Position numbers and translations under genes: made by a program. From Blautia sp. (GTDB lineage Bacteria; Bacillota; Clostridia; Lachnospirales; Lachnospiraceae), in contig JAPFCU010000013.1 in assembly GCA_026169535.1 (NCBI GenBank), forward strand, positions 1 to 64,000: 64,000 nucleotides of DNA, read 5' to 3'. Below, piece by piece: positions 1 through 64,000 of the stretch (position 1 is the first letter of the stretch; each line of letters begins with the position of its first letter). The notes beneath the pieces were generated by a model. It had not been told where the DNA came from. It saw nothing but the letters and a program-made list of their open reading frames with translations, and did no database searches.

Positions 1-37
1 AGTATGACGCAGCTTTCCAGAAGGAGGGAGCCTTATA

Positions 38-997
38 GTGTTTGATTTTAATAAACCAAAAATCGAAATTACCGAAATATCCGAAGATAAGAAATTTGGC
101 AGATTCGTAGTGGAACCGCTGGAAAGAGGTTATGGTACTACCCTTGGCAATTCTCTCAGAAGAATTATGCTGTCTTCCCTCCCGGGAGCAGCTGTAAGCC
201 AGGTGAAGATCGATGGCGTACTGCATGAATTCAGTTCTATCCCAGGTGTAAAAGAGGACGTTTCAGAGATCATCATGAATCTGAAAAGCCTTGCGATCAA
301 AAATACAAGCTCTGACAATGAACCAAAGACCGCATACATTGAGTGTGAGGGAAAAGGTGTTGTGACAGCTGCTGATATCCAGACAGATCAGGATATTGAG
401 ATCATGAACCCGGATCAGGTTATCGCAACTCTGAATGGCGGTAAGGACTGCAGACTTGCTATGGAACTTACCATTACCAGAGGACGTGGATATGTAAGTG
501 CTGATAAAGGGAAAACAGATGACATGCCTATCGGTGTTCTTGCTGTAGATGCCATCTATACACCGGTTGACAGAGTGAATATGGTTGTAGAAAACACCCG
601 TGTAGGTCAGGTGACAGACTATGATAAGCTGACACTTGATGTATTCACAAACGGTACTCTGGACCCGGATGAGGCAGTCAGCCTTGCTGCAAAAGTATTA
701 AGTGAGCATTTAAGCCTGTTCATTGATCTTTCTGAAAACGCTAAGACCGCTGAGGTCATGATCGAAAAAGAAGACAATGAGAAGGAAAAAGTTCTGGAAA
801 TGAGCATTGACGAGCTTGAGCTGTCTGTTCGTTCCTATAACTGCCTGAAGAGAGCAGGAATCAATACAGTAGAGGAGCTGTGCAACAGAACTTCTGAAGA
901 TATGATGAAGGTTCGTAACCTTGGACGTAAGTCTTTAGAAGAAGTTCTTGCAAAACTGAAAGAACTGGGTCTGCAGCTTCAGCCTACAGAGGAGTAA
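38..997 (+). CDS. rpoA: DNA-directed RNA polymerase subunit alpha
   Basis: Alpha subunit of RNA polymerase. It nucleates beta/beta' assembly through its N-terminal domain and contacts UP elements and activators through its C-terminal domain. The 319-residue length is normal. The N-terminal domain opens with [20 protein letters not shown], and the C-terminal helix-hairpin-helix region (about residues 255-319) contains [10 protein letters not shown] and [11 protein letters not shown]. The start is GTG at 38, behind AAGGAGGG at 21-28. It is followed 100 bp later by rplQ, the usual end of the alpha ribosomal operon, whose upstream part lies outside the window. Identification is certain. Confidence 0.98.
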
Positions 998-1096
998 AAT
1001 ACTTCTAGTTTATAATATTACAGCGGGGTGCCAAAGCATCAGGGCAGTAAGACCGAACAAGCGTGTTCTGATGTCCCGCAGATGGAGGAAAATATC

Positions 1097-1633
1097 ATGG
1101 CAAAATATAGAAAATTAAGCAGAACATCTGATCAGAGAAAAGCTCTGTTAAGAAACCAGGTAACAAACCTTCTGTATCACGGACAGATCCGTACTACTGA
1201 AGCAAAAGCAAAAGAGATCCGTAAGATCGCTGAAGGACTTATTGCTATGGCAGTTCGCGAGAAAGACAACTTTGAGACAGTTACTGTAACTGCTAAGGTT
1301 GCTCGTAAAGATGCTGAAGGCAAAAGAGTAAAAGAAGTCGTAGACGGAAAGAAGAAAACAGTATACGATGAAGTTCAGAAAGAGATTACAAAAGATGCTC
1401 CTTCCAGACTTCACGCTCGTCGTCAGATGGCAAAAGTTTTCTATCCTGTAAAAGAAGTACCGGCTAAAGCTGCTGGTAAGAAGAAAAACACAAAAGACAT
1501 CGACATGGTTAAGAAAATGTTTGATGAGATCGCTCCGAAATATGTGGGACGTAACGGTGGATATACAAGAATCGTTAAGATCGGACCGCGTAAGGGCGAT
1601 GCTGCTATGGAAGTACTGATCGAGTTAGTATAA
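1097..1633 (+). CDS. rplQ: 50S ribosomal protein L17 (long form)
   Basis: L17 of the large ribosomal subunit. An upstream in-frame ATG-like start exists at 1028, but the ATG at 1097 is preferred: it has GGAGGA at 1084-1089 and begins MAKYRKLSRTSDQRKALLRN, the conserved L17 N-terminus. The protein is 178 residues, while typical bacterial L17 is near 120-130. The extra length is a Lys-rich charged insertion around residues 56-105, before the conserved C-terminal part (YTRIVKIGPRKGDAAMEVLIEL). It is the last gene of the rpoA operon and is followed at once by a strong terminator. Confidence 0.96.
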   Translation: MAKYRKLSRTSDQRKALLRNQVTNLLYHGQIRTTEAKAKEIRKIAEGLIAMAVREKDNFETVTVTAKVARKDAEGKRVKEVVDGKKKTVYDEVQKEITKDAPSRLHARRQMAKVFYPVKEVPAKAAGKKKNTKDIDMVKKMFDEIAPKYVGRNGGYTRIVKIGPRKGDAAMEVLIELV

Positions 1634-1649
1634 TCCATAATGAATATTG

Positions 1650-1681
1650 GGGATATCCGTAAAATGCGGATATCCCTTTTT
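1650..1681 (+). terminator. Rho-independent terminator of rpoA-rplQ
   Basis: Perfect 10-bp stem GGGATATCCG / CGGATATCCC with a 7-nt loop, followed by TTTTT, 17 bp after the rplQ stop codon. Confidence 0.92.
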
Positions 1682-1736
1682 GTGTTGTGCGAGGACACGG
1701 ATCACTGGCAGGACAGACAGGGAAAAGAAGTTTCTG

Positions 1737-1765
1737 TTGATAAATAAAAGAAATTATCGTACAAT
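1737..1765 (+). promoter_or_regulatory. Sigma-A promoter for murT-gatD
   Basis: TTGATA (1737-1742), 17-bp spacer, TACAAT (1760-1765). It lies about 85 bp upstream of the murT ATG and after the rplQ terminator. Confidence 0.7.
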
Positions 1766-1852
1766 CATTACGGTAGTATTTTTCATCAGACAGGAAATAC
1801 TATCATTAATTGCAGAGAACTGGATAAAGAATTTAGATAAAGGACAAAATAC

Positions 1853-3190
1853 ATGAAAATAAGAAGAATTGCAGCGGTCTGGGCGGCAAAAACCGCAGGA
1901 TTTATCTGTAAAAAAATGGGCAGGCAAGGTGTAACATGGGCAGGAAAGATCGCTCTTAAAATTTATCCTCCCATTTTGAAAGAACTGGCAGCAGAGGTGA
2001 GGAAGGATATCTTTGCAGTCTGTGGTACAAATGGAAAGACAACTACGAATAATATGCTGTGTGCAGCTCTGGAAGCAGAAGGACAGAAAGTGATATGTAA
2101 CCATACAGGTTCCAATATGCTGAATGGTGTTGTTGCAGCTTTTGTGCTGGGAGCAAAGTTAAACGGACATATGGATGCAGACTATGCCTGTATTGAAGCT
2201 GACGAAGCATCTACCAAATACATTTTTCCGCAGATCCGTCCGGACTATATGGTCCTGACTAATCTGTTTCGTGATCAGCTGGACCGGTATGGGGAAATTG
2301 ATATTACCATGAATATTCTGGAAACTATGATACGGTCTGTGCCGGAAATGAAAGTGATCGTAAACGGAGATGATGCACTTTCTGCATATCTTGCCATGGA
2401 CAGTGGCAATTCTTGTATTTTTTACGGAATCAGCCAGCCAGTGATGAAAAATGATACAAATGAAATCCGTGAAGGCCGTTTCTGCAAACGATGTGGAGAA
2501 AAACTTCAGTACAGCTTTTATCATTACAGTCAGTTGGGAGATTATTGCTGTCCTCAGTGCGGATTTAAGCGTCCCGGTCTGGATTTTGATGCAGAAGATG
2601 TACTGGTGGGAGACAGACTTTCTTTTCGTGTAGAAAACAGACTTATCTCAGCGAATTATAAGGGATTCTATAATGTATATAATATCCTTGCTGCCTATGC
2701 GGGAGTGCGGACTGCAGGAATGACAGGAGAGCATTTTACAGATATGCTGAAGAAATTCAATCCGGAAAATGGACGTATGGAGCAGTTTCGTATTCAGGGA
2801 ACAGGGATCACATTGAATTTAGCAAAGAATCCGGCAGGTTTTAATCAGAATATATCAGCAGTTATGCAGGATACTGCACCTAAGGATGTGATCATTGCCA
2901 TTAATGATAATGCCCAGGATGGAATTGATATTTCATGGCTTTGGGATGTGGATTTTGACAGATTTGGTGAAGAAAGTATCCGAAGCATCACTGTAAGCGG
3001 TATTCGCTGTCAGGATATGCGTTTGCGGCTGAAGTATGTGGATATTCCGTCAGTACTTGAACCGGATGTGGAAAAAGCTGTCAGAGACAGAATCAAGGAT
3101 GGAACAGGAAATCTGTATGTCCTTGTAAACTATACGGCGTTGTTTGGTACCAGAAATATCTTGAAAAAGTTGGAGGGTGAGCAGAAATGA
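1853..3190 (+). CDS. murT: Lipid II isoglutaminyl synthase, MurT subunit
   Basis: Mur-ligase-like ATPase that, with GatD, amidates the alpha-carboxyl of D-Glu in lipid II to D-isoglutamine at the cytoplasmic membrane. It is 445 residues long. The P-loop is at about 58-66 (GTNGKTTTNNML). A four-cysteine zinc ribbon characteristic of MurT is present (C211-x2-C214 and C233-x2-C236). The C-terminal domain (DUF1727 type) contains LNLAKNPAGFNQ. Its last 4 bp overlap the start of gatD, indicating translational coupling of the two subunits. The start ATG has a weak purine-rich site (AAAGGAC). Confidence 0.95.
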   Translation: MKIRRIAAVWAAKTAGFICKKMGRQGVTWAGKIALKIYPPILKELAAEVRKDIFAVCGTNGKTTTNNMLCAALEAEGQKVICNHTGSNMLNGVVAAFVLGAKLNGHMDADYACIEADEASTKYIFPQIRPDYMVLTNLFRDQLDRYGEIDITMNILETMIRSVPEMKVIVNGDDALSAYLAMDSGNSCIFYGISQPVMKNDTNEIREGRFCKRCGEKLQYSFYHYSQLGDYCCPQCGFKRPGLDFDAEDVLVGDRLSFRVENRLISANYKGFYNVYNILAAYAGVRTAGMTGEHFTDMLKKFNPENGRMEQFRIQGTGITLNLAKNPAGFNQNISAVMQDTAPKDVIIAINDNAQDGIDISWLWDVDFDRFGEESIRSITVSGIRCQDMRLRLKYVDIPSVLEPDVEKAVRDRIKDGTGNLYVLVNYTALFGTRNILKKLEGEQK

Positions 3191-3906
3191 AACTTACTAT
3201 AGGACATTTATATCCGGATCTGCTGAACCTCTATGGTGACAGAGGCAATATTCAATGCCTGATGAAAAGATGCCAGTGGAGAGGAATTGAGGCAGAGACA
3301 ATTTCATTCGAAGCAAATGACAGAATAGATTTTTCCGAACTTGATATTGTTCTTCTGGGCGGGGGCTCAGACAGAGAGCAGATGCTTGTCTGTGAAAAGC
3401 TGAAAGCAATTCAGGGAGATTTTAAGAGATATGTAGAGTCGGATGGCGTTGTGATTGCTATCTGTGGAGGATATCAGCTGCTGGGAAAATATTATAAGAC
3501 AGATCAGGGGATGATTCCCGGACTGGATCTTGTGGATATGTATACGGAACAGGGAGAGGGACGTCTGATCAATAATATTGTGCTGAAAAGCGAGCTTTTT
3601 GATATGCCTGTTGTTGGATTTGAAAACCATGGAGGAAGAACCTGCATTAAGAATAATAAGCCTTTGGGCAAGGTGCTGTCAGGAGCGGGTAATGATGGTG
3701 TTTCCGGTTATGAGGGAGTGATTTACAAAAATGTAATAGGGACATATCTGCATGGACCATTGCTCCCGAAAAATCCACAGCTTGCAGACTGGCTGATTCT
3801 TCGTGCGCTGCAAAAGAAATACGGAGCAGATGTGGAGCTGACTGACCTGGATGATACCCAGGAAAAGGAAGCGAATGATTATATTTATAAAAGGTTTGTG
3901 AAATAA
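3187..3906 (+). CDS. gatD: Lipid II isoglutaminyl synthase, glutamine amidotransferase subunit GatD
   Basis: Class I glutamine amidotransferase (CobB/CobQ-like) that hydrolyses glutamine and passes ammonia to MurT. It is 239 residues. The nucleophile is Cys93 in AICGGYQLLG and the catalytic His is His189 in TYLHGPLLPKNP, matching GatD family positions. The start overlaps murT by 4 bp. The order murT-gatD is the conserved one in Firmicutes. D-Glu amidation is generally needed for efficient peptidoglycan cross-linking. Confidence 0.95.
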   Translation: MKLTIGHLYPDLLNLYGDRGNIQCLMKRCQWRGIEAETISFEANDRIDFSELDIVLLGGGSDREQMLVCEKLKAIQGDFKRYVESDGVVIAICGGYQLLGKYYKTDQGMIPGLDLVDMYTEQGEGRLINNIVLKSELFDMPVVGFENHGGRTCIKNNKPLGKVLSGAGNDGVSGYEGVIYKNVIGTYLHGPLLPKNPQLADWLILRALQKKYGADVELTDLDDTQEKEANDYIYKRFVK

Positions 3907-3909
3907 TAC

Positions 3910-3938
3910 TTGCAATAGAAAATAGCTGACGTTATAAT
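3910..3938 (+). promoter_or_regulatory. Sigma-A promoter for rubredoxin
   Basis: TTGCAA (3910-3915), 17-bp spacer, TATAAT (3933-3938), starting 3 bp after the gatD stop. A small hairpin (GCGGT TGAG ACCGC, 3950-3963) lies in the predicted 5' UTR. Confidence 0.8.
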
Positions 3939-3994
3939 GAAGCCATGGAGCGGTTGAGACCGCTTTCAATTGAAATTTGAAAGGAGTTGTTATT

Positions 3995-4156
3995 ATGCAG
4001 AAATATGTATGTGAACCATGCGGATATGTATATGATCCTGAGATCGGGGATCCAGACGGCGGAATCGAGCCGGGTACAGCATTTGAAGATATTCCTGAAG
4101 ATTGGGTATGCCCAATCTGTGGAGTAGGCAAGGATGAGTTTGTACCGGAGGATTAA
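3995..4156 (+). CDS. Rubredoxin
   Basis: Small one-electron carrier with a single iron bound by four cysteines, typical of anaerobes and often used in oxygen or peroxide detoxification. It is 53 residues, the normal length. It shows the two binding loops C6-x2-C9-G (CEPCGYVYD) and C39-x2-C42-G ([11 protein letters not shown]) plus the acidic GDPDGGI segment. ATG at 3995 follows AAGGAG at 3981-3986. It is monocistronic, with its own promoter upstream and terminator downstream. No dedicated oxidoreductase partner is adjacent. Confidence 0.97.
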
Positions 4157-4168
4157 GTGACCGGTCAT

Positions 4169-4210
4169 GAAGGTGCCGAAAGCAAGATGCTTTTGACACC
4201 TTCTGTTTTT
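4169..4210 (+). terminator. Terminator after rubredoxin
   Basis: Outer stem GAAGGTG (4169-4175) / CACCTTC (4197-4203) with an inner AAAGC/GCTTT stem, then TGTTTTT. Confidence 0.85.
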
Positions 4211-4232
4211 ATGTATATGGAGAGAATGTATC

Positions 4233-5657
4233 ATGAAAAGAAAAACAGCAGTTGTTTTACTGGGATCCTTGGCATTACTGACAGCTTTTTCGGGGTGCGG
4301 AAATAACGAAGCAACAGAAGCGGCCAGTGAAAGCGCGCAGACAGAGGATGAAGGTACAGGAGACGATGCAGAGATGCAGGAGGCTCTTGAGGAAGAAGAG
4401 GAGCAGAAGGAAAAAGAGGAAGAGAAAGACACACAGAAAGACACGGAAGAAGCAAAGAAAGCTGAAGAGGAAGCAGTGATTTCAGAAGAGGAGGAATCAG
4501 AGGAGGAAGATTCCAATCAGGTGGCAGTTTTGTTCCCTGATGAAAATAACTGGGCTGATGATGCATATGAACTTGAGCAAAATCTTGTAGAAGATGGATA
4601 TGAACCTTTGATTTTTTATGCGGAAGGCGACGGATCCAGACAGGTATCTCAGATCCAGGAAATGCTTGCTGCAGAGGTTAAGGCATTTATCATAGCTCCG
4701 GTGGATCCCTATGGGCTTACTGATGTGCTGGATTCTGTGAAGGAGGCGAAAATCCCGGTATTTTCTTATGATCAGCTGATTATGGATACCAATGCTGTAA
4801 AATATTATACCACCTTTGGCGGACGTCAGGCCGGGAATATGATCGCTGAAGAAATTGTAGAAAAAGAAGAGCTTGAGAAGATTCGTGAAGAAAAAGGCAC
4901 AAAGACTATAGAATTTCTTATGGGTTCCCTGGATAATACCCAGGCTCTGTTCCTGTATAATGGGGTAATGGAAATTCTTCAGCCTTATCTGGACGATGGA
5001 ACTCTTGTGTGTACATCCGGAAAAGTAAGCTTTGATGATACAGGGATCCTCAGATGGAGCCGGGAGTCAGCAGAAACAAGATTTCGGGAGATACTGGATA
5101 ATTCTTATGAAGAAGGAAAACAGCCGGATATTATCTGCACAGGCTTTGATCAGGCGGCACTGGCAGCAGTGGAGGTTCTGGAAGAAAGAGGTGTGATTCC
5201 CGGAAGTGAAATGTGGCCGATGATCACAGGTGTGGAATGCGAACCTGAAGCAGTAAAAGCGGTAGCTTCCGGAAAAATAGACTTTAGTCTTTTTATGGAC
5301 TACAGACTTCTTGCAGATGCCTGTGAGCAGATGGTCCATGAATGCCTTAACGGAGAAGAGGATCCGGAGGTCAATGATTATGAACAGTATGATAATGGGG
5401 TAAAAATCATTGGAACCTATTTATGCGAACCTCAGATCATTGATGGAGATAATTATGAACTCCTTATTGATAATGGGTATTATGATGAAGAAGAGGTACG
5501 TCCGGAGGTAACTCCAGCGCCAACATTGGAACCTACGTCCACCCCTGTTCCGGATCCAACTGTAACACCGGAATCCACCGAAGAGTCTGAACCGGAAGAA
5601 GAGACGAAGCCTACCCCTACACAAAAACCCCGGATTACATTAAGAGGAAGCAAATAA
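4233..5657 (+). CDS. Sugar-binding-like lipoprotein with acidic linker and Pro/Thr tail
   Basis: Predicted membrane-anchored extracellular binding protein, 474 residues. The signal peptide has a lipobox ending AFSGC (lipid-anchored Cys22). Residues about 25-95 are an extremely Glu-rich low-complexity linker. Residues about 96-425 resemble the periplasmic-binding fold of pentose/multiple-sugar binders (VAVLFPDENNW, IIAPVDPYGL, ICTGFDQAALAAVE, ITGVECEPEAVKAV). Residues about 430-470 are Pro/Thr/Glu-rich (PAPTLEPTSTPVPDPT). No ABC permease or ATPase is adjacent, so a receptor or sensory role, or a transporter located elsewhere, are all possible. The ligand is unknown. ATG follows GGAGAG. Confidence 0.75.
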   Translation: MKRKTAVVLLGSLALLTAFSGCGNNEATEAASESAQTEDEGTGDDAEMQEALEEEEEQKEKEEEKDTQKDTEEAKKAEEEAVISEEEESEEEDSNQVAVLFPDENNWADDAYELEQNLVEDGYEPLIFYAEGDGSRQVSQIQEMLAAEVKAFIIAPVDPYGLTDVLDSVKEAKIPVFSYDQLIMDTNAVKYYTTFGGRQAGNMIAEEIVEKEELEKIREEKGTKTIEFLMGSLDNTQALFLYNGVMEILQPYLDDGTLVCTSGKVSFDDTGILRWSRESAETRFREILDNSYEEGKQPDIICTGFDQAALAAVEVLEERGVIPGSEMWPMITGVECEPEAVKAVASGKIDFSLFMDYRLLADACEQMVHECLNGEEDPEVNDYEQYDNGVKIIGTYLCEPQIIDGDNYELLIDNGYYDEEEVRPEVTPAPTLEPTSTPVPDPTVTPESTEESEPEEETKPTPTQKPRITLRGSK

Positions 5658-5718
5658 ATGACATTTGTGCAGAGATAAGAAAATATGATTTTTCTGTCGG
5701 GCAGGCTTAGATCCATAT

Positions 5719-5794
5719 AAAAAGACAGATCACCGTGTTTTGTGAAAGTTCTGTAGATAAAGAAAATTTCACAAGGCACAGGATCTGTCTTTTT
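5719..5794. terminator. Bidirectional terminator between lipoprotein gene and xpt
   Basis: Long hairpin with terminal stem AAAAAGACAGATC (5719-5731) / GATCTGTCTTTTT (5782-5794) and an internal TGTGAAA/TTTCACA stem. The A and T flanks let it serve both converging genes. Confidence 0.85.
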
Positions 5795-5845
5795 GTGTGC
5801 ATCTTCTGTAAAAAAGTAGACAAAAGGCAATTTGCTGCAGATATT

Positions 5846-6415
5846 TTATCTGAAAGTCAGAGAATCATCTGTCATGGAATCAATGATGGCCAGTGATTCC
5901 AGACGTACGCCCATTTCGCGGATGGTCTGTCCTCCGGTCTGGAAGCCTTTTTCGATGACGATTCCGGCACCTTCCAAAACTGCACCGGATTCTTTTACGA
6001 TTTCAATCAGTCCCATCAGAGCGCATCCGTTAGCCAGAAAGTCATCAATCAGCAGTACATGATCTTCAGGTCCAAGAAATTTCTTGGACAGTATCACATC
6101 ATATACTTTTTTGTGGGTAAAAGATTCCACTTTGGAGCGGTACATTTCTCCGTCCAGATTCAGACTCTGTGCTTTTTTTGCAAAAATTACCGGTACATTA
6201 AAATACTGGGCTGCAATACAGGCAATACCGATACCGGAAGCCTCGATAGTAAGGATTTTGGTAATGGGACAGTCAGCAAAACGCTTTTTAAATTCTTTGC
6301 CGATCTCATTGATCAGAGTGATATCCATCTGATGATTTAAAAAACTGTCTACTTTTAAAATATTTCCCGGCTTTACAATTCCGTCTTTCAGAATACGATC
6401 TTTTAAAAGCTGCAT
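5846..6415 (-). CDS. xpt: Xanthine phosphoribosyltransferase
   Basis: Purine salvage enzyme that converts xanthine and PRPP to XMP in the cytoplasm. It is 189 residues, the family length. It has the PRPP loop [17 protein letters not shown] near residues 120-136, the characteristic IEASGIGIA segment near 58-66, and an N-terminus [14 protein letters not shown] as in Bacillus Xpt. The start has AAAGGAGA immediately upstream on the minus strand. It is transcribed alone and convergent with the lipoprotein gene. Unlike the B. subtilis gene, the 5' region shows no purine riboswitch that I can recognise. Confidence 0.95.
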
Positions 6416-6468
6416 AATGTTTCTCCTTTAATCTCTGTACATTAAATAATCTCTAAGAAATTATATCT

Positions 6469-6497
6469 AATATACGCTATTCTTCGGGGAAGTTCAA
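6469..6497 (-). promoter_or_regulatory. Sigma-A promoter for xpt
   Basis: On the minus strand: TTGAAC (6497-6492), 17-bp spacer, TATATT (6474-6469). It gives a short AT-rich 5' UTR with no evident riboswitch. Confidence 0.7.
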
Positions 6498-6563
6498 TTC
6501 TTTTCGAGAAATATTTACAAAAATTTTGTGGCAGCCTGTATAAAATGTTGTGTTCGCTCCCGT

Positions 6564-6591
6564 TGCATTGACTGGAAAGGTCTGGTACAAT
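6564..6591 (+). promoter_or_regulatory. Promoter for the 75-residue hypothetical gene
   Basis: TTGCAT (6564-6569), 16-bp spacer, TACAAT (6586-6591) preceded by TGG (extended -10 type). Confidence 0.6.
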
Positions 6592-6615
6592 GAAAAAAGT
6601 GAGGAGATTTTAGAT

Positions 6616-6843
6616 ATGAAAGAATATGAAGTGATATGGGAAATATTTAATAAATGTCCCCGCAATCAGATGCGGGACGTCTTTGTAGAGGAAATTGAGA
6701 TTGAAGATCCGGAGGAATATGTGAAAAAGAAATTTCAGGGAAAAGATGTTTCCTATGAAAAGACAGTTCTGGAAGATGGAACCGTGATCTTTGATATTGA
6801 GACTTCCGGCATAAAACAGAGATGCTCCTTTACAGAAATTTAA
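6616..6843 (+). CDS. Conserved hypothetical protein, 75 residues
   Basis: I do not recognise a characterised family. ATG at 6616 is preferred over an in-frame start at 6550 because GAGGAG (6601-6606) sits 9 bp upstream and the promoter -10 box (6586-6591) lies inside the longer version. The protein is acidic and soluble, with no membrane segment. Visible features are EVIWEIFNKCPRNQMRD near the N-terminus (two residues separated from a lone Cys) and a C-terminal beta-rich stretch DGTVIFDIETSGIKQRC. It lies between xpt and the metal-sensor gene but has its own promoter. Confidence 0.75.
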   Translation: MKEYEVIWEIFNKCPRNQMRDVFVEEIEIEDPEEYVKKKFQGKDVSYEKTVLEDGTVIFDIETSGIKQRCSFTEI

Positions 6844-6858
6844 CAGCTGTGTTATAAT
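6829..6858 (+). promoter_or_regulatory. Promoter for the CsoR-type gene and mrp
   Basis: TTTACA (6829-6834), 18-bp spacer, TATAAT (6853-6858), overlapping the end of the preceding gene. A short CCCGT/ACGGG hairpin follows in the leader (about 6894-6908), just before the ribosome binding site. It may mask that site. Confidence 0.65.
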
Positions 6859-6920
6859 GGCTGGTGGCGGCATAAATAAGATATCCGCCCACGCCCGTAA
6901 GGGACGGGAAAGGAGCACGC

Positions 6921-7268
6921 ATGAGCGAGACAAATGAGACCCATGTGCATGTCATGGAAGACGGCAGTGTGGTAGAACATTCCCATGGAGAGCATGGTCA
7001 TCATCACAGCCATGCCCAGACAAAGGCAGTGCTGAACCGTTTATCCAGAGCCATTGGTCATATGGAATCGATCAAGCGCATGGTGGAGGACGGACGGGAC
7101 TGTTCCGAGGTTTTGATCCAGCTTTCAGCAGTGAAATCCGCTATCAATAATACCGGTAAGATCATTCTTCAGGATCATATCGAGCATTGTATCGTGGATG
7201 CAGTAGAGCATGGAGACCGGGAAGCAATCAAAGAACTGGAAAAAGCCATTGACCGTTTTATGAAATAG
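6921..7268 (+). CDS. CsoR/RcnR-family metal-sensing repressor with His-rich N-terminus
   Basis: DUF156 family all-helical metal-responsive DNA-binding repressor, 115 residues. The core (from about residue 32) holds C61 (GRDCSEVLIQL), H86 and C90 (LQDHIEHC). This Cys-His-Cys set is characteristic of Cu(I)-sensing CsoR proteins, although related sensors respond to other metals or sulfur species. The first 31 residues carry nine histidines (EHSHGEHGHHHSHAQ), an extension that could store or buffer metal. RBS AAAGGAG precedes the ATG. It is followed 50 bp later by the Mrp ATPase gene, and no efflux pump is adjacent. Confidence 0.88.
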   Translation: MSETNETHVHVMEDGSVVEHSHGEHGHHHSHAQTKAVLNRLSRAIGHMESIKRMVEDGRDCSEVLIQLSAVKSAINNTGKIILQDHIEHCIVDAVEHGDREAIKELEKAIDRFMK

Positions 7269-7318
7269 TATATGATCTGATTTTTAAATACAGACAAATA
7301 TATAGAAGGAGAAATAAA

Positions 7319-8149
7319 ATGGCAAAAGAATGTAACAGCAAAACCTGTGACAAAACAAGCTGCGAAGGCTGCAGCAACAAAGGCAAAAATATGGATCTTA
7401 TGGCAGAAGCAAATGCCATGTCCAATGTAAAGCATGTGATTGGCATAGTCAGCGGTAAAGGCGGCGTGGGAAAATCCTTCGTGACAGCTTCACTGGCAAA
7501 CCGTATGGCAGCAAAGGGATTTAAGGTAGGTATCCTTGACGCAGATATCACCGGACCTTCCATTCCAAAGATGTATGGGCTGAAGGGATCTGCAAAGGGT
7601 GATGAAAGCGGAATCTACCCAATGGAAACAGCTAATGGGATCGAGGTTATTTCTGTAAACCTTCTTCTTCCTACAGAAGAAACTCCGGTTATCTGGAGAG
7701 GACCGATCCTTGCAAATATGGTAAAACAGTTCTGGACAGATGTTATCTGGGGAGACCTGGACTATCTGTTTGTGGATATGCCTCCGGGAACCGGCGATGT
7801 ACCTCTTACTGTATTTCAGTCTCTTCCGGTTGACGGCATCGTAATCGTAAGCTCTCCTCAGGATCTTGTAAAGATGATTGTCAAAAAGGCATATAACATG
7901 GCTGAGATGATGAATATTCCGGTACTTGGCATTGTGGAAAACTACAGCTATGTGAAATGTCCGGACTGCGGTAAAGAAATCAAAGTTTTTGGCGAAAGCC
8001 ATATTGATGAAATTGCAGCAGAACTGAATGTCTCTGTTCTGGGAAAAATGCCTATTGAAGCAACATTTGCAGAGTATGCAGACAAAGGCGAATTTGATAA
8101 GGTAGTAAATACTTATCTTGAAGATGCAGACAGTCATATGCCTGCCTGA
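7319..8149 (+). CDS. Mrp/NBP35-type P-loop ATPase (Fe-S carrier)
   Basis: Cytosolic Mrp/ApbC/NBP35 family ATPase, 276 residues, implicated in iron-sulfur cluster transfer. A Cys-rich N-terminus (C5, C10, C15, C18) precedes the deviant Walker A GKGGVGKS (46-53). A later CPDCGKEIKVFG segment provides the CxxC pair that bridges a cluster at the dimer interface in the family. The VDMPPGTGD switch motif is present. RBS AGAAGGAG lies just upstream. It probably forms an operon with the CsoR-like sensor, which suggests metal-linked control; that is an inference. Confidence 0.92.
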   Translation: MAKECNSKTCDKTSCEGCSNKGKNMDLMAEANAMSNVKHVIGIVSGKGGVGKSFVTASLANRMAAKGFKVGILDADITGPSIPKMYGLKGSAKGDESGIYPMETANGIEVISVNLLLPTEETPVIWRGPILANMVKQFWTDVIWGDLDYLFVDMPPGTGDVPLTVFQSLPVDGIVIVSSPQDLVKMIVKKAYNMAEMMNIPVLGIVENYSYVKCPDCGKEIKVFGESHIDEIAAELNVSVLGKMPIEATFAEYADKGEFDKVVNTYLEDADSHMPA

Positions 8150-8219
8150 ATCAGGATAAGGAAAATATAAGCTCAAAAAATACTATGGCCTGTTGGCCGG
8201 ATTGAGAAAGGAGTCTCAC

Positions 8220-11200
8220 ATGAGCAACGTAAGACGTGTTTATGTAGAAAAGAAACCTGCCTTTGCAGTTCAGGCAAAGGAACTGAAGCATGAGATCAGC
8301 AGTTATCTGGGAATTAAATCTGTTACCAGCGTAAGGGTGCTGATTCGTTACGACGTGGAGAATATTTCTGACGAGGTATTTGAAAAAGCCTGCAGGACAG
8401 TATTTGCAGAGCCTCCGGTAGACGATCTCTATAAAGAAAGCTTTGAGTCAGGTAAAGATGCAAAGATTTTTTCCGTAGAATATCTTCCGGGACAGTTTGA
8501 CCAGAGAGCGGATTCCGCAGTACAGTGTGTGCAGTTTCTTGATGAGAATGCACAGCCGATCATTCGTTCCGCTACAACCTATGTGATTGAGGGCGGTGTT
8601 ACAGAAGAAGAGCTTGAGGCTATCAAGCATCACTGCATCAACCCGGTAGACTCCCGTGAAACAGGAGCAAACAAACCGGACACACTTGTAACTGTTTTTC
8701 CGGAACCGGAAGATGTAAAGATTTTTGAAGGCTTTAAAGATATGCCGGAAGAAGAACTGAAGGCTCTTTATGATTCATTGAATCTTGCAATGACATTTAA
8801 AGATTTCCAGCATATTCAGAATTACTTCAAGGGAGAAGAAAGCCGTGATCCGTCTATGACAGAGATCCGTGTACTGGATACCTACTGGTCTGATCACTGC
8901 CGTCATACTACTTTTTCCACTGAGCTGACAGATGTAAAGTTCGGTGAGGGTGATTACAGAGAACCGATTGAAAAAACATATGAGCAGTATCTGGGAGACC
9001 GTGCAGTTCTTTATAAAGACCGTGATGATAAATTTGTATGTCTGATGGATCTTGCACTGATGGCAATGAAAAAACTGAAATCTGAAGGCAAGCTTCAGGA
9101 TCAGGAAGAATCTGATGAGATCAATGCCTGCAGTATCGTAGTTCCGGTAGATGTAAACGGTGAGGAAGAAGAATGGCTGATCAACTTCAAAAATGAGACC
9201 CATAACCATCCTACAGAGATTGAACCTTTTGGTGGCGCAGCTACCTGTCTTGGAGGAGCAATCCGTGACCCGCTTTCAGGAAGAACCTATGTATATCAGG
9301 CAATGCGTGTAACCGGTGCGGCAGATCCTACAGTTTCTGTCAAGGAAACTCTGAAAGGCAAGCTTCCTCAGAAGAAGCTGGTAAGAGGCGCTGCTCATGG
9401 ATACAGTTCCTATGGAAATCAGATTGGTCTGGCTACCGGTTATGTAAAAGAAATTTATCATCCGGATTATGTTGCGAAACGTATGGAAATCGGCGCGGTT
9501 CTTGGCGCGGCTCCAAGACGTGCAGTAATCCGTGAGAATTCTGATCCGGGAGATATCATCATCCTTCTGGGAGGACGTACCGGACGTGATGGTATCGGCG
9601 GTGCAACAGGTTCCTCAAAAGTACATACAGAGGCTTCTATCGAAGTATGTGGTGCAGAGGTACAGAAAGGAAATGCACCTACCGAGCGTAAGATCCAGCG
9701 CATGTTCCGCAGAGAAGAAGTAAGCTGCATCATCAAAAAGTGTAACGATTTTGGTGCAGGCGGTGTATCTGTTGCAATTGGAGAACTGGCTCCGGGACTT
9801 CGTATCAATCTGGACAAGGTTCCGAAGAAATATGCTGGTCTTGATGGTACAGAAATTGCTATTTCTGAATCTCAGGAGCGTATGGCAGTTGTCGTAGATC
9901 CGAAAGATGTAGATAAATTCCTTGGATTTGCCAATGAAGAGAATCTGGAAGCAGTTCCGGTAGCTGTTGTTACAGAGGATCCGAGACTTGTACTTACCTG
10001 GAGAGACAAGGAGATCGTGAACATCTCCCGTGCCTTCCTTGATACCAACGGTGCTCATCAGGAGACAACCGTTGAGGTGGAAATTCCTAATAAAGAGGGC
10101 TGCATTCTTACAGAACGTCAGGATGTGACGGATGTAAAGGCAAAATGGCTGGAGACACTGGCAGATCTGAATGTCTGCTCACAGAAGGGACTTGTAGAAA
10201 TGTTCGACGGTTCCATTGGAGCAGGAAGCGTTCTTATGCCTCATGGCGGTAAATATCAGATGACAGAAACACAGGCAATGGTTGCCAAGGTTCCTGTTCA
10301 GAATGGAAGCACTAATACAGTAACAATGATGAGCTATGGCTTTGATCCGTATCTTTCCTCCTGGAGTCCTTATCATGGAGCAGCTTATGCAGTTACCGAA
10401 TCTGTTGCAAGAATCGTGGCAGCCGGCGGTGATTTCCATAAGATCCGCTTTACTTTCCAGGAATATTTCCGTCGTATGACAGAAGATCCGAAACGCTGGA
10501 GTCAGCCGTTTGCAGCACTTCTTGGTGCATATGCAGCACAGATGGGATTTGGTCTTCCGTCTATCGGAGGAAAAGACAGTATGTCCGGTACTTTTAATGA
10601 GATTGATGTACCGCCTACACTGGTTTCCTTTGCTGTTGATACAGGAAAGCTTCAGGATGTTGTTACACCGGAACTGAAAAAAGCCGGCAGCAAGCTTGTA
10701 TGGCTTCGTGCACCGAAGGATGCTTATCAGCTTCCGGACTACGAAGGAATTATGGAGCAGTACGACAAGCTTCACAATGACATGAAAGAGGGACGCATCC
10801 TGTCTGCATATGCTCTTGATCGTCATGGTCTTGCAGCTGCAGTTTCCAAGATGGCGTTTGGAAACAGACTTGGACTGAAGATTGAGCATAATCTGGATCC
10901 GAGAGACTTCTTTGCTCCTGGATTTGGGGATCTGGTACTTGAGGTTCCTGCAGAAAAGGTTTCTCAGCTTTCCATCACCTACACAGTAATCGGTGAGGTT
11001 ACCAATGATGGTAAGTTCTCCTACGGAAATACAGAGATCATGCTGGAAGAAGCAGAAAATGCATGGAAGGGAACTCTGGAAAAAGTATTTAAGACAGATT
11101 CCGGTGAAAATGACGGATCTACAGCAGTATTCGTTGCAGGCAAAAATGATTCTGCAGATGGAAATGTAGATGAAAACGGTCTTTTCCATACCAATCATGT

Positions 11201-12023
11201 TTATATCTGCAATCACAAGATTGCGAAACCTCGTGTATTTATTCCGGTATTCCCGGGAACCAACTGTGAGTATGACAGTACCCGTGCTTTTGAGCGTGCA
11301 GGAGCAGAGGTTGATGTAAAGGTATTTAAAAACCTGACAGCAGCAGATATCCATGATTCTGTAGAACTGTTTGAAAAGTCTATCGGTCAGGCTCAGATGA
11401 TCATGTTCCCAGGCGGATTCTCTGCAGGAGATGAACCGGACGGATCAGCGAAGTTCTTTGCAACAGCATTCCAGAATGCTAAGATCAAAGAAGCGGTTAT
11501 GAAACTTTTAAATGAAAGAGACGGTCTGGCACTTGGTATCTGTAATGGTTTCCAGGCGCTGATTAAGCTGGGACTTGTTCCGTATGGTGAAATCTGCGGT
11601 CAGAAGGAGGATTCTCCGACGTTGACTTATAATACTATCGGACGTCATATTTCCAAGATGGTTTATACAAGAGTAGTCAGCAACAAGTCTCCATGGCTGC
11701 AGAAAGCACAGCTTGGCGGTGTATACTGTAACCCGGCATCTCATGGTGAGGGACGTTTTGTTGCCAATGATGAATGGCTTGCGAAGCTTATGGCAAACGG
11801 ACAGATCGCAACGCAGTATGTAACTGCAGACGGAGAGCTGGATAACAGCGAAGAGTGGAACGTAAATGGTTCTTACATGAATATTGAGGGTATCACCAGT
11901 CCGGATGGACGTGTACTTGGTAAGATGGCTCACAGCGAGCGTCGTGACAATGGTGTAGCTGTTAATATTTATGGAGAGCAGGATATCAAGATCTTTGAAT
12001 CTGGTGTAGAATACTTTAAATAA
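8220..12023 (+). CDS. purL: Phosphoribosylformylglycinamidine synthase (single-chain)
   Basis: Large FGAR amidotransferase of de novo purine synthesis, converting FGAR plus glutamine and ATP to FGAM. It is 1267 residues from ATG 8220, with AAAGGAG at 8207-8213; an upstream in-frame TTG at 8193 is rejected. It fuses the synthetase domains (DTYWSDHCRHTTF, NETHNHPTEIEPFGGAATC, SIGGKDSMSGTF) to a C-terminal class I glutaminase (FPGTNCEYDS, Cys in LGICNGFQALIKLG, His in SHGEGRFVA). This is the fused form rather than the split PurQ/PurS/PurL of Bacillus, as in many Lachnospiraceae. It is monocistronic here. Confidence 0.97.
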   Translation: MSNVRRVYVEKKPAFAVQAKELKHEISSYLGIKSVTSVRVLIRYDVENISDEVFEKACRTVFAEPPVDDLYKESFESGKDAKIFSVEYLPGQFDQRADSAVQCVQFLDENAQPIIRSATTYVIEGGVTEEELEAIKHHCINPVDSRETGANKPDTLVTVFPEPEDVKIFEGFKDMPEEELKALYDSLNLAMTFKDFQHIQNYFKGEESRDPSMTEIRVLDTYWSDHCRHTTFSTELTDVKFGEGDYREPIEKTYEQYLGDRAVLYKDRDDKFVCLMDLALMAMKKLKSEGKLQDQEESDEINACSIVVPVDVNGEEEEWLINFKNETHNHPTEIEPFGGAATCLGGAIRDPLSGRTYVYQAMRVTGAADPTVSVKETLKGKLPQKKLVRGAAHGYSSYGNQIGLATGYVKEIYHPDYVAKRMEIGAVLGAAPRRAVIRENSDPGDIIILLGGRTGRDGIGGATGSSKVHTEASIEVCGAEVQKGNAPTERKIQRMFRREEVSCIIKKCNDFGAGGVSVAIGELAPGLRINLDKVPKKYAGLDGTEIAISESQERMAVVVDPKDVDKFLGFANEENLEAVPVAVVTEDPRLVLTWRDKEIVNISRAFLDTNGAHQETTVEVEIPNKEGCILTERQDVTDVKAKWLETLADLNVCSQKGLVEMFDGSIGAGSVLMPHGGKYQMTETQAMVAKVPVQNGSTNTVTMMSYGFDPYLSSWSPYHGAAYAVTESVARIVAAGGDFHKIRFTFQEYFRRMTEDPKRWSQPFAALLGAYAAQMGFGLPSIGGKDSMSGTFNEIDVPPTLVSFAVDTGKLQDVVTPELKKAGSKLVWLRAPKDAYQLPDYEGIMEQYDKLHNDMKEGRILSAYALDRHGLAAAVSKMAFGNRLGLKIEHNLDPRDFFAPGFGDLVLEVPAEKVSQLSITYTVIGEVTNDGKFSYGNTEIMLEEAENAWKGTLEKVFKTDSGENDGSTAVFVAGKNDSADGNVDENGLFHTNHVYICNHKIAKPRVFIPVFPGTNCEYDSTRAFERAGAEVDVKVFKNLTAADIHDSVELFEKSIGQAQMIMFPGGFSAGDEPDGSAKFFATAFQNAKIKEAVMKLLNERDGLALGICNGFQALIKLGLVPYGEICGQKEDSPTLTYNTIGRHISKMVYTRVVSNKSPWLQKAQLGGVYCNPASHGEGRFVANDEWLAKLMANGQIATQYVTADGELDNSEEWNVNGSYMNIEGITSPDGRVLGKMAHSERRDNGVAVNIYGEQDIKIFESGVEYFK

Positions 12024-12026
12024 TAT

Positions 12027-12069
12027 AAAAAGCGATCCGGTCATCAAAATGGTGACAGGATCGCTTTTT
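12027..12069. terminator. Bidirectional terminator between purL and TetR gene
   Basis: AAAAAGCGATCC (12027-12038) pairs with GGATCGCTTTTT (12058-12069). It is symmetric, serving convergent genes. Confidence 0.9.
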
Positions 12070-12088
12070 CTGTGGAAAACATTCTTTC

Positions 12089-12610
12089 TCATGGTTTCGG
12101 CTGTGGAAAAAAACGACGGGAGACAGTTTCTGCCATTTGTTCCGGTGATTCTTTCATGTCACTGTCCATCCAGGTGAGAATGATGCCGCACAGACCAAAG
12201 GAGATAAAGATTTGTCGATAGTATTCATTTCGGTCTGGTGTATTAAAATCATGGAATTTCAGAATCAACCTGTTCAAAAGCATGACAGAAAGGTTTGCCC
12301 GGATCAGAGTCTGTACAATATCATGGATAGAATAAAAAAACTGAAAAAAACTCAGGGATAATTCGTAGTCAGAAGCGGATTCTTTTGGTGGATGTTCCCG
12401 GACCCATTCGGATATCAGTTTATCCAGCTTAAATTCAATGACATTTTCTTTTGAGGTGAAATTACGGTAATAGGTGATACGGCTTACGTTTGCCAGAGCT
12501 GTAATTTCACTGACTGTGATCTCTTCAATAGATTTTGTCCGAAGCAGGATAAAAAGTGCGTCTGCCATACATTCTTTTAGAAAATCTCCAGAATTCTTTT
12601 TTCGCGTCAT
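12089..12610 (-). CDS. TetR/AcrR-family transcriptional regulator
   Basis: One-component regulator, 173 residues. The N-terminal TetR helix-turn-helix spans about residues 10-55 (ADALFILLRTKSIEEITVSEI then VSRITYYRNFTSKENVI). A helical C-terminal ligand domain of the DhaS-like TetR_C type follows (LLNRLILKFHDFN, YYRQIFISFGLCGIILTW). It is divergent from the DegV gene, with a palindrome between them, so autoregulation plus control of degV is the simplest model. AGGAG lies 11 nt before the start. The ligand is unknown. Confidence 0.88.
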   Translation of the reverse strand: MTRKKNSGDFLKECMADALFILLRTKSIEEITVSEITALANVSRITYYRNFTSKENVIEFKLDKLISEWVREHPPKESASDYELSLSFFQFFYSIHDIVQTLIRANLSVMLLNRLILKFHDFNTPDRNEYYRQIFISFGLCGIILTWMDSDMKESPEQMAETVSRRFFPQPKP

Positions 12611-12653
12611 TGATACAAATTCTCCTGTTTTGTTTCATTTATCAGCAGCTTCA

Positions 12654-12681
12654 TTGATTTTTCAGCGGAATATGTTATAGT
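12654..12681 (+). promoter_or_regulatory. Promoter for degV
   Basis: TTGATT (12654-12659), 16-bp spacer, TATAGT (12676-12681). The adjacent palindrome begins at its last base. Confidence 0.55.
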
Positions 12682-12708
12682 ATGTTCCACTGATACATCT
12701 GTAACATA
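12681..12708. promoter_or_regulatory. Candidate TetR operator between divergent genes
   Basis: 28-bp palindrome TATGTT-N-CA ... TG-N-AACATA, with the central TA also symmetric. It starts at the last base of the degV -10 box and continues downstream, where a bound repressor would block transcription. Confidence 0.55.
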
Positions 12709-12761
12709 TATTTTAGAGAAACAGCCGGATCTTGTCAATCCGCTGCAGGAGGTAATTTTAG

Positions 12762-13601
12762 ATGATGATCATTACAGATTCCGCTTCTGATATTACAGAA
12801 AAAGAAGCGGAGGAGATGGATATACGCCTGGTATGGCTGAAAACAAAATTTTCCGACGGGGATTTTCCAATGAAAACAGAGGAAGATTTTTGTCACTTTT
12901 TTGATAAACTGGCAGAGGAAAAAGATCTTCCAATGACCAGCCAGCCGTCTCCGGAAGAATATCTGGAATTTTTTGAGGAGGCAAAGTCAAAGGGCGAAGA
13001 GGTTCTTGTACTTACTTTATCAAGTGGACTCAGCGGGACGATCAATGCCGCAAACCTTGCAAAACAGATGAGTGAATATGATAAGATCTGGATCATTGAT
13101 TCAGAGCAGGCTATTATCACTCAGCGTTTTCTTGTACAGAAGGCTGTGGAGCTGAGAAAAGAAGGAAAAACGACAGAGGATATTGTGGAAATACTGGAGG
13201 ATCTGAAAAAACGCGTTACTGTCTGCGGAATGCTGGATACGCTTACTTATCTCAGAAAGGGAGGACGTATTCCGGCGGCGCTGGCCGTAGTAGGAAATAT
13301 GCTTCACATTAAGCCGGTGATCGAGCTTAAAGACAAAACACTGACCATGCTGGGAAAGGCAAGAGGCAGGTCCGGAGGTATGAAATATCTGTGGAAAGAA
13401 TTTGAGTCATATGATATAGACAGAGAAGAGCCGGTATATTTTGGATATACTTCGGATCGGGAGATCGGTGAGAAGTTTATGATGGACACAGTAGAAAAAT
13501 ATGGACTGAAAAATTATAAGCTTTATCCGGTAGGCGGAATTATAGGTACTCATGTAGGACCGGCCTGTGTTGCTATCAGTTTTGTAAAAAAATCACAGTA
13601 G
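12762..13601 (+). CDS. DegV family fatty-acid-binding protein
   Basis: DegV/FakB-type protein, 279 residues. Family members bind a fatty acid and present it to the FakA kinase for incorporation into phospholipid. The N-terminal MMIITDSASDI strand is typical, as are the lipid-pocket motif TLSSGLSGTINAA near residue 87, the Thr-containing LDTLTYLRKGGRI and the C-terminal GTHVGPACVAISF. ATG follows GGAGG. No FakA is adjacent. The divergent TetR gene suggests lipid-responsive control, which is an inference. Confidence 0.93.
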   Translation: MMIITDSASDITEKEAEEMDIRLVWLKTKFSDGDFPMKTEEDFCHFFDKLAEEKDLPMTSQPSPEEYLEFFEEAKSKGEEVLVLTLSSGLSGTINAANLAKQMSEYDKIWIIDSEQAIITQRFLVQKAVELRKEGKTTEDIVEILEDLKKRVTVCGMLDTLTYLRKGGRIPAALAVVGNMLHIKPVIELKDKTLTMLGKARGRSGGMKYLWKEFESYDIDREEPVYFGYTSDREIGEKFMMDTVEKYGLKNYKLYPVGGIIGTHVGPACVAISFVKKSQ

Positions 13602-13607
13602 TACGCA

Positions 13608-13636
13608 TTGACAAACAAGAGTCCAAAAGCTATAAT
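13608..13636 (+). promoter_or_regulatory. Consensus sigma-A promoter for thrS leader
   Basis: TTGACA (13608-13613), exactly 17 bp, TATAAT (13631-13636). It is a perfect consensus match. Confidence 0.9.
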
Positions 13637-13644
13637 GAGGAACA

Positions 13645-13920
13645 TAGTCAATATGTTTAACACGCTGACGAGAAGAGTAGGCTGCGGACTGCTTCAGAGA
13701 GGGGCACATATGGTGAGAGTGCTCTGGCAGAAACCAGTTGAAGACCACCTCCGAGTGACCTTAATCCGGTCCGGTGATACCGTTATCATCAAAAAAGCGG
13801 CTGAAGCTTCTGAGTTCACAGGTTTATTCTGAAGAGGACAGAGTTTTAGCAATCAGGGTGGAACCACGGGCAGAATATCTCGTCCCTTACAGTATTGTTA
13901 CTGTAAGGGACTTTTTTATA
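13645..13920 (+). promoter_or_regulatory. T-box riboswitch (threonine) upstream of thrS
   Basis: tRNA-sensing leader. The T-box sequence AGGGTGGAACCACG is at 13855-13868. The terminator GTCCCTTAC...GTAAGGGAC plus T-run is at 13882-13917. A GAA-ACC-A triplet context at 13730-13736 fits the stem I specifier loop, with ACC (13733-13735) decoding Thr. Uncharged tRNA-Thr would favour the antiterminator. Open reading frames across this stretch are spurious. Confidence 0.93.
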
Positions 13921-13992
13921 TTTATAGAAGTAAACAGCCTTTATAATGAGAGAAAAGCCCTGGACAGCGATAAAAAGAAAAGGAGAAAAATC

Positions 13993-15918
13993 ATGATCAT
14001 TACTTTAAAAGACGGATCAACAAAAGAATACGCAGAAGCAAAATCAGTTATCGATATTGCTTCTGATATCAGTGAAGGTCTTGCACGTGTGGCATGTGCA
14101 GGAGAAGTGGACGGAGAGGTGGTCGATCTCCGTACAGTGATTGACAGAGACTGTGAGCTTAGTATCCTTACCTTTGACAGTGAGGGTGGTAAAGGCGCGT
14201 TCCGTCATACTACTTCTCATATCATGGCTCAGGCGATCAAACGTCTTTTCCCAAATGTAAAGCTTGCTATCGGACCTTCCATCGAAGATGGATTCTATTA
14301 TGATATTGACAGTGATGAGCCGCTGGTTGCAGAGGATCTTTCAAAGATCGAAGCAGAAATGAAAAAGATTGTAAAAGAAAATCTTGCCATCACCAGATTT
14401 ACAAAACCAAGAGCAGAAGCTATTGACTTCTTTAAAGAAAAGAATGAGCCATATAAGGTAGAACTTATCGAAGATCTTCCGGAAGATTCCGAGATCAGCT
14501 TTTATCAGCAGGGTGAGTTTGTAGACCTTTGTGCAGGACCGCATCTTATGACAACCAAACCAGTAAAAGCATTTAAGCTTACAAGCCTTGCAGGCGCTTA
14601 CTGGAGAGGCAGCGAAAAAAATAAGATGCTTACCAGAATCTACGGCACTTCCTATACAAAGAAAGCAGATCTGGAAGAGTATATTACTCGCATGGAAGAG
14701 GCAAAGAAACGCGATCACAGAAAGCTTGGAAAAGAACTTGGTCTCTTTATGATGAAAGAAGAAGGACCGGGCTTCCCGTTCTTCCTTCCAAAAGGAATGG
14801 TGCTGAAAAACACTCTTCTTGACTACTGGAGAGAAATCCACAATAAGGCAGGTTATGTGGAGATTTCCACACCGATCATGCTCAGCCGTCATCTCTGGGA
14901 AACATCCGGACACTGGGATCACTATAAAGAAAATATGTATACAACAGTGATCGATGATACAGATTTTGCTATTAAGCCAATGAACTGCCCGGGCGGCATC
15001 CTTGTTTATAAATCCGAGCCACGTTCCTACAGAGATCTTCCTCTTAGAATGGGAGAACTGGGACTTGTTCACCGTCATGAAAAATCCGGTCAGCTTCACG
15101 GTCTTATGCGTGTACGCTGCTTTACACAGGATGATGCCCATATCTTTATGACACCGGAGCAGATTCGCGATGAAATCAAGGGTGTTGCAAAACTGATCGA
15201 CAGTGTATATCAGCTGTTTGGTTTCAAATACCATGTAGAGCTGTCCACCCGTCCGGAGGATTCCATGGGAAGTGATGAGGACTGGGAGGTTGCAACAGAT
15301 GGCTTAAGAGGCGCTCTGGATGATCTTGGACTTGATTACGTAGTAAATGAAGGAGACGGTGCTTTCTACGGACCGAAGATTGATTTCCATCTGGAAGATT
15401 CTATCGGAAGAACATGGCAGTGCGGTACTATCCAGCTTGACTTCCAGCTTCCGCTGCGTTTTGAATGTGAATATATCGGAGCCGACGGAGAAAAACATCG
15501 TCCGATTATGATCCATCGTGTTGCTTTTGGTTCCATTGAGCGTTTTATCGGTATCCTTATCGAGCACTTTGCAGGTGCATTCCCAACATGGCTGGCTCCT
15601 GTACAGGTGAAAGTGCTTCCGATCTCCGAGAAATATATGGATTATGCAAACAAGGTTATGGATCAGCTGAAGGAAGCAGGAATTCGTACAGAGATCGATG
15701 ACCGTGCAGAAAAGATCGGTTACAAGATTCGTGAGGCAAGACTCCAGAAGGTTCCGTACATGCTGGTAGTAGGAGCTAAGGAAGAGGAAGAGGGCAAAGT
15801 TTCTGTCCGCAGCCGATTCCTGGGAGACGAAGGAGCAAAAGCTCTTGATGAGTTTATCGTTTCTATTAAAGAAGAAATCAAAAACCGTGAAAATAGAAAA
15901 GTAGAAGTTACCGAATAA
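13993..15918 (+). CDS. thrS: Threonyl-tRNA synthetase
   Basis: Class II aminoacyl-tRNA synthetase charging tRNA-Thr, 641 residues. It begins MIITLKDGSTKEYAEAKSV (TGS domain) at ATG 13993, behind AGGAG; the longer open frame from 13774 runs through the T-box and is not coding. The editing domain (HTTSHIMAQAIKRLFP with the conserved His pair) is followed by the catalytic core (motif 2 and zinc-binding MNCPGG, HRHEKSGQLHGLMRVR) and the anticodon-binding C-terminus (VQVKVLPISEKYMDYA). Confidence 0.97.
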   Translation: MIITLKDGSTKEYAEAKSVIDIASDISEGLARVACAGEVDGEVVDLRTVIDRDCELSILTFDSEGGKGAFRHTTSHIMAQAIKRLFPNVKLAIGPSIEDGFYYDIDSDEPLVAEDLSKIEAEMKKIVKENLAITRFTKPRAEAIDFFKEKNEPYKVELIEDLPEDSEISFYQQGEFVDLCAGPHLMTTKPVKAFKLTSLAGAYWRGSEKNKMLTRIYGTSYTKKADLEEYITRMEEAKKRDHRKLGKELGLFMMKEEGPGFPFFLPKGMVLKNTLLDYWREIHNKAGYVEISTPIMLSRHLWETSGHWDHYKENMYTTVIDDTDFAIKPMNCPGGILVYKSEPRSYRDLPLRMGELGLVHRHEKSGQLHGLMRVRCFTQDDAHIFMTPEQIRDEIKGVAKLIDSVYQLFGFKYHVELSTRPEDSMGSDEDWEVATDGLRGALDDLGLDYVVNEGDGAFYGPKIDFHLEDSIGRTWQCGTIQLDFQLPLRFECEYIGADGEKHRPIMIHRVAFGSIERFIGILIEHFAGAFPTWLAPVQVKVLPISEKYMDYANKVMDQLKEAGIRTEIDDRAEKIGYKIREARLQKVPYMLVVGAKEEEEGKVSVRSRFLGDEGAKALDEFIVSIKEEIKNRENRKVEVTE

Positions 15919-15953
15919 AGAGCACACTGCCTTTTTACGAAGGAGGAAATGTT

Positions 15954-16727
15954 ATGACAAAGCCTGTTGAGGTAAATGGCGTAACAATAGGAAACGGACT
16001 GCCAAAAATCTGTGTTCCATTAACAGGAAAAAAACGGGAAGAGCTTCTTGAGGAAGCTTCCCGGATCAGGGCAGCAGCGCCGGATCTGGTAGAATGGCGG
16101 GCGGATTATTATGAACATCTGAACTGTGAAGAGGATTTCACCCGTACTCTGAAAGAAATAAAAGAAGAACTGGGAGATCTTCCGCTGATTTTTACGATCC
16201 GCAGTGCAGAAGAAGGTGGAAATGTAGATATTTCAGAAGAGGAATATGCTGCCCGTGCACTGGAAGCAGCAGAAAGCGGCTGTGCGGAACTGATCGATGT
16301 AGAAGTTTTTAGCAGGAAAGATATAGATCAGCTTATTGAAAAAATTCATACTACAGGAGCGAAGGTAATTGCTTCTTCACATGATTTTCATAAGACAGAT
16401 GACAGTGAAATCCTGAAAAAAAGATTTCTCGATATGAATTCCACAGGAGCAGACATACTGAAAATGGCAGTGATGCCGACAGAATTTGATGATGTGGCAT
16501 CCCTTATGCAGGTAACAAATGAAATGGTAGAAGAGCACACAGAAAAACCGGTGATTTCCATGGCTATGGGAAATCTGGGATCTATCAGCAGAATTGCCGG
16601 AGAAAATTTCGGCTCTGCGGTAACATTTGCTGTTATAGGTGCTGCTTCGGCTCCAGGGCAGTTTCCCATCGAAGAATTACGCATGATGATGAACGTTCTT
16701 CATAAAAAGAATATAGAAGAAAATTAA
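15954..16727 (+). CDS. aroD: 3-dehydroquinate dehydratase, type I
   Basis: Shikimate-pathway enzyme that forms 3-dehydroshikimate through a Schiff-base lysine. It is 257 residues. The catalytic His lies in IASSHDFHKT, the Schiff-base Lys in GADILKMAVMP, and the C-terminal substrate loop in GAASAPGQFPI. Start ATG 15954 follows AAGGAGGAAA. No other aro genes are nearby, so it sits as a solitary gene between thrS and the sporulation genes. It may be co-transcribed with thrS (35 bp gap, no terminator seen). Confidence 0.95.
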   Translation: MTKPVEVNGVTIGNGLPKICVPLTGKKREELLEEASRIRAAAPDLVEWRADYYEHLNCEEDFTRTLKEIKEELGDLPLIFTIRSAEEGGNVDISEEEYAARALEAAESGCAELIDVEVFSRKDIDQLIEKIHTTGAKVIASSHDFHKTDDSEILKKRFLDMNSTGADILKMAVMPTEFDDVASLMQVTNEMVEEHTEKPVISMAMGNLGSISRIAGENFGSAVTFAVIGAASAPGQFPIEELRMMMNVLHKKNIEEN

Positions 16728-16746
16728 AAAGAATTTTTGCAGAGCA

Positions 16747-16822
16747 TGTCGAATACCCACGAGAAATTCTGGGAAATGTATTCCAGGTTTTGACAAATTA
16801 TGCACCCCCTGTAACCTATAAT
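16747..16822 (+). promoter_or_regulatory. Spo0A-type promoter of spoIIGA-sigE
   Basis: TTGACA (16790-16795) and TATAAT (16817-16822) are separated by 21 bp rather than 17. The -35 box lies inside TTTGACAAA (16789-16797), the reverse complement of the Spo0A box TTTGTCAAA. A second partial box, TGTCGAA, is at 16747-16753. B. subtilis spoIIG is known for a similarly long spacer activated by Spo0A~P. Confidence 0.8.
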
Positions 16823-16872
16823 GAACTCACTTACCAAAGTGAGGGATTGACAGGTCATAGGGGGCTTTTTTT

Positions 16873-17721
16873 ATGTATGGAAAAATATACATAGACGTTG
16901 TCTTTGTGACGAATCTTCTGATGGATTATATTATCCTGCGGCTTACAGGGATGCTTTTAAGATGCAGGGCGGGATGGAGAAGATATCTGGCAGGTGCAGT
17001 TACCGGAGCTTTTTTTTCCTGTGTGATGCTGTGTCTTCCGCAGGATCTCAGCACCTTTGCAGAGATATTCCTTCATGGAGCCTGTGCACTTCTTATGCTC
17101 AGAGTTACATTCCGTATAAAAAAGGGCAGTCTTCTTGCAAAGTCACTGATCATGCTGTACCTGACAGCTTTTCTCACCGGTGGTTTCTGGGAAGCAGTAA
17201 CGGAGAGCGGGATTACAATCCCGGCCTTCTTTATTTTTGCCTTTGCCACCTATATGGGAATTGGTGCACTGGTCTGTGCTGCTGATTCTGCAAGAAGCAT
17301 GAGGAAGAATATTTATCCCATAACCCTGTTTTATCAGGGTAAAAAACAGTCAGCTTACGGGTTTTATGATACAGGAAATCTGTTGGATGATCCTGTAAGC
17401 GGAGCTCCGGTTTCCATTGTAAAACCGGAACTTTTGGAGACAATGCTGTCTTCGGATCTGATAGACAGACTAAAACACCTGAATGAGAATCCGGGAGAAT
17501 TGAAGAGTACAGAGATTATCGGACTGAAACCTCATTATCTTTCCTGCTGTACGATAGGACAGGCGGAAAAGATGATGCTGGCAGTTACTTTAGAGGATCT
17601 TTGTATTCATACTCCTGCAGAAGAGGTACGCATATCAAAGCCAGTGCTTGCACTTGCTTTTGAACCCTCCGCTTTGGGAAAGGAATACAAAGTACTGTTA
17701 AATTCCAGATTATTGCATTAG
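16873..17721 (+). CDS. spoIIGA: Pro-sigma-E processing protease SpoIIGA
   Basis: Membrane-embedded aspartic protease of the mother cell that removes the pro-sequence from sigma-E after a forespore signal. It is 282 residues. The N-terminal half has about five hydrophobic segments (starting VVFVTNLLMDYIILRLTGM). The C-terminal half is soluble, with the catalytic DTG (D166 in GFYDTGNLLDD). ATG 16873 sits directly after a G-run RBS (AGGGGG). It is coupled to sigE 15 bp downstream, the classic spoIIG arrangement. Confidence 0.95.
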   Translation: MYGKIYIDVVFVTNLLMDYIILRLTGMLLRCRAGWRRYLAGAVTGAFFSCVMLCLPQDLSTFAEIFLHGACALLMLRVTFRIKKGSLLAKSLIMLYLTAFLTGGFWEAVTESGITIPAFFIFAFATYMGIGALVCAADSARSMRKNIYPITLFYQGKKQSAYGFYDTGNLLDDPVSGAPVSIVKPELLETMLSSDLIDRLKHLNENPGELKSTEIIGLKPHYLSCCTIGQAEKMMLAVTLEDLCIHTPAEEVRISKPVLALAFEPSALGKEYKVLLNSRLLH

Positions 17722-17736
17722 GAGGGGCATATTATC

Positions 17737-18468
17737 ATGAACAGATCAGCAGTAAGTGTTAACCGTTATCCGTTTCAGATGATCCATAGGCTTGTTTTTT
17801 CAAGACCGAAAGAACTTTATTATATCGGTGGAAATGATATTCTTCCGGCGCCGCTGGAACCGCAGAGAGAGACATATGTCATAAGCAGACTGGGAACCGA
17901 TCAGGAAAAGGAAGCAAAAGCACTTTTGATCGAACATAACCTGAGACTGGTAGTGTATATTGCCAAAAAGTTTGATAATACAGGTGTGGGAGTGGAGGAT
18001 CTGATCTCCATTGGAACCATTGGTCTTATTAAAGCAATTAATACCTTCGATCCTGTAAAGAATATTAAGCTGGCCACATACGCATCCCGATGTATTGAAA
18101 ATGAAATCTTAATGTATCTTAGGCGGAACAGTAAGACGAAAATGGAGGTTTCCATTGATGAGCCATTGAATGTAGACTGGGATGGAAATGAACTGCTGCT
18201 GTCTGATATTCTTGGGACGGATGAAGATATTATTTCTCGAAGGCTTGAAGATGAAGTGGAGATCACACTTCTTGGAAAAGCCATCAATAAGCTTACACCC
18301 AGAGAACAGACGATCATCCGCCTCAGATTTGGCCTAAACAGTGCTGAGGGAAAAGAGAAGACCCAGAAGGAAGTGGCTGACCTTCTGGGAATTTCTCAGT
18401 CTTATATCTCAAGACTGGAAAAACGAATCATGAAACGGTTGAAAAAGGAAATTATAAAATATGAATAA
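17737..18468 (+). CDS. sigE: RNA polymerase sporulation sigma factor sigma-E (pro-form)
   Basis: Early mother-cell sigma factor, 243 residues, made as an inactive precursor. An N-terminal pro-region (about residues 1-27, [15 protein letters not shown]...) precedes conserved [17 protein letters not shown]. Region 2 contains [31 protein letters not shown]-like segments, and region 4 has [29 protein letters not shown] is at 17721-17726. Its product should drive the sigma-E-like promoters seen upstream of yabP, the cotS-like gene and cwlD in this window. Confidence 0.97.
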
Positions 18469-18491
18469 ACAGAAGTTCAGAAGTGAACCGC

Positions 18492-18520
18492 GTATTTGCA
18501 GGAAATCAGATACATATACT
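18492..18520 (+). promoter_or_regulatory. Possible sigma-E promoter of cwlD
   Basis: GTATTT (18492-18497), 15-bp spacer, CATATACT (18513-18520), which fits the -10 pattern CATAnnnT. cwlD is a sigma-E/sigma-G gene in Bacillus. The match is weak on the -35 side. Confidence 0.35.
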
Positions 18521-18552
18521 AAAAGGAATAAGAGAAAAGGTGTGTCGGTATC

Positions 18553-19441
18553 TTGAAAAAATATGCGGTGGAGCTGATTATGGCCAGCTTGCTTCTGATC
18601 AGTTTTTTCTTTTTGGCAAGACAGGCGGCTGAAGTTTCCGGAGACATGAAGATTCAGGAAAGAGAGATTATTGCCATTGATCCGGGACATGGTGATATGA
18701 AAATGCGCAGATAAAGAAGGAGATAAGAAAGCGGAGAGTGGAATATGAAAACCATATTCCACTTTTTTGCATGGAAGGCACGGCAGTATAATCTGTGCTG
18801 CCGTGCCCAGTGAGAGCCAAGAGCACTGCATGCATCTGATTTCATTAAAAAGAAAACAGCGCATATGGATTCCAGCCCATGGCGGCGATGATCCGGGAAT
18901 GATAGGCGTGGTAGGTCTGAAAGAGAAAGGGATCAATCTTGAAATTTCTCTTCGGCTGAAGGCGGTTCTGGAAAAAAATGGATTTACAGTAGTAATGACC
19001 CGGGAAAAAGACAAAGGGCTTAATGATGAGAATTCATCTAATAAAAAAGCACAGGATATGCAGAGAAGGATTGCCTTTTTGAATGATAAGAATCCTGTTC
19101 TTACGGTGAGCATCCATCAGAACAGCTATTCAGATCCGGCAGTAAATGGTCCTCAGGTATTTTATTATGAAAATTCTGAGGAGGGAAAAAAGTTTGCTGA
19201 GATCCTTCAGGAAAGCCTGAACCGAACACTTGCTCCAGGGCGTCCAAGAAAGGTGAAGGGAAATACCAGCTACTATCTTCTTAAGAGGAGCAAAGGAACA
19301 CTTGTGATCGTGGAATGTGGATTTCTTACCAATCCTGCAGAGGCAGAGCTTCTTCAGGATGACGGATACCAGCAAAAAATTGCAGAAGCGATAGGTGCAG
19401 GAATCCAGGAATATGTGAAAGAAAAGTACAGAAGCCAGTAA
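18553..19441 (+). pseudogene. cwlD: Interrupted cwlD (spore-cortex N-acetylmuramoyl-L-alanine amidase)
   Basis: Amidase_3 family enzyme that in Bacillus starts muramic-delta-lactam formation in spore cortex. The 5' piece starts at TTG 18553. It encodes a signal-anchor (LLLISFFFLARQ) and IIAIDPGHG, then hits TAA at 18712. The 3' piece resumes at 18878 with HGGDDPGMIGVVGLKEKGINLE and runs to 19441, keeping the remaining catalytic residues (Glu in NLEISL, His in VSIHQNS, Glu in VIVECGFLTNP). Deleting 190 bp between two CATGG copies (18688-18692, 18878-18882) restores IDPGHGGDDPGM in frame, giving 232 residues, close to Bacillus CwlD (237). As written the gene cannot encode a normal enzyme unless the insert is removed. 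Confidence 0.85.
18693..18882. mobile_element. 190-bp hairpin-rich insertion within cwlD, flanked by CATGG repeats
   Basis: The insert carries three successive hairpins. The first, GTGGAATATG/CATATTCCAC (18738-18762), is followed by TTTTTT and looks like an intrinsic terminator. The second, GGCACGGCAG/CTGCCGTGCC (18777-18807), is perfect. The third is CAGTG/CACTG (18808-18828). Short inverted ATGCGC/GCGCAT motifs lie near the ends (18702 and 18860 regions). A 22-codon frame starts at ATG 18744. There is no transposase. It is best described as a MITE-like or structured-RNA element; the family is unknown. Confidence 0.6.
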
Positions 19442-19456
19442 AAAATATAATATTTT

Positions 19457-19486
19457 TTGGCACAGTCAGGGGAACTCTGTTATACT
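19457..19486 (+). promoter_or_regulatory. Promoter for the paired membrane protein genes
   Basis: TTGGCA (19457-19462), 18-bp spacer, TATACT (19481-19486). It is placed 16 bp after the cwlD stop. Confidence 0.6.
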
Positions 19487-19555
19487 ATAGAAGATTACAG
19501 GAAGAAAAATCCGTTCCGTTATACTGGAGCAAAAAGAAAATACAAAGGAGACTAT

Positions 19556-21541
19556 ATGCTTGGAATTCTATATATGATCCTGGGCAGCCTTGTAGGAAGA
19601 GAAATTTTAGAAGGGTTCCTTAATATTGAGAGCAAGAAAGGTCAGAATTACATCTGGCTGGCTTTTCCAGGTGCTTTTGGGATTGGAATGCTGTTTTTTG
19701 GATGGGCAACTTATCTGGTTTCCTGGGCCGCCAGTGCGTTAGGGTCAGAAATACCACTGCTTTATGGAAATATTGCAGTTATGGCAGCTGCATTTGTGTT
19801 TTTAGCAGTACTTTATGCAAGGAGATTTCGAAACAGAAAAGCGATTTTAACTGCAGAGGTACAAAGGCTGGTGGAGAACAGATGCCTTTTTTGGAAAGAA
19901 GCAGTGCTTTTTATTGTTCTTGCCCTGTTTCTTACCTGGATTATGTTTTATGTTTTTTTTATAAAAGACGGGATTTTATATTCTGGTTTTACTGTGTATG
20001 GTGATTACGCTCCTCATACTGCGATGATGAGGTCTTTTTCTCTGGAAAATAATTTCCCTACTCAGTATCCGCATTTCGGGGGAGAAGATGTAAAGTACCA
20101 TTTTATGTTCCAGTTTCTGGTAGGAAATCTGGAATTTTTGGGACTGCGTCTTGATCTGGCTTATAATCTTGCCAGCGTTCTGGCACTGCTGGGATTTCTG
20201 ATGCTTTTATACAGCATTGCTAAAAGAGTTACCGGAAGTGGAAAAGCAGGAGCTCTTACAGTTGTATTTTTTTTCTTCCGCAGTGCGCTTACTTTTTTCC
20301 GCTATGTATGGGAACATATTCAGACAGGAGATCTGATCCAGGCTTTTAGGGATAATACGGAGTTTATCGGTTATACAGTAAATGAAAACTGGGGGTTGTG
20401 GAACTTTAATGTGTATCTGAATCAGAGGCATTTGGCATTTGGACTTTTGATCGTCGCTCTGGTAATCTGGATATATCTGGACTGGGTAGAAGCCGGCTGC
20501 AGCCATAAGGAACAAGGGATACTCTGGATCAGAAACCGGTGGTTTACATGGGAGGCATGGAAGTGCAGAAGCATGGAAAAAGCCCTGGCAGCAGGTCTTC
20601 TGATCGGACTGACAGCTTTTTGGAACGGTGCTGCAGTAATCGGCGGTCTTTTGATACTTATGGGATTTGCTGTGTCTTCAGATGGAAAACTGGATTATCT
20701 GCTCACAGCAGTGGTTTCTGTGATGTTTTCTGTGCTGCAGTCCAGGCTTTTTATCCGGGGATCTGCAGTAGAGACAAGCTTTCAGTGGGGATTTATCGTA
20801 GAGGACAAAAGCCCTGGAGGAATCATCTGGTATCTTCTGCAAATGAGCGGTATCTTTTTTTTGGGAGCAGTGCTGCTGTTTTTTGTTCAGAAAAAAAGAA
20901 GCCGGAGAGCAGTTCTTATAAGCTGCCTTTTTCCACTGATATTTGCTTTTTGTGTCTCCCTGACACCGGATGTTACTGTGAATCATAAATACATCATGAT
21001 CTCCTATGCATTTCTGGCAATGTTCTGGGCAGAAGCGGCAGTTTCTCTTTTCTGTAAAAAGATTCCGGCAAAGATCCTTGCAGTTGTCCTGTGCATTAGT
21101 CTGACAGCCACAGGAATTTATGATATGTGGATCATTTTCAGAAATAACGGACCGGGTCACCGGGTAGCAGTGAATATGGACAGCAGTCTTACAGACTGGC
21201 TTTCAGAGAATCTGGATCACAGAGATTTGATACTGACCCCGGAATACAGTATCAGTGAAGTGACTATGGCTGGAGTGATGATGTATTTGGGCTGGCCTTA
21301 TTATGCATGGTCGGCGGGATATGATACTTATGGACGGGCGGAAAAGGCCCGAGAGATCTATACCTCTCAGGATAAAGGGAAGGTGAGGGCTCTGGTGGCT
21401 CAGGAAAAGATCACATATATCCTTTTTGAGGAGGGAATGACCTTTGAGGGAGAACAAGGCATAGAGGATACAATAAAAGCGATATACCCCAGGGTATATC
21501 AATCCGAAGATAGGAGGATCAGAATTTATGAGATCAGATAA
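19556..21541 (+). CDS. Large polytopic membrane protein, GT-C glycosyltransferase-like
   Basis: 661 residues with about 14 hydrophobic segments. ATG 19556 is chosen for AAAGGAG at 19544-19550; an upstream TTG at 19457 coincides with the promoter. After the fourth segment an external loop contains GDYAPHTAMMRSFSLENNFP and then KYHFMFQFLVG, the layout of a GT-C first loop with an acidic site. The soluble C-terminal tail (LDHRDLILTPEYSISEV ... YILFEEG) resembles the C-terminal domain of membrane sugar transferases. No specific family or substrate can be assigned. It overlaps the next gene by 14 bp, and that gene encodes a related protein. Confidence 0.7.
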   Translation: MLGILYMILGSLVGREILEGFLNIESKKGQNYIWLAFPGAFGIGMLFFGWATYLVSWAASALGSEIPLLYGNIAVMAAAFVFLAVLYARRFRNRKAILTAEVQRLVENRCLFWKEAVLFIVLALFLTWIMFYVFFIKDGILYSGFTVYGDYAPHTAMMRSFSLENNFPTQYPHFGGEDVKYHFMFQFLVGNLEFLGLRLDLAYNLASVLALLGFLMLLYSIAKRVTGSGKAGALTVVFFFFRSALTFFRYVWEHIQTGDLIQAFRDNTEFIGYTVNENWGLWNFNVYLNQRHLAFGLLIVALVIWIYLDWVEAGCSHKEQGILWIRNRWFTWEAWKCRSMEKALAAGLLIGLTAFWNGAAVIGGLLILMGFAVSSDGKLDYLLTAVVSVMFSVLQSRLFIRGSAVETSFQWGFIVEDKSPGGIIWYLLQMSGIFFLGAVLLFFVQKKRSRRAVLISCLFPLIFAFCVSLTPDVTVNHKYIMISYAFLAMFWAEAAVSLFCKKIPAKILAVVLCISLTATGIYDMWIIFRNNGPGHRVAVNMDSSLTDWLSENLDHRDLILTPEYSISEVTMAGVMMYLGWPYYAWSAGYDTYGRAEKAREIYTSQDKGKVRALVAQEKITYILFEEGMTFEGEQGIEDTIKAIYPRVYQSEDRRIRIYEIR

Positions 21542-23786
21542 AATAAAAAAAATGATCCTGAAAATACTTCCGGCAGGGGTACTGCTGGGAATGGCAGTCT
21601 GGCTTTTAAAGGGTGATGTGTGGACCTTTCTGACCTGGTGGCTGCTGGCAGGAGTTATGGGAATGGCCGCCATGCCTCTTACAGGACGTTTATTCAGGGA
21701 ATTTGATGATAAGGGCTGGATGTTTTCAAAAATTGTGGCAATTGTTGTAACAGGATTTCTGACATGGTTCCTGACAGCCGTAAAGCTTTTGAAGTTTACC
21801 ACTGCTGCCTGTGTGGGCGTGTCTCTGGCATGTGGGATATTGTTTTTATTTCTTGGAAAAGCGCAGCATAAAAAAGGAATCGAGTGTCTTCCCATGGATC
21901 ATCTGGAACTGGTGTACTGGGAGGAAGTTCTGTTTTTAGCCTTTTTCCTTTTATGGACTTATCTGGCAGGGTTTCATCCGGCAGCCTACGGTACAGAAAA
22001 ATTCATGGATTATGGATTTATGGAAGCTATGATGCGAAGTACAACGCTTCCGGCAGTAGATCTCTGGTATTCCGAAGGAACCATTAATTACTATTACGGT
22101 GGTCAGTACTTTGCGGTATTTCTTACAAAACTTACAGGAACAAAGGTAGAGCTTACCTATAACCTGATGCGTACCTTCGTGGCAGGTCTGGCTTTTGTGC
22201 TGCCATATTCTCTTGTATATCAGATGACAAAGGACAGGATGGGAAAAAAAGCGGCAGGGGCTGTAGGCTGGAAAAAAGCTGTTCCGCAGATATCGGGAAT
22301 ACTGGCAGGACTTTCTGTTTCCATTGCAGGTAATATGCATTATGTGTATTATGGACAGATTAGGCCATGGCTTCAGAAGCTGACAGGTCAGGAGCCGGAT
22401 TCGTACTGGTTTCCGGATGCCACCCGTTATATTGGTTTTAATCCGGATGTAGAAGATAAGACCATTCATGAATTTCCATGCTATTCATTTGTACTGGGAG
22501 ATCTTCATGCACATGTGGTAAATATTATGTTTGTACTTTTGCTTTTGGGACTTTTATATGCATGGGTGAAGATGGTACGCAAAAGAACTTATGATATTGG
22601 AGAGCCAGGTACAAAAGAATTTTGGGAAAAACACCTTTTGATGCCTCAGATCCTTTTTGCAGCAGTACTTCTGGGAATGTTCCGCTGGACAAATTATTGG
22701 GATTTTGTAATCTATTTTGTGGTAACAGGAGGAGTTGTCCTGTTTACCAATATTGTTCTGATGAAAGGGCAGGGAAAATGGGTCATCGGTGTAACTGCAG
22801 CGCAGGCGGCAGAGGTATTGGCCATAGGGACAATTGTAATCCTGCCGTTTACCCTGAATTTTGAGACGATGGTCCAGGGCGTTGCGGTGGCACAGAATCA
22901 TTCGCTTCCGCACCAGCTGCTGATACTATGGGGACTTCCCGGAATCCTGACTGTTATTTTTGTCATATCTCTTCTTGCAGAAAAGCTTGTGGGAGTAAAG
23001 AACAAGACAATCTATAAGTTTATGAAATCACTGAAACTTCCGGATCTGTTTGCGATGGTCATGGGACTTTGTGCTATAGGGCTTGTACTGATCCCGGAAC
23101 TTGTATATGTAAGGGATATTTATGAAAATGGAAATGCCAGGGCCAATACCATGTTTAAGCTGACCTATCAGGCATATATTATGTTTGGCATGACTATGGC
23201 ATATGTGATCTTCCGTATGCTGGTCATTTCCTACAGGAAGTTTCTGAAAGTAACAGCCGGGATTGCTCTTGTTTGCCTTGTATGGACCTTTGGATATTTT
23301 GGGAACAGTGTAGACTCCTGGTTTGGAGAAGTGAAAGATCCTTCTAAGTATCAAGGGCTGAATGCAACGGCATTTTTGGAGACAGATTTTCCGGAGGATG
23401 CTGCGGGGATCCGCTGGCTGAAAAAAAATATCAAAGGTTCGCCGGTAGTTCTGGAGGCAAATGGCGACAGCTATACTCAGTATGAACGTGTGTCGGCCAT
23501 GACAGGCCTTCCGACTGTTCTGGGCTGGTATGTCCATGAATGGCTGTGGAGGAATGATGTGGCGGATCTTAATACAAAAAGCGGGGATATAGAACTGATC
23601 TACACTTCAAAAGATGAGAAGCAGGTAAAAGACCTTCTGGAAAAATATAATATTTCCTATATTTTTACAGGATCCTGTGAAAGGGAAAAATATGGAGAGA
23701 ACCTGAATAATGATCTTCTTTCCGGTTTGGGAGAAACGGTATTCAGGGATCTTAATTCCGGTACTTATATCATAAAGATAAAATAA
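21528..23786 (+). CDS. DUF2298-type (YYY) membrane protein, GT-C-like
   Basis: 752 residues, strongly hydrophobic, with about 14 or more membrane segments. It contains MDYGFMEAMMRSTTLP followed by INYYYGGQYFAVFL, the YYY signature of the DUF2298/Chlor_Arch_YYY family. Further on are FSFVLGDLHAHVVNIMF-type residues and, near 390, RWTNYWDFVIYFV. The soluble tail contains AGIRWLKKNIKGSPVVLEANG and LPTVLGWYVHEWLW. The DY-x4-AMMRS motif is shared with the upstream protein, so the two look like diverged paralogues, probably a translation-coupled complex or consecutive enzymes of surface glycosylation (inferred). The start overlaps the previous gene. Confidence 0.82.
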   Translation: MRSDKIKKMILKILPAGVLLGMAVWLLKGDVWTFLTWWLLAGVMGMAAMPLTGRLFREFDDKGWMFSKIVAIVVTGFLTWFLTAVKLLKFTTAACVGVSLACGILFLFLGKAQHKKGIECLPMDHLELVYWEEVLFLAFFLLWTYLAGFHPAAYGTEKFMDYGFMEAMMRSTTLPAVDLWYSEGTINYYYGGQYFAVFLTKLTGTKVELTYNLMRTFVAGLAFVLPYSLVYQMTKDRMGKKAAGAVGWKKAVPQISGILAGLSVSIAGNMHYVYYGQIRPWLQKLTGQEPDSYWFPDATRYIGFNPDVEDKTIHEFPCYSFVLGDLHAHVVNIMFVLLLLGLLYAWVKMVRKRTYDIGEPGTKEFWEKHLLMPQILFAAVLLGMFRWTNYWDFVIYFVVTGGVVLFTNIVLMKGQGKWVIGVTAAQAAEVLAIGTIVILPFTLNFETMVQGVAVAQNHSLPHQLLILWGLPGILTVIFVISLLAEKLVGVKNKTIYKFMKSLKLPDLFAMVMGLCAIGLVLIPELVYVRDIYENGNARANTMFKLTYQAYIMFGMTMAYVIFRMLVISYRKFLKVTAGIALVCLVWTFGYFGNSVDSWFGEVKDPSKYQGLNATAFLETDFPEDAAGIRWLKKNIKGSPVVLEANGDSYTQYERVSAMTGLPTVLGWYVHEWLWRNDVADLNTKSGDIELIYTSKDEKQVKDLLEKYNISYIFTGSCEREKYGENLNNDLLSGLGETVFRDLNSGTYIIKIK

Positions 23787-23813
23787 GAACAGTGGACAAT
23801 TTGGATACATAAT

Positions 23814-23857
23814 AAAAAACTGCTGCACAGAAAATGTTTTCTGCGCAGCAGTTTTTT
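23814..23857. terminator. Bidirectional terminator
   Basis: AAAAAACTGCTGC...CAGAAAA pairs with TTTTCTG...GCAGCAGTTTTTT (one internal mismatch). It lies between convergent genes. Confidence 0.9.
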
Positions 23858-23897
23858 ATATGATGTTATCGGTTATGTAAGTATAGATGAACTGAAG

Positions 23898-24434
23898 TTA
23901 TGAAATGCCAAGAAGATGAGCTGCTTTAAGAAATCGTTCTTCTATATCATGAAAAGGATGCTCAATGAGATCCGGGGAAGACTGAAGAGCAGCGGATCTG
24001 TGATTCTTTTCGCCAGGAAAAAGGACTGGAAGTTCAGCAGAAAGAATATCGTTGTCAATCTGTTTCCACATGGCATTTTCTTCAGAAGACAGGTCATCCA
24101 GATTGAATTTTTTCCAGATGACATTCATAATCATTTCTTCGATCTCCAGATAATTGGCAAGATGTACTTTTACCGGACGGATAATATCAGAAATATAAGC
24201 CTCACTTGCATCGTGGAGAAGGCAGGCAAGGATCATCCGTTCAGACCATCCTCGTGCATGTGCTTCTCTGGCACAGTTCAGTGAGTGCTGGGCTACGGAA
24301 TAGAAGAACAGTGTCTGACCGCCTCCCCGGCATAAAAAGCTCAGGGCATGTGCAATGTCTTTAAGGGAAACGTCCCGGACAGTCATCTTCAGGGGATCAA
24401 ACTGCAGGCCGGTAAATGTGTTCATGATATTCAT
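23898..24434 (-). CDS. HD-domain hydrolase (YfbR-like nucleotidase type)
   Basis: 178 residues, metal-dependent phosphohydrolase of the HD superfamily. Motifs in order are H in VAQHSLNCA, HD in ACLLHDASEAYISD, and a later D in QIDNDILSAE. The N-terminus FTGLQFDPLKMTVRDVSLKDIAHALSFLCRGGG matches HD proteins annotated as 5'-deoxynucleotidase/phosphohydrolase. AAAGGAGA lies 7 nt before the ATG at 24434. It is read toward the DUF2298 gene and shares its terminator. The exact substrate is not predictable. Confidence 0.85.
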   Translation of the reverse strand: MNIMNTFTGLQFDPLKMTVRDVSLKDIAHALSFLCRGGGQTLFFYSVAQHSLNCAREAHARGWSERMILACLLHDASEAYISDIIRPVKVHLANYLEIEEMIMNVIWKKFNLDDLSSEENAMWKQIDNDILSAELPVLFPGEKNHRSAALQSSPDLIEHPFHDIEERFLKAAHLLGIS

Positions 24435-24470
24435 AAAAAGTCTCCTTTTCCCAGAAATTTTATGTTCAGC

Positions 24471-25937
24471 TTAGCATATTACCGGGAAAGGAGCAAGCTG
24501 TTGGTACTGGAGCTTGCGGATTTCGCATTTAATGAAATCCGCAGTTTCCTCAGGTGTGTAAAAATATGTTTCCTCAAGTGACTGCAGATAATCGAGAAAA
24601 ACATACAAAAGCCCAGTCTCGTTAAAAAGAAGATAGGTTGTCTGGTTTTCTGCATTATCAAAGGAAAAATACCCCATAGTTTCATTTACACACAGGTGAA
24701 GATTGATCGGAAGCTGGTTTAAGGGTTGTTTCAGCATACGGTAAGTACCCTGGATGCAGCAGGGCAGCAGTTTCTGAAGCATCTGTAGCCGTTCAGTGAT
24801 AAGGAACGGACGAAAAAAATCAGAAGGTAGTTCTTTTAAAAGTCCTGTTTTTGTAAATCGCTGTATTCCCCTTTTTGTAAAATAAACATGCATACTGGCA
24901 AGATTTTCTGTGTTTTTGTTAAAAAACGCACTAATAACAGGCAGAAGTCTGTCACGGTCAGGAAACATGGGAGAAAGTGCGTGTTCCAGAATTTTGTCAG
25001 AGATAAAAGGAGTAAAACATGCTTCCGGCTGCAGAAGATAACTCTCATAAGTATTTAAAGAAATATTCTGCAGCATATGTAAATTACTCGGAAGCATGTG
25101 AAAAATCTGAAAAAGCGGAGTACATTTATTTTGGAAAGAATAAAATATTTTCCAGAATTGAGATACTACATCCGGATCGCTGTAAAAAATACCATACTGA
25201 TAATCAGAAGAACAGGAAACTACATACTGGGATGTCACAATAAAATATGGCAGGGCATTCAGATTGAAAAAATGTGAATGAATGCTGTCATAAAAATAGG
25301 AAGCCTGATAATTCAGGTTTCGGAGATATAAAGGAAAAATATTATTAAAATATTCCAGATTGTACAGTTCATGCTCTTTGCTTAAAATTTCGTTGTTGCT
25401 CAGGCAGAAAATATGGCGTATTTCCAATGTATAACTTAGATTCAGACTAGAAAGAAGACTGAACAGTCCCTTATGATCCGGCTGCATAAATAAAGCAACT
25501 TTTCCATTTTCTTTACAGGATTCCTTAATCAGGATATTTCTTAATGTATAGTCCAGTTCTACCTGTGTCTGAATGGATGCACAGGCAGGGGAGGAGATGT
25601 TATCTTTTCTGACAGAACCAGAATGATCTGTCCCAGGCTGAATGGAAAAATTATCTGGAAAATGCATCAGAAAATTTTCTGTACTTTTTCTTCTGTAATA
25701 ATTGTCTGAGCCAATGAGGGTGATCTCATAGGCTTCTTTAAACTGATCATATTCTGTAGGGGTCAGATGCATAAATTCCGCCATTTTGTCTATAACATCC
25801 GGAGAAGGCGGTTTACGCTTACCATTAATGATTTTATATATTGTGGAACGGTCAAAGTCACAGTATTTACTAAGTGGATAGACCTTTATATTTTTTGTAT
25901 GAATGAACTGACTGAGTATATTTGAAAATTCAGACAT
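24471..25937 (-). CDS. Large XRE-type HTH regulator of unknown regulon
   Basis: 488 residues. Residues about 15-65 form a helix-turn-helix (VYPLSKYCDFDRSTIYKII then GKRKPPSPDVIDKMAEFMHL). The remaining 400 residues match no domain I recognise. They are rich in aromatic and hydrophobic residues (FNNIFPLYLRNLNYQ) but show no clear membrane helix, consistent with a sensory or interaction region. Codon use is AT-richer than its neighbours. It ends 36 bp upstream of the HD gene start on the same strand, so the two may be co-transcribed. Function is unknown. Confidence 0.75.
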   Translation of the reverse strand: MSEFSNILSQFIHTKNIKVYPLSKYCDFDRSTIYKIINGKRKPPSPDVIDKMAEFMHLTPTEYDQFKEAYEITLIGSDNYYRRKSTENFLMHFPDNFSIQPGTDHSGSVRKDNISSPACASIQTQVELDYTLRNILIKESCKENGKVALFMQPDHKGLFSLLSSLNLSYTLEIRHIFCLSNNEILSKEHELYNLEYFNNIFPLYLRNLNYQASYFYDSIHSHFFNLNALPYFIVTSQYVVSCSSDYQYGIFYSDPDVVSQFWKIFYSFQNKCTPLFQIFHMLPSNLHMLQNISLNTYESYLLQPEACFTPFISDKILEHALSPMFPDRDRLLPVISAFFNKNTENLASMHVYFTKRGIQRFTKTGLLKELPSDFFRPFLITERLQMLQKLLPCCIQGTYRMLKQPLNQLPINLHLCVNETMGYFSFDNAENQTTYLLFNETGLLYVFLDYLQSLEETYFYTPEETADFIKCEIRKLQYQQLAPFPVIC

Positions 25938-25968
25938 AATTTACGGATTCCTCACATTCTATCTTGTG

Positions 25969-25997
25969 TGTATATTTTTAGATGTTTCAAAAGTCAC
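25969..25997 (-). promoter_or_regulatory. Possible promoter of the large HTH regulator
   Basis: Minus strand: GTGACT (25997-25992), 17-bp spacer, TATACA (25974-25969). The -35 match is moderate. Confidence 0.35.
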
Positions 25998-26050
25998 CTT
26001 ATTATTTTATCATAGATTCAACCTGAAAAAAGCAGGTTTATTTATTTTTG

Positions 26051-26092
26051 TGTGGCATATATATGAAAAAACTGTCCACAAATGATGCCACA
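26051..26092. repeat. Inverted repeat TGTGGCAT ... ATGCCACA
   Basis: Perfect 8-bp arms (26051-26058, 26085-26092) separated by 26 bp, upstream of the HTH regulator gene. It could be an operator or an RNA hairpin. Confidence 0.45.
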
Positions 26093-26241
26093 GTTAACGG
26101 GATAACTCAAAATATAAAAATACCAAAATAAAATTGCCCATTTAAAATGTCACTTATGTTTTAGAAGAGATCGTTCTGCTTGTTTAAGCAGTATGCCCGT
26201 GATAATATATAAAAAGAGCAGTGGATATTGTGAGCATCTGG

Positions 26242-26270
26242 TTGAACTTTCAGATAAAATAAATTATAAT
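26242..26270 (+). promoter_or_regulatory. Sigma-A promoter for sua5-rpiB-dCMP deaminase
   Basis: TTGAAC (26242-26247), 17-bp spacer, TATAAT (26265-26270), 62 bp before the sua5 ATG. Confidence 0.75.
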
Positions 26271-26331
26271 ACAATTTTAAAAGAAGAATATGAATTGCTC
26301 GGAAGTGTAATGTCATAAGGAGTTGGGTAAC

Positions 26332-27396
26332 ATGAGAGCAGAAGTTGTATCCATGGATGCAGAGCATCTGGATAAAGAAGTGATAAAAAAAGCAGGACAG
26401 ATTTTAAAGAATGGAGGCCTGGTGGCTTTTCCTACAGAAACCGTTTACGGACTTGGGGGAAATGCTCTGGATCCAAAAGCATCCATGAAGATTTATGCGG
26501 CCAAGGGACGTCCTTCAGATAATCCTTTGATCGTTCATATTGCTGAGATTGAAAAGCTGAAAGAAGTCACCACTGAAATTCCGGAGGGAGCCAGGATTTT
26601 GGCTGAAAAATATTGGCCGGGTCCTTTGACCATGATCCTTCCAAAAGCGGATATTGTGCCGAAGGAGACAACAGGAGGACTGGACAGTGTGGCTGTCCGT
26701 TTTCCAAGTGATGTGATCGCACAGGAGCTTATTAAGGCTGCCGGCGGCTTTGTGGCGGCGCCAAGCGCGAATACTTCAGGACGGCCAAGCCCTACTATGG
26801 CAGAACATGTAGAGGAAGATCTGGGAGATGCCATTGACATGATCCTGGACGGAGGTCAGGTTGGGATTGGCCTGGAGTCCACGATTGTGGATTTTACAGA
26901 AAAAATCCCTGTGGTCTTAAGGCCAGGATATATTTCTCTGGAAATGCTGCAGGAGACACTTGGAGAGGTAAGGATGGACAAAGGGCTTCTGATCACAGAC
27001 AGCAGTGTGCGTCCGAAGGCTCCGGGAATGAAGTACCGCCACTATGCTCCGGAGGCGGATCTTTCCATTGTGGAAGGTGAGACAGAAAAGGTGATCACCT
27101 ATATTAATTCCAGAGCATCAGAGGCTGAGAAACAGGGAAAAACAGTAGGGATCATTGCAACAGATGAAACTGCCGGTTTATATAAAGCTGGGGTTATCCG
27201 CAGCATAGGCAGCAGAGCGGAAGAGGAAACCATCGCGCATCATCTTTATGAAGTGCTTCGGGATTTTGACGGAGATGGTGTAAGCGCTATTTTTTCTGAA
27301 GCTTTTTATACTCCCAAAATGGGACAGGCTATTATGAACCGCCTGCTTAAGGCGGCAGGTCATAAAATTATTAAAGTACAGGAGGAACAAAAATGA
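26332..27396 (+). CDS. L-threonylcarbamoyladenylate synthase (TsaC2/Sua5)
   Basis: First enzyme of the universal t6A37 tRNA modification, making threonylcarbamoyl-AMP from Thr, bicarbonate and ATP. It is 354 residues. The YrdC domain (GGLVAFPTETVYGLGGNA, KGRPSDNPLIVHI, PSANTSGRPSPT) is followed by a linker and the C-terminal Sua5 domain (PGMKYRHYAPEADLSIV). ATG 26332 follows AAGGAG at 26316-26321; an in-frame TTG three codons earlier lacks spacing. It overlaps rpiB by 4 bp. Confidence 0.95.
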   Translation: MRAEVVSMDAEHLDKEVIKKAGQILKNGGLVAFPTETVYGLGGNALDPKASMKIYAAKGRPSDNPLIVHIAEIEKLKEVTTEIPEGARILAEKYWPGPLTMILPKADIVPKETTGGLDSVAVRFPSDVIAQELIKAAGGFVAAPSANTSGRPSPTMAEHVEEDLGDAIDMILDGGQVGIGLESTIVDFTEKIPVVLRPGYISLEMLQETLGEVRMDKGLLITDSSVRPKAPGMKYRHYAPEADLSIVEGETEKVITYINSRASEAEKQGKTVGIIATDETAGLYKAGVIRSIGSRAEEETIAHHLYEVLRDFDGDGVSAIFSEAFYTPKMGQAIMNRLLKAAGHKIIKVQEEQK

Positions 27397-27824
27397 TAGC
27401 ATTAGGATGTGACCACGGTGGATTTGAATTAAAGCAGGAGATCAAAAAACATCTGGATGAACAGAAGGTGAAGTATATTGATTATGGATGTGACGGACTG
27501 GAGGCAGTTGATTATCCTGTTTATGCAAAAAAAGTTGCCCGTGCCATCCAGAGCGGTGAATGTGATAAGGGAATTCTGATCTGTGGAACAGGTATCGGAA
27601 TTTCTATTACAGCAAATAAATTCAAAGGAATCCGTGCAGCTCTTTGCTCAGACTGCTTCAGCGCAGAGGCTACAAGACTCCATAATGATGCCAATGTACT
27701 GGCTATGGGGGGAAGAGTAGTAGGCGCAGGACTTGCACTGAAAATCGTGGATACTTTCCTGAATACCCCGTTTTCCAATGATGAGAGACATATCCGCAGG
27801 ATCAGCCAGATAGAAACAGAGTAA
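27393..27824 (+). CDS. rpiB: Ribose-5-phosphate isomerase B
   Basis: Interconverts ribose-5-P and ribulose-5-P in the pentose phosphate pathway. It is 143 residues, the usual RpiB length. It starts MIALGCDHGGFELKQEI and has the active-site Cys in ILICGTGIGISITANK and the RLHNDANVLAMGGRVVG segment. Its ATGA overlaps the sua5 stop. The sua5-rpiB pairing is widespread in Firmicutes. Confidence 0.96.
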   Translation: MIALGCDHGGFELKQEIKKHLDEQKVKYIDYGCDGLEAVDYPVYAKKVARAIQSGECDKGILICGTGIGISITANKFKGIRAALCSDCFSAEATRLHNDANVLAMGGRVVGAGLALKIVDTFLNTPFSNDERHIRRISQIETE

Positions 27825-27854
27825 TCAAAAACAGTATACCGGGAGGGGTTTATA

Positions 27855-28343
27855 ATGGGTGATGAAAAAAGAAAGGATTATATTTCCTGGGATGAGTATT
27901 TTATGGGGGTGGCAATGCTCTCCGGAATGCGCTCAAAAGATCCGAATTCCCAGGTGGGAGCCTGCATTGTAAGTCAGGATAATAAAATTCTTTCTATGGG
28001 ATATAACGGTTTCCCTATGGGCTGTTCAGATGATAAATTTCCCTGGGCACGAGAAGGAGACGAACTGGATACAAAGTATCTTTATGTAACGCACAGTGAA
28101 CTGAATGCGATCCTTAATTACAGAGGCGGCAGTCTGGAGGGAGCCAAATTATATGTTTCCCTTTTCCCTTGTAATGAATGTGCCAAAGCTATTATCCAGT
28201 CCGGGATCAAGACCATCGTGTATGATTGTGACAAATATGAAAATACTCCTTCGGTGATAGCTTCCAAACGTATGCTGGATGCAGCCGGAGTCAGATATTA
28301 TAAATATAACCGTACTGGACGGGAAATTAAAATTACAGTCTGA
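27855..28343 (+). CDS. dCMP deaminase (ComEB-like)
   Basis: Zinc deaminase producing dUMP for thymidylate synthesis, 162 residues. Zinc ligands and the proton shuttle appear as HSELNAI (His, Glu) and PCNECAKAI (two Cys). The N-terminal SKDPNSQVGACIVSQDN is typical. The long loop between the two motifs and the YKYNRTGREI tail are seen in Lachnospiraceae members. RBS GGGAGGGG sits 7 nt upstream of the ATG. It is the last gene before the proS T-box. Confidence 0.92.
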   Translation: MGDEKRKDYISWDEYFMGVAMLSGMRSKDPNSQVGACIVSQDNKILSMGYNGFPMGCSDDKFPWAREGDELDTKYLYVTHSELNAILNYRGGSLEGAKLYVSLFPCNECAKAIIQSGIKTIVYDCDKYENTPSVIASKRMLDAAGVRYYKYNRTGREIKITV

Positions 28344-28348
28344 AAGGC

Positions 28349-28377
28349 TTGACAGTAGAGTTTTTTTCGCATACAAT
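28349..28377 (+). promoter_or_regulatory. Sigma-A promoter of the proS leader
   Basis: TTGACA (28349-28354), 17-bp spacer, TACAAT (28372-28377). Confidence 0.85.
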
Positions 28378-28384
28378 GAAATTC

Positions 28385-28694
28385 AGTTCAGGCATCTGCC
28401 TGATGGATAAAAAACGGCAGTGAAGAGAATAGTACATGCGGAACAATCTCAGAGAGGAATCCCAAAGCTTTTAGTTATGAACTGAGCGGTGGTGTGAGGA
28501 TTCTGTGCGGGAAGTATGGAACCGGCCTCGGAGCCCCGTACAATTGAAGTGCGGCGTATTTCTGCGTTAAAGAAAAAGAGAGAGCAGTATATACTAGGTC
28601 TGTGGTATACAGAACGATTAGGGAGGTACTGCTAATCAGGGTGGTACCGCCGAAGTCCTTCGGTCCCTTTGCAGGGATTGGAAGGGCTTTTTTA
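28385..28694 (+). promoter_or_regulatory. T-box riboswitch (proline) upstream of proS
   Basis: The T-box core AGGGTGGTACCGC lies at 28639-28651. The terminator is AAGTCCTTC / GAAGGGCTT with an inner TCCCT/AGGGA stem and a T-run (about 28653-28694). A GAA-CCG context at 28519-28524 fits a proline specifier. The leader is long, about 300 nt. The open frame starting at 28669 within it is non-coding. Confidence 0.9.
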
Positions 28695-28761
28695 TTGTTT
28701 TATCCTGTCCTTCCAGATCCTGGAAACAAGAAATAAATGTATTGAGAAAAGGAGAACGATC

Positions 28762-30201
28762 ATGGCAAAAGAGAAAAAATTAGTAGAAGCCATCACTTCC
28801 ATGGAGGAAGATTTTGCACAGTGGTATACTGACGTGGTTAAAAAAGCAGAGCTTTGTGATTATACAAGCGTAAAAGGATGTATGGTCATTAAGCCGGCAG
28901 GATATGCTATCTGGGAGAATATCCAGAATGAGCTTGACAGAAGATTTAAGGAAACAGGGGTACAGAATGTGTATATGCCAATGTTTATCCCGGAATCTCT
29001 TCTCCAGAAAGAAAAGGATCATGTAGAAGGATTTGCTCCGGAGGTTGCATGGGTAACTCACGGAGGTCTGGACCCTTTGCAGGAACGTCTTTGCGTACGT
29101 CCGACATCTGAGACCCTGTTCTGTGATTTTTATCAGAAAGAGATCCAGTCTCACAGAGATCTTCCGAAGGTTTATAACCAGTGGTGCTCTGTAGTGCGCT
29201 GGGAAAAAACAACACGTCCATTCCTCCGCTCCAGAGAATTCCTGTGGCAGGAAGGTCACACAGCCCACGCTACAGCAGAAGAAGCAGAGGAAAGAACCAT
29301 TCAGATGCTGAACGTGTATGCAGACTTCTGTGAGGAAGTTCTTGCTATTCCGGTAGTAAAAGGACAGAAAACAGACAAAGAAAAATTTGCTGGTGCAGAG
29401 GCTACTTATACGATTGAGTCTCTGATGCATGATGGAAAAGCACTGCAGTCCGGAACCAGCCATAACTTTGGAGATGGATTTGCAAAGGCTTTTGGCATCC
29501 AGTACACAGATAAAGAAAATAAGCTTCAGTATGTACATCAGACTTCCTGGGGTATGACTACCCGTATGATCGGTGCGATCATCATGGTACACGGTGATAA
29601 CAGTGGTCTTGTGCTTCCGCCAAGAATTGCGCCGGTACAGGCAGTTGTGATTCCGATCCAGCAGCGTAAAGAGGGCGTACTGGAGAAAGCGGATCAGTTG
29701 TTTGCAGCTCTGAAAGCAGCAGGCATCCGTGTAAAGGTAGATGATACAGACAGAAGTCCTGGATATAAATTCTCCGAGCAGGAAATGCGTGGAATTCCGG
29801 TTCGTATTGAGTGCGGTCCAAAGGATATTGAAAATGGGCAGGCTGTGATCTGCCGCCGAGACACAAGAGAAAAATATGTGGTGACGTTTGAAGAGCTTGC
29901 GTCAAAGGTACAGGAAATCCTGGATACCATGCAGAAGGATATGCTGGAAAGAGCCCGTGCACATCGTGATGCTCATACCTATGTAGCTACAGATTATGAG
30001 ACCTTTAAGGAGACAATCAATACAAAACCTGGCTTTGTAAAAGCAATGTGGTGCGGAGATCAGGCTTGTGAGGACAAGATCAAAGAGGATGTTCAGGCAA
30101 CCTCCAGATGTATGCCTTTTGAGCAGGAACATTTAAGTGATGTCTGTGTATGCTGCGGCAAACCGGCTAAAAAAATGGTTTACTGGGGCAGAGCATATTA
30201 A
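28762..30201 (+). CDS. proS: Prolyl-tRNA synthetase, archaeal/eukaryotic-type
   Basis: Charges tRNA-Pro. It is 479 residues, the short form without the INS editing domain found in the 570-residue bacterial type. Class II motifs include [24 protein letters not shown] and [22 protein letters not shown]. The C-terminus has the extra zinc-binding-like domain ending [19 protein letters not shown], diagnostic of the archaeal/eukaryotic type. ATG 28762 follows AAAAGGAGA. It is regulated by the upstream T-box. Confidence 0.96.
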
Positions 30202-30202
30202 T

Positions 30203-31528
30203 ATGAAGCTTGAGATACCTTCCAGTGCAGAAAAAATCCTGCGTGTTCTGGAAGAAAACGGACATGAGGCCTATGTGGTGGGAGGCTGTGTCAGAGATTC
30301 TATTTTGGGACGTTCACCGGACGACTGGGATATCACCACATCGGCTTCTCCGGAGCAGGTAAAGGAGCTGTTCCGAAAAACGGTAGACACCGGGCTTCAG
30401 CACGGAACTATTACAGTTCTTATTGATAAAGAAGGTTTTGAAGTAACCACGTACCGGGTGGACGGTGATTACGAGGATGGCCGTCATCCACGGGAAGTGA
30501 TGTTTACTTCAAGCCTGGAAGAAGATCTGAAAAGACGGGATTTTACCATTAATGCCATGGCATATCATCCGGACAGAGGTCTGGTGGATTTGTTTCATGG
30601 AATGGAAGATATGGAGCAAAAAGTGATCCGCTGTGTAGGAAATCCAATGGAGCGTTTTCGCGAGGATGCCCTTCGAATTCTTCGGGCAGTACGATTTTCT
30701 GCTCAGCTGGGATTTCAGATTGAGGAAAATACACAGGCTGGAATCCGTTCTCTTGCACCTAATCTGAAAAATGTCAGTGCGGAGAGAATTCAGGTGGAAC
30801 TGGTAAAGCTTCTGGTATCCCCTCATCCGGATTACCTCAGGACTGCCTATGAAACAGGGATTACAGGAGAATTCCTTCCGGAATTTGATGCATGTATGAA
30901 GACGGAGCAAAACACACCACATCATTGTTATACTGTTGGAGAACATACCTTGCAGAGTCTGCTGAATGTTCGTGCAGACAAAGTTCTGAGACTGACAATG
31001 CTTCTTCACGACATGGGAAAGCCTGTGGTAAAAAAGACGGATGAAAATGGAAGGGATCATTTTAAACTTCATGGTCCTCAGAGCGAACAGATGGCGAAAT
31101 CGATTCTTCGGCGCCTGAAATTTGATAATGATACATTGTATAAGGTATGTCGTCTGGTGAAATGGCATGATGCCAGACCACTGCCGGAAATGGTTTCCGT
31201 ACGCCGTGCTGTAAATAGGATCGGAGAGGATATTTTTCCACTTTATCTGGAGGTGCAGGAGGCAGATATGCTTGCCCAGAGTACCTACAGAAGAGAAGAA
31301 AAAAAAGCCCGGCTTCAGGGAGTACGCAAGTGTTATGAAGAAATTTTAGAGAGAAAGCAGTGCATATCTCTGAAATCCCTTGCAGTTACCGGACGTGATC
31401 TGATAGCAGCAGGATGTAAGCCCGGACCAGGTCTGGGAGATATTCTTGATGAAATGCTGGAACATGTACTGGAATATCCGGAAGACAATACAAAGGAAAA
31501 ATTGATGGAATTTTTTAAAAAGAATTAA
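30203..31528 (+). CDS. cca: CCA-adding tRNA nucleotidyltransferase
   Basis: Adds or repairs the 3' CCA end of tRNAs. It is 441 residues from ATG 30203, 1 bp after the proS stop; a longer frame from 30137 would overlap proS. The class II nucleotidyltransferase head has VVGGCVRDSILGRSPDDWDIT, RRDFTINAMAYHPD and RFREDALRILRAVRFSAQLGF. The C-terminal half has an HD domain (LRLTMLLHDMGKPVVKKT, VKWHDARPL). The RBS is weak, suggesting coupling to proS translation. Confidence 0.95.
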   Translation: MKLEIPSSAEKILRVLEENGHEAYVVGGCVRDSILGRSPDDWDITTSASPEQVKELFRKTVDTGLQHGTITVLIDKEGFEVTTYRVDGDYEDGRHPREVMFTSSLEEDLKRRDFTINAMAYHPDRGLVDLFHGMEDMEQKVIRCVGNPMERFREDALRILRAVRFSAQLGFQIEENTQAGIRSLAPNLKNVSAERIQVELVKLLVSPHPDYLRTAYETGITGEFLPEFDACMKTEQNTPHHCYTVGEHTLQSLLNVRADKVLRLTMLLHDMGKPVVKKTDENGRDHFKLHGPQSEQMAKSILRRLKFDNDTLYKVCRLVKWHDARPLPEMVSVRRAVNRIGEDIFPLYLEVQEADMLAQSTYRREEKKARLQGVRKCYEEILERKQCISLKSLAVTGRDLIAAGCKPGPGLGDILDEMLEHVLEYPEDNTKEKLMEFFKKN

Positions 31529-31540
31529 GAATATGTAATG

Positions 31541-31578
31541 CAGGTCCGGAGCAGAAAAATCCGGACCTGTTCATTTTG
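31541..31578 (+). terminator. Terminator of proS-cca
   Basis: Perfect 10-bp stem CAGGTCCGGA / TCCGGACCTG (31541-31550, 31560-31569) followed by a T-rich tract. Confidence 0.85.
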
Positions 31579-31637
31579 TTCAGATACAGATATTTCGTAT
31601 GCAGATTCATATCTGCAGCGGAAATCATGTTTTGTCC

Positions 31638-31667
31638 TCATATTCTGCCCCCTCCTTTACATAAGAT
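31638..31667 (+). promoter_or_regulatory. Sigma-E-like promoter of the cotS-like gene
   Basis: TCATATT (31638-31644) and CATAAGAT (31660-31667) with a 15-bp spacer. These match the sigma-E -35 (ATATT core) and -10 (CATAnnnT) patterns. It lies 31 bp before the proposed TTG start. Confidence 0.6.
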
Positions 31668-31698
31668 AGAAAGTACAAAAAATGAGGGGGAAACCGAT

Positions 31699-32670
31699 TT
31701 GTATGATTATGGACTCAGTACCCTGACTCAGTATCAGCTGACAGTCAGAACTACAGCACGGATAAGAGGCGCGCTTCTTTGCCGAACAGACAGGGGAGAT
31801 TACATCATTCGTGAATTTAAGGGATCTGAGAGAAAACTGAAAAAACAACAGGAACTTCTTTTAAAAATGAGAGATGCCGGATGCATGGTGGATGTATATG
31901 TACAAAATGAAGAGGGGGAGCTTATTTCTTATGACAGAGACGGGATACCATATACACTTCAGCTGTGGCTGGAAGGACGAGAGTGTGATCCGAGATCAAA
32001 GGAAGAAATTTTGATGGCAGTAAGAACGCTGGCCGTAATCCATAAAGAGATGCATCTGCCTTTAGAACCAGATTATGTAGAAACGGATCTTTCTGAGGAA
32101 TACCGCCGTCATAATCAGGAACTTCGAAAGATACGTAAATTTATTCGTAAGAAAGGTCCGTCCAGTGTTTTTGAAAAAGAGTATCTGAACGTGGTGGAAT
32201 GGTTTCTTGAAAGAGCAGAGCAGGCAGAGCAGATGCTGGAGAAATCTTTCTATCGTGAACTGTACCGGGAGGCTCTGAACAAGGGAAGTATCTGTCATGG
32301 AGAATACAACCAGCATAATGTACGGATACTGAAAAACGAAGCAGGAGTGACAGGATTTTCACATTGGTGTTTTGGAATACAGGCAGGAGACCTTTACCGG
32401 TTTATGCGTAAAATCCTGGAAAAATACAACTGGAATCAGGGTCTGTCAGAAGAAATGCTGAAAGCTTACTGTGGGATCAGTGCTCTTTCAAAAGAGGAAA
32501 AAGAATATTTGAAGATTCGTTTTTCATATCCTGACAAATTCTGGAAAATTTCTAATTATTATTACACACATAATAAAGCCTGGATTTCGGAAAAAAACAC
32601 GGAAAAGCTTAAGATGCTTATCTGTCAAAGGGAAAAATGGGATAGATTCTGCAAAGAATGCTTCAGATAA
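31699..32670 (+). CDS. CotS/YutH-family spore coat kinase-like protein
   Basis: 323 residues. The fold is that of aminoglycoside/choline-type phosphotransferases, as in spore coat CotS. Visible are YIIREFKGSERKL (phosphate-loop lysine region), YTLQLWLEGRECDPR (hinge) and SICHGEYNQHNVRI (catalytic loop, with HGE where HGD is usual), then a degenerate metal site FSHWCFGIQAGDLYR, so catalysis may be lost. TTG 31699 is chosen because AGGGGGA (31684-31690) is well placed and the sigma-E-like promoter lies just upstream; a longer frame from 31576 would include the promoter. It is likely a mother-cell coat protein. Confidence 0.78.
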   Translation: MYDYGLSTLTQYQLTVRTTARIRGALLCRTDRGDYIIREFKGSERKLKKQQELLLKMRDAGCMVDVYVQNEEGELISYDRDGIPYTLQLWLEGRECDPRSKEEILMAVRTLAVIHKEMHLPLEPDYVETDLSEEYRRHNQELRKIRKFIRKKGPSSVFEKEYLNVVEWFLERAEQAEQMLEKSFYRELYREALNKGSICHGEYNQHNVRILKNEAGVTGFSHWCFGIQAGDLYRFMRKILEKYNWNQGLSEEMLKAYCGISALSKEEKEYLKIRFSYPDKFWKISNYYYTHNKAWISEKNTEKLKMLICQREKWDRFCKECFR

Positions 32671-32684
32671 AAGGCGGTTCGTAC

Positions 32685-32713
32685 TTCACTTTTTCGGAAA
32701 ACAGGTGTATAAT
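32685..32713 (+). promoter_or_regulatory. Promoter of the phosphoglucomutase gene
   Basis: TTCACT (32685-32690), 17-bp spacer, TATAAT (32708-32713). Confidence 0.65.
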
Positions 32714-32777
32714 CAAAGCTATAAACTGTTCGTACTACGGACGCAAAAAAACAAGACACATAGGGAGGTATAGCGGT

Positions 32778-34511
32778 ATGGATTCCAGAGAAGTATATGA
32801 GCAGTGGCTTGCAAACCCATACTTTGATGAAGCAACCAAGGAAGAACTGAAAAACATCGCGGAAGAAGAAAATGAAATAAAAGAACGTTTTTACATGGAT
32901 CTTGAATTCGGTACAGCTGGTCTGCGCGGAATCATCGGCGCAGGAACAAACCGCATGAATATTTATGTGGTAAGAAGAGCAACACAGGGACTTGCCAATT
33001 ATATTGCAAAGGTTGACAAAAAATCTCAGGGAGTGGCAATTGCATACGACTCTCGTAATATGTCTCCTGAATTTGCACAGGAAGCAGCTCTTTGTCTGGC
33101 TGCAAATGGAATCAAGGCATATATCTTTGAATCCTTAAGACCTACACCGGAGCTGTCCTTTGCAGTCCGCCATCTGGGATGCATCGCAGGCATCAATGTA
33201 ACAGCCAGTCACAATCCGCCGGAATATAACGGCTACAAAGTTTACTGGGAGGATGGCGCTCAGATCACTCCGCCTCATGACAGCGGTATCATGGGAGAGG
33301 TTAAGGCAATCTCTGACTGGAATACAGTTAAGACAATGGACAAGGCTGAGGCAGAAAAAGCAGGTCTTTATGAAGTGATCGGACAGAACATTGACGATGC
33401 CTACATGGAAGAACTGAAAAAACAGGTGATCCATCATGATGCAATTAAGGCAGAAGGCAAAAATCTGAAGATCGTTTACACACCTCTTCACGGAACAGGA
33501 AATATCCCTGCAAGAAGAATCCTGAAAGAACTTGGATTTGAAAATGTATATGTTGTAAAAGAGCAGGAACTTCCAGACGGCAATTTCCCAACAGTCAGCT
33601 ATCCGAACCCGGAAGCGGCAGAAGCATTTGAGCTTGGTCTGAAACTGGCAAAAGAAATCGATGCGGATCTTGTACTTGCTACAGACCCGGATGCAGACCG
33701 TCTGGGTGTTCGTGTAAAAGATAAAAACGGAGAATATCACGATCTTACCGGAAATATGTCAGGATGTCTTCTTGCAAATTATGAAATCGGTCAGCGTAAG
33801 GCAGTAAACGGAAGTCTTCCGGAGGACGGCGCCCTCATTAAGACAATTGTTACCAGCAATCTGGCTGATGCCATCGCAAAGGGATATGGTGTGAACCTGA
33901 TTGAAGTTCTTACTGGTTTCAAATTTATCGGACAGCAGATCCTTGGATTTGAAAACAGCGGAAAAGGAACCTATCTTTTCGGATTTGAGGAAAGCTATGG
34001 CTGCCTGATCGGTACATATGCAAGAGATAAAGATGCTATTGTGGCAACTATGGCACTTTGCGAGGCTGCAGCATACTATAAGACTCAGGGCAAGACTCTG
34101 TGGGATGCAATGATTGAAATGTATGAACAGTATGGATATTATAAAGATGATATCAAATCTGTTACCCTGAAGGGTATTGAAGGACTCCAGAAGATCCAGG
34201 AGATCATGGATACACTCCGTCAGAATCCGCCGGCAGAATTTGCCGGATACAAGGTAGTATCAGTAAGAGACTACAAAAAAGATACAATTACAGAGCTGGC
34301 AACAGGAGAGGTAAGACCGACTGGTCTTCCGAACTCCAATGTTCTTTATTATGATCTGACTGATGATGCATGGGTATGTGTACGTCCTTCCGGCACAGAA
34401 CCAAAAGTAAAATTCTACTATGGTGTAAAGGGAACTTCTCTTGAAGATGCAGACCAGAGATCTGCAGTTATGGGTGAGGCAGTCCTTGCCATGGTAAATG
34501 CAATGATGTAA
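32778..34511 (+). CDS. Phospho-sugar mutase (alpha-phosphoglucomutase/phosphomannomutase)
   Basis: Interconverts hexose 1- and 6-phosphates, linking glycolysis to glycan and polymer synthesis. It is 577 residues, as in the PgcA type. The phosphoserine loop is TASHNPPEYNGYKVYWEDG, the metal loop DPDADRLGV, the sugar loop FGFEESYGCL, and the phosphate-binding loop RPSGTEPKVKFYYG. ATG 32778 follows GGGAGG at 32763-32768; the 40-codon upstream extension overlaps its promoter and is rejected. The preference between glucose and mannose substrates cannot be read from sequence alone. Confidence 0.94.
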   Translation: MDSREVYEQWLANPYFDEATKEELKNIAEEENEIKERFYMDLEFGTAGLRGIIGAGTNRMNIYVVRRATQGLANYIAKVDKKSQGVAIAYDSRNMSPEFAQEAALCLAANGIKAYIFESLRPTPELSFAVRHLGCIAGINVTASHNPPEYNGYKVYWEDGAQITPPHDSGIMGEVKAISDWNTVKTMDKAEAEKAGLYEVIGQNIDDAYMEELKKQVIHHDAIKAEGKNLKIVYTPLHGTGNIPARRILKELGFENVYVVKEQELPDGNFPTVSYPNPEAAEAFELGLKLAKEIDADLVLATDPDADRLGVRVKDKNGEYHDLTGNMSGCLLANYEIGQRKAVNGSLPEDGALIKTIVTSNLADAIAKGYGVNLIEVLTGFKFIGQQILGFENSGKGTYLFGFEESYGCLIGTYARDKDAIVATMALCEAAAYYKTQGKTLWDAMIEMYEQYGYYKDDIKSVTLKGIEGLQKIQEIMDTLRQNPPAEFAGYKVVSVRDYKKDTITELATGEVRPTGLPNSNVLYYDLTDDAWVCVRPSGTEPKVKFYYGVKGTSLEDADQRSAVMGEAVLAMVNAMM

Positions 34512-34523
34512 CAGTGGTGAGAT

Positions 34524-34910
34524 ATGGAAGTATTTGATGAATTTATGGAAGTAGTCAGGGCAGTCAGAAAAAACTGTCCCTGGGATAAAGTTCAGACGCA
34601 TGAAAGCCTGAAACCTTATCTGGTCAATGAAACAAATGAGCTTCTGGAAGGAATCGACCGTCTGAAAAATGAAAATGACAGCGAAAACCTTTGTGAGGAG
34701 CTTGGTGATGTGCTGTTTCAGGTAGCGCTTCACAGTGTCATTGCCCAGGAAGAGGGACTTTTTACTATTGAAGATGTGGTTTCGGGAATATCCTCAAAAA
34801 TGCAGTTTCGCCATCCGAAGATTTTTTCTCCGGAGGATAAAGAAGCGGTAAAGCTTACCTGGGATGAACTGAAAAAAAAGGAAAAAGAACAAAGATCGAA
34901 AACACGCTGA
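34524..34910 (+). CDS. mazG: MazG-type nucleoside triphosphate pyrophosphohydrolase
   Basis: Short single-domain MazG, 128 residues, hydrolysing NTPs to NMP and PPi. The conserved core is NCPWDKVQTHESLKPYLVNE, then ETNELLEGI and EELGDVLFQVALHS, the E-x2-E and E-x2-D metal-binding helices. The C-terminal FRHPKIFSPEDKEAVKLTWDELK is standard. It starts 12 bp after the mutase gene, probably in the same transcript. It opens the conserved yabN-to-ftsH gene block of Firmicutes, here lacking the methylase domain fused in Bacillus YabN. Confidence 0.93.
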   Translation: MEVFDEFMEVVRAVRKNCPWDKVQTHESLKPYLVNETNELLEGIDRLKNENDSENLCEELGDVLFQVALHSVIAQEEGLFTIEDVVSGISSKMQFRHPKIFSPEDKEAVKLTWDELKKKEKEQRSKTR

Positions 34911-34924
34911 ACATGGCGCTGATA

Positions 34925-34950
34925 CAAGGTTTTTAGCGCAAAAAACCTTG
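34925..34950. repeat. Perfect inverted repeat overlapping the hup promoter
   Basis: CAAGGTTTTT (34925-34934) and AAAAACCTTG (34941-34950), 6-bp loop. The right arm includes the first three bases of the hup -35 box. It may terminate mazG transcription, or act as an operator. Confidence 0.5.
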
Positions 34951-34976
34951 ACAATCCATAGGAAAAGGTATATAAA
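34948..34976 (+). promoter_or_regulatory. Sigma-A promoter of hup
   Basis: TTGACA (34948-34953), 17-bp spacer, TATAAA (34971-34976). Confidence 0.75.
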
Positions 34977-35051
34977 TAGAAGATAGCGTGTGATTGACAG
35001 GAAGCATAACGCGATAATAAAGAAAGAGAGCATTTTATAGGAGGAAACACC

Positions 35052-35330
35052 ATGAATAAAACAGAATTAGTAGCAGCAATGGCGAAAGAGACAAATCTTT
35101 CCAGGAAAGATGTAGAAGCAGTTCTGAAATCTTTCACCGATGTTGTAGCATCTGAGCTCAAGAAGGGTGGTAAGATCCAGCTGGTTGGATTTGGTACCTT
35201 TGAAGTAAGCGAGAGAGCTGCAAGAGAGGGAAGAAATCCTCATACTGGTGAAACCATGAAAATCGAAGCTTCCAAAGCACCGAAATTCAAAGCAGGCAAA
35301 GCTTTAAAAGATCTTGTAAACGATAAATAA
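35052..35330 (+). CDS. hup: HU-family DNA-binding protein
   Basis: Histone-like nucleoid protein, 92 residues. It opens MNKTELVAAMAKETNLSRKD. The family signature GFGTFEVSERAAREGRNPHTGE forms the DNA-bending arm, and the end is KAPKFKAGKALKDLVN. RBS TAGGAGGAAA precedes the ATG. Its own strong promoter and terminator make it an independent, probably highly expressed gene inserted in the mazG-ftsH block, as in other Clostridia. Confidence 0.97.
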   Translation: MNKTELVAAMAKETNLSRKDVEAVLKSFTDVVASELKKGGKIQLVGFGTFEVSERAAREGRNPHTGETMKIEASKAPKFKAGKALKDLVNDK

Positions 35331-35374
35331 TAAGAGTGCAAAAGGGGGGACAGTTTTGTTCCCTCTTATTTTAT
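35329..35374 (+). terminator. Terminator after hup
   Basis: AATAAGAG (35329-35336) / CTCTTATT (35363-35370) with an inner GCAAAA/TTTTGT pairing, then TTAT. Its left arm overlaps the hup stop codon. Confidence 0.7.
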
Positions 35375-35390
35375 GTAATCGGAGGTAGTT

Positions 35391-35630
35391 ATGCGTTTAG
35401 ATAAATATTTAAAGGTATCCCGCCTGATCAAAAGAAGAACTGTGGCAAATGAGGCCTGTGATGCAGGGCGGGTTCTTTTGAATGAAAAACCTGCCCGGGC
35501 GTCAGCTGCTGTAAAAGCAGGGGATATTATTGAAATCCAGTTTGGAGGAAAGAGTGTTAAGGTTGAAGTCCTGGATGTAAAAGAGACTGTCCGTAAAGAA
35601 GAAGCAGAAAATATGTTTCGTTATCTTTAA
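35391..35630 (+). CDS. rqcP: S4-domain RNA-binding protein RqcP (YabO)
   Basis: 79-residue S4 domain protein. Its Bacillus homologue stabilises peptidyl-tRNA on stalled 50S subunits during RqcH-driven Ala tailing. It begins MRLDKYLKVSRLIKRRTVANEACDAG-like, with GRVLLNE and KPARASAAVKAGDIIEI typical of the fold. RBS CGGAGG sits 6 bp upstream. Its position between hup and yabP is the conserved one. Confidence 0.93.
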   Translation: MRLDKYLKVSRLIKRRTVANEACDAGRVLLNEKPARASAAVKAGDIIEIQFGGKSVKVEVLDVKETVRKEEAENMFRYL

Positions 35631-35637
35631 AACAGAA

Positions 35638-35666
35638 GTCTATTTGACATAATCGTTTCATAGATT
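35638..35666 (+). promoter_or_regulatory. Sigma-E-like promoter of yabP
   Basis: GTCTATT (35638-35644), 14-bp spacer, CATAGATT (35659-35666). yabP-yabQ are sigma-E dependent in Bacillus, and the spacing and -10 fit. Confidence 0.55.
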
Positions 35667-35714
35667 GGTTAGGGAAAGATATGGTGGGAGGCGGGCTTTC
35701 TGGAAGAGAAAAAA

Positions 35715-35981
35715 ATGCCACAAACTCATAAGCTGACTCTTGGAAATCGTAAGGAAGGTACGGTTACGGGGGTCAGTGATATCCAGTCTTTTAATGAAAG
35801 TGAAATACTGTTTGCGACAGAAGCCGGAAAAATGTCAATAAAAGGAGAAAGGCTTCATGTAAAGCGACTGAATCTTGAAAAAGGGGAAGCTGATATTGAG
35901 GGAGAAGTAAACAGTATTACGTATTTATCAAAAAGTACAGAAAAGAAAGAAGAATCTCTGCTGAAGCGGATGTTTCGATAA
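35715..35981 (+). CDS. yabP: Sporulation protein YabP
   Basis: Mother-cell sporulation protein of the YabP/YqfC family, 88 residues from ATG 35715. It is required with YabQ for normal cortex or engulfment-stage development in Bacillus. Diagnostic stretches are HKLTLGNRKEGTVTGVSDIQSF and GERLHVKRLNLEKGEADIEG. The start is uncertain. An in-frame CTG at 35700 would add five residues (xEEKK), has a better spaced GGGAGG (35686-35691), and gives the MEEKK-like N-terminus common in relatives. It is followed 3 bp later by yabQ. Confidence 0.88.
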   Translation: MPQTHKLTLGNRKEGTVTGVSDIQSFNESEILFATEAGKMSIKGERLHVKRLNLEKGEADIEGEVNSITYLSKSTEKKEESLLKRMFR

Positions 35982-35984
35982 TTT

Positions 35985-36449
35985 ATGAGCGGCTATATGG
36001 AATATGAGCTGCTCCTGTTTCTTTTATCGGCAGGAATGGGAGCAGTCCTTTGCCTGTGCTATGAGTTTTTGGCTGCTTTGAGAAATATCATTCCTCATTC
36101 CCGAACCGCAGCTGCGGTGGAGGATCTGATTTACTGGATGGCAGCAGGGATTTTTATTTTTATGGTTATTTACAGAACCAACCAGGGGATATTAAGGTTT
36201 TTTTTGTTTTTAGGTAACGTTTTCGGAGCATGGTTATGCAGTTTTACAGCAGGTCCTTTATTTCGTAAAATGATTCAGTTTACCTGTGGAATACCTGTGA
36301 ATTTTGTAAAAAGTTCTATAAAGAGGTTGCTATTTCTTATTAGAAGATGTAATATTCTAGTGTATAAGCACCAGACTGTGCATAAAAAGCATTTTTTGGA
36401 AAAGAAGAGGATCAGTCAGTTTGAAAAAATCAAAAAAAAGAAAAAATAA
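35985..36449 (+). CDS. yabQ: Spore cortex biosynthesis protein YabQ
   Basis: Membrane protein of the mother cell needed for spore cortex formation, 154 residues. There are about three hydrophobic segments (LLLFLLSAGMGAVLCLCYEFL, IYWMAAGIFIFMVIY, LRFFLFLGNVFGAWLCSF), followed by a basic cytoplasmic tail ending in a poly-Lys run. The start is only 3 bp after yabP, so it is translated from the same sigma-E message. The 3' end overlaps divIC by 29 bp in another frame. Confidence 0.9.
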   Translation: MSGYMEYELLLFLLSAGMGAVLCLCYEFLAALRNIIPHSRTAAAVEDLIYWMAAGIFIFMVIYRTNQGILRFFLFLGNVFGAWLCSFTAGPLFRKMIQFTCGIPVNFVKSSIKRLLFLIRRCNILVYKHQTVHKKHFLEKKRISQFEKIKKKKK

Positions 36450-36735
36450 AAAAAGAATAGCAAATAATTATCTCGGTATGGCTGTGATCTCAATGGTTGT
36501 TCTTCTGCTTCTTGCAGGCCTGGCTATGCAGAGCCAAAATCTCCGGAACAGGATTGCCTACTATGATGCACAGGCTGCTGAACTGGAGCAGCAGATCCAG
36601 GATGAGAAAGAACGGACAGAGGAAATAGATAACCGCAAGGAATACATGCAGACAGACGAGTATGCCGCAGAAGTTGCCAGAGACAGATTGGGACTTGTAA
36701 AGGATAATGAGACTGTATTTGAAGAAGAAAAATAG
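36421..36735 (+). CDS. divIC: FtsB/FtsL-family cell division protein DivIC
   Basis: Bitopic septum protein, 104 residues. A basic N-terminus (KKSKKRKNKKR) is followed by one membrane helix (LGMAVISMVVLLLLAGLAM) and a coiled coil (RIAYYDAQAAELEQQIQDEK). It ends with the EYAAEVARDRLGLVKDNE motif typical of DivIC. The start is TTG at 36421. It is part of the FtsLBQ-like complex at the division septum. Its place downstream of yabPQ is conserved across Firmicutes. Confidence 0.9.
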   Translation: MKKSKKRKNKKRIANNYLGMAVISMVVLLLLAGLAMQSQNLRNRIAYYDAQAAELEQQIQDEKERTEEIDNRKEYMQTDEYAAEVARDRLGLVKDNETVFEEEK

Positions 36736-36777
36736 CTCGGATTTTGGGAGAAAGTTTTTTAATACAATCGCCGTGGT

Positions 36778-36810
36778 TTGACAGATATTTTAAAGCCTGC
36801 CCTTTATAAT
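36778..36810 (+). promoter_or_regulatory. Spo0A-type promoter of spoIIE
   Basis: TTGACA (36778-36783) and TATAAT (36805-36810) separated by 21 bp. The -35 is embedded in TTTGACAGA (36777-36785), one mismatch from a reversed Spo0A box. The B. subtilis spoIIE promoter also has a 21-bp spacer and is activated by Spo0A~P. Confidence 0.75.
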
Positions 36811-36846
36811 AAGCACTTGATGAAGTGTGCAGGGGGGAGGCGAAAT

Positions 36847-38340
36847 ATGCAGGAATGGATGATTGCCATGCTCGTGATCAGTATGCTGCTGATTTTGCGG
36901 GACATGGCAAAAACTATTTTGGCAGGTCATATACACAAAAAGAAGAATCTGTATGAGTTCTGCGAAAATCATCCTCAAAAAGATAAGGTGGTACGATATG
37001 CCGATTCGTTTCAGAAACTGGCGGATATTTTTTATGGGATGCCCTATCGCAAGGAGTATCTGAGCAGCGGACAGGTTGAAAAAATTCTGCAGGATACAAC
37101 GGAAGATATGTGCCGCAGATGCTATCATAAAGAAATCTGCTGGGGAGAAAATACAGAAATTATGAAAAAGGGTGGAGAAGCTCTTATCCGTGCTATCGAA
37201 GAGGGGGATGAGGAAGAGGAAGAATCTGTCCGCTGCCGTCTGGCAGAGCTGTGCTGTCATTCGGTGCAGTATCTGGAGATTGTCAGAGAAAATTTTTTGA
37301 AAGAAAAGCAGAATCTCATATGGAGTAATCGAATGATTGAGAACCGCCTGGCAGTAGCACAGCAGCTGACGGAAACTGCCAGGATTATGGGAACAGTGGC
37401 AGAGGATCTTTATGATATCTCCCCTGCAGATCCTGATGTTCAGGATAATTTAAAAAAAATACTAAAAAAGCGACATATTCTTTTGAAAAACACCTGGGTG
37501 ATGGATAAAGTAGAAGGAAGAAGACAGATGTTCCTTACCATGAAAACGAAAAATGGCAAGTGTGTTTCTGTTACAGAGATTGCCAGGATGCTGTCCGGGT
37601 TTTGTGAATGTGCAATGACATCTGCACAGGACAGCCGGTGTATTGTTAATAATGAATATCATACCGTCCATTTTGTAGAAGATGTCAGTTATCAGGTGAT
37701 ATATGGTGCTTCCAAGCTGACCAGGGAAGAAGAAAAAATTTCAGGAGACAACTATATCTGCAGCCAGAACGAAGGCGGAAGATTTGTTATGTGCCTGTCG
37801 GATGGAATGGGGTCAGGAGTAGATGCATGCAGAGAAAGTGAGACGGTAGTAGAGCTTTTGGAACAATTCCTTGAATCCGGTTTTTCTCAGGAGACGGCAG
37901 CACGTATGGTGAATTCTGCACTTGTACTTAAGGGACGGGAGGGGATGTTTTCTACAGTAGATATCTGTGCTTTGGATCTTTATACAGGAGTCTGCAGTTT
38001 TCTGAAAGCAGGTGCAGCATCAACTTTTATAAAAAGAGATCATTGGGTGGAAGCTGTTTCATCAGAAAGCCTGGCGGCAGGTCTGATGCAGCAGATTGAT
38101 TTTGATACGGCTTCCCGTAAGCTTTATCATGGAGATTATCTGATCATGATGACGGATGGGGTTTTGGACGCACTTCCCACAGAAAGGGAGGAAGCAACCA
38201 TGAAAGAAATCATTATGGATATTCAGGAAGAAAATCCAAGGGAAATAAGCCGGGGAATCCTGGAACGTGTATTGGGATACAGCGATTACAGGGCAAAGGA
38301 TGATATGACAGTTCTTGTTGCCGGTATATTGCGTAAATAA
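36847..38340 (+). CDS. spoIIE: SpoIIE-type PP2C phosphatase, short form
   Basis: Dephosphorylates SpoIIAA-P to release sigma-F in the forespore. It is 497 residues from ATG 36847 with GGGGGAGG upstream; an earlier frame start at 36778 lies in the promoter. One N-terminal hydrophobic helix (WMIAMLVISMLLILRDM) replaces the roughly ten of Bacillus SpoIIE (about 827 residues). The central region has Cys pairs (CRRCYHKEICW). The C-terminal PP2C domain shows YQVIYGAS, MCLSDGMGSGVDA and MMTDGVLDALP and ends DDMTVLVAGI. It sits between divIC and tilS, as expected. Confidence 0.93.
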   Translation: MQEWMIAMLVISMLLILRDMAKTILAGHIHKKKNLYEFCENHPQKDKVVRYADSFQKLADIFYGMPYRKEYLSSGQVEKILQDTTEDMCRRCYHKEICWGENTEIMKKGGEALIRAIEEGDEEEEESVRCRLAELCCHSVQYLEIVRENFLKEKQNLIWSNRMIENRLAVAQQLTETARIMGTVAEDLYDISPADPDVQDNLKKILKKRHILLKNTWVMDKVEGRRQMFLTMKTKNGKCVSVTEIARMLSGFCECAMTSAQDSRCIVNNEYHTVHFVEDVSYQVIYGASKLTREEEKISGDNYICSQNEGGRFVMCLSDGMGSGVDACRESETVVELLEQFLESGFSQETAARMVNSALVLKGREGMFSTVDICALDLYTGVCSFLKAGAASTFIKRDHWVEAVSSESLAAGLMQQIDFDTASRKLYHGDYLIMMTDGVLDALPTEREEATMKEIIMDIQEENPREISRGILERVLGYSDYRAKDDMTVLVAGILRK

Positions 38341-38358
38341 AATGAAGCAGGGAGTACT

Positions 38359-39765
38359 ATGCAGGAACAGATTTATGCAAAAGTATGTACTTTTGCAGAA
38401 AAAAACAGAATTTTTGACAGATGCAGTCTGGTGGTGGCCGGAGTATCCGGAGGCGGAGATTCTATGGCAATGCTGGATTTCTTAAGGCGTATGCAAAAGA
38501 AATATGGATATGAGCTTCAGGTAGTTCATGTAAATCATGGGATTCGGGGAAAGGAAGCAGAGAGAGATCAGATGCTTGTAGAAAAAACGTGCAAAGATCA
38601 GGGAATTCCGTGTCAGACCTATTGCTATGATGTTCCGGGGCTTTCTGTCCTTTGGAAAAATGGTCTTGAAGAAACCGGACGAAAGGTGAGAAAAGAGGCC
38701 TTTTGTAAAGCAATTGCAAAAACAGAGAGATCAGGGCAGGGACGAAGTGTGATCGCGCTGGCACATAATAAAAACGATCTTGCAGAGACCATACTCCATC
38801 ATCTTTGCCGTGGAACCGGTCTGAGAGGGCTTTCTCCTATGAAACCGGAAAAAGATGGAATCATACGTCCGGTTTTGTGTTTAGAGAGAAAGGAAATTGA
38901 CGAATATTTAAAAGAAAGGCAGATTTCCTGTGTTCTGGACAGCAGTAATCTTGAAGATGAATATACCAGAAACAGGATTCGTCATCATGTGATCCCTGTT
39001 CTGGAAACGGAGATCAATGAACGTGCGGTAAATCACATGACAGAGACGTCAGAGCTGATCGGCCAGGCGGAAGAGTATTTGTCAGACAAGGGAAGACAGC
39101 TGGCAGAAGCTGCACGTACAGAAGAAAAAAACTTTCTTTTTGTGAATGATTTTTTTGAAAAGGAAGAGATTCTCCAGAAGTATGCCATACGGGAAGCTGT
39201 GGAACTGCTTACGGGGAATGTCCGTGATCTTTCCATGGTTCATGTGAAAAAAGTAATGGAGCTGTATAGATCCTGCACAGGCGCAAAAATCAGTCTTCCG
39301 TTTGGACTGCTGGCAGAAAGAATCTATGAAGGAATCCGGATTACAGCTGTAAAGTTTCAGGAGACTCCGGAAAAGAAAGAATATTTACTTTCTGTGCCGG
39401 GTGTTTTGAACTGTCCATATGGTTGTTTCGAAACAAAAATATTTCACTGGTCTGATCAGAAGATTTGTGAAAAGAAGTATACGAAATGGCTGGATTATGA
39501 TAAAATAAAATACGATATCTCTGTCAGGACCAGAAAGACAGGGGATTATCTCATTGTAAACAGCTCTGGTCAGCGAAAAAAAATAACCAGATGTATGATC
39601 GATGAGAAAATTCCCCGTGAATTCAGAGAGAGCCTTCCTCTGGCAGCAGCAGGAAATGAGGTTCTATGGATGGTGGGCGGAAGAATAAATGAAAGGTATA
39701 AGATCACATCTGAAACTAAGAATGTGTTAGAAATCAAATACCAAGGAGGAAAATGTAATGAGTGA
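38359..39765 (+). CDS. tilS: tRNA(Ile)-lysidine synthase
   Basis: Converts C34 of tRNA-Ile(CAU) to lysidine so that it reads AUA. It is 468 residues. The PP-loop is GVSGGGDSMAMLDFL near residues 31-45, followed by VVHVNHGIRGKEAERD, the typical TilS signature, and a C-terminal lysidine-binding region (TRKTGDYLIVNSSGQRKK). It starts 19 bp after spoIIE and overlaps hpt by 8 bp, the classic tilS-hprT-ftsH arrangement. Confidence 0.96.
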   Translation: MQEQIYAKVCTFAEKNRIFDRCSLVVAGVSGGGDSMAMLDFLRRMQKKYGYELQVVHVNHGIRGKEAERDQMLVEKTCKDQGIPCQTYCYDVPGLSVLWKNGLEETGRKVRKEAFCKAIAKTERSGQGRSVIALAHNKNDLAETILHHLCRGTGLRGLSPMKPEKDGIIRPVLCLERKEIDEYLKERQISCVLDSSNLEDEYTRNRIRHHVIPVLETEINERAVNHMTETSELIGQAEEYLSDKGRQLAEAARTEEKNFLFVNDFFEKEEILQKYAIREAVELLTGNVRDLSMVHVKKVMELYRSCTGAKISLPFGLLAERIYEGIRITAVKFQETPEKKEYLLSVPGVLNCPYGCFETKIFHWSDQKICEKKYTKWLDYDKIKYDISVRTRKTGDYLIVNSSGQRKKITRCMIDEKIPREFRESLPLAAAGNEVLWMVGGRINERYKITSETKNVLEIKYQGGKCNE

Positions 39766-40288
39766 AAAAATTAAAGTACTTCTCAGTGAAGAAGAAGTGG
39801 ATGCCAGGATCAAACAGATCGCAGCAAAGATCAGTAAGGATTATGCAGGAAAGGAGATTCATCTGATCTGTGTCCTTAAGGGAGGAGTGTTCTTTACCTG
39901 TGAACTGGCAAAGAGGATCACAGTACCGGTATCTCTTGATTTTATGTCTGTTTCCAGCTATGGAGATGATACAAAATCAAGCGGAGTAGTAAGGATTGTA
40001 AAAGATCTTGATCAGCCGCTTATCGGAAAGGATGTTTTGATCGTGGAAGATATTATTGATTCAGGAAGAACGCTCAGTTATCTGATCGAAATCCTGAAAG
40101 GCCGTAATCCTAACAGTGTACGTCTCTGCACCCTTCTGGATAAACCGGAGCGCAGGGTAAAAGATGTCAAAGTGGATTATTGCTGCTTTAATATTCCGGA
40201 TGAATTCGTTGTGGGATATGGGCTCGATTATGCCCAGAAATATCGTAATCTCCCGTTTATCGGCGTGGTAGAGTTGGACAATGAGTGA
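39758..40288 (+). CDS. hpt: Hypoxanthine(-guanine) phosphoribosyltransferase
   Basis: Salvages hypoxanthine (and often guanine) with PRPP to IMP/GMP. It is 176 residues. The PRPP-binding motif is VLIVEDIIDSGRTLSYL. Other family regions are ICVLKGGVFFTCELAKRI, SLDFMSVSSYGDDTKSSG and IPDEFVVGYGLDYAQKYRNLP. RBS AAGGAGG lies inside the end of tilS. It is translationally coupled to tilS and followed by ftsH 15 bp later. Confidence 0.96.
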   Translation: MSEKIKVLLSEEEVDARIKQIAAKISKDYAGKEIHLICVLKGGVFFTCELAKRITVPVSLDFMSVSSYGDDTKSSGVVRIVKDLDQPLIGKDVLIVEDIIDSGRTLSYLIEILKGRNPNSVRLCTLLDKPERRVKDVKVDYCCFNIPDEFVVGYGLDYAQKYRNLPFIGVVELDNE

Positions 40289-40303
40289 AAGGAGATTCAG
40301 TAA

Positions 40304-42118
40304 GTGAGTAAACAGCCAAGCAGAATTGGCCTGTACCTGATTCTGATCGTTCTTTTGGTTTCAGGATATTTTTACCTGAACAACCAGGTCACGAATCAGA
40401 GTGATTATACCATAGAGGCACTGGAGCAGGCGGCAGAAAAGGGAAGAGTGCATGAAGCAGTTATTTATCAGAACCGGGAAGTACCAACCGGTTCTGTAAC
40501 AGCAGATATAGAAGGGGAAGGACAGAAACGAGTTTATGTAACAGATGTAAAAGAGGCACAGCAGATGCTGGCAGAAAATAATATTTCTGCTCAGGTTAAG
40601 AATGTTCCTCAGCAGAATATGTTCCTTACAACCCTTCTTCCTCTTCTGCTGACAGGTGGTTTGGTGATATTCCTGTTCATGATGATGAACAGACAGATGT
40701 CAGGCGGCGGAAGTAATTCCAAAATGATGAATTTCGGCAAAAGCCGGGCAAGGATGATGCTTCCAGATGACAAAAAAGTAACTTTTCAGAATGTAGCAGG
40801 TCTTCAGGAAGAAAAAGAAGACCTGGTAGAAGTTGTAGACTTTTTGAAAGCACCTCAGAAGTATACCAGTGTAGGTGCCAGAATTCCGAAAGGTGTGCTT
40901 TTGGTGGGCCCTCCGGGAACTGGTAAAACACTTCTGGCAAAGGCAGTGGCAGGAGAAGCAGGAGTTCCGTTCTTTTCTATTTCCGGTTCTGACTTTGTAG
41001 AAATGTTTGTAGGCGTGGGAGCATCCCGTGTCCGTGATCTTTTCGAGGAAGGAAAAAGACATGCGCCGTGTATTATTTTTATTGATGAGATAGACGCTGT
41101 TGCCAGACAGAGGGGCACTGGTATGGGCGGCGGTCATGATGAACGCGAACAGACACTGAACCAGCTTCTTGTAGAGATGGATGGTTTTGGCGTCAATGAG
41201 GGTATTATTGTTATGGCAGCAACCAACCGTGTGGACATCCTGGATCCTGCTATCCTCCGTCCGGGACGTTTTGACCGGAAGGTGGCAGTTGGACGTCCGG
41301 ATATTAAAGGACGTGAGGAAATCCTTCGTGTCCACGCAAAGGACAAACCTCTGGGAGAAGATGTGGATCTGGGACAGATCGCTCAGACCACAGCAGGATT
41401 TACCGGAGCAGATCTGGAAAACCTTCTGAATGAGGCTGCTATCATGGCAGCAAGAGAAAATCGCAGCTATATCATGCAGCAGGATATCAAACACGCCTTT
41501 ATTAAGGTAGGTATCGGAGCTGAAAAACGCAGCAAAGTGATTTCTGAGAAAGAGAAAAAGATCACAGCTTATCACGAGGCCGGACATGCGATCCTGTTTC
41601 ACGTTCTTCCGGATATGGATCCGGTTTATACTATTTCCATTATCCCTACAGGAATAGGAGCGGCAGGATATACCATGCCTCTTCCGGAAAATGATGAAAT
41701 GTTTAACACAAAAGGAAAAATGCTTCAGGATATTACCACTCTTCTGGGAGGACGTGTGGCAGAGGAGATCATTTTCGGAGATATCACCACCGGCGCTTCC
41801 AATGACATCAAACGTGCCACCAGCACAGCGCGAGCCATGGTAATGCAGTACGGTATGTCTGATAAGATGGGACTGATCGCCTATGGAGACGAGGGCGACG
41901 AGGTATTTATCGGAAGAGATCTTGCACATACAAGAAGCTACAGCGAAGAGGTTGCCAAGGAAATTGACCAGGAGATCCATGATATCATTGATGGATGCCA
42001 TCAGCGCGCAAAGGAGATCATTCTCCAGCATCAGGATGTCCTGCATAAGTGTGCAGCTCTTCTTTTAGAGAAGGAAAAGGTACAGCGAGACGAGTTTGAG
42101 GCACTTTTTACAGAGTGA
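40304..42118 (+). CDS. ftsH: ATP-dependent zinc metalloprotease FtsH
   Basis: Membrane-anchored AAA+ protease for quality control and sporulation, 604 residues. The start is GTG 40304 behind AAAGGAG. There are two membrane helices ([16 protein letters not shown] near residue 10, and [19 protein letters not shown] near 110) enclosing an extracytoplasmic domain. The AAA core has Walker A GPPGTGKT, Walker [11 protein letters not shown] and SRH residues in RPGRFDR. The zinc site is HEAGH with a downstream Asp. It is the last gene of the block and is terminated at 42287-42317. Confidence 0.97.
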
Positions 42119-42286
42119 GTTTTGTAAGTTTGAAATAGACATGTACAATATAACCAAAAACAAACATGCATTTTTGTGAACTTTGTGCACACTTATTTGT
42201 TGACTCATGATATTATATATATCGTAAAAACCCCCCAATACATTATATAGTTTTTGCTACACCCCATAAGAAGAAATACCTTCTCC

Positions 42287-42317
42287 AAAAAAGCCAGCCT
42301 ATCCCGCTGGCTTTTTT
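42287..42317 (+). terminator. Terminator after ftsH
   Basis: AAAAAAGCCAGC / GCTGGCTTTTTT with a 7-nt loop (42287-42317). The preceding stretch from 42119 holds only AT-rich sequence and a C6 run at 42231-42236. Confidence 0.92.
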
Positions 42318-42341
42318 ACTGTCTAAAAACAGGGCTTTTTA

Positions 42342-42370
42342 TTGTAACTTTGTTAAAATTAAGATAGAAT
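42342..42370 (+). promoter_or_regulatory. Promoter of the GH13 gene
   Basis: TTGTAA (42342-42347), 17-bp spacer, TAGAAT (42365-42370). Confidence 0.55.
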
Positions 42371-42402
42371 AAACATATGCTTAAACTAAAGGGGAACGAG
42401 TT

Positions 42403-44511
42403 ATGAGGCTTGAAAAAGAGGATGTAATGAAAAAAATGCAGTATATTCTTAATATGCGTGCAGTGTTGAATAAAGATGCTTTTTTCAGTGACGGAACAAA
42501 ATATTACAGGAATCCGTCAGAGCCGGAGGCAGGAGAAAATGTAATGATCAGCTTTCGGACACAGAAGAATAATGTAGATTCTGTATATCTTGTATCAGAA
42601 GGTGTGAAATACAAGATGAAAGTATACAAAACACTGAAGGGTTTTGATTATCATGGTGTAAAGATTACCATGCCGGATAAAATCTTCCGATATTATTTTG
42701 AGATTCATTATGGATGGATCACCTGTTACTATAACAGTATGGGAGTCAGTACGGAAATCCAGGAAAGAGACAATTTTGAGATTTACCCGGGATACCATAC
42801 GCCGGATTGGGCAAAAGGAGCTGTTATGTATCAGATTTACGTAGACAGATTTTGCAATGGAGATCCGGATAATGATGTGCAGACCGGAGAATATTCTTAT
42901 CTGGGAGAGCATTGCCAGCGTGTAGAAGCCTGGGGAAAGATACCGGCAGTGATGGGCGTCAGAGAGTTTTATGGAGGTGATCTGCAGGGCATCATCGACA
43001 AGCTGGATTATTTGGAAGAGCTGGGGGTTGAAGTAGTGTATCTGAATCCTATTTTTGTGTCCCCAAGCAACCATAAATATGATTGTCAGGATTATGATTA
43101 TGTAGATCCTCATCTGGGAAAAATCGTAAATGACGGTGATGAGCTTTTGAATCCGGGGGACAGAGATAATTCGCATGCAGGAAAATATATCCGACGTGTA
43201 ACAGAAAAAGAAAATCTGGAAGCCAGCAACAGATTGTTCATGAAACTGGTAGAGGAACTGCACAAAAGAGGTATGAAGGTGATCCTGGATGGTGTGTTTA
43301 ATCACTGCGGATCTTTTAATAAATGGATGGACAGAGAGCGGATCTATGAAGGCCAGGAAGGATATGAACCAGGAGCATATATTTCTGCTGAAAGTCCCTA
43401 TCGGTCTTTTTTTTATTTTCATGATGAAAATGCGTGGCCTTATAATAATTCCTATGACGGCTGGTGGACTCATGAAACTTTGCCAAAATTGAATTATGAA
43501 GGTTCCAGAAAGCTTTATGATCATATTTTAAAAGTGGCTGAGAAATGGGTATCACCGCCTTTTAATGCTGATGGGTGGAGACTGGATGTGGCTGCAGATC
43601 TGGGGTTCAGCAACGAATTTAACCATCGTTTCTGGAAGGATTTTCGAAAAGTGGTCAAGGCGGCTAATCCGGATGCCCTGATTCTTGCAGAGCACTATGG
43701 AAATCCGGAAGGATGGCTCCAGGGAGACGAGTGGGATTCTGTGATGAACTATGATGCTTTTATGGAGCCGGTGACCTGGTTTCTCACAGGTATGGAAAAA
43801 CACAGTGATGAATACAGGGAAGATCTTTATGGAGACAGCAATGCTTTTATCGGTGCTATGATGCATCATATGCGTTCTCTTCATATGTCTGCACTTCATA
43901 CGGCTATGAACGAACTTTCTAATCATGATCATTCCCGTTTCCTTACACGTACAAACCGGAGAGTAGGAAGAATTTCCTATGCAGGTCCGGAGGCAGCATC
44001 TCAGAATATTAACAAAGCAGTTATGAGAGAGGCCGTGGCAATCCAGATGACCTGGCCCGGAGCGCCTACCATTTATTATGGAGACGAAGCGGGAGTATGT
44101 GGATTTACAGATCCGGATAACCGAAGAACGTATCCCTGGGGAAACGAAGACCAGGATCTGATTCTTTTTCATAAAAAAATGATTGCCCTGCATAAAAAAT
44201 ACCGGATTTTAAGAACAGGATCTTTAAAATTTCTCTGGAATGATTATCAGGGACTTTGTTATGGAAGATTTTCTCATACAGAGCAGATTATTGTGGTCAT
44301 CAACAATCGCGACGAAGGAAGAGAAGTGATGCTGGATATCTGGCAGACAGGGATTACCAGATTGGAAGAATCTGTGATCACCAGGCTGATGCTGTCCAGC
44401 CAGGATGGTTTCATAGACAAAGAAGAACAGATCATTGCACGGGCCGGATCCCTCAATTTGTATCTGCCGGCAAGAAGTGCGACGATTCTTCATCATAAAG
44501 ATGTTCTGTAG
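42403..44511 (+). CDS. GH13 alpha-glucosidase/neopullulanase-like enzyme
   Basis: Cytoplasmic alpha-amylase-superfamily hydrolase, 702 residues with no signal peptide, probably acting on imported malto-oligosaccharides or cyclodextrins. An N-terminal beta domain (about 1-120) precedes the (beta/alpha)8 barrel. Conserved regions are DGVFNHCG (region I), DGWRLDVAADLG (nucleophile Asp, region II), LILAEHYG (acid/base Glu, region III) and LSNHDHSRFLTR (region IV). Region V-type sequence is also present. This order and size fit maltogenic amylase/neopullulanase-type GH13 enzymes. It is monocistronic between ftsH and an amino-acid transporter. Precise specificity is not assigned. Confidence 0.9.
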   Translation: MRLEKEDVMKKMQYILNMRAVLNKDAFFSDGTKYYRNPSEPEAGENVMISFRTQKNNVDSVYLVSEGVKYKMKVYKTLKGFDYHGVKITMPDKIFRYYFEIHYGWITCYYNSMGVSTEIQERDNFEIYPGYHTPDWAKGAVMYQIYVDRFCNGDPDNDVQTGEYSYLGEHCQRVEAWGKIPAVMGVREFYGGDLQGIIDKLDYLEELGVEVVYLNPIFVSPSNHKYDCQDYDYVDPHLGKIVNDGDELLNPGDRDNSHAGKYIRRVTEKENLEASNRLFMKLVEELHKRGMKVILDGVFNHCGSFNKWMDRERIYEGQEGYEPGAYISAESPYRSFFYFHDENAWPYNNSYDGWWTHETLPKLNYEGSRKLYDHILKVAEKWVSPPFNADGWRLDVAADLGFSNEFNHRFWKDFRKVVKAANPDALILAEHYGNPEGWLQGDEWDSVMNYDAFMEPVTWFLTGMEKHSDEYREDLYGDSNAFIGAMMHHMRSLHMSALHTAMNELSNHDHSRFLTRTNRRVGRISYAGPEAASQNINKAVMREAVAIQMTWPGAPTIYYGDEAGVCGFTDPDNRRTYPWGNEDQDLILFHKKMIALHKKYRILRTGSLKFLWNDYQGLCYGRFSHTEQIIVVINNRDEGREVMLDIWQTGITRLEESVITRLMLSSQDGFIDKEEQIIARAGSLNLYLPARSATILHHKDVL

Positions 44512-44572
44512 GAATGCTCTGCGGCTGTAAGGGTAGCATTTTATTTATAAGTAAATTTTCTGAAATTTCGTC

Positions 44573-44601
44573 TTGACAGTCTTTTCATGGTATGTTACGA
44601 T
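44573..44601 (+). promoter_or_regulatory. Promoter of the amino-acid ABC operon
   Basis: TTGACA (44573-44578), 17-bp spacer, TACGAT (44596-44601) with TGT before the -10 (extended -10). Confidence 0.75.
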
Positions 44602-44675
44602 ATCAATACTTTCACATGGTAGAGTGATTACGTGATAACATGAAAGAGCAAATAAGGGCAAGGGAGATTTACATT

Positions 44676-45506
44676 ATGAAGAAAAAAACAGTTGCAGTAA
44701 TGATGACAGCACTTATGGCGATGGGGATGATGACAGCAGTCAGTGTACAGGCAGGAGTAAAAGATAAGACTCTGATCGTAGGTTTTGATGCAGAGTATCC
44801 GCCATACGGATATATGGATGAGAACGGAGAATATACAGGCTTTGATCTGGAACTTGCTCAGGCAGTCTGTGATATAGAAGGATGGGAACTGGAGAAGAAG
44901 CCTATCAACTGGGATTCTAAGGATATGGAATTGAATTCTGGTTCTATAGACTGTATATGGAATGGATTTACTATGAATGGAAGGGAAGAAGAATATACTT
45001 TTTCTGTTCCTTATGTAGATAACAGTCAGGTGATCGTTGTAGCAGAAGATTCAGGCATTGAAAAACTTACAGATCTGGCAGGCAGGACTGTAGGTGTGCA
45101 GGCGGCTTCTGCAGCGCTGGATGTGCTTCAGAGTGAAGAGGAGGGTGGTCAGAAGAAACTGGCAGATACCTTTGCAGCATTAAATGAATTTGCTGATTAC
45201 AATACAGCATTTACAGAGCTTCAGGCAGGAGCCCTGGATGCCTTGGCAATTGACGTAGGTGTTGCCAAATATCAGATCAAATCCAGAGGAGAAGGATTTG
45301 TAATGCTGGATGAAAGTCTGAATACAGAACAGTATGCTATTGGATTTAAGAAAGGCAACGATGAGCTTTGTGATATCGTTAATGCAGACCTTCAGAAGCT
45401 TGCTGATGACGGAACTGTTCAGGAACTGGCTGAAAAGTATGAGATTGCTGATATGGTAAGTCTTGGAGCAGCTGAAGAAACTGATACAGAAGAGACTGCA
45501 GAATAA
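44676..45506 (+). CDS. Amino-acid ABC transporter substrate-binding protein
   Basis: Extracytoplasmic solute receptor of family 3, 276 residues. ATG 44676 is chosen for AAGGGAG upstream and because it begins the signal peptide MKKKTVAVMMTALMAMGMM..., which ends near VQAG. A lipobox Cys is absent, which is odd for a Gram-positive binding protein. The mature part shows LIVGFDAEYPPYGYMDENGEYTGFDLE-type sequence, WNGFTMNGREEEYTFSVPY and VGVQAASAALDVL, typical of polar amino-acid binders (cystine/glutamine/arginine group). The acidic C-terminus (EETDTEETAE) is unusual. It is followed by permease and ATPase genes. Confidence 0.92.
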   Translation: MKKKTVAVMMTALMAMGMMTAVSVQAGVKDKTLIVGFDAEYPPYGYMDENGEYTGFDLELAQAVCDIEGWELEKKPINWDSKDMELNSGSIDCIWNGFTMNGREEEYTFSVPYVDNSQVIVVAEDSGIEKLTDLAGRTVGVQAASAALDVLQSEEEGGQKKLADTFAALNEFADYNTAFTELQAGALDALAIDVGVAKYQIKSRGEGFVMLDESLNTEQYAIGFKKGNDELCDIVNADLQKLADDGTVQELAEKYEIADMVSLGAAEETDTEETAE

Positions 45507-45571
45507 GTATATTTCGGGCAGAGAAGCTTCAGCTGTCTGAGATATAACTGAATAGAGAATGGAGACAAAAT

Positions 45572-45612
45572 AGGTTGCTGTGCAGGTTGATGGTCAACTG
45601 GTGCAGCAACCT
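45572..45612 (+). other. RNA hairpin between binding-protein and permease genes
   Basis: AGGTTGCTG (45572-45580) / CAGCAACCT (45604-45612) with an inner GTTGA/TCAAC stem, followed by TATTTGTG. It is likely an attenuator or processing/stabilising stem that sets binding-protein mRNA above permease mRNA. The long-frame start at 45618 is rejected. Confidence 0.6.
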
Positions 45613-45665
45613 TATTTGTGACAAAGATATCTTATAAAATTTATTATGATCACGGAGGAAAGAAT

Positions 45666-46313
45666 ATGAGTTTTCAGGTGATGCTGGAACAGCTTACCAT
45701 AGGTTTTGGATCAACGTTGATGATCTTCTGCCTGACACTTTTGTTTTCCCTTCCTTTGGGACTTGTAGTGTACTTTGGAAGAGTGTGCAGATTTAAACCG
45801 TTAAGTCTTTTGGTAAAATGCTATATTTCCATTATGAGAGGTACGCCTCTGATGCTGCAGCTTCTGTTGTGGTATTTTGGTCCCTTTTATTTGTGGGGGA
45901 TGAATATTGGCGGATATAAATTTACCGCCATCATTCTGGGATGTTCTTTAAATTATGCGGCTTATTTTGCAGAAATCTACCGTTCCGGCATTGAGTCTAT
46001 TCCAGCCGGACAGTATGAAGCAGCACAGCTTCTTGGATATAACAGACAGCAGACATTTTTTAAGATTGTTCTTCCGCAGATGGTGAAGATTGTTCTTCCG
46101 TCTGTAACAAATGAGGTGATCACCCTGGTAAAGGATACGTCCCTTGTTTACTCTGTATCTTATATTGAGATGTTTGCAAGAGCAAAACAGATCGCGGCTG
46201 CAGAGACAACAGTTATGCCTTTTATGATCGCAGGTGTATTTTATTATATCTTTAATTTTGTGGTTGCCTGGATCATGGAATGGTTTGAGAAAAAAATGAA
46301 TTATTATCATTAG
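45666..46313 (+). CDS. Amino-acid ABC transporter permease
   Basis: HisM/GlnP-type inner-membrane permease, 215 residues, with about five membrane helices. The start ATG 45666 follows GGAGGAAAG. The N-terminus [22 protein letters not shown] and the [15 protein letters not shown] motif are characteristic. The EAA loop, which docks the ATPase, is [20 protein letters not shown]. The C-terminal helix ends EKKMNYYH. The ATPase gene starts 10 bp after the stop. Confidence 0.94.
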
Positions 46314-46323
46314 GAGGAGCGAA

Positions 46324-47085
46324 ATGAATCTTCTGGAAATGAAAAATATAAAAAAAGAATTTAACGGACTGAAAGTCCTGAAAGATATTTCCCTTCATGT
46401 AAAGGAAGGAGAGATCGTTTCTATTATCGGACCTTCTGGTTCCGGAAAATCCACTCTATTAAGATGTGCCACTATGCTGACGGATATTGACAGCGGTGAG
46501 ATCACTTATATGGGAAAAAAGACTGTCTGGATGGAAAATGGAAAACCAGTTACTCCGCCAAAAAAGGAACTGAAAGAAATCCGTTCCTGCTTTGGACTTG
46601 TTTTTCAGAATTTCAACCTGTTTCCGCATTATTCCGTCATGAAAAATATTACAGATGCGCCAATCCATGTGCAGAAACGAGAAAAAACGGAAGTTTATCA
46701 GGAAGCCAGGGAACTTCTGGCTAAAATGGGTCTTTCCGATAAGGAAGATGCCTATCCCTGTCAGCTTTCCGGCGGTCAGTGTCAGAGAGTTGCCATTGCC
46801 AGGGCTCTGGCTCTGAATCCAAAGATCCTTTTCTTTGATGAACCTACATCAGCACTGGACCCGGAACTGACCGGAGAGGTGCTACGGGTCATCCGCTCCC
46901 TTGCAGATCTGCATATTACTATGGTGATCGTTACCCATGAGATGAATTTTGCCAGAGAGATTTCTGATCGGATCATCTTTATGGATCAGGGAGTGATCGC
47001 GGTGGAAGGAACTCCGGAACAGGTATTTTCTTCTGATAACAGCCGTATGAAGGAATTCCTGGGTAAATTCCATCAGGGAGCATAA
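46324..47085 (+). CDS. Amino-acid ABC transporter ATP-binding protein
   Basis: GlnQ-type ATPase energising the upstream permease, 253 residues. Walker A is GPSGSGKST, the Q-loop [13 protein letters not shown], the signature [17 protein letters not shown], Walker [16 protein letters not shown] and the H-loop [13 protein letters not shown] slightly longer loop ([19 protein letters not shown]) follows the Walker A region. RBS AGGAGG overlaps the permease stop. It is the last gene of the operon. Confidence 0.95.
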
Positions 47086-47094
47086 GAAAAGAGG

Positions 47095-47123
47095 TTGCTT
47101 TTAAATCAGGGATGTTATATAAT
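47095..47123 (+). promoter_or_regulatory. Promoter of purB
   Basis: TTGCTT (47095-47100), 17-bp spacer, TATAAT (47118-47123), 99 bp upstream of the purB ATG. Confidence 0.65.
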
Positions 47124-47222
47124 TTTCTTCGTATGATATGACTGTATGAATAAAGAAGAAACAGTGTTTTTTCTGAAATGGACAGTCACGGCAGGAATCT
47201 TTCAAATGATAGGAGATACGGA

Positions 47223-48656
47223 ATGAGTACAGACAGATATGTAAGTCCGCTCTCAGAGCGCTATGCAAGTAAGGAAATGCAGTATATTTTCTCACCGGAT
47301 ATGAAATTCCGCACATGGAGAAGATTATGGATCGCCCTTGCAGAGACAGAAAAGGAACTTGGACTGAATATTACGCAGGAGCAGATCGATGAGCTGAAAA
47401 GCCACGCAGACGATATTAACTATGATGTAGCAAAGGAAAGAGAACGTCAGGTACGCCATGACGTTATGTCTCATGTGTACGCGTACGGTGTGCAGTGTCC
47501 GAAAGCAAAGGGAATCATCCATCTGGGGGCAACCTCATGCTATGTAGGCGATAATACAGATATCATTGTGATGGCAGAGGCTTTGAAGTTAGTTCGTAAG
47601 AAACTGGTCAATGTGATCGCGGAACTGTCAAAATTTGCTGATAAATATAAAGACCAGCCAACACTGGCATTTACTCATTTCCAGCCGGCGCAGCCAACGA
47701 CGGTAGGAAAAAGAGCAACACTCTGGACACAGGAGTTTCTGATGGATCTGGAGGATCTGGAATATGTATTAGGCACACTGAAGCTTCTGGGCTCCAAAGG
47801 TACAACAGGAACACAGGCAAGCTTTCTTGAACTGTTTGACGGAGATCAGGAAACTATTGACAAGATCGATCCGATGATCGCTGAAAAAATGGGCTTTGAG
47901 AATTGTTATCCGGTATCCGGACAGACCTATTCCCGTAAGGTGGATACAAGGGTTCTGAATATTCTTGCAGGAATTGCGGCAAGCGCCCATAAGATGTCTA
48001 ACGATATCCGTCTTCTTCAGCATCTGAAGGAAGTAGAGGAGCCTTTTGAAAAATCTCAGATCGGTTCTTCTGCAATGGCTTATAAGAGAAACCCTATGAG
48101 AAGTGAACGTATTGCTTCTCTGTCAAGATATGTGATGATCGATGCTCTGAATCCGGCTATCACATCTGCGACCCAGTGGTTTGAGAGAACTCTGGATGAC
48201 TCTGCAAATAAGAGACTCAGTGTTCCGGAAGGCTTCCTTGCCATTGACGGAATCCTGGATCTTTGCCTGAATGTAGTGGACGGACTGGTTGTTTATCCTA
48301 AGGTAATCGAAAAACGTCTTCGTTCTGAACTTCCGTTTATGGCAACAGAGAATATCATGATGGATGCGGTTAAGGCAGGCGGAGACCGTCAGGAACTTCA
48401 CGAGCGTATCCGTGAACTTTCCATGGAAGCAGGACGTACAGTAAAGGTAGAAGGAAAGGATAATAATCTTCTGGAACTGATTGCAGCAGATCCGGCCTTT
48501 AACCTGACTCTGGAGGAACTGGAAAAGACAATGGAGCCGTCCAGATATGTGGGAAGAGCCAAAGTGCAGACAGAGGTATTTCTGGCAAAAACTGTACAGC
48601 CGGTTCTTGACGCTCATAAGGAGCTTCTTGGAGTAACAGCAGAAATCAATGTATAA
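47223..48656 (+). CDS. purB: Adenylosuccinate lyase
   Basis: Acts twice in purine synthesis, cleaving SAICAR and adenylosuccinate. It is 477 residues. ATG 47223 follows AGGAG (47211-47215); a frame start at 47178 is rejected. Conserved parts are HLGATSCYVGDNTD, AFTHFQPAQPTTVGKRATLW and the fumarase-type signature SSAMAYKRNPMRSERI. It is followed 66 bp later by purA, so both AMP-branch enzymes are adjacent, with a palindrome between them. Confidence 0.97.
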   Translation: MSTDRYVSPLSERYASKEMQYIFSPDMKFRTWRRLWIALAETEKELGLNITQEQIDELKSHADDINYDVAKERERQVRHDVMSHVYAYGVQCPKAKGIIHLGATSCYVGDNTDIIVMAEALKLVRKKLVNVIAELSKFADKYKDQPTLAFTHFQPAQPTTVGKRATLWTQEFLMDLEDLEYVLGTLKLLGSKGTTGTQASFLELFDGDQETIDKIDPMIAEKMGFENCYPVSGQTYSRKVDTRVLNILAGIAASAHKMSNDIRLLQHLKEVEEPFEKSQIGSSAMAYKRNPMRSERIASLSRYVMIDALNPAITSATQWFERTLDDSANKRLSVPEGFLAIDGILDLCLNVVDGLVVYPKVIEKRLRSELPFMATENIMMDAVKAGGDRQELHERIRELSMEAGRTVKVEGKDNNLLELIAADPAFNLTLEELEKTMEPSRYVGRAKVQTEVFLAKTVQPVLDAHKELLGVTAEINV

Positions 48657-48664
48657 ATTATAGT

Positions 48665-48687
48665 AACTATTCAGGTACTGAACAGTT
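48665..48687. repeat. Near-perfect inverted repeat between purB and purA
   Basis: AACTATTCAG (48665-48674), 3-nt spacer GTA, CTGAACAGTT (48678-48687); one mismatch. It lacks a U-run, so it is more likely a processing hairpin or operator than a terminator. Confidence 0.5.
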
Positions 48688-48722
48688 AAGATCAATAAAC
48701 GACACGAGGAGGAAATAGTGTT

Positions 48723-50000
48723 ATGATCAAAGCAGTAGTTGGAGCAAACTGGGGAGATGAGGGCAAAGGCAAGATTACTGATATGCTTGCTGAAGAAGCT
48801 GATATTATCGTAAGATTTCAGGGAGGTGCCAATGCAGGGCATACTATCGTGAATGATTATGGTAAATTTGCACTTCATACACTTCCGTCAGGTGTGTTTT
48901 ATGACCATACAACAAGCATTATCGGTAATGGTGTGGCACTGAATATCCCGGTATTTTTTAAAGAGTATCAGGAGGTTGTGGACAGAGGAGTTCCGGCTCC
49001 GAAGATTATGATCTCTGATCGTGCCCAGATCGTGATGCCGTATCACATCCTGTTCGATCAGTATGAAGAGGAACGTCTGGGAGGCAAGTCATTTGGCTCT
49101 ACTAAATCCGGTATTGCACCTTTTTATTCTGATAAGTATGCAAAGATCGGTTTCCAGGTGGCAGAGCTTTTTGATGAAGATGCCCTGAGAGAAAAAGTGG
49201 AGCGTGTGTGTGAAACAAAGAATGTTCTTCTTGAGCATCTGTACCACAAGCCGCTTCTGAATCCGGATGATATTATGGCAGAGCTGATGAAATATAAAGA
49301 AATGGTTGCTCCTTATGTAGGAGATGTTTCTCTGTTCCTGTGGAATGCTCTGAAAGAGGGAAAAGAGATTCTTCTTGAGGGACAGCTTGGTTCCCTGAAA
49401 GATCCGGATCACGGAATTTACCCGATGGTAACTTCTTCTTCTACACTGGCAGCTTACGGCGCTATCGGCGCAGGTGTGCCGCCATATGAGATTAAAAAAA
49501 TCATTACTGTGTGCAAGGCTTATTCCAGTGCAGTAGGAGCAGGCGCTTTTGTTTCCGAAATCTTTGGAGAAGAGGCAGACGAACTTCGCAGAAGAGGCGG
49601 AGATGGTGGAGAATATGGCGCTACTACAGGACGTCCGAGACGTATGGGATGGTTTGACTGTGTGGCATCCAAGTATGGCTGTCGTATGCAGGGAACTACA
49701 GACGTAGCCTTTACTGTTCTGGATGTTCTTGGATATCTGGATGAGATCCCGGTATGTACCGGATATGAGATCGACGGAAAGGTAACTACGGAATTCCCTA
49801 CTACAGGACTTCTGGAAAAGGCAAAACCGGTACTGGAAGTGCTTCCGGGCTGGAAATGCGATATCCGTGGAATCAGAAAATACGAAGATCTTCCGGAAAA
49901 CTGCCGCAAGTATGTAGAGTTTGTTGAGAAACAGATTGGATTCCCGATCACAATGGTTTCCAACGGACCAGGAAGAAACGATATCATCTACAGAAAATAA
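48723..50000 (+). CDS. purA: Adenylosuccinate synthetase
   Basis: GTP-dependent ligation of aspartate to IMP, the committed step to AMP. It is 425 residues, the usual length. The P-loop-like N-terminus is VVGANWGDEGKGKITDML. Further motifs are FQGGANAGHTI, LEGQLGSLKDPDHGIYPMVTSS and the C-terminal VSNGPGRNDII. RBS GAGGAGGAAA lies upstream of the ATG. It is followed by a strong terminator and probably co-transcribed with purB. Confidence 0.97.
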   Translation: MIKAVVGANWGDEGKGKITDMLAEEADIIVRFQGGANAGHTIVNDYGKFALHTLPSGVFYDHTTSIIGNGVALNIPVFFKEYQEVVDRGVPAPKIMISDRAQIVMPYHILFDQYEEERLGGKSFGSTKSGIAPFYSDKYAKIGFQVAELFDEDALREKVERVCETKNVLLEHLYHKPLLNPDDIMAELMKYKEMVAPYVGDVSLFLWNALKEGKEILLEGQLGSLKDPDHGIYPMVTSSSTLAAYGAIGAGVPPYEIKKIITVCKAYSSAVGAGAFVSEIFGEEADELRRRGGDGGEYGATTGRPRRMGWFDCVASKYGCRMQGTTDVAFTVLDVLGYLDEIPVCTGYEIDGKVTTEFPTTGLLEKAKPVLEVLPGWKCDIRGIRKYEDLPENCRKYVEFVEKQIGFPITMVSNGPGRNDIIYRK

Positions 50001-50010
50001 AAATAAGAAG

Positions 50011-50040
50011 CGCCGGAGAATCTTTCTCCGGCGTGTTTCT
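50011..50040 (+). terminator. Terminator after purA
   Basis: CGCCGGAGAA / TTCTCCGGCG with a 3-nt loop, then TGTTTCT. Confidence 0.85.
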
Positions 50041-50159
50041 ATATGCATCGGGAAAGCATATATTCTGCAATTATTTTTCTGTTGCTAAAAATGGCTCTTC
50101 ATGGTTTTGTACAGAGTCTGGAGTGTTTTGGAAAAAATGAAAGGATGTGCATAATTGAT

Positions 50160-50975
50160 ATGAAAAAATGGAAACGGGGGCTGGCACTGGCAGGTGCAGT
50201 GTTTCTTCTGGTGATATTCTGTTTGCCTATGTATTTTGCACTGACAGGAAACTTCTCCATGGGAACTTTTATGGCTTCTCTTATGGGGGCTTTTTTTGCA
50301 GCCTTTATGGCATACGCCATGTGGCTTGTATACCGGGCTCTTGATAAAAGAAGATCTGAGAAGAATGCGGGAAAGATAAAACATGTGATTTTTGATGTAG
50401 GACGTGTTCTGGTTGATTTTAACTGGGAAGAATATCTGAAAGGCTTTGGCTTTCCGAAAGAAGAGGAGGAGACCATTGCCCGGGAAGTATTCAAAAGTGA
50501 TATCTGGAATGAGAGAGACAGAGGGCTTTACAGTGAGGAAGAGTATGTTCGTCAGTTTGTAGAGAAAGCACCGCAGTACAAAAAAGATATCCGCCGTGTT
50601 GTAAGAGAGTCAGGAAAGACTATTGTGACCAGAGACTACGCGGATACCTGGGTGAAATACCTGAAAAAACGAGGTTATCATACATATGTCCTGTCTAATT
50701 ACAGTCAATACATGCTGGAACAGACCAGAAATAAGCTGACATTCCTGAAGTATATGGATGGAATTGTTTTTTCCTGTGAAGTAAAAGAACTGAAGCCGGA
50801 ACCGGAAATTTATAAGGTTCTTCTGGATACGTACGGACTGGATCCGGAGGAATGTGTGTTTATTGATGATCGGAAAGAAAACTGTACAGGAGCACAGAAA
50901 CTGGGACTTCATACGGTACATTTTCGTGATTTTAAGCAGGCGGCAGAGGCTTTGGAACGCCTTGGTGTAAAATAA
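50160..50975 (+). CDS. HAD-family hydrolase with N-terminal membrane hairpin
   Basis: About 271 residues. Residues 6-55 form two hydrophobic helices (LALAGAVFLLVIFCLPMYFAL and ASLMGAFFAAFMAYAMWLVY), so the enzyme should be membrane tethered with its catalytic domain in the cytosol. The HAD subfamily IA core shows motif I HVIFDVGRVLVDFNW, motif II YVLSNYS, Lys in KELKPEPEIY and motif III CVFIDDRKENC. The nucleophile-plus-two residue is Gly-Arg rather than the usual Asp-x-Asp, as in the epoxide-hydrolase/YihX-like group. The start is uncertain (ATG 50145 or 50160) because AAAGGA lies 5' of both. The substrate is unknown. Confidence 0.8.
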   Translation: MKKWKRGLALAGAVFLLVIFCLPMYFALTGNFSMGTFMASLMGAFFAAFMAYAMWLVYRALDKRRSEKNAGKIKHVIFDVGRVLVDFNWEEYLKGFGFPKEEEETIAREVFKSDIWNERDRGLYSEEEYVRQFVEKAPQYKKDIRRVVRESGKTIVTRDYADTWVKYLKKRGYHTYVLSNYSQYMLEQTRNKLTFLKYMDGIVFSCEVKELKPEPEIYKVLLDTYGLDPEECVFIDDRKENCTGAQKLGLHTVHFRDFKQAAEALERLGVK

Positions 50976-50990
50976 CCGGTACAAAAGCAA

Positions 50991-51033
50991 AAGTCCCAGG
51001 ACCGCGGCAAAGCGTCAGCCCTGAGACCTTTTT
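50991..51033 (+). terminator. Terminator after the HAD gene
   Basis: AAGTCCCAGG ... CCTGAGACCTT stem with an inner CGC/GCG pairing, then TTT. Two mismatches make it imperfect. Confidence 0.6.
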
Positions 51034-51075
51034 AGGGGAGGATATAAGTATTTTGAAGTTTTCTTTTGCAGTCTG

Positions 51076-51101
51076 GTTCATTGAAGGGGGATTCAATGAA
51101 C
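51076..51101. repeat. Perfect inverted repeat with G-rich loop
   Basis: GTTCATTGAA (51076-51085), loop GGGGGA, TTCAATGAAC (51092-51101). It lies in the 304-bp gap between the HAD and SEC-C genes, which otherwise holds only a terminator and a promoter. The loop resembles a sequestered ribosome binding site but no gene follows it directly. Confidence 0.5.
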
Positions 51102-51168
51102 ATTTATAGTATGACCGTAAAACGGAAAATTAATACATAGGTCAGGGTATTTTTCTCTAAAATAGGGT

Positions 51169-51196
51169 TTTACTTTTGAGAAAAAGATGATATAAT
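51169..51196 (+). promoter_or_regulatory. Promoter of the SEC-C protein gene
   Basis: TTTACT (51169-51174), 16-bp spacer, TATAAT (51191-51196). Confidence 0.65.
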
Positions 51197-51279
51197 AGGA
51201 ACGCTTAATTAATATGACAGACAGATCGTAACAGCAACTCGCATTAAGCAGCAATTTTTTGAAAAGAGGATGAAATAAC

Positions 51280-51789
51280 ATGAGTGATAAAACAATCTTA
51301 GAACAGTGGCGTACAATAGCCTATGACCAGCAGGCAGACCGCAATAAGCTCCAGCAGTTCTGGGCAAACTACTTCAACATTGAAAAAGGAATTTATGAAC
51401 AGCTTCTTTCAAATCCGGACGAAGTTGTAAGCGGAACTGTCAAGGAACTGGCTGAGAAGTACGGACAGAGTGTGCTTACCATGGTAGGTTTCCTGGATGG
51501 TATCAATGATAGTCTGAAGATTCCGAATCCTATTGAAACAATGGATGAGGATACTCAGGTAACTCTTGCATTTGATAAGGAACTTCTTTACAAAAACATG
51601 GTTGATGCAAAAGCAGACTGGCTTTATGAGCTTCCTCAGTGGAATGCAATCTTCACAGAGGAAAAGAGAAAAGAGCTTTACAAGGAGCAGAAAAAATCCG
51701 GTACAATTGTAAAACCTCATAAGATCGGACGTAACGATCCCTGTCCATGTGGTAGCGGAAAGAAATATAAATTCTGCTGCGGAAGATAA
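51280..51789 (+). CDS. SEC-C motif protein of unknown function
   Basis: 169 residues. The C-terminus is a SEC-C zinc-binding motif, [19 protein letters not shown], as at the end of SecA. The first 140 residues are helical and acidic ([37 protein letters not shown]). They resemble a domain found in Lachnospiraceae SEC-C proteins but not one I can name. RBS AAAGAGG precedes ATG 51280. It overlaps the next gene by one base (TAATG), so the two are coupled. Confidence 0.85.
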
Positions 51790-52271
51790 TGAAAATTCAA
51801 GAGAATCTTGACTATATCATCGTGCTCGGAGCGCATGTAAACGGAACACGATTAAGCAAAGCCCTTCTGGAACGAGCCAGAAGGGCTTTGGAGTATCTGG
51901 AAAAGAATCCTGGAACAAAAGCGGTTCTCTCCGGTGGACAGGGAGAGGGAGAATCGATCAGCGAAGCGCAGGCGATGAGCATGTATCTTCAGGAGCATGG
52001 TATCAGCAGTGACAGACTGATTATGGAGGACAGATCCACAAATACAAAGGAAAATCTGGATTTCAGCCTGGAAAAGATTGGTACTTTGGAGGCTTCGGTT
52101 GGTGTGGTGACAAATCATTTCCATGTATTTCGGGGAGTTGCTATAGGAAAAAAATGCGGCTGTAAAAATATTTATCCGATTCCATCCAGATACCGATCCT
52201 GGAGACTGCTGATCTATATTCCAAGGGAAATCCTGGCGATTATTAAAGATAAGCTTGTTGGGAATCTCTGA
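51789..52271 (+). CDS. DUF218/YdcF-family protein
   Basis: 160 residues. It belongs to the ElyC/SanA/YdcF family (DUF218), whose members are linked to envelope polysaccharide metabolism. Conserved pieces are YIIVLGAHVNGTRLSKALLER, KAVLSGGQGEGESISEA, IMEDRSTNTKENLDF and VVTNHFHVFRG. It lacks the N-terminal membrane helices of many relatives, although a hydrophobic patch near the C-terminus (LLIYIPREILAII) could bind the membrane. It is co-transcribed with the SEC-C gene. Confidence 0.88.
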   Translation: MKIQENLDYIIVLGAHVNGTRLSKALLERARRALEYLEKNPGTKAVLSGGQGEGESISEAQAMSMYLQEHGISSDRLIMEDRSTNTKENLDFSLEKIGTLEASVGVVTNHFHVFRGVAIGKKCGCKNIYPIPSRYRSWRLLIYIPREILAIIKDKLVGNL

Positions 52272-52294
52272 TTTGTAAAATTGGAGATTTTTTG
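52263..52294 (+). terminator. Terminator after the DUF218 gene
   Basis: AATCTC (52263-52268) / GAGATT (52284-52289) then TTTTTG; the left arm overlaps the stop codon. The stem is short. Confidence 0.55.
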
Positions 52295-52305
52295 TTGGGG
52301 ATTTC

Positions 52306-52334
52306 TTGACATTTTTGGAAAAGGGTGATACGAT
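52306..52334 (+). promoter_or_regulatory. Promoter of the cobalamin riboswitch transcript
   Basis: TTGACA (52306-52311), 17-bp spacer, TACGAT (52329-52334). Confidence 0.75.
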
Positions 52335-52344
52335 AACGTCAGTA

Positions 52345-52626
52345 TAATTCCATATGAAACATATGAAGTGCTGAGTATTTTCCGCGAAATATTCAGAAAA
52401 GGGAATCAGGTGAGAATCCTGAACGATCCGGTCACTGTAACAGAGGAGCGACTTTTCAATAATCCATTGTACTTTTGTATGAGAAGGAGAAAAGAAGTGA
52501 TGATCCTGAAGTCAGGAAACCTGCTTTGTATGGCGAGGTTAAACTTCCGTGTAAAGTGTAACAACCAACTTGGGGATATCCGCAGTTCCCAAGCGTTGTC
52601 TGCTTTTTGGAAGCAGGCATTTTTTT
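52345..52626 (+). promoter_or_regulatory. Cobalamin riboswitch with terminator
   Basis: The class consensus is visible: GGGAATCAGGTGAGAATCC (52401-52419), CACTGTAAC (52433-52441) and AAGTCAGGAAACCTGC (52509-52524). The expression platform ends in GTCTGCTT/AAGCAGGC plus a T-run (52598-52626). B12 binding should cause termination and lower expression of the Cys-rich protein gene downstream. No B12 synthesis or transport gene of known type is adjacent. Confidence 0.92.
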
Positions 52627-52664
52627 ATGGAATCCGCCTGTTCGTATGAATTATACTTACCCTT

Positions 52665-52812
52665 AAAGGGGTGATGATTAAATGGCAGGCGAGACTGCTC
52701 CGGTTGCATCCGTTCCCTCCGCATATTGAACGAAGCAAAAGTCTACCCCGGAGTAGTTCGCGGGCCCCTCAAAAGAACAGCAGATTTTCGGCGTCAGGTA
52801 CGCCGATTTTTG
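52665..52812 (+). ncRNA. Folded leader RNA with second terminator, between riboswitch and Cys-rich gene
   Basis: Nested complementary segments: AGGGG (52667-52671)/CCCCT (52765-52769); GCGA-g-ACTGCTCCGG (52689-52703)/CCGGAGTAGTTCGC (52748-52761); TTGC/GCAA and CGTTC/GAACG inside. Then TCGGCG/CGCCGA plus TTTTT (52788-52811), a terminator directly before the RBS. A 15-codon frame (52682-52729) with AAAGGGG upstream lies in the fold. It could be a second riboswitch or attenuator; the class is not recognised. Confidence 0.55.
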
Positions 52813-52830
52813 TTTATAAAGGAGAAGAAT

Positions 52831-53121
52831 ATGAGCAAAGAATATTGGGAAGACAAGCACTATTCGTTTTTCAGCAACAGAGAATGCGAATATTTTCCAT
52901 GCCATAAAGGGGCAGATCCGGAAAATTTCAACTGTTTGTTCTGTTACTGTCCGCTGTATGCTCTTGGAGATAAGTGCGGCGGGAATTTTCACTATACGGA
53001 GAATGGAATAAAGGACTGCACCAACTGCCAGCTGCCTCATAAAAGAAAAAATTATGGCTATGTTACGGGAAAGTATCAGGAGCTGGCGGAGATGATGAGA
53101 AAGATAAAGGATTCTGAGTAG
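52831..53121 (+). CDS. Cysteine-rich small-domain (zinc-finger-like) protein
   Basis: 96 residues from ATG 52831, with AAAGGAG at 52818-52824. Nine cysteines are visible in the order C-EYFPCHKG, C-LFCYCPLYALGDKC and C-TNC, matching the zf-like Cys-rich small domain (PF04071 type) often encoded in cobalamin gene neighbourhoods. It is a presumed metal-binding protein without a defined reaction. The upstream cobalamin riboswitch supports a role connected with B12 or cobalt. A terminator overlaps its stop codon. Confidence 0.87.
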   Translation: MSKEYWEDKHYSFFSNRECEYFPCHKGADPENFNCLFCYCPLYALGDKCGGNFHYTENGIKDCTNCQLPHKRKNYGYVTGKYQELAEMMRKIKDSE

Positions 53122-53140
53122 TTCAGAATCCTCTTTTTTT
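53108..53140 (+). terminator. Terminator after the Cys-rich gene
   Basis: AGGATTCTGA / TCAGAATCCT with a 5-nt loop and a T-run (53134-53140). The stop codon lies in the loop. Confidence 0.85.
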
Positions 53141-53855
53141 AGCTGTGTGTCTGCAGAAAGACCTTCAGTTTCGGAAGCTGATTGTTCAGGATCAGGCTTT
53201 CCGGAAACATTTCTTTATGTACAAACTCAGAAGCACAGGTGAAATCTCCGATATGTTCTGCTCCATGGCTGTCGCTGGAAAGCAATACAGGAATCTGGTA
53301 TTTTCGGCAGCAGCGGAGGATTTCCCGGTTGTTTGCACGAGTGTCTCCCCGGTAACCGTAAGGAGCTAATGAGGCTTCGTTGATCTCAAATGCAATCTGG
53401 TATTCTTTTGCCGCTTTTGCGATCTGGTCATAATCCACAGGGAACTGTGGATTGTCACAGTGTCCAAGAACCTTTACATGTGGATTTTTCATGGCATTGA
53501 TATATGCCTCTGTGTTCTGTTCTATAGTTCCGCTTTTATAATTCTGTGCGTGCATACTGGCAATGGCATAGTCCAGTCTGGAAAGAAGTTCTTCGTCCAG
53601 GTCTGTATGCCCTTCTTTATCCAGGATGTTCAGTTCGATTCCATATAGTAATTCCAGCCCAAAGCGTTTTTTTGGAGAAAAAGTAAGGCTGCGGAAATAG
53701 GAAGGTGTCCCTGCTGCCAGTGTGGCGGGACCATGATCTGTAATGCCCAGAAGTTTCAGCCCTTTTCTGGAGGCGCTTTTTGCCATATCAGAGATTGTGC
53801 AGTCGGTTCCGTGACCGCTTGCAATGGAATGGGTGTGCATATCAGAAAGATACAT
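53139..53855 (-). CDS. PHP-domain phosphatase (YcdX-like)
   Basis: 238 residues. The polymerase-and-histidinol-phosphatase fold carries three metal sites. Motifs are MHTHSIASGH (I), GITDHGP (II), a Glu in YGIELNILD, H in IASMHAQNY, GHCDNPQFP and the final SSDSHGAEHIG (IV). It is close to YcdX-type PHP hydrolases; histidinol phosphatase activity is less likely because no his genes are nearby. AAAGGAG precedes the start on the minus strand. It is convergent with the Cys-rich gene. Confidence 0.9.
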   Translation of the reverse strand: MYLSDMHTHSIASGHGTDCTISDMAKSASRKGLKLLGITDHGPATLAAGTPSYFRSLTFSPKKRFGLELLYGIELNILDKEGHTDLDEELLSRLDYAIASMHAQNYKSGTIEQNTEAYINAMKNPHVKVLGHCDNPQFPVDYDQIAKAAKEYQIAFEINEASLAPYGYRGDTRANNREILRCCRKYQIPVLLSSDSHGAEHIGDFTCASEFVHKEMFPESLILNNQLPKLKVFLQTHS

Positions 53856-53989
53856 AAACTGCTCCTTTCTGCCCGGTATCTGCCGGGACAGATAAATTTC
53901 AGAAAATCTAGTTTCAGTATGGCAGGTATAGATGAAGAAGTCAATGGGTGTTTTGTCGAATGAAAAAGATAGAAGTTTAGGTAATGGCG

Positions 53990-53998
53990 TGATATAAT
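53990..53998 (+). promoter_or_regulatory. Extended -10 element upstream of the Rpn remnant
   Basis: TGATATAAT, with no clear -35. A perfect Spo0A-box match, TTTGTCGAA (53952-53960), lies 32 bp upstream; its relevance is unproven. Confidence 0.35.
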
Positions 53999-54008
53999 AG
54001 CTCTATAG

Positions 54009-54479
54009 GATTCCTCTGCAGAACTGGAGGATGGAAGCTGTACGATCTTTTTGAATACAAAGGGAAAGAATGATGCAGAGGTGCCGTCGGAACTGGTCAG
54101 GTTCTTAAAATTTGTAACGGCCGGTCTTGAGGAAAGTGAGAGGGATTTTCAGGATGAACTGGTAAGGAGATTTCAGAAAACCATCCGCGAGATCAAGACA
54201 GACCGGGAAATGGGAGAGCGCTATATGATCTTTGAAGAAATGCTGCGTGAGGAAAAACAGGAAGGCAGGCAGGAGGGACGTCTGGAAGCGACAAGGGAAA
54301 ATGTTTTGGAACTCCTGGAAGATCTGGGGGAGATTCCGGAAGACCTTCAGACAAAGCTTGAGAATCTTGAAGATCTGATCAAGCTGAAATCTTTGCTAAA
54401 AATAGCAGCTAAGGCAGAGTCTCTGCGTGCATTTGAAGAAAAAGCGGAAATTTATTTTAATCCAAAAGATAAAAAGTAA
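54009..54479 (+). pseudogene. Truncated Rpn-family recombination-promoting nuclease/transposase
   Basis: Only the C-terminal part of this PD-(D/E)XK nuclease family is present. The frame opens after a TAG at 54006-54008 with SSAELEDGSCTIFLNTKG, a stretch that lies in the middle of full-length relatives (about 300 residues). It continues through KNDAEVPSELVRFLKFV and the coiled-coil tail EEKQEGRQEGRLEATRENV. The catalytic N-terminal half is missing and is not found upstream, so this is a decayed fragment. A start at TTG 54051 could still make a 142-residue protein without the nuclease. Confidence 0.75.
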
Positions 54480-54483
54480 GAAA

Positions 54484-54507
54484 TCGGCGATCTGTTTATA
54501 TCGCCGA
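54484..54507. repeat. Hairpin downstream of the Rpn remnant
   Basis: TCGGCGAT (54484-54491) / ATCGCCGA (54500-54507), 8-nt loop, followed by AT-rich sequence. It may terminate the remnant. Confidence 0.5.
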
Positions 54508-54544
54508 AATATTATATAAAAATCCACGAATTGATAAAAACGGC

Positions 54545-54573
54545 TTGCTATTTCCGGAGAAAGCTGTTAAAGT
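54545..54573 (+). promoter_or_regulatory. Possible promoter of the lysine riboswitch transcript
   Basis: TTGCTA (54545-54550), 17-bp spacer, TAAAGT (54568-54573) with TGT in front of the -10. Confidence 0.45.
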
Positions 54574-54604
54574 AAAGTAAACAAAACAGATACAAAAGAG
54601 TACA

Positions 54605-54868
54605 GGATAGAGGCGCGGGTTTTATCAGTACCCGGAAACGGACGCAGTATGCGTCGAGCCATGGCAGGCTGTTTCCGGTGAAAGGAAAAACCGCCGAAGG
54701 GTTTTCACCGCCAGGAGGCGAGACCCTGGGACGCAGGAGAATATTTTGCGTACTGTCACAGATGTGGAGCGCTATCAGGACTGACAGATCAGATACATAT
54801 TTTATATCGGACAAAGATCAGACGCCATGGAGGGCTCCCGTATGGGATGAATTCCATGGCTCTTTTTA
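54605..54868 (+). promoter_or_regulatory. Lysine riboswitch (L box) with terminator
   Basis: P1 GATAG (54606-54610)/CTATC (54772-54776). Conserved blocks are AGAGGCGCG at 54609-54617, GCCGAAGGG at 54693-54701, TACTGTC at 54751-54757 and GGAGCGCTATC at 54766-54776. The expression platform GCCATGGA/TCCATGGC plus T-run is at 54824-54867. Lysine should trigger termination and switch off the downstream carrier gene. Confidence 0.92.
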
Positions 54869-54887
54869 TATCAGAGGGAGGAAAGAA

Positions 54888-56531
54888 ATGAGAAACAAAA
54901 AAAGAGTGTTCATGGCAATTCTGACCATGGCAGTTCTGGGAATTCTGGCAAATCCCCTGGCTGTATTTGCAGCAGAGGAGGAAGCCGCGCAGCCGGCTTT
55001 TTATGCAACTTTTTGGGCGCTTGTACCGCCTGTAGTTGCCATTTGTCTGGCTCTTATTACAAAAGAGGTATACAGTTCACTGTTCCTGGGAATTCTTATG
55101 GGAGGGCTTCTGTATTCCGGGTTTGCTTTTGAAGGAACAGTCACTCATATTTTTCAGGATGGGATCATCAGCGTCCTTTCTGACAGCTACAATGTAGGAA
55201 TTCTTATTTTCCTTGTGATTCTGGGTGCGATGGTCTGCATGATGAACAAGGCAGGCGGTTCCGCAGCATTCGGACGCTGGGCCAGCAAAAGGATAAAAAC
55301 AAGGGTTGGTGCGGAGCTTGCTACGGTTGTTCTAGGCATCCTGATCTTTATTGACGATTATTTTAACTGTCTGACAGTAGGAAGTGTTATGCGTCCGGTC
55401 ACAGACAAGCATCATGTGTCAAGAGCAAAGCTTGCATATCTGATCGATTCTACAGCCGCTCCGGTATGCATCATTGCCCCGATTTCTTCCTGGGCCGCTG
55501 CTGTCAGTGGTTTTGTAGAGGGAGAGGATGGTCTTTCTATTTTTGTCCGCGCTATTCCGTATAATTTTTATGCGCTGCTTACTATTGTCATGATGGTTGG
55601 TATGGTTCTGATGAAAACAGAGTTCGGAAGCATGAGAGTTCATGAGGTAAACGGTCTGAAAGGAGATCTTTATACAACAGCGGGAAGACCTTATGCAGAT
55701 GCGGAAAAAGAAGACAAGGTAAATCCAAGGGGTCGCGTGATCGATCTGGTATTTCCGATCATCTGTCTTGTTATATTCTGTGTGATCGGAATGATCTACA
55801 CCGGCGGATTTTTCAGCGGTGCAGATTTTGTAACAGCTTTTTCACAGAGTGACGCTTCTGTAGGCCTGACGCTGGGAAGCACTTTTGCCTTTGTATTAAC
55901 GGTTGCTTTTTATATGCTGAGAAAAGTTCTTTCTTTCAGAGAATGTATGAATTCTCTTCCGGAAGGATTTAAAGCAATGGTTCCGGCTATTCTGATTCTT
56001 GTATTTGCATGGTCTTTAAAGGCTATGACAGACAGCCTTGGAGCGGCAGTGTTTGTAGAAAATGCGATGCGTTCTGCAGCAGGCGGTCTGATGAATATTC
56101 TTCCGGCTATTATTTTTCTGGTTGGATGCGGACTTGCTTTTGCCACAGGAACCTCCTGGGGAACCTTTGGTATCCTGATCCCGATCGTTGTTGCAGTATT
56201 TGAAAATTCTGATCCTGAGCTTATGATTATTTCTATTTCTGCATGTATGGCAGGCGCTGTATGCGGAGACCACTGCTCACCGATTTCGGATACTACAATC
56301 ATGGCATCTGCAGGTGCTCAGTGCGATCATGTAAACCATGTTTCCACCCAGCTTCCCTATGCAATTCTTGCAGCCGCAGTTTCTTTCGTGACATATCTGG
56401 TTGCCGGATTTGTAAAAACAGCATGGATCGCGCTTCCGGTGGGAATTGTATTGATGCTTATTACGCTGTTTGTGATTCGTCATTTGAATCCAACACTTGA
56501 GGAGCATCTGGAGAATGAAAAAAATAAATAA
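54888..56531 (+). CDS. NhaC-type antiporter family protein, probable lysine transporter
   Basis: 547 residues with about 12 membrane segments and a cleavable-looking signal (MRNKKRVFMAILTMAVLGI...VFAAEEE). It belongs to the Na+/H+ antiporter NhaC family. Visible are IDDYFNCLTVGSVMRPVTDKH, IDSTAAPVCIIAPISSWAA, FATGTSWGTFGILIPI and CGDHCSPISDTTIMASAGAQC-type residues. ATG 54888 follows GGGAGGAAAG; the longer frame from 54678 is riboswitch. Control by a lysine riboswitch points to lysine uptake rather than sodium export. NhaC-like carriers under L-box control have been proposed as lysine importers. Confidence 0.88.
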   Translation: MRNKKRVFMAILTMAVLGILANPLAVFAAEEEAAQPAFYATFWALVPPVVAICLALITKEVYSSLFLGILMGGLLYSGFAFEGTVTHIFQDGIISVLSDSYNVGILIFLVILGAMVCMMNKAGGSAAFGRWASKRIKTRVGAELATVVLGILIFIDDYFNCLTVGSVMRPVTDKHHVSRAKLAYLIDSTAAPVCIIAPISSWAAAVSGFVEGEDGLSIFVRAIPYNFYALLTIVMMVGMVLMKTEFGSMRVHEVNGLKGDLYTTAGRPYADAEKEDKVNPRGRVIDLVFPIICLVIFCVIGMIYTGGFFSGADFVTAFSQSDASVGLTLGSTFAFVLTVAFYMLRKVLSFRECMNSLPEGFKAMVPAILILVFAWSLKAMTDSLGAAVFVENAMRSAAGGLMNILPAIIFLVGCGLAFATGTSWGTFGILIPIVVAVFENSDPELMIISISACMAGAVCGDHCSPISDTTIMASAGAQCDHVNHVSTQLPYAILAAAVSFVTYLVAGFVKTAWIALPVGIVLMLITLFVIRHLNPTLEEHLENEKNK

Positions 56532-56550
56532 TTTGTATCTATAAGAAATG

Positions 56551-56594
56551 AAAATGCAGGATCGGAAGATGATGAGCTGATTCTGCATTTTTTT
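56551..56594 (+). terminator. Terminator after the NhaC-type gene
   Basis: AAATGCAGGATC / GATTCTGCATTT (one G-T pair) with a T7 tail. Confidence 0.85.
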
Positions 56595-56632
56595 CGCTGA
56601 GAAAAAGTTTGTTTGTGTACAAGGAGGTTGTT

Positions 56633-57232
56633 ATGAAAGAAGATTCCTGGGACAGACTTTTGAGGATTCGTACGTCCGGCAGAGATGACACCGGCTCTGA
56701 TCAGTATAAATATCCTTATGAGCCTACTCCATATTCAGTTTTGGAACGTCTGGGAAACAGCGGAGAAATTGGAAAAAACAATACTGTTTTAGATTATGGC
56801 TGTGGAAAAGGACGTGTGGATTTCTTTTTGTCCTATCAGACCGGATGCAGGTCGGTGGGAATAGAATACAATGAAAGAATTTATCATATTGCTCTTAAAA
56901 ACAAGGAGAAAGCTGCTTCCGGACGGAAAACGACTTTTGAACTGGCCGATGCGGCAGTGTATCAGGTTCCGTCGGAAATCGACCGCTGCTTTTTCTTTAA
57001 TCCGTTCTGTCTTGATATACTCAAAAAAGCAATGGCACGGATTCTGGAATCCTATTATGGAAATCCACGGGAAATACGTTTGTATTTTTATTATCCTTCA
57101 GAAGAGTATATGCGTTATCTCGCAGAGATGGATGTCCTTGATATAAGAGGGTGCATCAGCTGCAGGGATTTGTTTCCGGGAGAAAACAACAGAGAAAAAA
57201 TACTGATTTTTTCGATTGGACAAAGTAAGTGA
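56633..57232 (+). CDS. SAM-dependent methyltransferase-like protein
   Basis: 199 residues. ATG 56633 follows AAGGAGG. A Rossmann methyltransferase fold is indicated by motif I VLDYGCGKGRVDFFLSY, an acidic loop SVGIEYNERIYHIA and motif II-like FELADAAVYQVP, followed by FFFNPFCLDILKKAMARI. The N-terminal DSWDRLLRIRTSGRDDTGSDQ and YEPTPYSVLERL stretch is typical of a Firmicutes group of uncharacterised class I methyltransferases. The substrate is unknown. It is monocistronic. Confidence 0.82.
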   Translation: MKEDSWDRLLRIRTSGRDDTGSDQYKYPYEPTPYSVLERLGNSGEIGKNNTVLDYGCGKGRVDFFLSYQTGCRSVGIEYNERIYHIALKNKEKAASGRKTTFELADAAVYQVPSEIDRCFFFNPFCLDILKKAMARILESYYGNPREIRLYFYYPSEEYMRYLAEMDVLDIRGCISCRDLFPGENNREKILIFSIGQSK

Positions 57233-57239
57233 AAAAATA

Positions 57240-57268
57240 TTGACATTTTGGGAAATATCAGATACAAT
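57240..57268 (+). promoter_or_regulatory. Promoter of the DUF2325-DUF3793 operon
   Basis: TTGACA (57240-57245), 17-bp spacer, TACAAT (57263-57268). Confidence 0.8.
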
Positions 57269-57275
57269 ACAACTG

Positions 57276-57289
57276 TTAGCAAAGACTAA
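57276..57289. promoter_or_regulatory. Operator-like palindrome 1 (TTAG-N6-CTAA)
   Basis: TTAGCAAAGACTAA in a wider CTGTTAG/CTAACAG repeat, at the expected transcription start just after the -10 box. It resembles DtxR/IdeR-type metal-repressor boxes. Confidence 0.5.
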
Positions 57290-57307
57290 CAGATAAAACA
57301 GATATAT

Positions 57308-57333
57308 AAAGCGCCAGTAAGGCGCTTTCTTTT
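57308..57333 (+). terminator. Leader terminator/attenuator before DUF2325 gene
   Basis: AAAGCGCC (57308-57315) / GGCGCTTT (57321-57328) then CTTTTC. It lies between the promoter and the first gene, so it could attenuate this operon. Confidence 0.65.
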
Positions 57334-57344
57334 CACAAGATGAG

Positions 57345-57358
57345 TTAGTTAAAACTAA
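57345..57358. promoter_or_regulatory. Operator-like palindrome 2 (TTAG-N6-CTAA)
   Basis: TTAGTTAAAACTAA, same arms and spacing as the copy at 57276, just upstream of the RBS. Confidence 0.5.
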
Positions 57359-57377
57359 TTTAGGAGGAGCGGTATTT

Positions 57378-57668
57378 ATGAGTGTAGTGATCATTGGAGG
57401 AAATGAATGTATGGTGAGGCGTTATAAGGATTTATGCCGGGAGTATCGGTGCAGTGCAAAAGTATTTCCGAAGCAGAACAGCAGTCTTAAGGGGATTGGT
57501 AATCCGGATCTGATGGTGCTTTTTACGGGGACAGTATCGCATAAAATGGTGCGTAATGCCTTAAATGAAACAAAAGGGCAGAATGTACGAGTGGTCCGTT
57601 CTAATACCAGCTCTATGTCGGCACTGAAAAATATTCTGGAAGAAAATGTGGAGGTGGCTTATGTCTGA
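57378..57668 (+). CDS. DUF2325 domain protein
   Basis: 96 residues, small soluble alpha/beta protein. It starts VVIIGGNECMVRRYKDLCREY and has DLMVLFTGTVSHKMVRNALNE, the pattern of DUF2325 proteins, whose function is not established. In Clostridia such genes often stand beside DUF3793 and iron-uptake or flavodoxin genes. That is neighbourhood knowledge, not proof. RBS AGGAGGAG precedes the ATG. It overlaps the DUF3793 gene by 8 bp, so the two are translated together. Confidence 0.88.
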   Translation: MSVVIIGGNECMVRRYKDLCREYRCSAKVFPKQNSSLKGIGNPDLMVLFTGTVSHKMVRNALNETKGQNVRVVRSNTSSMSALKNILEENVEVAYV

Positions 57669-58218
57669 TGAAATGGTGATCCGACACGGTTCTCCCACAC
57701 TTGCAGGTTTGAAAACGGGAAATCTTTTCAGCTGTACCTATCCAGGAAAAACACAGCTGCAAAAAGCTTTGCGGTCGTTAAATCACAGACTGGCTTCAAA
57801 AGGGGTTCGTATCATTCCTTTGCGCGTGACGGAAAAAACAGTCCTTCTTTATTTATACAGACCAGGAAAACTGAAAGAGGATTTTGCTGTCAGAGAGGCG
57901 GCTGAAATACTGGAAATGTATGGATATTCTGCCGATGCTCCGGATAAGTGTATTGTTCGTCTGAGCCGGCGTTTAAAAGAATCGGACAGATTTCCTCATG
58001 AAATCGGATTGTTTTTGGGATATCCTCCGGAAGACGTAAAAGGATTTATTGAAAACAGGGCAGAAGGATATAAATGCAGTGGGTGTTGGAAGGTTTACGG
58101 AAATGAACAGGAGGCAAAATGTCGATTTGAAAGATTCCGGAAGTGTACCAGTATTTACTGCAGTCAGTGGAGCAGAGGTAAAAGCATCGAATGTCTTACA
58201 GTAGCAGCTGGAAGCTGA
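57661..58218 (+). CDS. DUF3793 family protein
   Basis: 185 residues. Recognisable by SPTLAGLKTGNLFSC near the N-terminus, VLLYLYRPGKL in the middle and the family signature FPHEIGLFLGYPPEDVKGFI, followed by a Cys-rich C-terminal part (KCSGCWKVYGNEQEAKCRFERFRKC-like, five Cys) that could hold metal. The biochemical role is unknown. The ATG at 57661 sits inside the end of the DUF2325 gene; the GTG-like start at 57646 is rejected. Tandem metal-repressor-like palindromes upstream suggest iron or manganese control. Confidence 0.88.
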   Translation: MSDEMVIRHGSPTLAGLKTGNLFSCTYPGKTQLQKALRSLNHRLASKGVRIIPLRVTEKTVLLYLYRPGKLKEDFAVREAAEILEMYGYSADAPDKCIVRLSRRLKESDRFPHEIGLFLGYPPEDVKGFIENRAEGYKCSGCWKVYGNEQEAKCRFERFRKCTSIYCSQWSRGKSIECLTVAAGS

Positions 58219-58250
58219 CGGAATTTATAAAGTGTATAAAAAATATCAGA

Positions 58251-58285
58251 AAGACCATCAGATAAAATGCTGAATGGTCTTTTTT
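58251..58285 (+). terminator. Terminator after the DUF3793 gene
   Basis: AAGACCAT (58251-58258) / ATGGTCTT (58274-58281) with an inner CAG/CTG pair and TTTT. Confidence 0.85.
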
Positions 58286-58390
58286 ATGGAAAGATGTCTC
58301 TATAAAAGTACAATAAATAAAAAACAACAAAAAACACATCGAAAGTAAAGGAAAAACCTCATCTATACGTGTTAGATTCTGTTGACTTCG

Positions 58391-58419
58391 TTGACACATA
58401 TCAGGAAATAAGATATAAT
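58391..58419 (+). promoter_or_regulatory. Promoter of the glycyl radical diol dehydratase operon
   Basis: TTGACA (58391-58396), 17-bp spacer, TATAAT (58414-58419). An A/C-rich stretch lies upstream (58310-58350). Confidence 0.8.
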
Positions 58420-58472
58420 ATTATTCATAACCATGGCGTCTGAGGATGCCGGGAGAAAGGAGAAGCGTGGAG

Positions 58473-60992
58473 ATGTTTAATACCACAGATATTCCAAAGT
58501 CATCCAGAATCACAAGACTGGTTGACCATCTGTATGAGAAAATGCCGGTGATCGAATCTGCCAGAGCGAAGCTGCTTACAGAGTCCTATAAAGAAACGGA
58601 AGGACAGCCGATGATCACCAGGCGTGCGGAGGCATTTGCTCATATCCTGCGTCACATTCCTATCATTATCCGTGATGAGGAACTGATCGTGGGAAGCAGT
58701 ACCATAGCACCCAGAGGGTGCCAGACCTATCCGGAGTTTTCTTATCAGTGGCTGGAGGACGAGCTGGATACGGTTGAAACGAGGAGCGCGGACCCGTTTT
58801 ATATCGCCGAAGAGACAAAGCAGGAGCTGAGGGAGGTACATAAATACTGGAAGGGAAGAACAACCAGTGAACTTGCGACTTCCTACATGGCACCGGAGGC
58901 TATTCGGGCGATCGAACATAATATTTTTACACCGGGAAATTATTTTTATAATGGTGTAGGACACGTAACAGTAAAATACGAAGAGGTTCTTGCAATCGGT
59001 TATGAGGGGATTATGGCAAAGGCCCAGGCGGAGCTGGACAAATGTCAGGTAGGCGATGAAGATTATGCAAGACGCTCTCATTTTTTAAATGCAGTGATCT
59101 TAAGCTGTCAGGCAGTAATTGAGTATGCGCAGCGCTATGCGGCGCTGGCTGAGAAGCTGGCTGCAGAATGTGACGATCCGGTCAGAAAAGAAGAACTGCA
59201 CATTATAGCAATGAACTGCAGCAGAGTTCCGGCGAAAGGGGCAAATGGATTTTATGAGGCGTGTCAGTCGTTCTGGTTTGTCCAGCAGCTGATTCAGCTG
59301 GAATCCAGCGGCCATTCTATTTCACCGGGGCGTTTTGACCAGTATATGTATCCGTATTATAAAAAAGACCTGGATAATGGGAATATCACCAGAGAATTTG
59401 CGCAGGAACTGATGGACTGCATTTGGGTAAAGCTCAATGACCTGAATAAATGCCGTGATGCTGCTTCTGCTGAAGGTTTTGCGGGATACAGCCTGTTTCA
59501 GAACCTGATCGCAGGAGGACAGAACAAGGATGGGGAAGATGTGACAAATGATCTTTCTATCATGTCGATTCAGGCATCCGTGCATGTGCATCTGCCTCAG
59601 CCCTCTCTTTCCGTAAGAGTCTGGAACGGCTCCCCGCATGAGTTTTTGATCAAAGCGGCAGAGCTTACCAGAACGGGAATCGGTCTTCCGGCTTATTATA
59701 ATGACGAGGTGATCATTCCGTCTCTGCAGAACCGCGGACTTTCTCTGGAGGATGCCAGAGAATATAATATCATCGGCTGTGTGGAACCACAGAAGGCAGG
59801 AAAAACAGACGGATGGCATGATGCGGCATTCTTTAATATGTGCCGGCCGCTGGAACTTGTATTTTCCAATGGTATGGACAAAGGGGAACTGGTGGGCATC
59901 CAAACAGGCGATGTTGCCGGTATGACTACATTTGAAGAATTTTATGATGCTTATAAAAAACAGATGGAATACTGCATTTCTCTTCTTGTAAACGCAGACA
60001 ATGCCATTGATGTGGCTCATGCGGAAAGATGTCCGCTGCCGTTTCTGTCCTGTATGGTGGATGACTGTATGAAGAGAGGAATGTCTGTACAGGAGGGCGG
60101 AGCAGTATACAACTTTACCGGACCGCAGGGATTCGGTATTGCTAATATGGCGGATTCTCTTTATGCGGTGCGTCAGCTGGTGTATAAAGACAAAATGATA
60201 TCTATGGAGGAACTGAAGGAAGCTCTTGCATGGAATTATGGAAAAGGCATGGATGCTCAGACGGCAGCAGACATGACGGCGTCTGTTCTGAAAGAAATGG
60301 AACGTCAGGGACAGGTTATCGATGAAAAAACTGCGGCATCTGTTCTTCAGACAGTTTTGAATATGAAACCCACAGAGCAGCAGAAAGCAAGATATGAGGA
60401 AATCCATCATTTGATCGATCAGGTTCCGAAGTTCGGAAACGATATTCCAGAGGTGGATTATTTTGCCAGAGACGTGGCTTATACATATACCAGACCTCTT
60501 CAGAACTACAGAAATCCGCGAGGAGGCCAGTACCAGGCCGGTCTGTATCCTGTTTCTGCCAATGTTCCTCTGGGAGGACAGACGGGAGCAACACCTGACG
60601 GACGCTATGCCCATACGCCTGTAGCTGACGGTGTGTCACCATCTGCAGGAAAGGATGTAAAAGGTCCGACTGCTGCGGCAACTTCAGTTTCCAGATTGGA
60701 TCATTTTATTGTGTCAAACGGAACTCTGTTTAATCAGAAGTTTCATCCTTCAGCACTTGCCGGAAGAGAAGGCCTGGAAAAATTTGTAGCGCTGATCCGT
60801 TCCTATTTTGATCAGAAAGGAATGCATGTTCAGTTTAATGTAGTTGACAGAGATACGCTTCTGGATGCTCAGAAGAATCCGGAGAAATATAAGCATCTGG
60901 TTGTTCGTGTGGCCGGCTACAGTGCTTTGTTTACTACCCTTTCCAGATCACTTCAGGATGATATCATCAGAAGAACAGAGCAGGGCTTCTGA
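58473..60992 (+). CDS. B12-independent propanediol dehydratase (glycyl radical enzyme)
   Basis: 839 residues from ATG 58473 with AAAGGAG upstream (an in-frame GTG at 58467 is possible). Pyruvate-formate-lyase superfamily. The thiyl-radical Cys436 and base Glu438 lie in GCVEPQKAGKTDGW; the radical Gly815 lies in RVAGYSALFTTL. The active-site context fits the diol/glycerol dehydratase group. Neighbouring activase, aldolase and CoA-acylating aldehyde dehydrogenase favour 1,2-propanediol to propionaldehyde, the microcompartment pathway of fucose/rhamnose fermentation. Choline lyase is less likely because that neighbourhood would lack the aldolase. No long N-terminal encapsulation extension is seen. 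Confidence 0.9.
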   Translation: MFNTTDIPKSSRITRLVDHLYEKMPVIESARAKLLTESYKETEGQPMITRRAEAFAHILRHIPIIIRDEELIVGSSTIAPRGCQTYPEFSYQWLEDELDTVETRSADPFYIAEETKQELREVHKYWKGRTTSELATSYMAPEAIRAIEHNIFTPGNYFYNGVGHVTVKYEEVLAIGYEGIMAKAQAELDKCQVGDEDYARRSHFLNAVILSCQAVIEYAQRYAALAEKLAAECDDPVRKEELHIIAMNCSRVPAKGANGFYEACQSFWFVQQLIQLESSGHSISPGRFDQYMYPYYKKDLDNGNITREFAQELMDCIWVKLNDLNKCRDAASAEGFAGYSLFQNLIAGGQNKDGEDVTNDLSIMSIQASVHVHLPQPSLSVRVWNGSPHEFLIKAAELTRTGIGLPAYYNDEVIIPSLQNRGLSLEDAREYNIIGCVEPQKAGKTDGWHDAAFFNMCRPLELVFSNGMDKGELVGIQTGDVAGMTTFEEFYDAYKKQMEYCISLLVNADNAIDVAHAERCPLPFLSCMVDDCMKRGMSVQEGGAVYNFTGPQGFGIANMADSLYAVRQLVYKDKMISMEELKEALAWNYGKGMDAQTAADMTASVLKEMERQGQVIDEKTAASVLQTVLNMKPTEQQKARYEEIHHLIDQVPKFGNDIPEVDYFARDVAYTYTRPLQNYRNPRGGQYQAGLYPVSANVPLGGQTGATPDGRYAHTPVADGVSPSAGKDVKGPTAAATSVSRLDHFIVSNGTLFNQKFHPSALAGREGLEKFVALIRSYFDQKGMHVQFNVVDRDTLLDAQKNPEKYKHLVVRVAGYSALFTTLSRSLQDDIIRRTEQGF

Positions 60993-61042
60993 CAGGTCCG
61001 GCGGAAGAAAAGGACCGGGTATTGATACAGGAAAGGCATAAT

Positions 61043-61834
61043 ATGGATTATTTAAATACTAAGGGGAGGATTTTTGATATCCAGAGATATTCCGTTCACG
61101 ACGGGCCGGGGATCCGTACCATTGTTTTTTTGAAAGGGTGTGTACTGCGATGCCGCTGGTGCTGTAATCCGGAATCCCAGGAATACCGTATTCAGACTAT
61201 GAAGGTTATGGGTGAGGAGAAAGTGATCGGAAGAGATACCACAGTGGCAGAGATGATCGCAGAAGTGGAAAAGGACAGACCCTATTACTACCGCTCGGGA
61301 GGGGGGATGACCCTTTCCGGAGGAGAATGTCTCTGCCAGCCGGAATTTTCACGTGATCTTCTCCGGGCGGCAAAGGAGAGAGGAATCAATACTGCCATAG
61401 AAAGTATGGCCTGCGCGGATTATGAAAAAATCCGCCAGCTGCTTCCGTATCTGGATCTTTATCTAATGGATATCAAGCATACCAACCCGGAGAAACATAA
61501 AGAATTTACCGGACGCTCTAATGAACTTATGATGGAAAATGCCCGCAGGGTTGCTTTGTCGGGACAGACCAGGCTGATTATTCGTGTGCCGGTAATCCCG
61601 TCCTTTAATGATACTGTGGAGGAAATCCGGGGTATTGCAGAGTTTGCAGACACTCTTCCGGGGGTGGAGGAACTCCATCTTCTTCCGTATCACAGACTGG
61701 GGCAGGACAAATATGAGGGGCTGGGAAGAAAATATCTTATGGATGGAATACTTCCTCCGGAACCGGAAAAGATGAAAACCCTGAAAATGGCAGCGGAGAG
61801 TGTTTCTTCGCTTCGGGTACAGATTGGCGGATAA
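61043..61834 (+). CDS. Glycyl radical enzyme activating enzyme (radical SAM)
   Basis: 263 residues; installs the glycyl radical on the upstream dehydratase. The radical SAM cluster motif C33-x3-C37-x2-C40 is in GCVLRCRWCCNPES, followed by MTLSGGECLCQPEF (SAM-binding GGE) and YLMDIKHTNPEKH. The two-cluster ferredoxin-like insertion common in other diol dehydratase, choline lyase and benzylsuccinate synthase activases is absent: the segment after CNPESQEYR runs straight into VMGEEKVIGRDTTVAEM. The architecture is therefore like PFL activase. ATG 61043 follows AGGAAAGG. It lies 50 bp after the dehydratase stop. Confidence 0.93.
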   Translation: MDYLNTKGRIFDIQRYSVHDGPGIRTIVFLKGCVLRCRWCCNPESQEYRIQTMKVMGEEKVIGRDTTVAEMIAEVEKDRPYYYRSGGGMTLSGGECLCQPEFSRDLLRAAKERGINTAIESMACADYEKIRQLLPYLDLYLMDIKHTNPEKHKEFTGRSNELMMENARRVALSGQTRLIIRVPVIPSFNDTVEEIRGIAEFADTLPGVEELHLLPYHRLGQDKYEGLGRKYLMDGILPPEPEKMKTLKMAAESVSSLRVQIGG

Positions 61835-61908
61835 AAGATTCTTACAATAGAAATGTGGTTTTTAGAAAAAATAGAAAACAGAGAAAAAACCTGTAATTAT
61901 AAGGGCTT

Positions 61909-61920
61909 ACACAATTGTGT
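61909..61920. promoter_or_regulatory. Palindrome ACACAATTGTGT upstream of the aldolase operon
   Basis: Perfect 12-bp palindrome about 88 bp upstream of the predicted -35. It could be an activator or repressor site, or the stem of a transcription end for the activase gene. The rest of the 250-bp gap is A-rich, with an AACAACA-rich stretch at 61950-61995. Confidence 0.4.
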
Positions 61921-62007
61921 GTTTTTTCAGAAAATGACAAAAAATAGAAACACAACAAAAACAACAACATAAAACCGATAGAAACAACATGAATCAACAA
62001 GATTCCC

Positions 62008-62036
62008 TTGACAATCCTATGAATAAGGAGTAGAAT
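62008..62036 (+). promoter_or_regulatory. Promoter of the aldolase-aldehyde dehydrogenase operon
   Basis: TTGACA (62008-62013), 17-bp spacer, TAGAAT (62031-62036), 48 bp before the aldolase ATG. Confidence 0.75.
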
Positions 62037-62084
62037 CTCCTTATAAATAAAAATGAAACCAAATTGCTTAAGGAGGAAAAAAGC

Positions 62085-62891
62085 ATGGTAAACGAGTTTG
62101 AAATCAAAAAACAGATTTGTGACATCGGAAGACGTATCTACAACCGCAACATGGTAGCTGCAAATGACGGAAATATTTCCGTAAAACTGAATGACAATGA
62201 GTTCCTTTGCACCCCGACAGGTGTATCTAAAGGATTCATGACACCAGAGTATATCTGTAAAGTAGACGCAGAAGGTAATGTGATCCAGGCTAACCCGGGA
62301 TTCAAACCATCTTCTGAGATCAAAATGCATATGAGAGTATATCAGAAGAGACCGGATGTAGGATCTGTTGTACATGCTCATCCTGTATATGCTACTTCTT
62401 TTGCAATTGCAGGTATTCCGCTTACACAGCCGATCATGCCTGAGGCAGTTATTGCACTTGGATGCGTTCCGATCGCTGAGTATGGTACACCTTCTACAAT
62501 GGAAATTCCGGACAGACTTGAGAAATATCTTCCATATTTCGATGCAGTACTTCTTGAGAGCCATGGTGCACTGACATGGTCTACAGACCTGAACGCTGCT
62601 TACATGAAGATGGAATCTGTTGAGTTCTACGCACAGCTTCTGTATCAGAGCAAGCTCCTTGGCGGACCGAAGGAATTCGACAAAGAGACTATCGAAAAAC
62701 TGTACGAGATCAGAAGAAAAATGGGTCTCCCGGGCAAACATCCGGCAGATCTCTGTCTGAACAAAGATGGTATGAACTGCCATAACTGCGGCGGATGTAT
62801 GGTAGCACATGCTCCGGAAGCACAGGAAGCAGATGCTGAGCTTATCGCAAATATCACAAAGCAGGTAATGGCACAGCTTGGAATGAAATAA
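62085..62891 (+). CDS. Class II aldolase (fuculose/rhamnulose-1-phosphate type) with C-terminal encapsulation helix
   Basis: 268 residues from ATG 62085 with AAGGAGGAAAA. Zinc aldolase/adducin fold: MVAANDGNISVKLNDNEFLCTPTGVSKG, zinc His pair in VVHAHPVYATSFA, and LLESHGALTWS. Family members split L-fuculose-1-P or L-rhamnulose-1-P into DHAP and lactaldehyde, the precursor of 1,2-propanediol. The native domain ends near residue 225. It is followed by a Cys cluster (NCHNCGGCM), an Ala/Glu linker and an amphipathic helix (DAELIANITKQVMAQLGMK) of the type that targets enzymes into bacterial microcompartments. Confidence 0.9.
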   Translation: MVNEFEIKKQICDIGRRIYNRNMVAANDGNISVKLNDNEFLCTPTGVSKGFMTPEYICKVDAEGNVIQANPGFKPSSEIKMHMRVYQKRPDVGSVVHAHPVYATSFAIAGIPLTQPIMPEAVIALGCVPIAEYGTPSTMEIPDRLEKYLPYFDAVLLESHGALTWSTDLNAAYMKMESVEFYAQLLYQSKLLGGPKEFDKETIEKLYEIRRKMGLPGKHPADLCLNKDGMNCHNCGGCMVAHAPEAQEADAELIANITKQVMAQLGMK

Positions 62892-62924
62892 TTTTTGACG
62901 TAATGAATTAAGGAGGTCAATCTC

Positions 62925-64000
62925 ATGCCAATAAGTGAGAATATGGTACAGGAAATTGTACAGGAAGTTATGGCAAAAATGCAGATTGCTGATGCTCCTG
63001 CCGGAAAACATGGCGTTTTTAAGGATATGAACGATGCGATCGAGGCTGCTAAGAAGTCAGAACTTATCGTAAAGAGAATGTCCATGGATCAGAGAGAAAA
63101 GATCATTACCCGTATCCGTAAAAAGATCAAAGAAAATGCAGAGGTTCTTGCACGCATGGGTGTGGAAGAAACCGGCATGGGTAATGTTGGCGACAAGATT
63201 CTGAAACATCATCTTGTTGCAGACAAGACTCCTGGTACTGAAGACATCACCACTACAGCATGGTCCGGAGACAGAGGTCTTACTCTGATCGAAATGGGAC
63301 CGTTTGGAGTGATCGGTGCGATCACACCATGTACTAACCCCAGTGAAACAGTTCTCTGTAATACAATGGGAATGCTGGCAGGCGGAAATACTGTTGTATT
63401 CAACCCGCATCCAGCTGCTATTAAAACATCTATCTATGCGATCAACCTTCTGAATGAGGCATCTCTGGAAGTAGGTGGACCGGATAATATCGCAGTTACA
63501 GTAGAGAAACCTACTCTGGAAACAAGCGATATCATGATGAAACATAAAGATATCCCGCTGATCGCTGCAACAGGTGGTCCGGGTGTTGTAACAGCAGTCC
63601 TTTCCTCCGGCAAGAGAGGAATCGGCGCAGGTGCAGGTAATCCGCCGGCACTTGTAGATGAGACTGCTGATATCCGTAAGGCTGCAAGAGACATCGTAAA
63701 CGGATGTACATTCGATAACAACCTTCCCTGCATTGCAGAGAAAGAAATCGTTGCAGTATCTTCAGTAGTAGATGAACTGATGCATTATATGGTTACAGAA
63801 AATGACTGCTATCTTGCTTCCAAGGAAGAACAGGACAAACTGACAGAGGTTGTTCTGGCAGGCGGCAGACTGAACCGTAAATGTGTGGGAAGAGATGCAA
63901 GAACACTTCTTTCCATGATCGGAGTAAATGTACCGGCAAATATCCGCTGCATTACTTTTGAAGGTCCGAAGGAGCATCCGCTTATTGCTGAAGAGCTTAT
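62925..64000 (+). CDS. CoA-acylating propionaldehyde dehydrogenase (PduP/EutE-like), 3' end beyond window
   Basis: Partial, 358 codons, open to the window edge. The N-terminal 20 residues (MPISENMVQEIVQEVMAKM) form an amphipathic encapsulation helix, then a linker (QIADAPAGKHG). The dehydrogenase domain has MGPFGVIGAITPCTNPSET, GAGNPPALVDETADI and catalytic Cys269 in FDNNLPCIAEKEI, as in PduP/EutE. It would turn propionaldehyde, NAD+ and CoA into propionyl-CoA inside the compartment. ATG 62925 follows AAGGAGG. Shell protein genes are expected to the right. Confidence 0.93.
   Translation, partial: MPISENMVQEIVQEVMAKMQIADAPAGKHGVFKDMNDAIEAAKKSELIVKRMSMDQREKIITRIRKKIKENAEVLARMGVEETGMGNVGDKILKHHLVADKTPGTEDITTTAWSGDRGLTLIEMGPFGVIGAITPCTNPSETVLCNTMGMLAGGNTVVFNPHPAAIKTSIYAINLLNEASLEVGGPDNIAVTVEKPTLETSDIMMKHKDIPLIAATGGPGVVTAVLSSGKRGIGAGAGNPPALVDETADIRKAARDIVNGCTFDNNLPCIAEKEIVAVSSVVDELMHYMVTENDCYLASKEEQDKLTEVVLAGGRLNRKCVGRDARTLLSMIGVNVPANIRCITFEGPKEHPLIAEEL

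Follow-up and report, generated by a model that had tools for sequence, protein, structure and literature searches.

A 190-bp insert with large serine recombinase half-sites at its ends splits the sporulation gene cwlD of a Blautia genome and is a candidate skin-like mini-element

In a Blautia genome (G000; 2.6 Mb in 85 contigs, 89.75% complete), the spore amidase gene cwlD is split by 190 bp of DNA that ends on both sides in half-sites of a large serine recombinase (LSR). The same codon is cut in a congener and in further Clostridia, and its counterpart is cut in a second amidase gene, ami2. The LSRs linked to these amidase genes form one clade, and both halves of the split cwlD are under purifying selection. 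From these sequence comparisons we consider it fairly probable that the 190 bp are a non-autonomous, skin-like mini-element that would be excised in trans, at sporulation, by the LSR encoded inside ami2. The window, that is, the whole stretch of 64,000 nucleotides analysed, is part of contig C3 of this genome; coordinates refer to it unless a locus is named, and all features described in it lie on the forward strand.

A sequence-only reading of this DNA had proposed that cwlD (18553–19441) is in two parts separated by 190 bp, with CATGG at both junctions, and inspection of the sequence agrees. The 5′ part (18553–18687) comprises 45 codons from a TTG start and ends in ...IIAIDPG, and the 3′ part (18878–19441; 187 codons, HGGDDPGM...SQ) starts at the conserved histidine of HGG and belongs to Amidase_3. 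The repeats, at 18688–18692 and 18878–18882, are spaced by exactly 190 bp, and the insert-free gene has, by arithmetic, the 232 codons (45 + 187) that had been predicted. The entire att-only element spans 18688–18877, bounds that can slide within CATGG. It brings the expected in-frame stop, a TAA at 18712–18714 that closes the 5′ reading frame, and an ORF scan found, as anticipated, no transposase in it, nor any other long ORF of its own. The perfect 10-bp hairpin reported earlier is present at 18777–18807 (GGCACGGCAG/CTGCCGTGCC, arms at 18777–18786 and 18798–18807). Another hairpin had been called terminator-like; it is a perfect 11-bp one (18737–18763, arms at 18737–18747 and 18753–18763) followed by a T run, and the label holds by eye only, because a strict terminator scan reported 0 terminators. 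RNA folding bore out the hairpin-rich character, the stretch 18680–18890 beating 200 of 200 shuffles on both strands (z -4.9 and -4.6).

The interrupted target is a sporulation gene by two matches of its 3′ half. That is, the 3′ part scores 186.5 bits against TIGR02883 (spore_cwlD), whose cut-off of 221.55 is set for the full-length protein and not for a cut gene, and its nearest solved chain is 7rag, a germination-specific amidase. When cwlD was aligned with that of 29 relatives, 26 from the genus and 3 from outside it, the 190 bp corresponded, in 28, to a gap within the conserved D-x-G-H-G-G motif, and their removal restores the frame; the 29th relative, G011, holds different DNA there. A shorter protein initiated at an inner TTG (18767) was considered and provisionally rejected: the ORF exists, without the conserved D-P-G strand or the 5′ hydrophobic stretch. 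The alignment of 7rag to the 3′ part starts only at chain residue 25.

G011, the closest congener by cwlD (78%), has a 99% complete genome in which the gene is cut at the identical base by 1729 bp of insert containing a complete putP gene (its product scores above the TIGR02121 cut-off). The 3′ part of the G011 gene starts at the same CATGG, with the end of the symporter gene and a hairpin upstream, and the 5′ halves of the two species share 83% amino acid identity. An assembly error is ruled out, since this separately assembled congener has the cut at the same nucleotide. The left insert ends, CATGGTGATATGAAAATGCGCAGATAAAG in G000 and CATGGAGGACTGAAAAGGCGCAGAAAAGG in G011, are alike, which suggests, without proving it, that both descend from a single old insertion. 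Across the genus set of 37 genomes, 10 had a weak cwlD match or none; among the 27 loci examined, two are split here (G000 and G011), 24 are intact and one (G035) is intact at this site. The G035 gene (L048) has an apparent frame break a few dozen codons past HGG, unrelated to the insertion site.

Splits at this codon recur outside these two species. A scan of public genome contigs with the cwlD 3′ part gave 64 loci, of which 47 junctions were examined (all but L108 and the 16 from L110 onward); the best-placed relatives bear the labels Blautia or Lachnospiraceae. Seven of the 47 loci are split at this codon, namely L062, which is G011, and six new ones, five of them labelled Lachnospiraceae (L081, L084, L085, L093 and L102) and one Clostridiales (L088). 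In L084, L085 and L093 the cwlD 3′ half has an LSR gene ending at most about 0.1 kb away, and in L088 an apparent LSR gene end is found about 0.7 kb away, with another ORF in between. L081 and L102 have different cargo at the right end of the element, and an LSR (65–66% identity to the query) at a greater distance, on a contig whose equal length led us to take it as the same one. So read, L102 has a complete element of about 18.6 kb, with the cwlD 5′ half adjoining the LSR, and the L081 contig stops short of the 5′ half. In the genomes of L084 and L093 the cwlD 5′ halves are on other contigs and are flanked, on the side of the element, by mobilisation and relaxase genes in one case and ParA/ParB/RepA genes in the other, so these inserts look like mobile elements.

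The second split gene, ami2, encodes a CwlC-like amidase with Amidase_3 and SPOR domains. In an intact relative its SPOR part matches 1x60, 'Sporulation-specific N-acetylmuramoyl-L-alanine amidase' (E 3.7e-10), which we take to be CwlC, an enzyme with a role in mother-cell lysis. In G000 (contig C24) the homologous HGG codon is cut by 1987 bp that hold little besides an LSR gene, and G011 has the same arrangement with a 1937-bp insert. At E<=1e-20, ami2 was found in 26 genomes of the genus and is split in eight of them (G000, G011, G007, G009, G033, G012, G026 and G008). Five of these (G009, G007, G012, G026 and G033; loci L192, L193, L194, L195 and L196) have cargo in common: TrkH, the one name checked against Pfam, and, by eye, small membrane protein, TrkA-like, phosphate-transporter-like and DUF47-like genes. 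No LSR is visible in the G007 element because the contig starts inside it, and the G033 element shows the end of an LSR gene only. The G008 insert (L197:6795–8960) has a chemotaxis receptor gene but lacks an LSR, and the amidase-type LSR of that genome, at another locus (L233), is missing its N-terminal part; dead elements therefore do exist. At the G000 locus (L190:4212–4224) the LSR stop codon overlaps the GTG that opens the 3′ half, and a truncated ami2 amidase might be made there through coupled translation. In G011 (L191, G011:C153:36000–51383) the split ami2 is preceded, at a distance of a few kb upstream, by several LSR genes in tandem.

The ends of the 190-bp insert have the form CA-N14-TGCGC on the left and GCGCA-N14-CA on the right, the spacing implying a dyad GCGCA-N14-CA-N14-TGCGC with CA as its core. 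The left half-site (18690–18708) consists of N14 (18690–18703) and TGCGC (18704–18708), the right one (18859–18877) of GCGCA (18859–18863) and N14 (18864–18877); the CA at 18688–18689 would be the crossover dinucleotide of attL. Judged by sequence alone, the insert is thus bounded by the attL and attR of a serine recombinase. In the window, CAYGG-N12-GCG occurs once, at the left junction (1.44 expected by chance), and CGCA-N14-CAYGG once, at the right junction (0.35 expected). When 26 arms (16 right and 10 left), each read from the element toward the junction, were aligned, C at -18 and C at -16 were found in 26/26 and G at -17 in 25/26, that is, positions -18 to -16 read CGC in 25 arms and CAC in one; A at -15 occurred in 23, and C at -6, -5 and -2 in 23, 25 and 24, respectively. 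A 27th arm, from G461, also fits, so that all 27 located half-sites match the motif (26 CGC, 1 CAC), a count in which not all arms are independent because those of G012/G033 and of L084/L093 are near copies. Intact cwlD or ami2 loci had CGC at the arm position, or GCG on the opposite side, in 0 of 81 cases and the CC of the arm motif in 27 of 81, a control set without L048 and L066 in which the distinct genes number fewer than 81, since it mixes two collections with some genomes in common. The cwlD and ami2 half-sites of G000 have CGC in common and differ at many inner positions. Together, the half-sites provide a naturally occurring set of att sites for a single LSR clade.

These ends, with other evidence, bear on what the insert is. 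The sequence-only reading had offered a MITE as the simplest option, next to a decayed IStron or intron and a developmentally excised element. A search with the 190-bp core found one copy in G000 and nothing similar at E<=1e-5 in 396 other genomes of the family, nor any match among phages or plasmids; the second hairpin had no match in viral contigs. Among 61 genomes a looser search (E<=1) gave short, partial matches, at best 2.2e-4 outside G000, and these were discarded. A single genomic copy, a lack of relatives in those searches and LSR half-site ends do not support a MITE. The IStron or intron option finds no support either, as an Rfam scan of 18400–19500 yielded nothing above the gathering score and, at E<=5, four sub-threshold matches. 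Group I introns are bounded by U...G and group II introns by GUGYG...AY, and the insert bounds, by eye, disagree with both rules. Translational bypass was also rejected: unrelated DNA of at least 1.7 kb fills the same site in other species. Strong hairpins and CATGG repeats resembling a target duplication would speak for one or another of these four identities (MITE, intron, IStron, bypass element), and the solitary copy, the empty Rfam result and the larger unrelated inserts at the same site, from 1.7 kb upward, make the whole group scarcely credible. The developmentally excised element is the best supported of the three options originally listed, with the amendment that its excision, itself a proposal, would be served by an LSR located elsewhere.

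The ami2 LSR qualifies as a large serine recombinase by its Resolvase, Recombinase and Zn ribbon domains, and a YIRLS motif is visible in it, the serine of which is presumably catalytic. For the G000 protein the nearest solved relative is TnpX (2mhc, E 1.5e-27), which likens it to the TnpX-type LSRs of Clostridia. A tree was built from 33 rows, that is, eight amidase-linked LSRs and 25 of 27 other loci (L154 was left out and L144 dropped as short; fragments, LSRs found later and TnpX were likewise absent). The eight form a single clade (100/100; no shuffle out of 500 was as low), which sets the amidase-gene LSRs, seated at the His codon, apart from the genus LSRs with which they were compared, TnpX itself lying outside the tree. 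Within the clade, cwlD-resident and ami2-resident LSRs are separate subclades; each LSR may therefore be locus-specific, and the ami2 LSR may not act on the cwlD ends.

Just upstream of the LSR, an ORF of about 40–70 aa was present in 8 of 8 elements inspected, its similarity being judged by eye; it is a candidate directionality factor, and the copies scanned (three against Pfam, two against PHROGs) had no family match. ATAT-like and CATA-like boxes, sigma-E-box-like by eye, stand ahead of this ORF in the ami2 LSR operons. At 11 loci with viral relatives of the LSR no amidase half was found in the DNA after the LSR gene, with L211 and L215 ending directly behind it. One 116-kb viral contig (L210:2300–2400; IMGVR_UViG_3300037502_002145) has a related LSR directly followed by a dyad GTGCC...CATGG...GGCAC, which looks, by its sequence, like an unintegrated attP.

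The mechanism we favour runs as follows. The codon for the conserved histidine of amidase genes would be the LSR target site, with CA as the crossover dinucleotide, and the 190-bp element would descend from a larger, LSR-carrying element after loss of the recombinase, the slot in G011 now holding putP. Before excision, the insert would hold cwlD off through the frame break and the stop. When spores form, and most likely within the mother cell, the LSR encoded inside ami2 would recombine CA with CA, possibly with the product of the small upstream ORF as its directionality factor, releasing a 190-bp circle and restoring cwlD; ami2 would be restored too. Action in trans has a parallel in Clostridioides difficile, where a plasmid-borne mini-skin with its recombinase gene cut short was excised in cells whose only whole recombinase gene was the chromosomal one, which supports trans excision of the cwlD element (PMC5025042).

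An alternative is that another recombinase, absent from the assembly or of a different family, excises the cwlD elements of G000 and G011. G000 has a single LSR match at E<=1e-10, within its own split ami2, and another LSR could be missing because the genome is only 89.75% complete; G011 has 23 LSR matches, and the subclades may be locus-specific as noted. Against this, the cwlD half-site motif is that of the amidase LSR clade. Furthermore, in the 99% complete G011 the ami2 LSR is the best of the 23, the next by score being 40% identical, and the matches other than the ami2 LSR are at most 40% identical to the query save three short ones (45, 45 and 50%). We regard this alternative as very unlikely.

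Selection on the split gene bears on the choice between excision and decay. Between G000 and G011, pN/pS of cwlD is 0.15 in the 5′ half (47 codons including two at the repeat) and 0.18 in the 3′ half (187 codons); it is 0.30 for the LSR, 0.029 for ami2 and 0.03–0.29 for seven other genes. Among 276 pairs of intact cwlD genes, the 20 with more than 70% identity gave 0.142–0.272. Both halves are thus under ordinary purifying selection although the gene is split in both species. That a split cwlD evolves like an intact gene argues for its restoration, provided that the insertion predates the two species; the argument is weaker if they were invaded separately and recently. With regard to sporulation, spoIVA scores above the cut-off in both G000 and G011, and among 14 controls only Bacillus subtilis matches. 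A pdaA-like gene is found in both as well (285.4 and 284.2 bits, below the cut-off of 298), a match that counts for little because the search is also positive in 10 of the 14 controls. In C. difficile, muramic-delta-lactam requires CwlD and PdaA (PMC6021603).

The 190 bp could instead be a dead relic, the scar of an LSR element without its recombinase, with the G000 cwlD a young pseudogene whose function another amidase covers. The insert does lack a recombinase, the G000 and G011 genomes have no close match to the cwlD-resident LSR query apart from their ami2 LSRs (53–54% identical), and the truncated G008 LSR is an example of such systems decaying. Yet open frames are kept in both halves, with pN/pS as in intact genes, in two species that both have the split; the exact N14 spacing is kept at both half-sites; and spoIVA is still present. 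On balance we find decay unlikely, though not negligibly so. Another reading is a reversible or stochastic switch, in which the LSR would excise and re-insert the element at a low rate in growing cells, as phase variation independent of sporulation. LSRs are capable of integration as well as excision (PMC6957869), the yin element of Clostridium botulinum was found excised at every time point (PMC10747680), and the sporulation role of ami2 is itself deduced. As the 3′ half is a TIGR02883 spore_cwlD, however, vegetative switching would have no plain benefit, and the split spore genes listed in the available text of PMC6957869 are termed mother-cell-specific; we consider such a switch decidedly improbable.

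The excision in trans that we favour would extend a known class of arrangements. In the skin elements of sigK in B. subtilis and C. difficile, with the LSRs SpoIVCA and CD1231, respectively, and the directionality factor CD1234, a sporulation gene is likewise split, an LSR recombines the element ends and excision in the mother cell restores the gene (PMC5025042). Known skins carry their own LSR, whereas the cwlD element has none in its 190 bp, targets an amidase gene, depends on a proposed excision and has its candidate LSR at another locus (G000:C24); it is accordingly not classed as a canonical skin. The gin element in gerE of Bacillus cereus ATCC10987 resembles it as a non-phage element in a spore gene with a serine recombinase, GirC, and att sites made of inverted-repeat arms around a dinucleotide, but encodes three recombinases and GirX, is far larger than 190 bp and sits in another gene at other sites (PMC5595907). 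Intervening elements that restore their sporulation genes on excision also include vfbin in spoVFB (PMC5595907) and SPbeta in spsM, phi3T in kamA and yin in yabG (PMC6957869, PMC10747680); these differ in being prophages or prophage-like, with recombination units of their own. Genes named as split in the accessible literature are sigK, spoVFB (once printed spoIVFB), spoVR, spsM, gerE, kamA and yabG. Neither cwlD nor another amidase gene was named as a target in the text surveyed, which lay outside subscription papers and preprints.

One further step gives about an even chance of being right. It holds that G000 has a two-locus DNA-splicing circuit: a single LSR would act in the terminal mother cell both in cis, on its host gene ami2, and in trans, on cwlD, and so restore the two amidase genes. 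The cwlD element would have been reduced to an att-only 'DNA intron' of 190 bp, retained by the host as an off switch. If so, to our knowledge, no smaller developmentally excised element and no earlier naturally non-autonomous one would be known. In the portions of literature surveyed, few spore genes are described as holding a developmentally excised element, and every such element has a recombination unit of its own. Here a single recombinase clade occupies two paralogous amidase genes at the conserved His codon, and does so in a dozen genomes or more. The elements span about 18.6 kb to 190 bp, and their cargo varies, with putP in one case and TrkH and others elsewhere; sugar ABC genes and surface proteins were seen by eye as further cargo. 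Such a series makes it possible to test by what steps a host might turn a mobile element into a switch of its own, and whether several split genes can share one recombinase. Moreover, gene finders may call cwlD and ami2 broken, and gut bacteria of this kind may be wrongly deemed poor spore formers.
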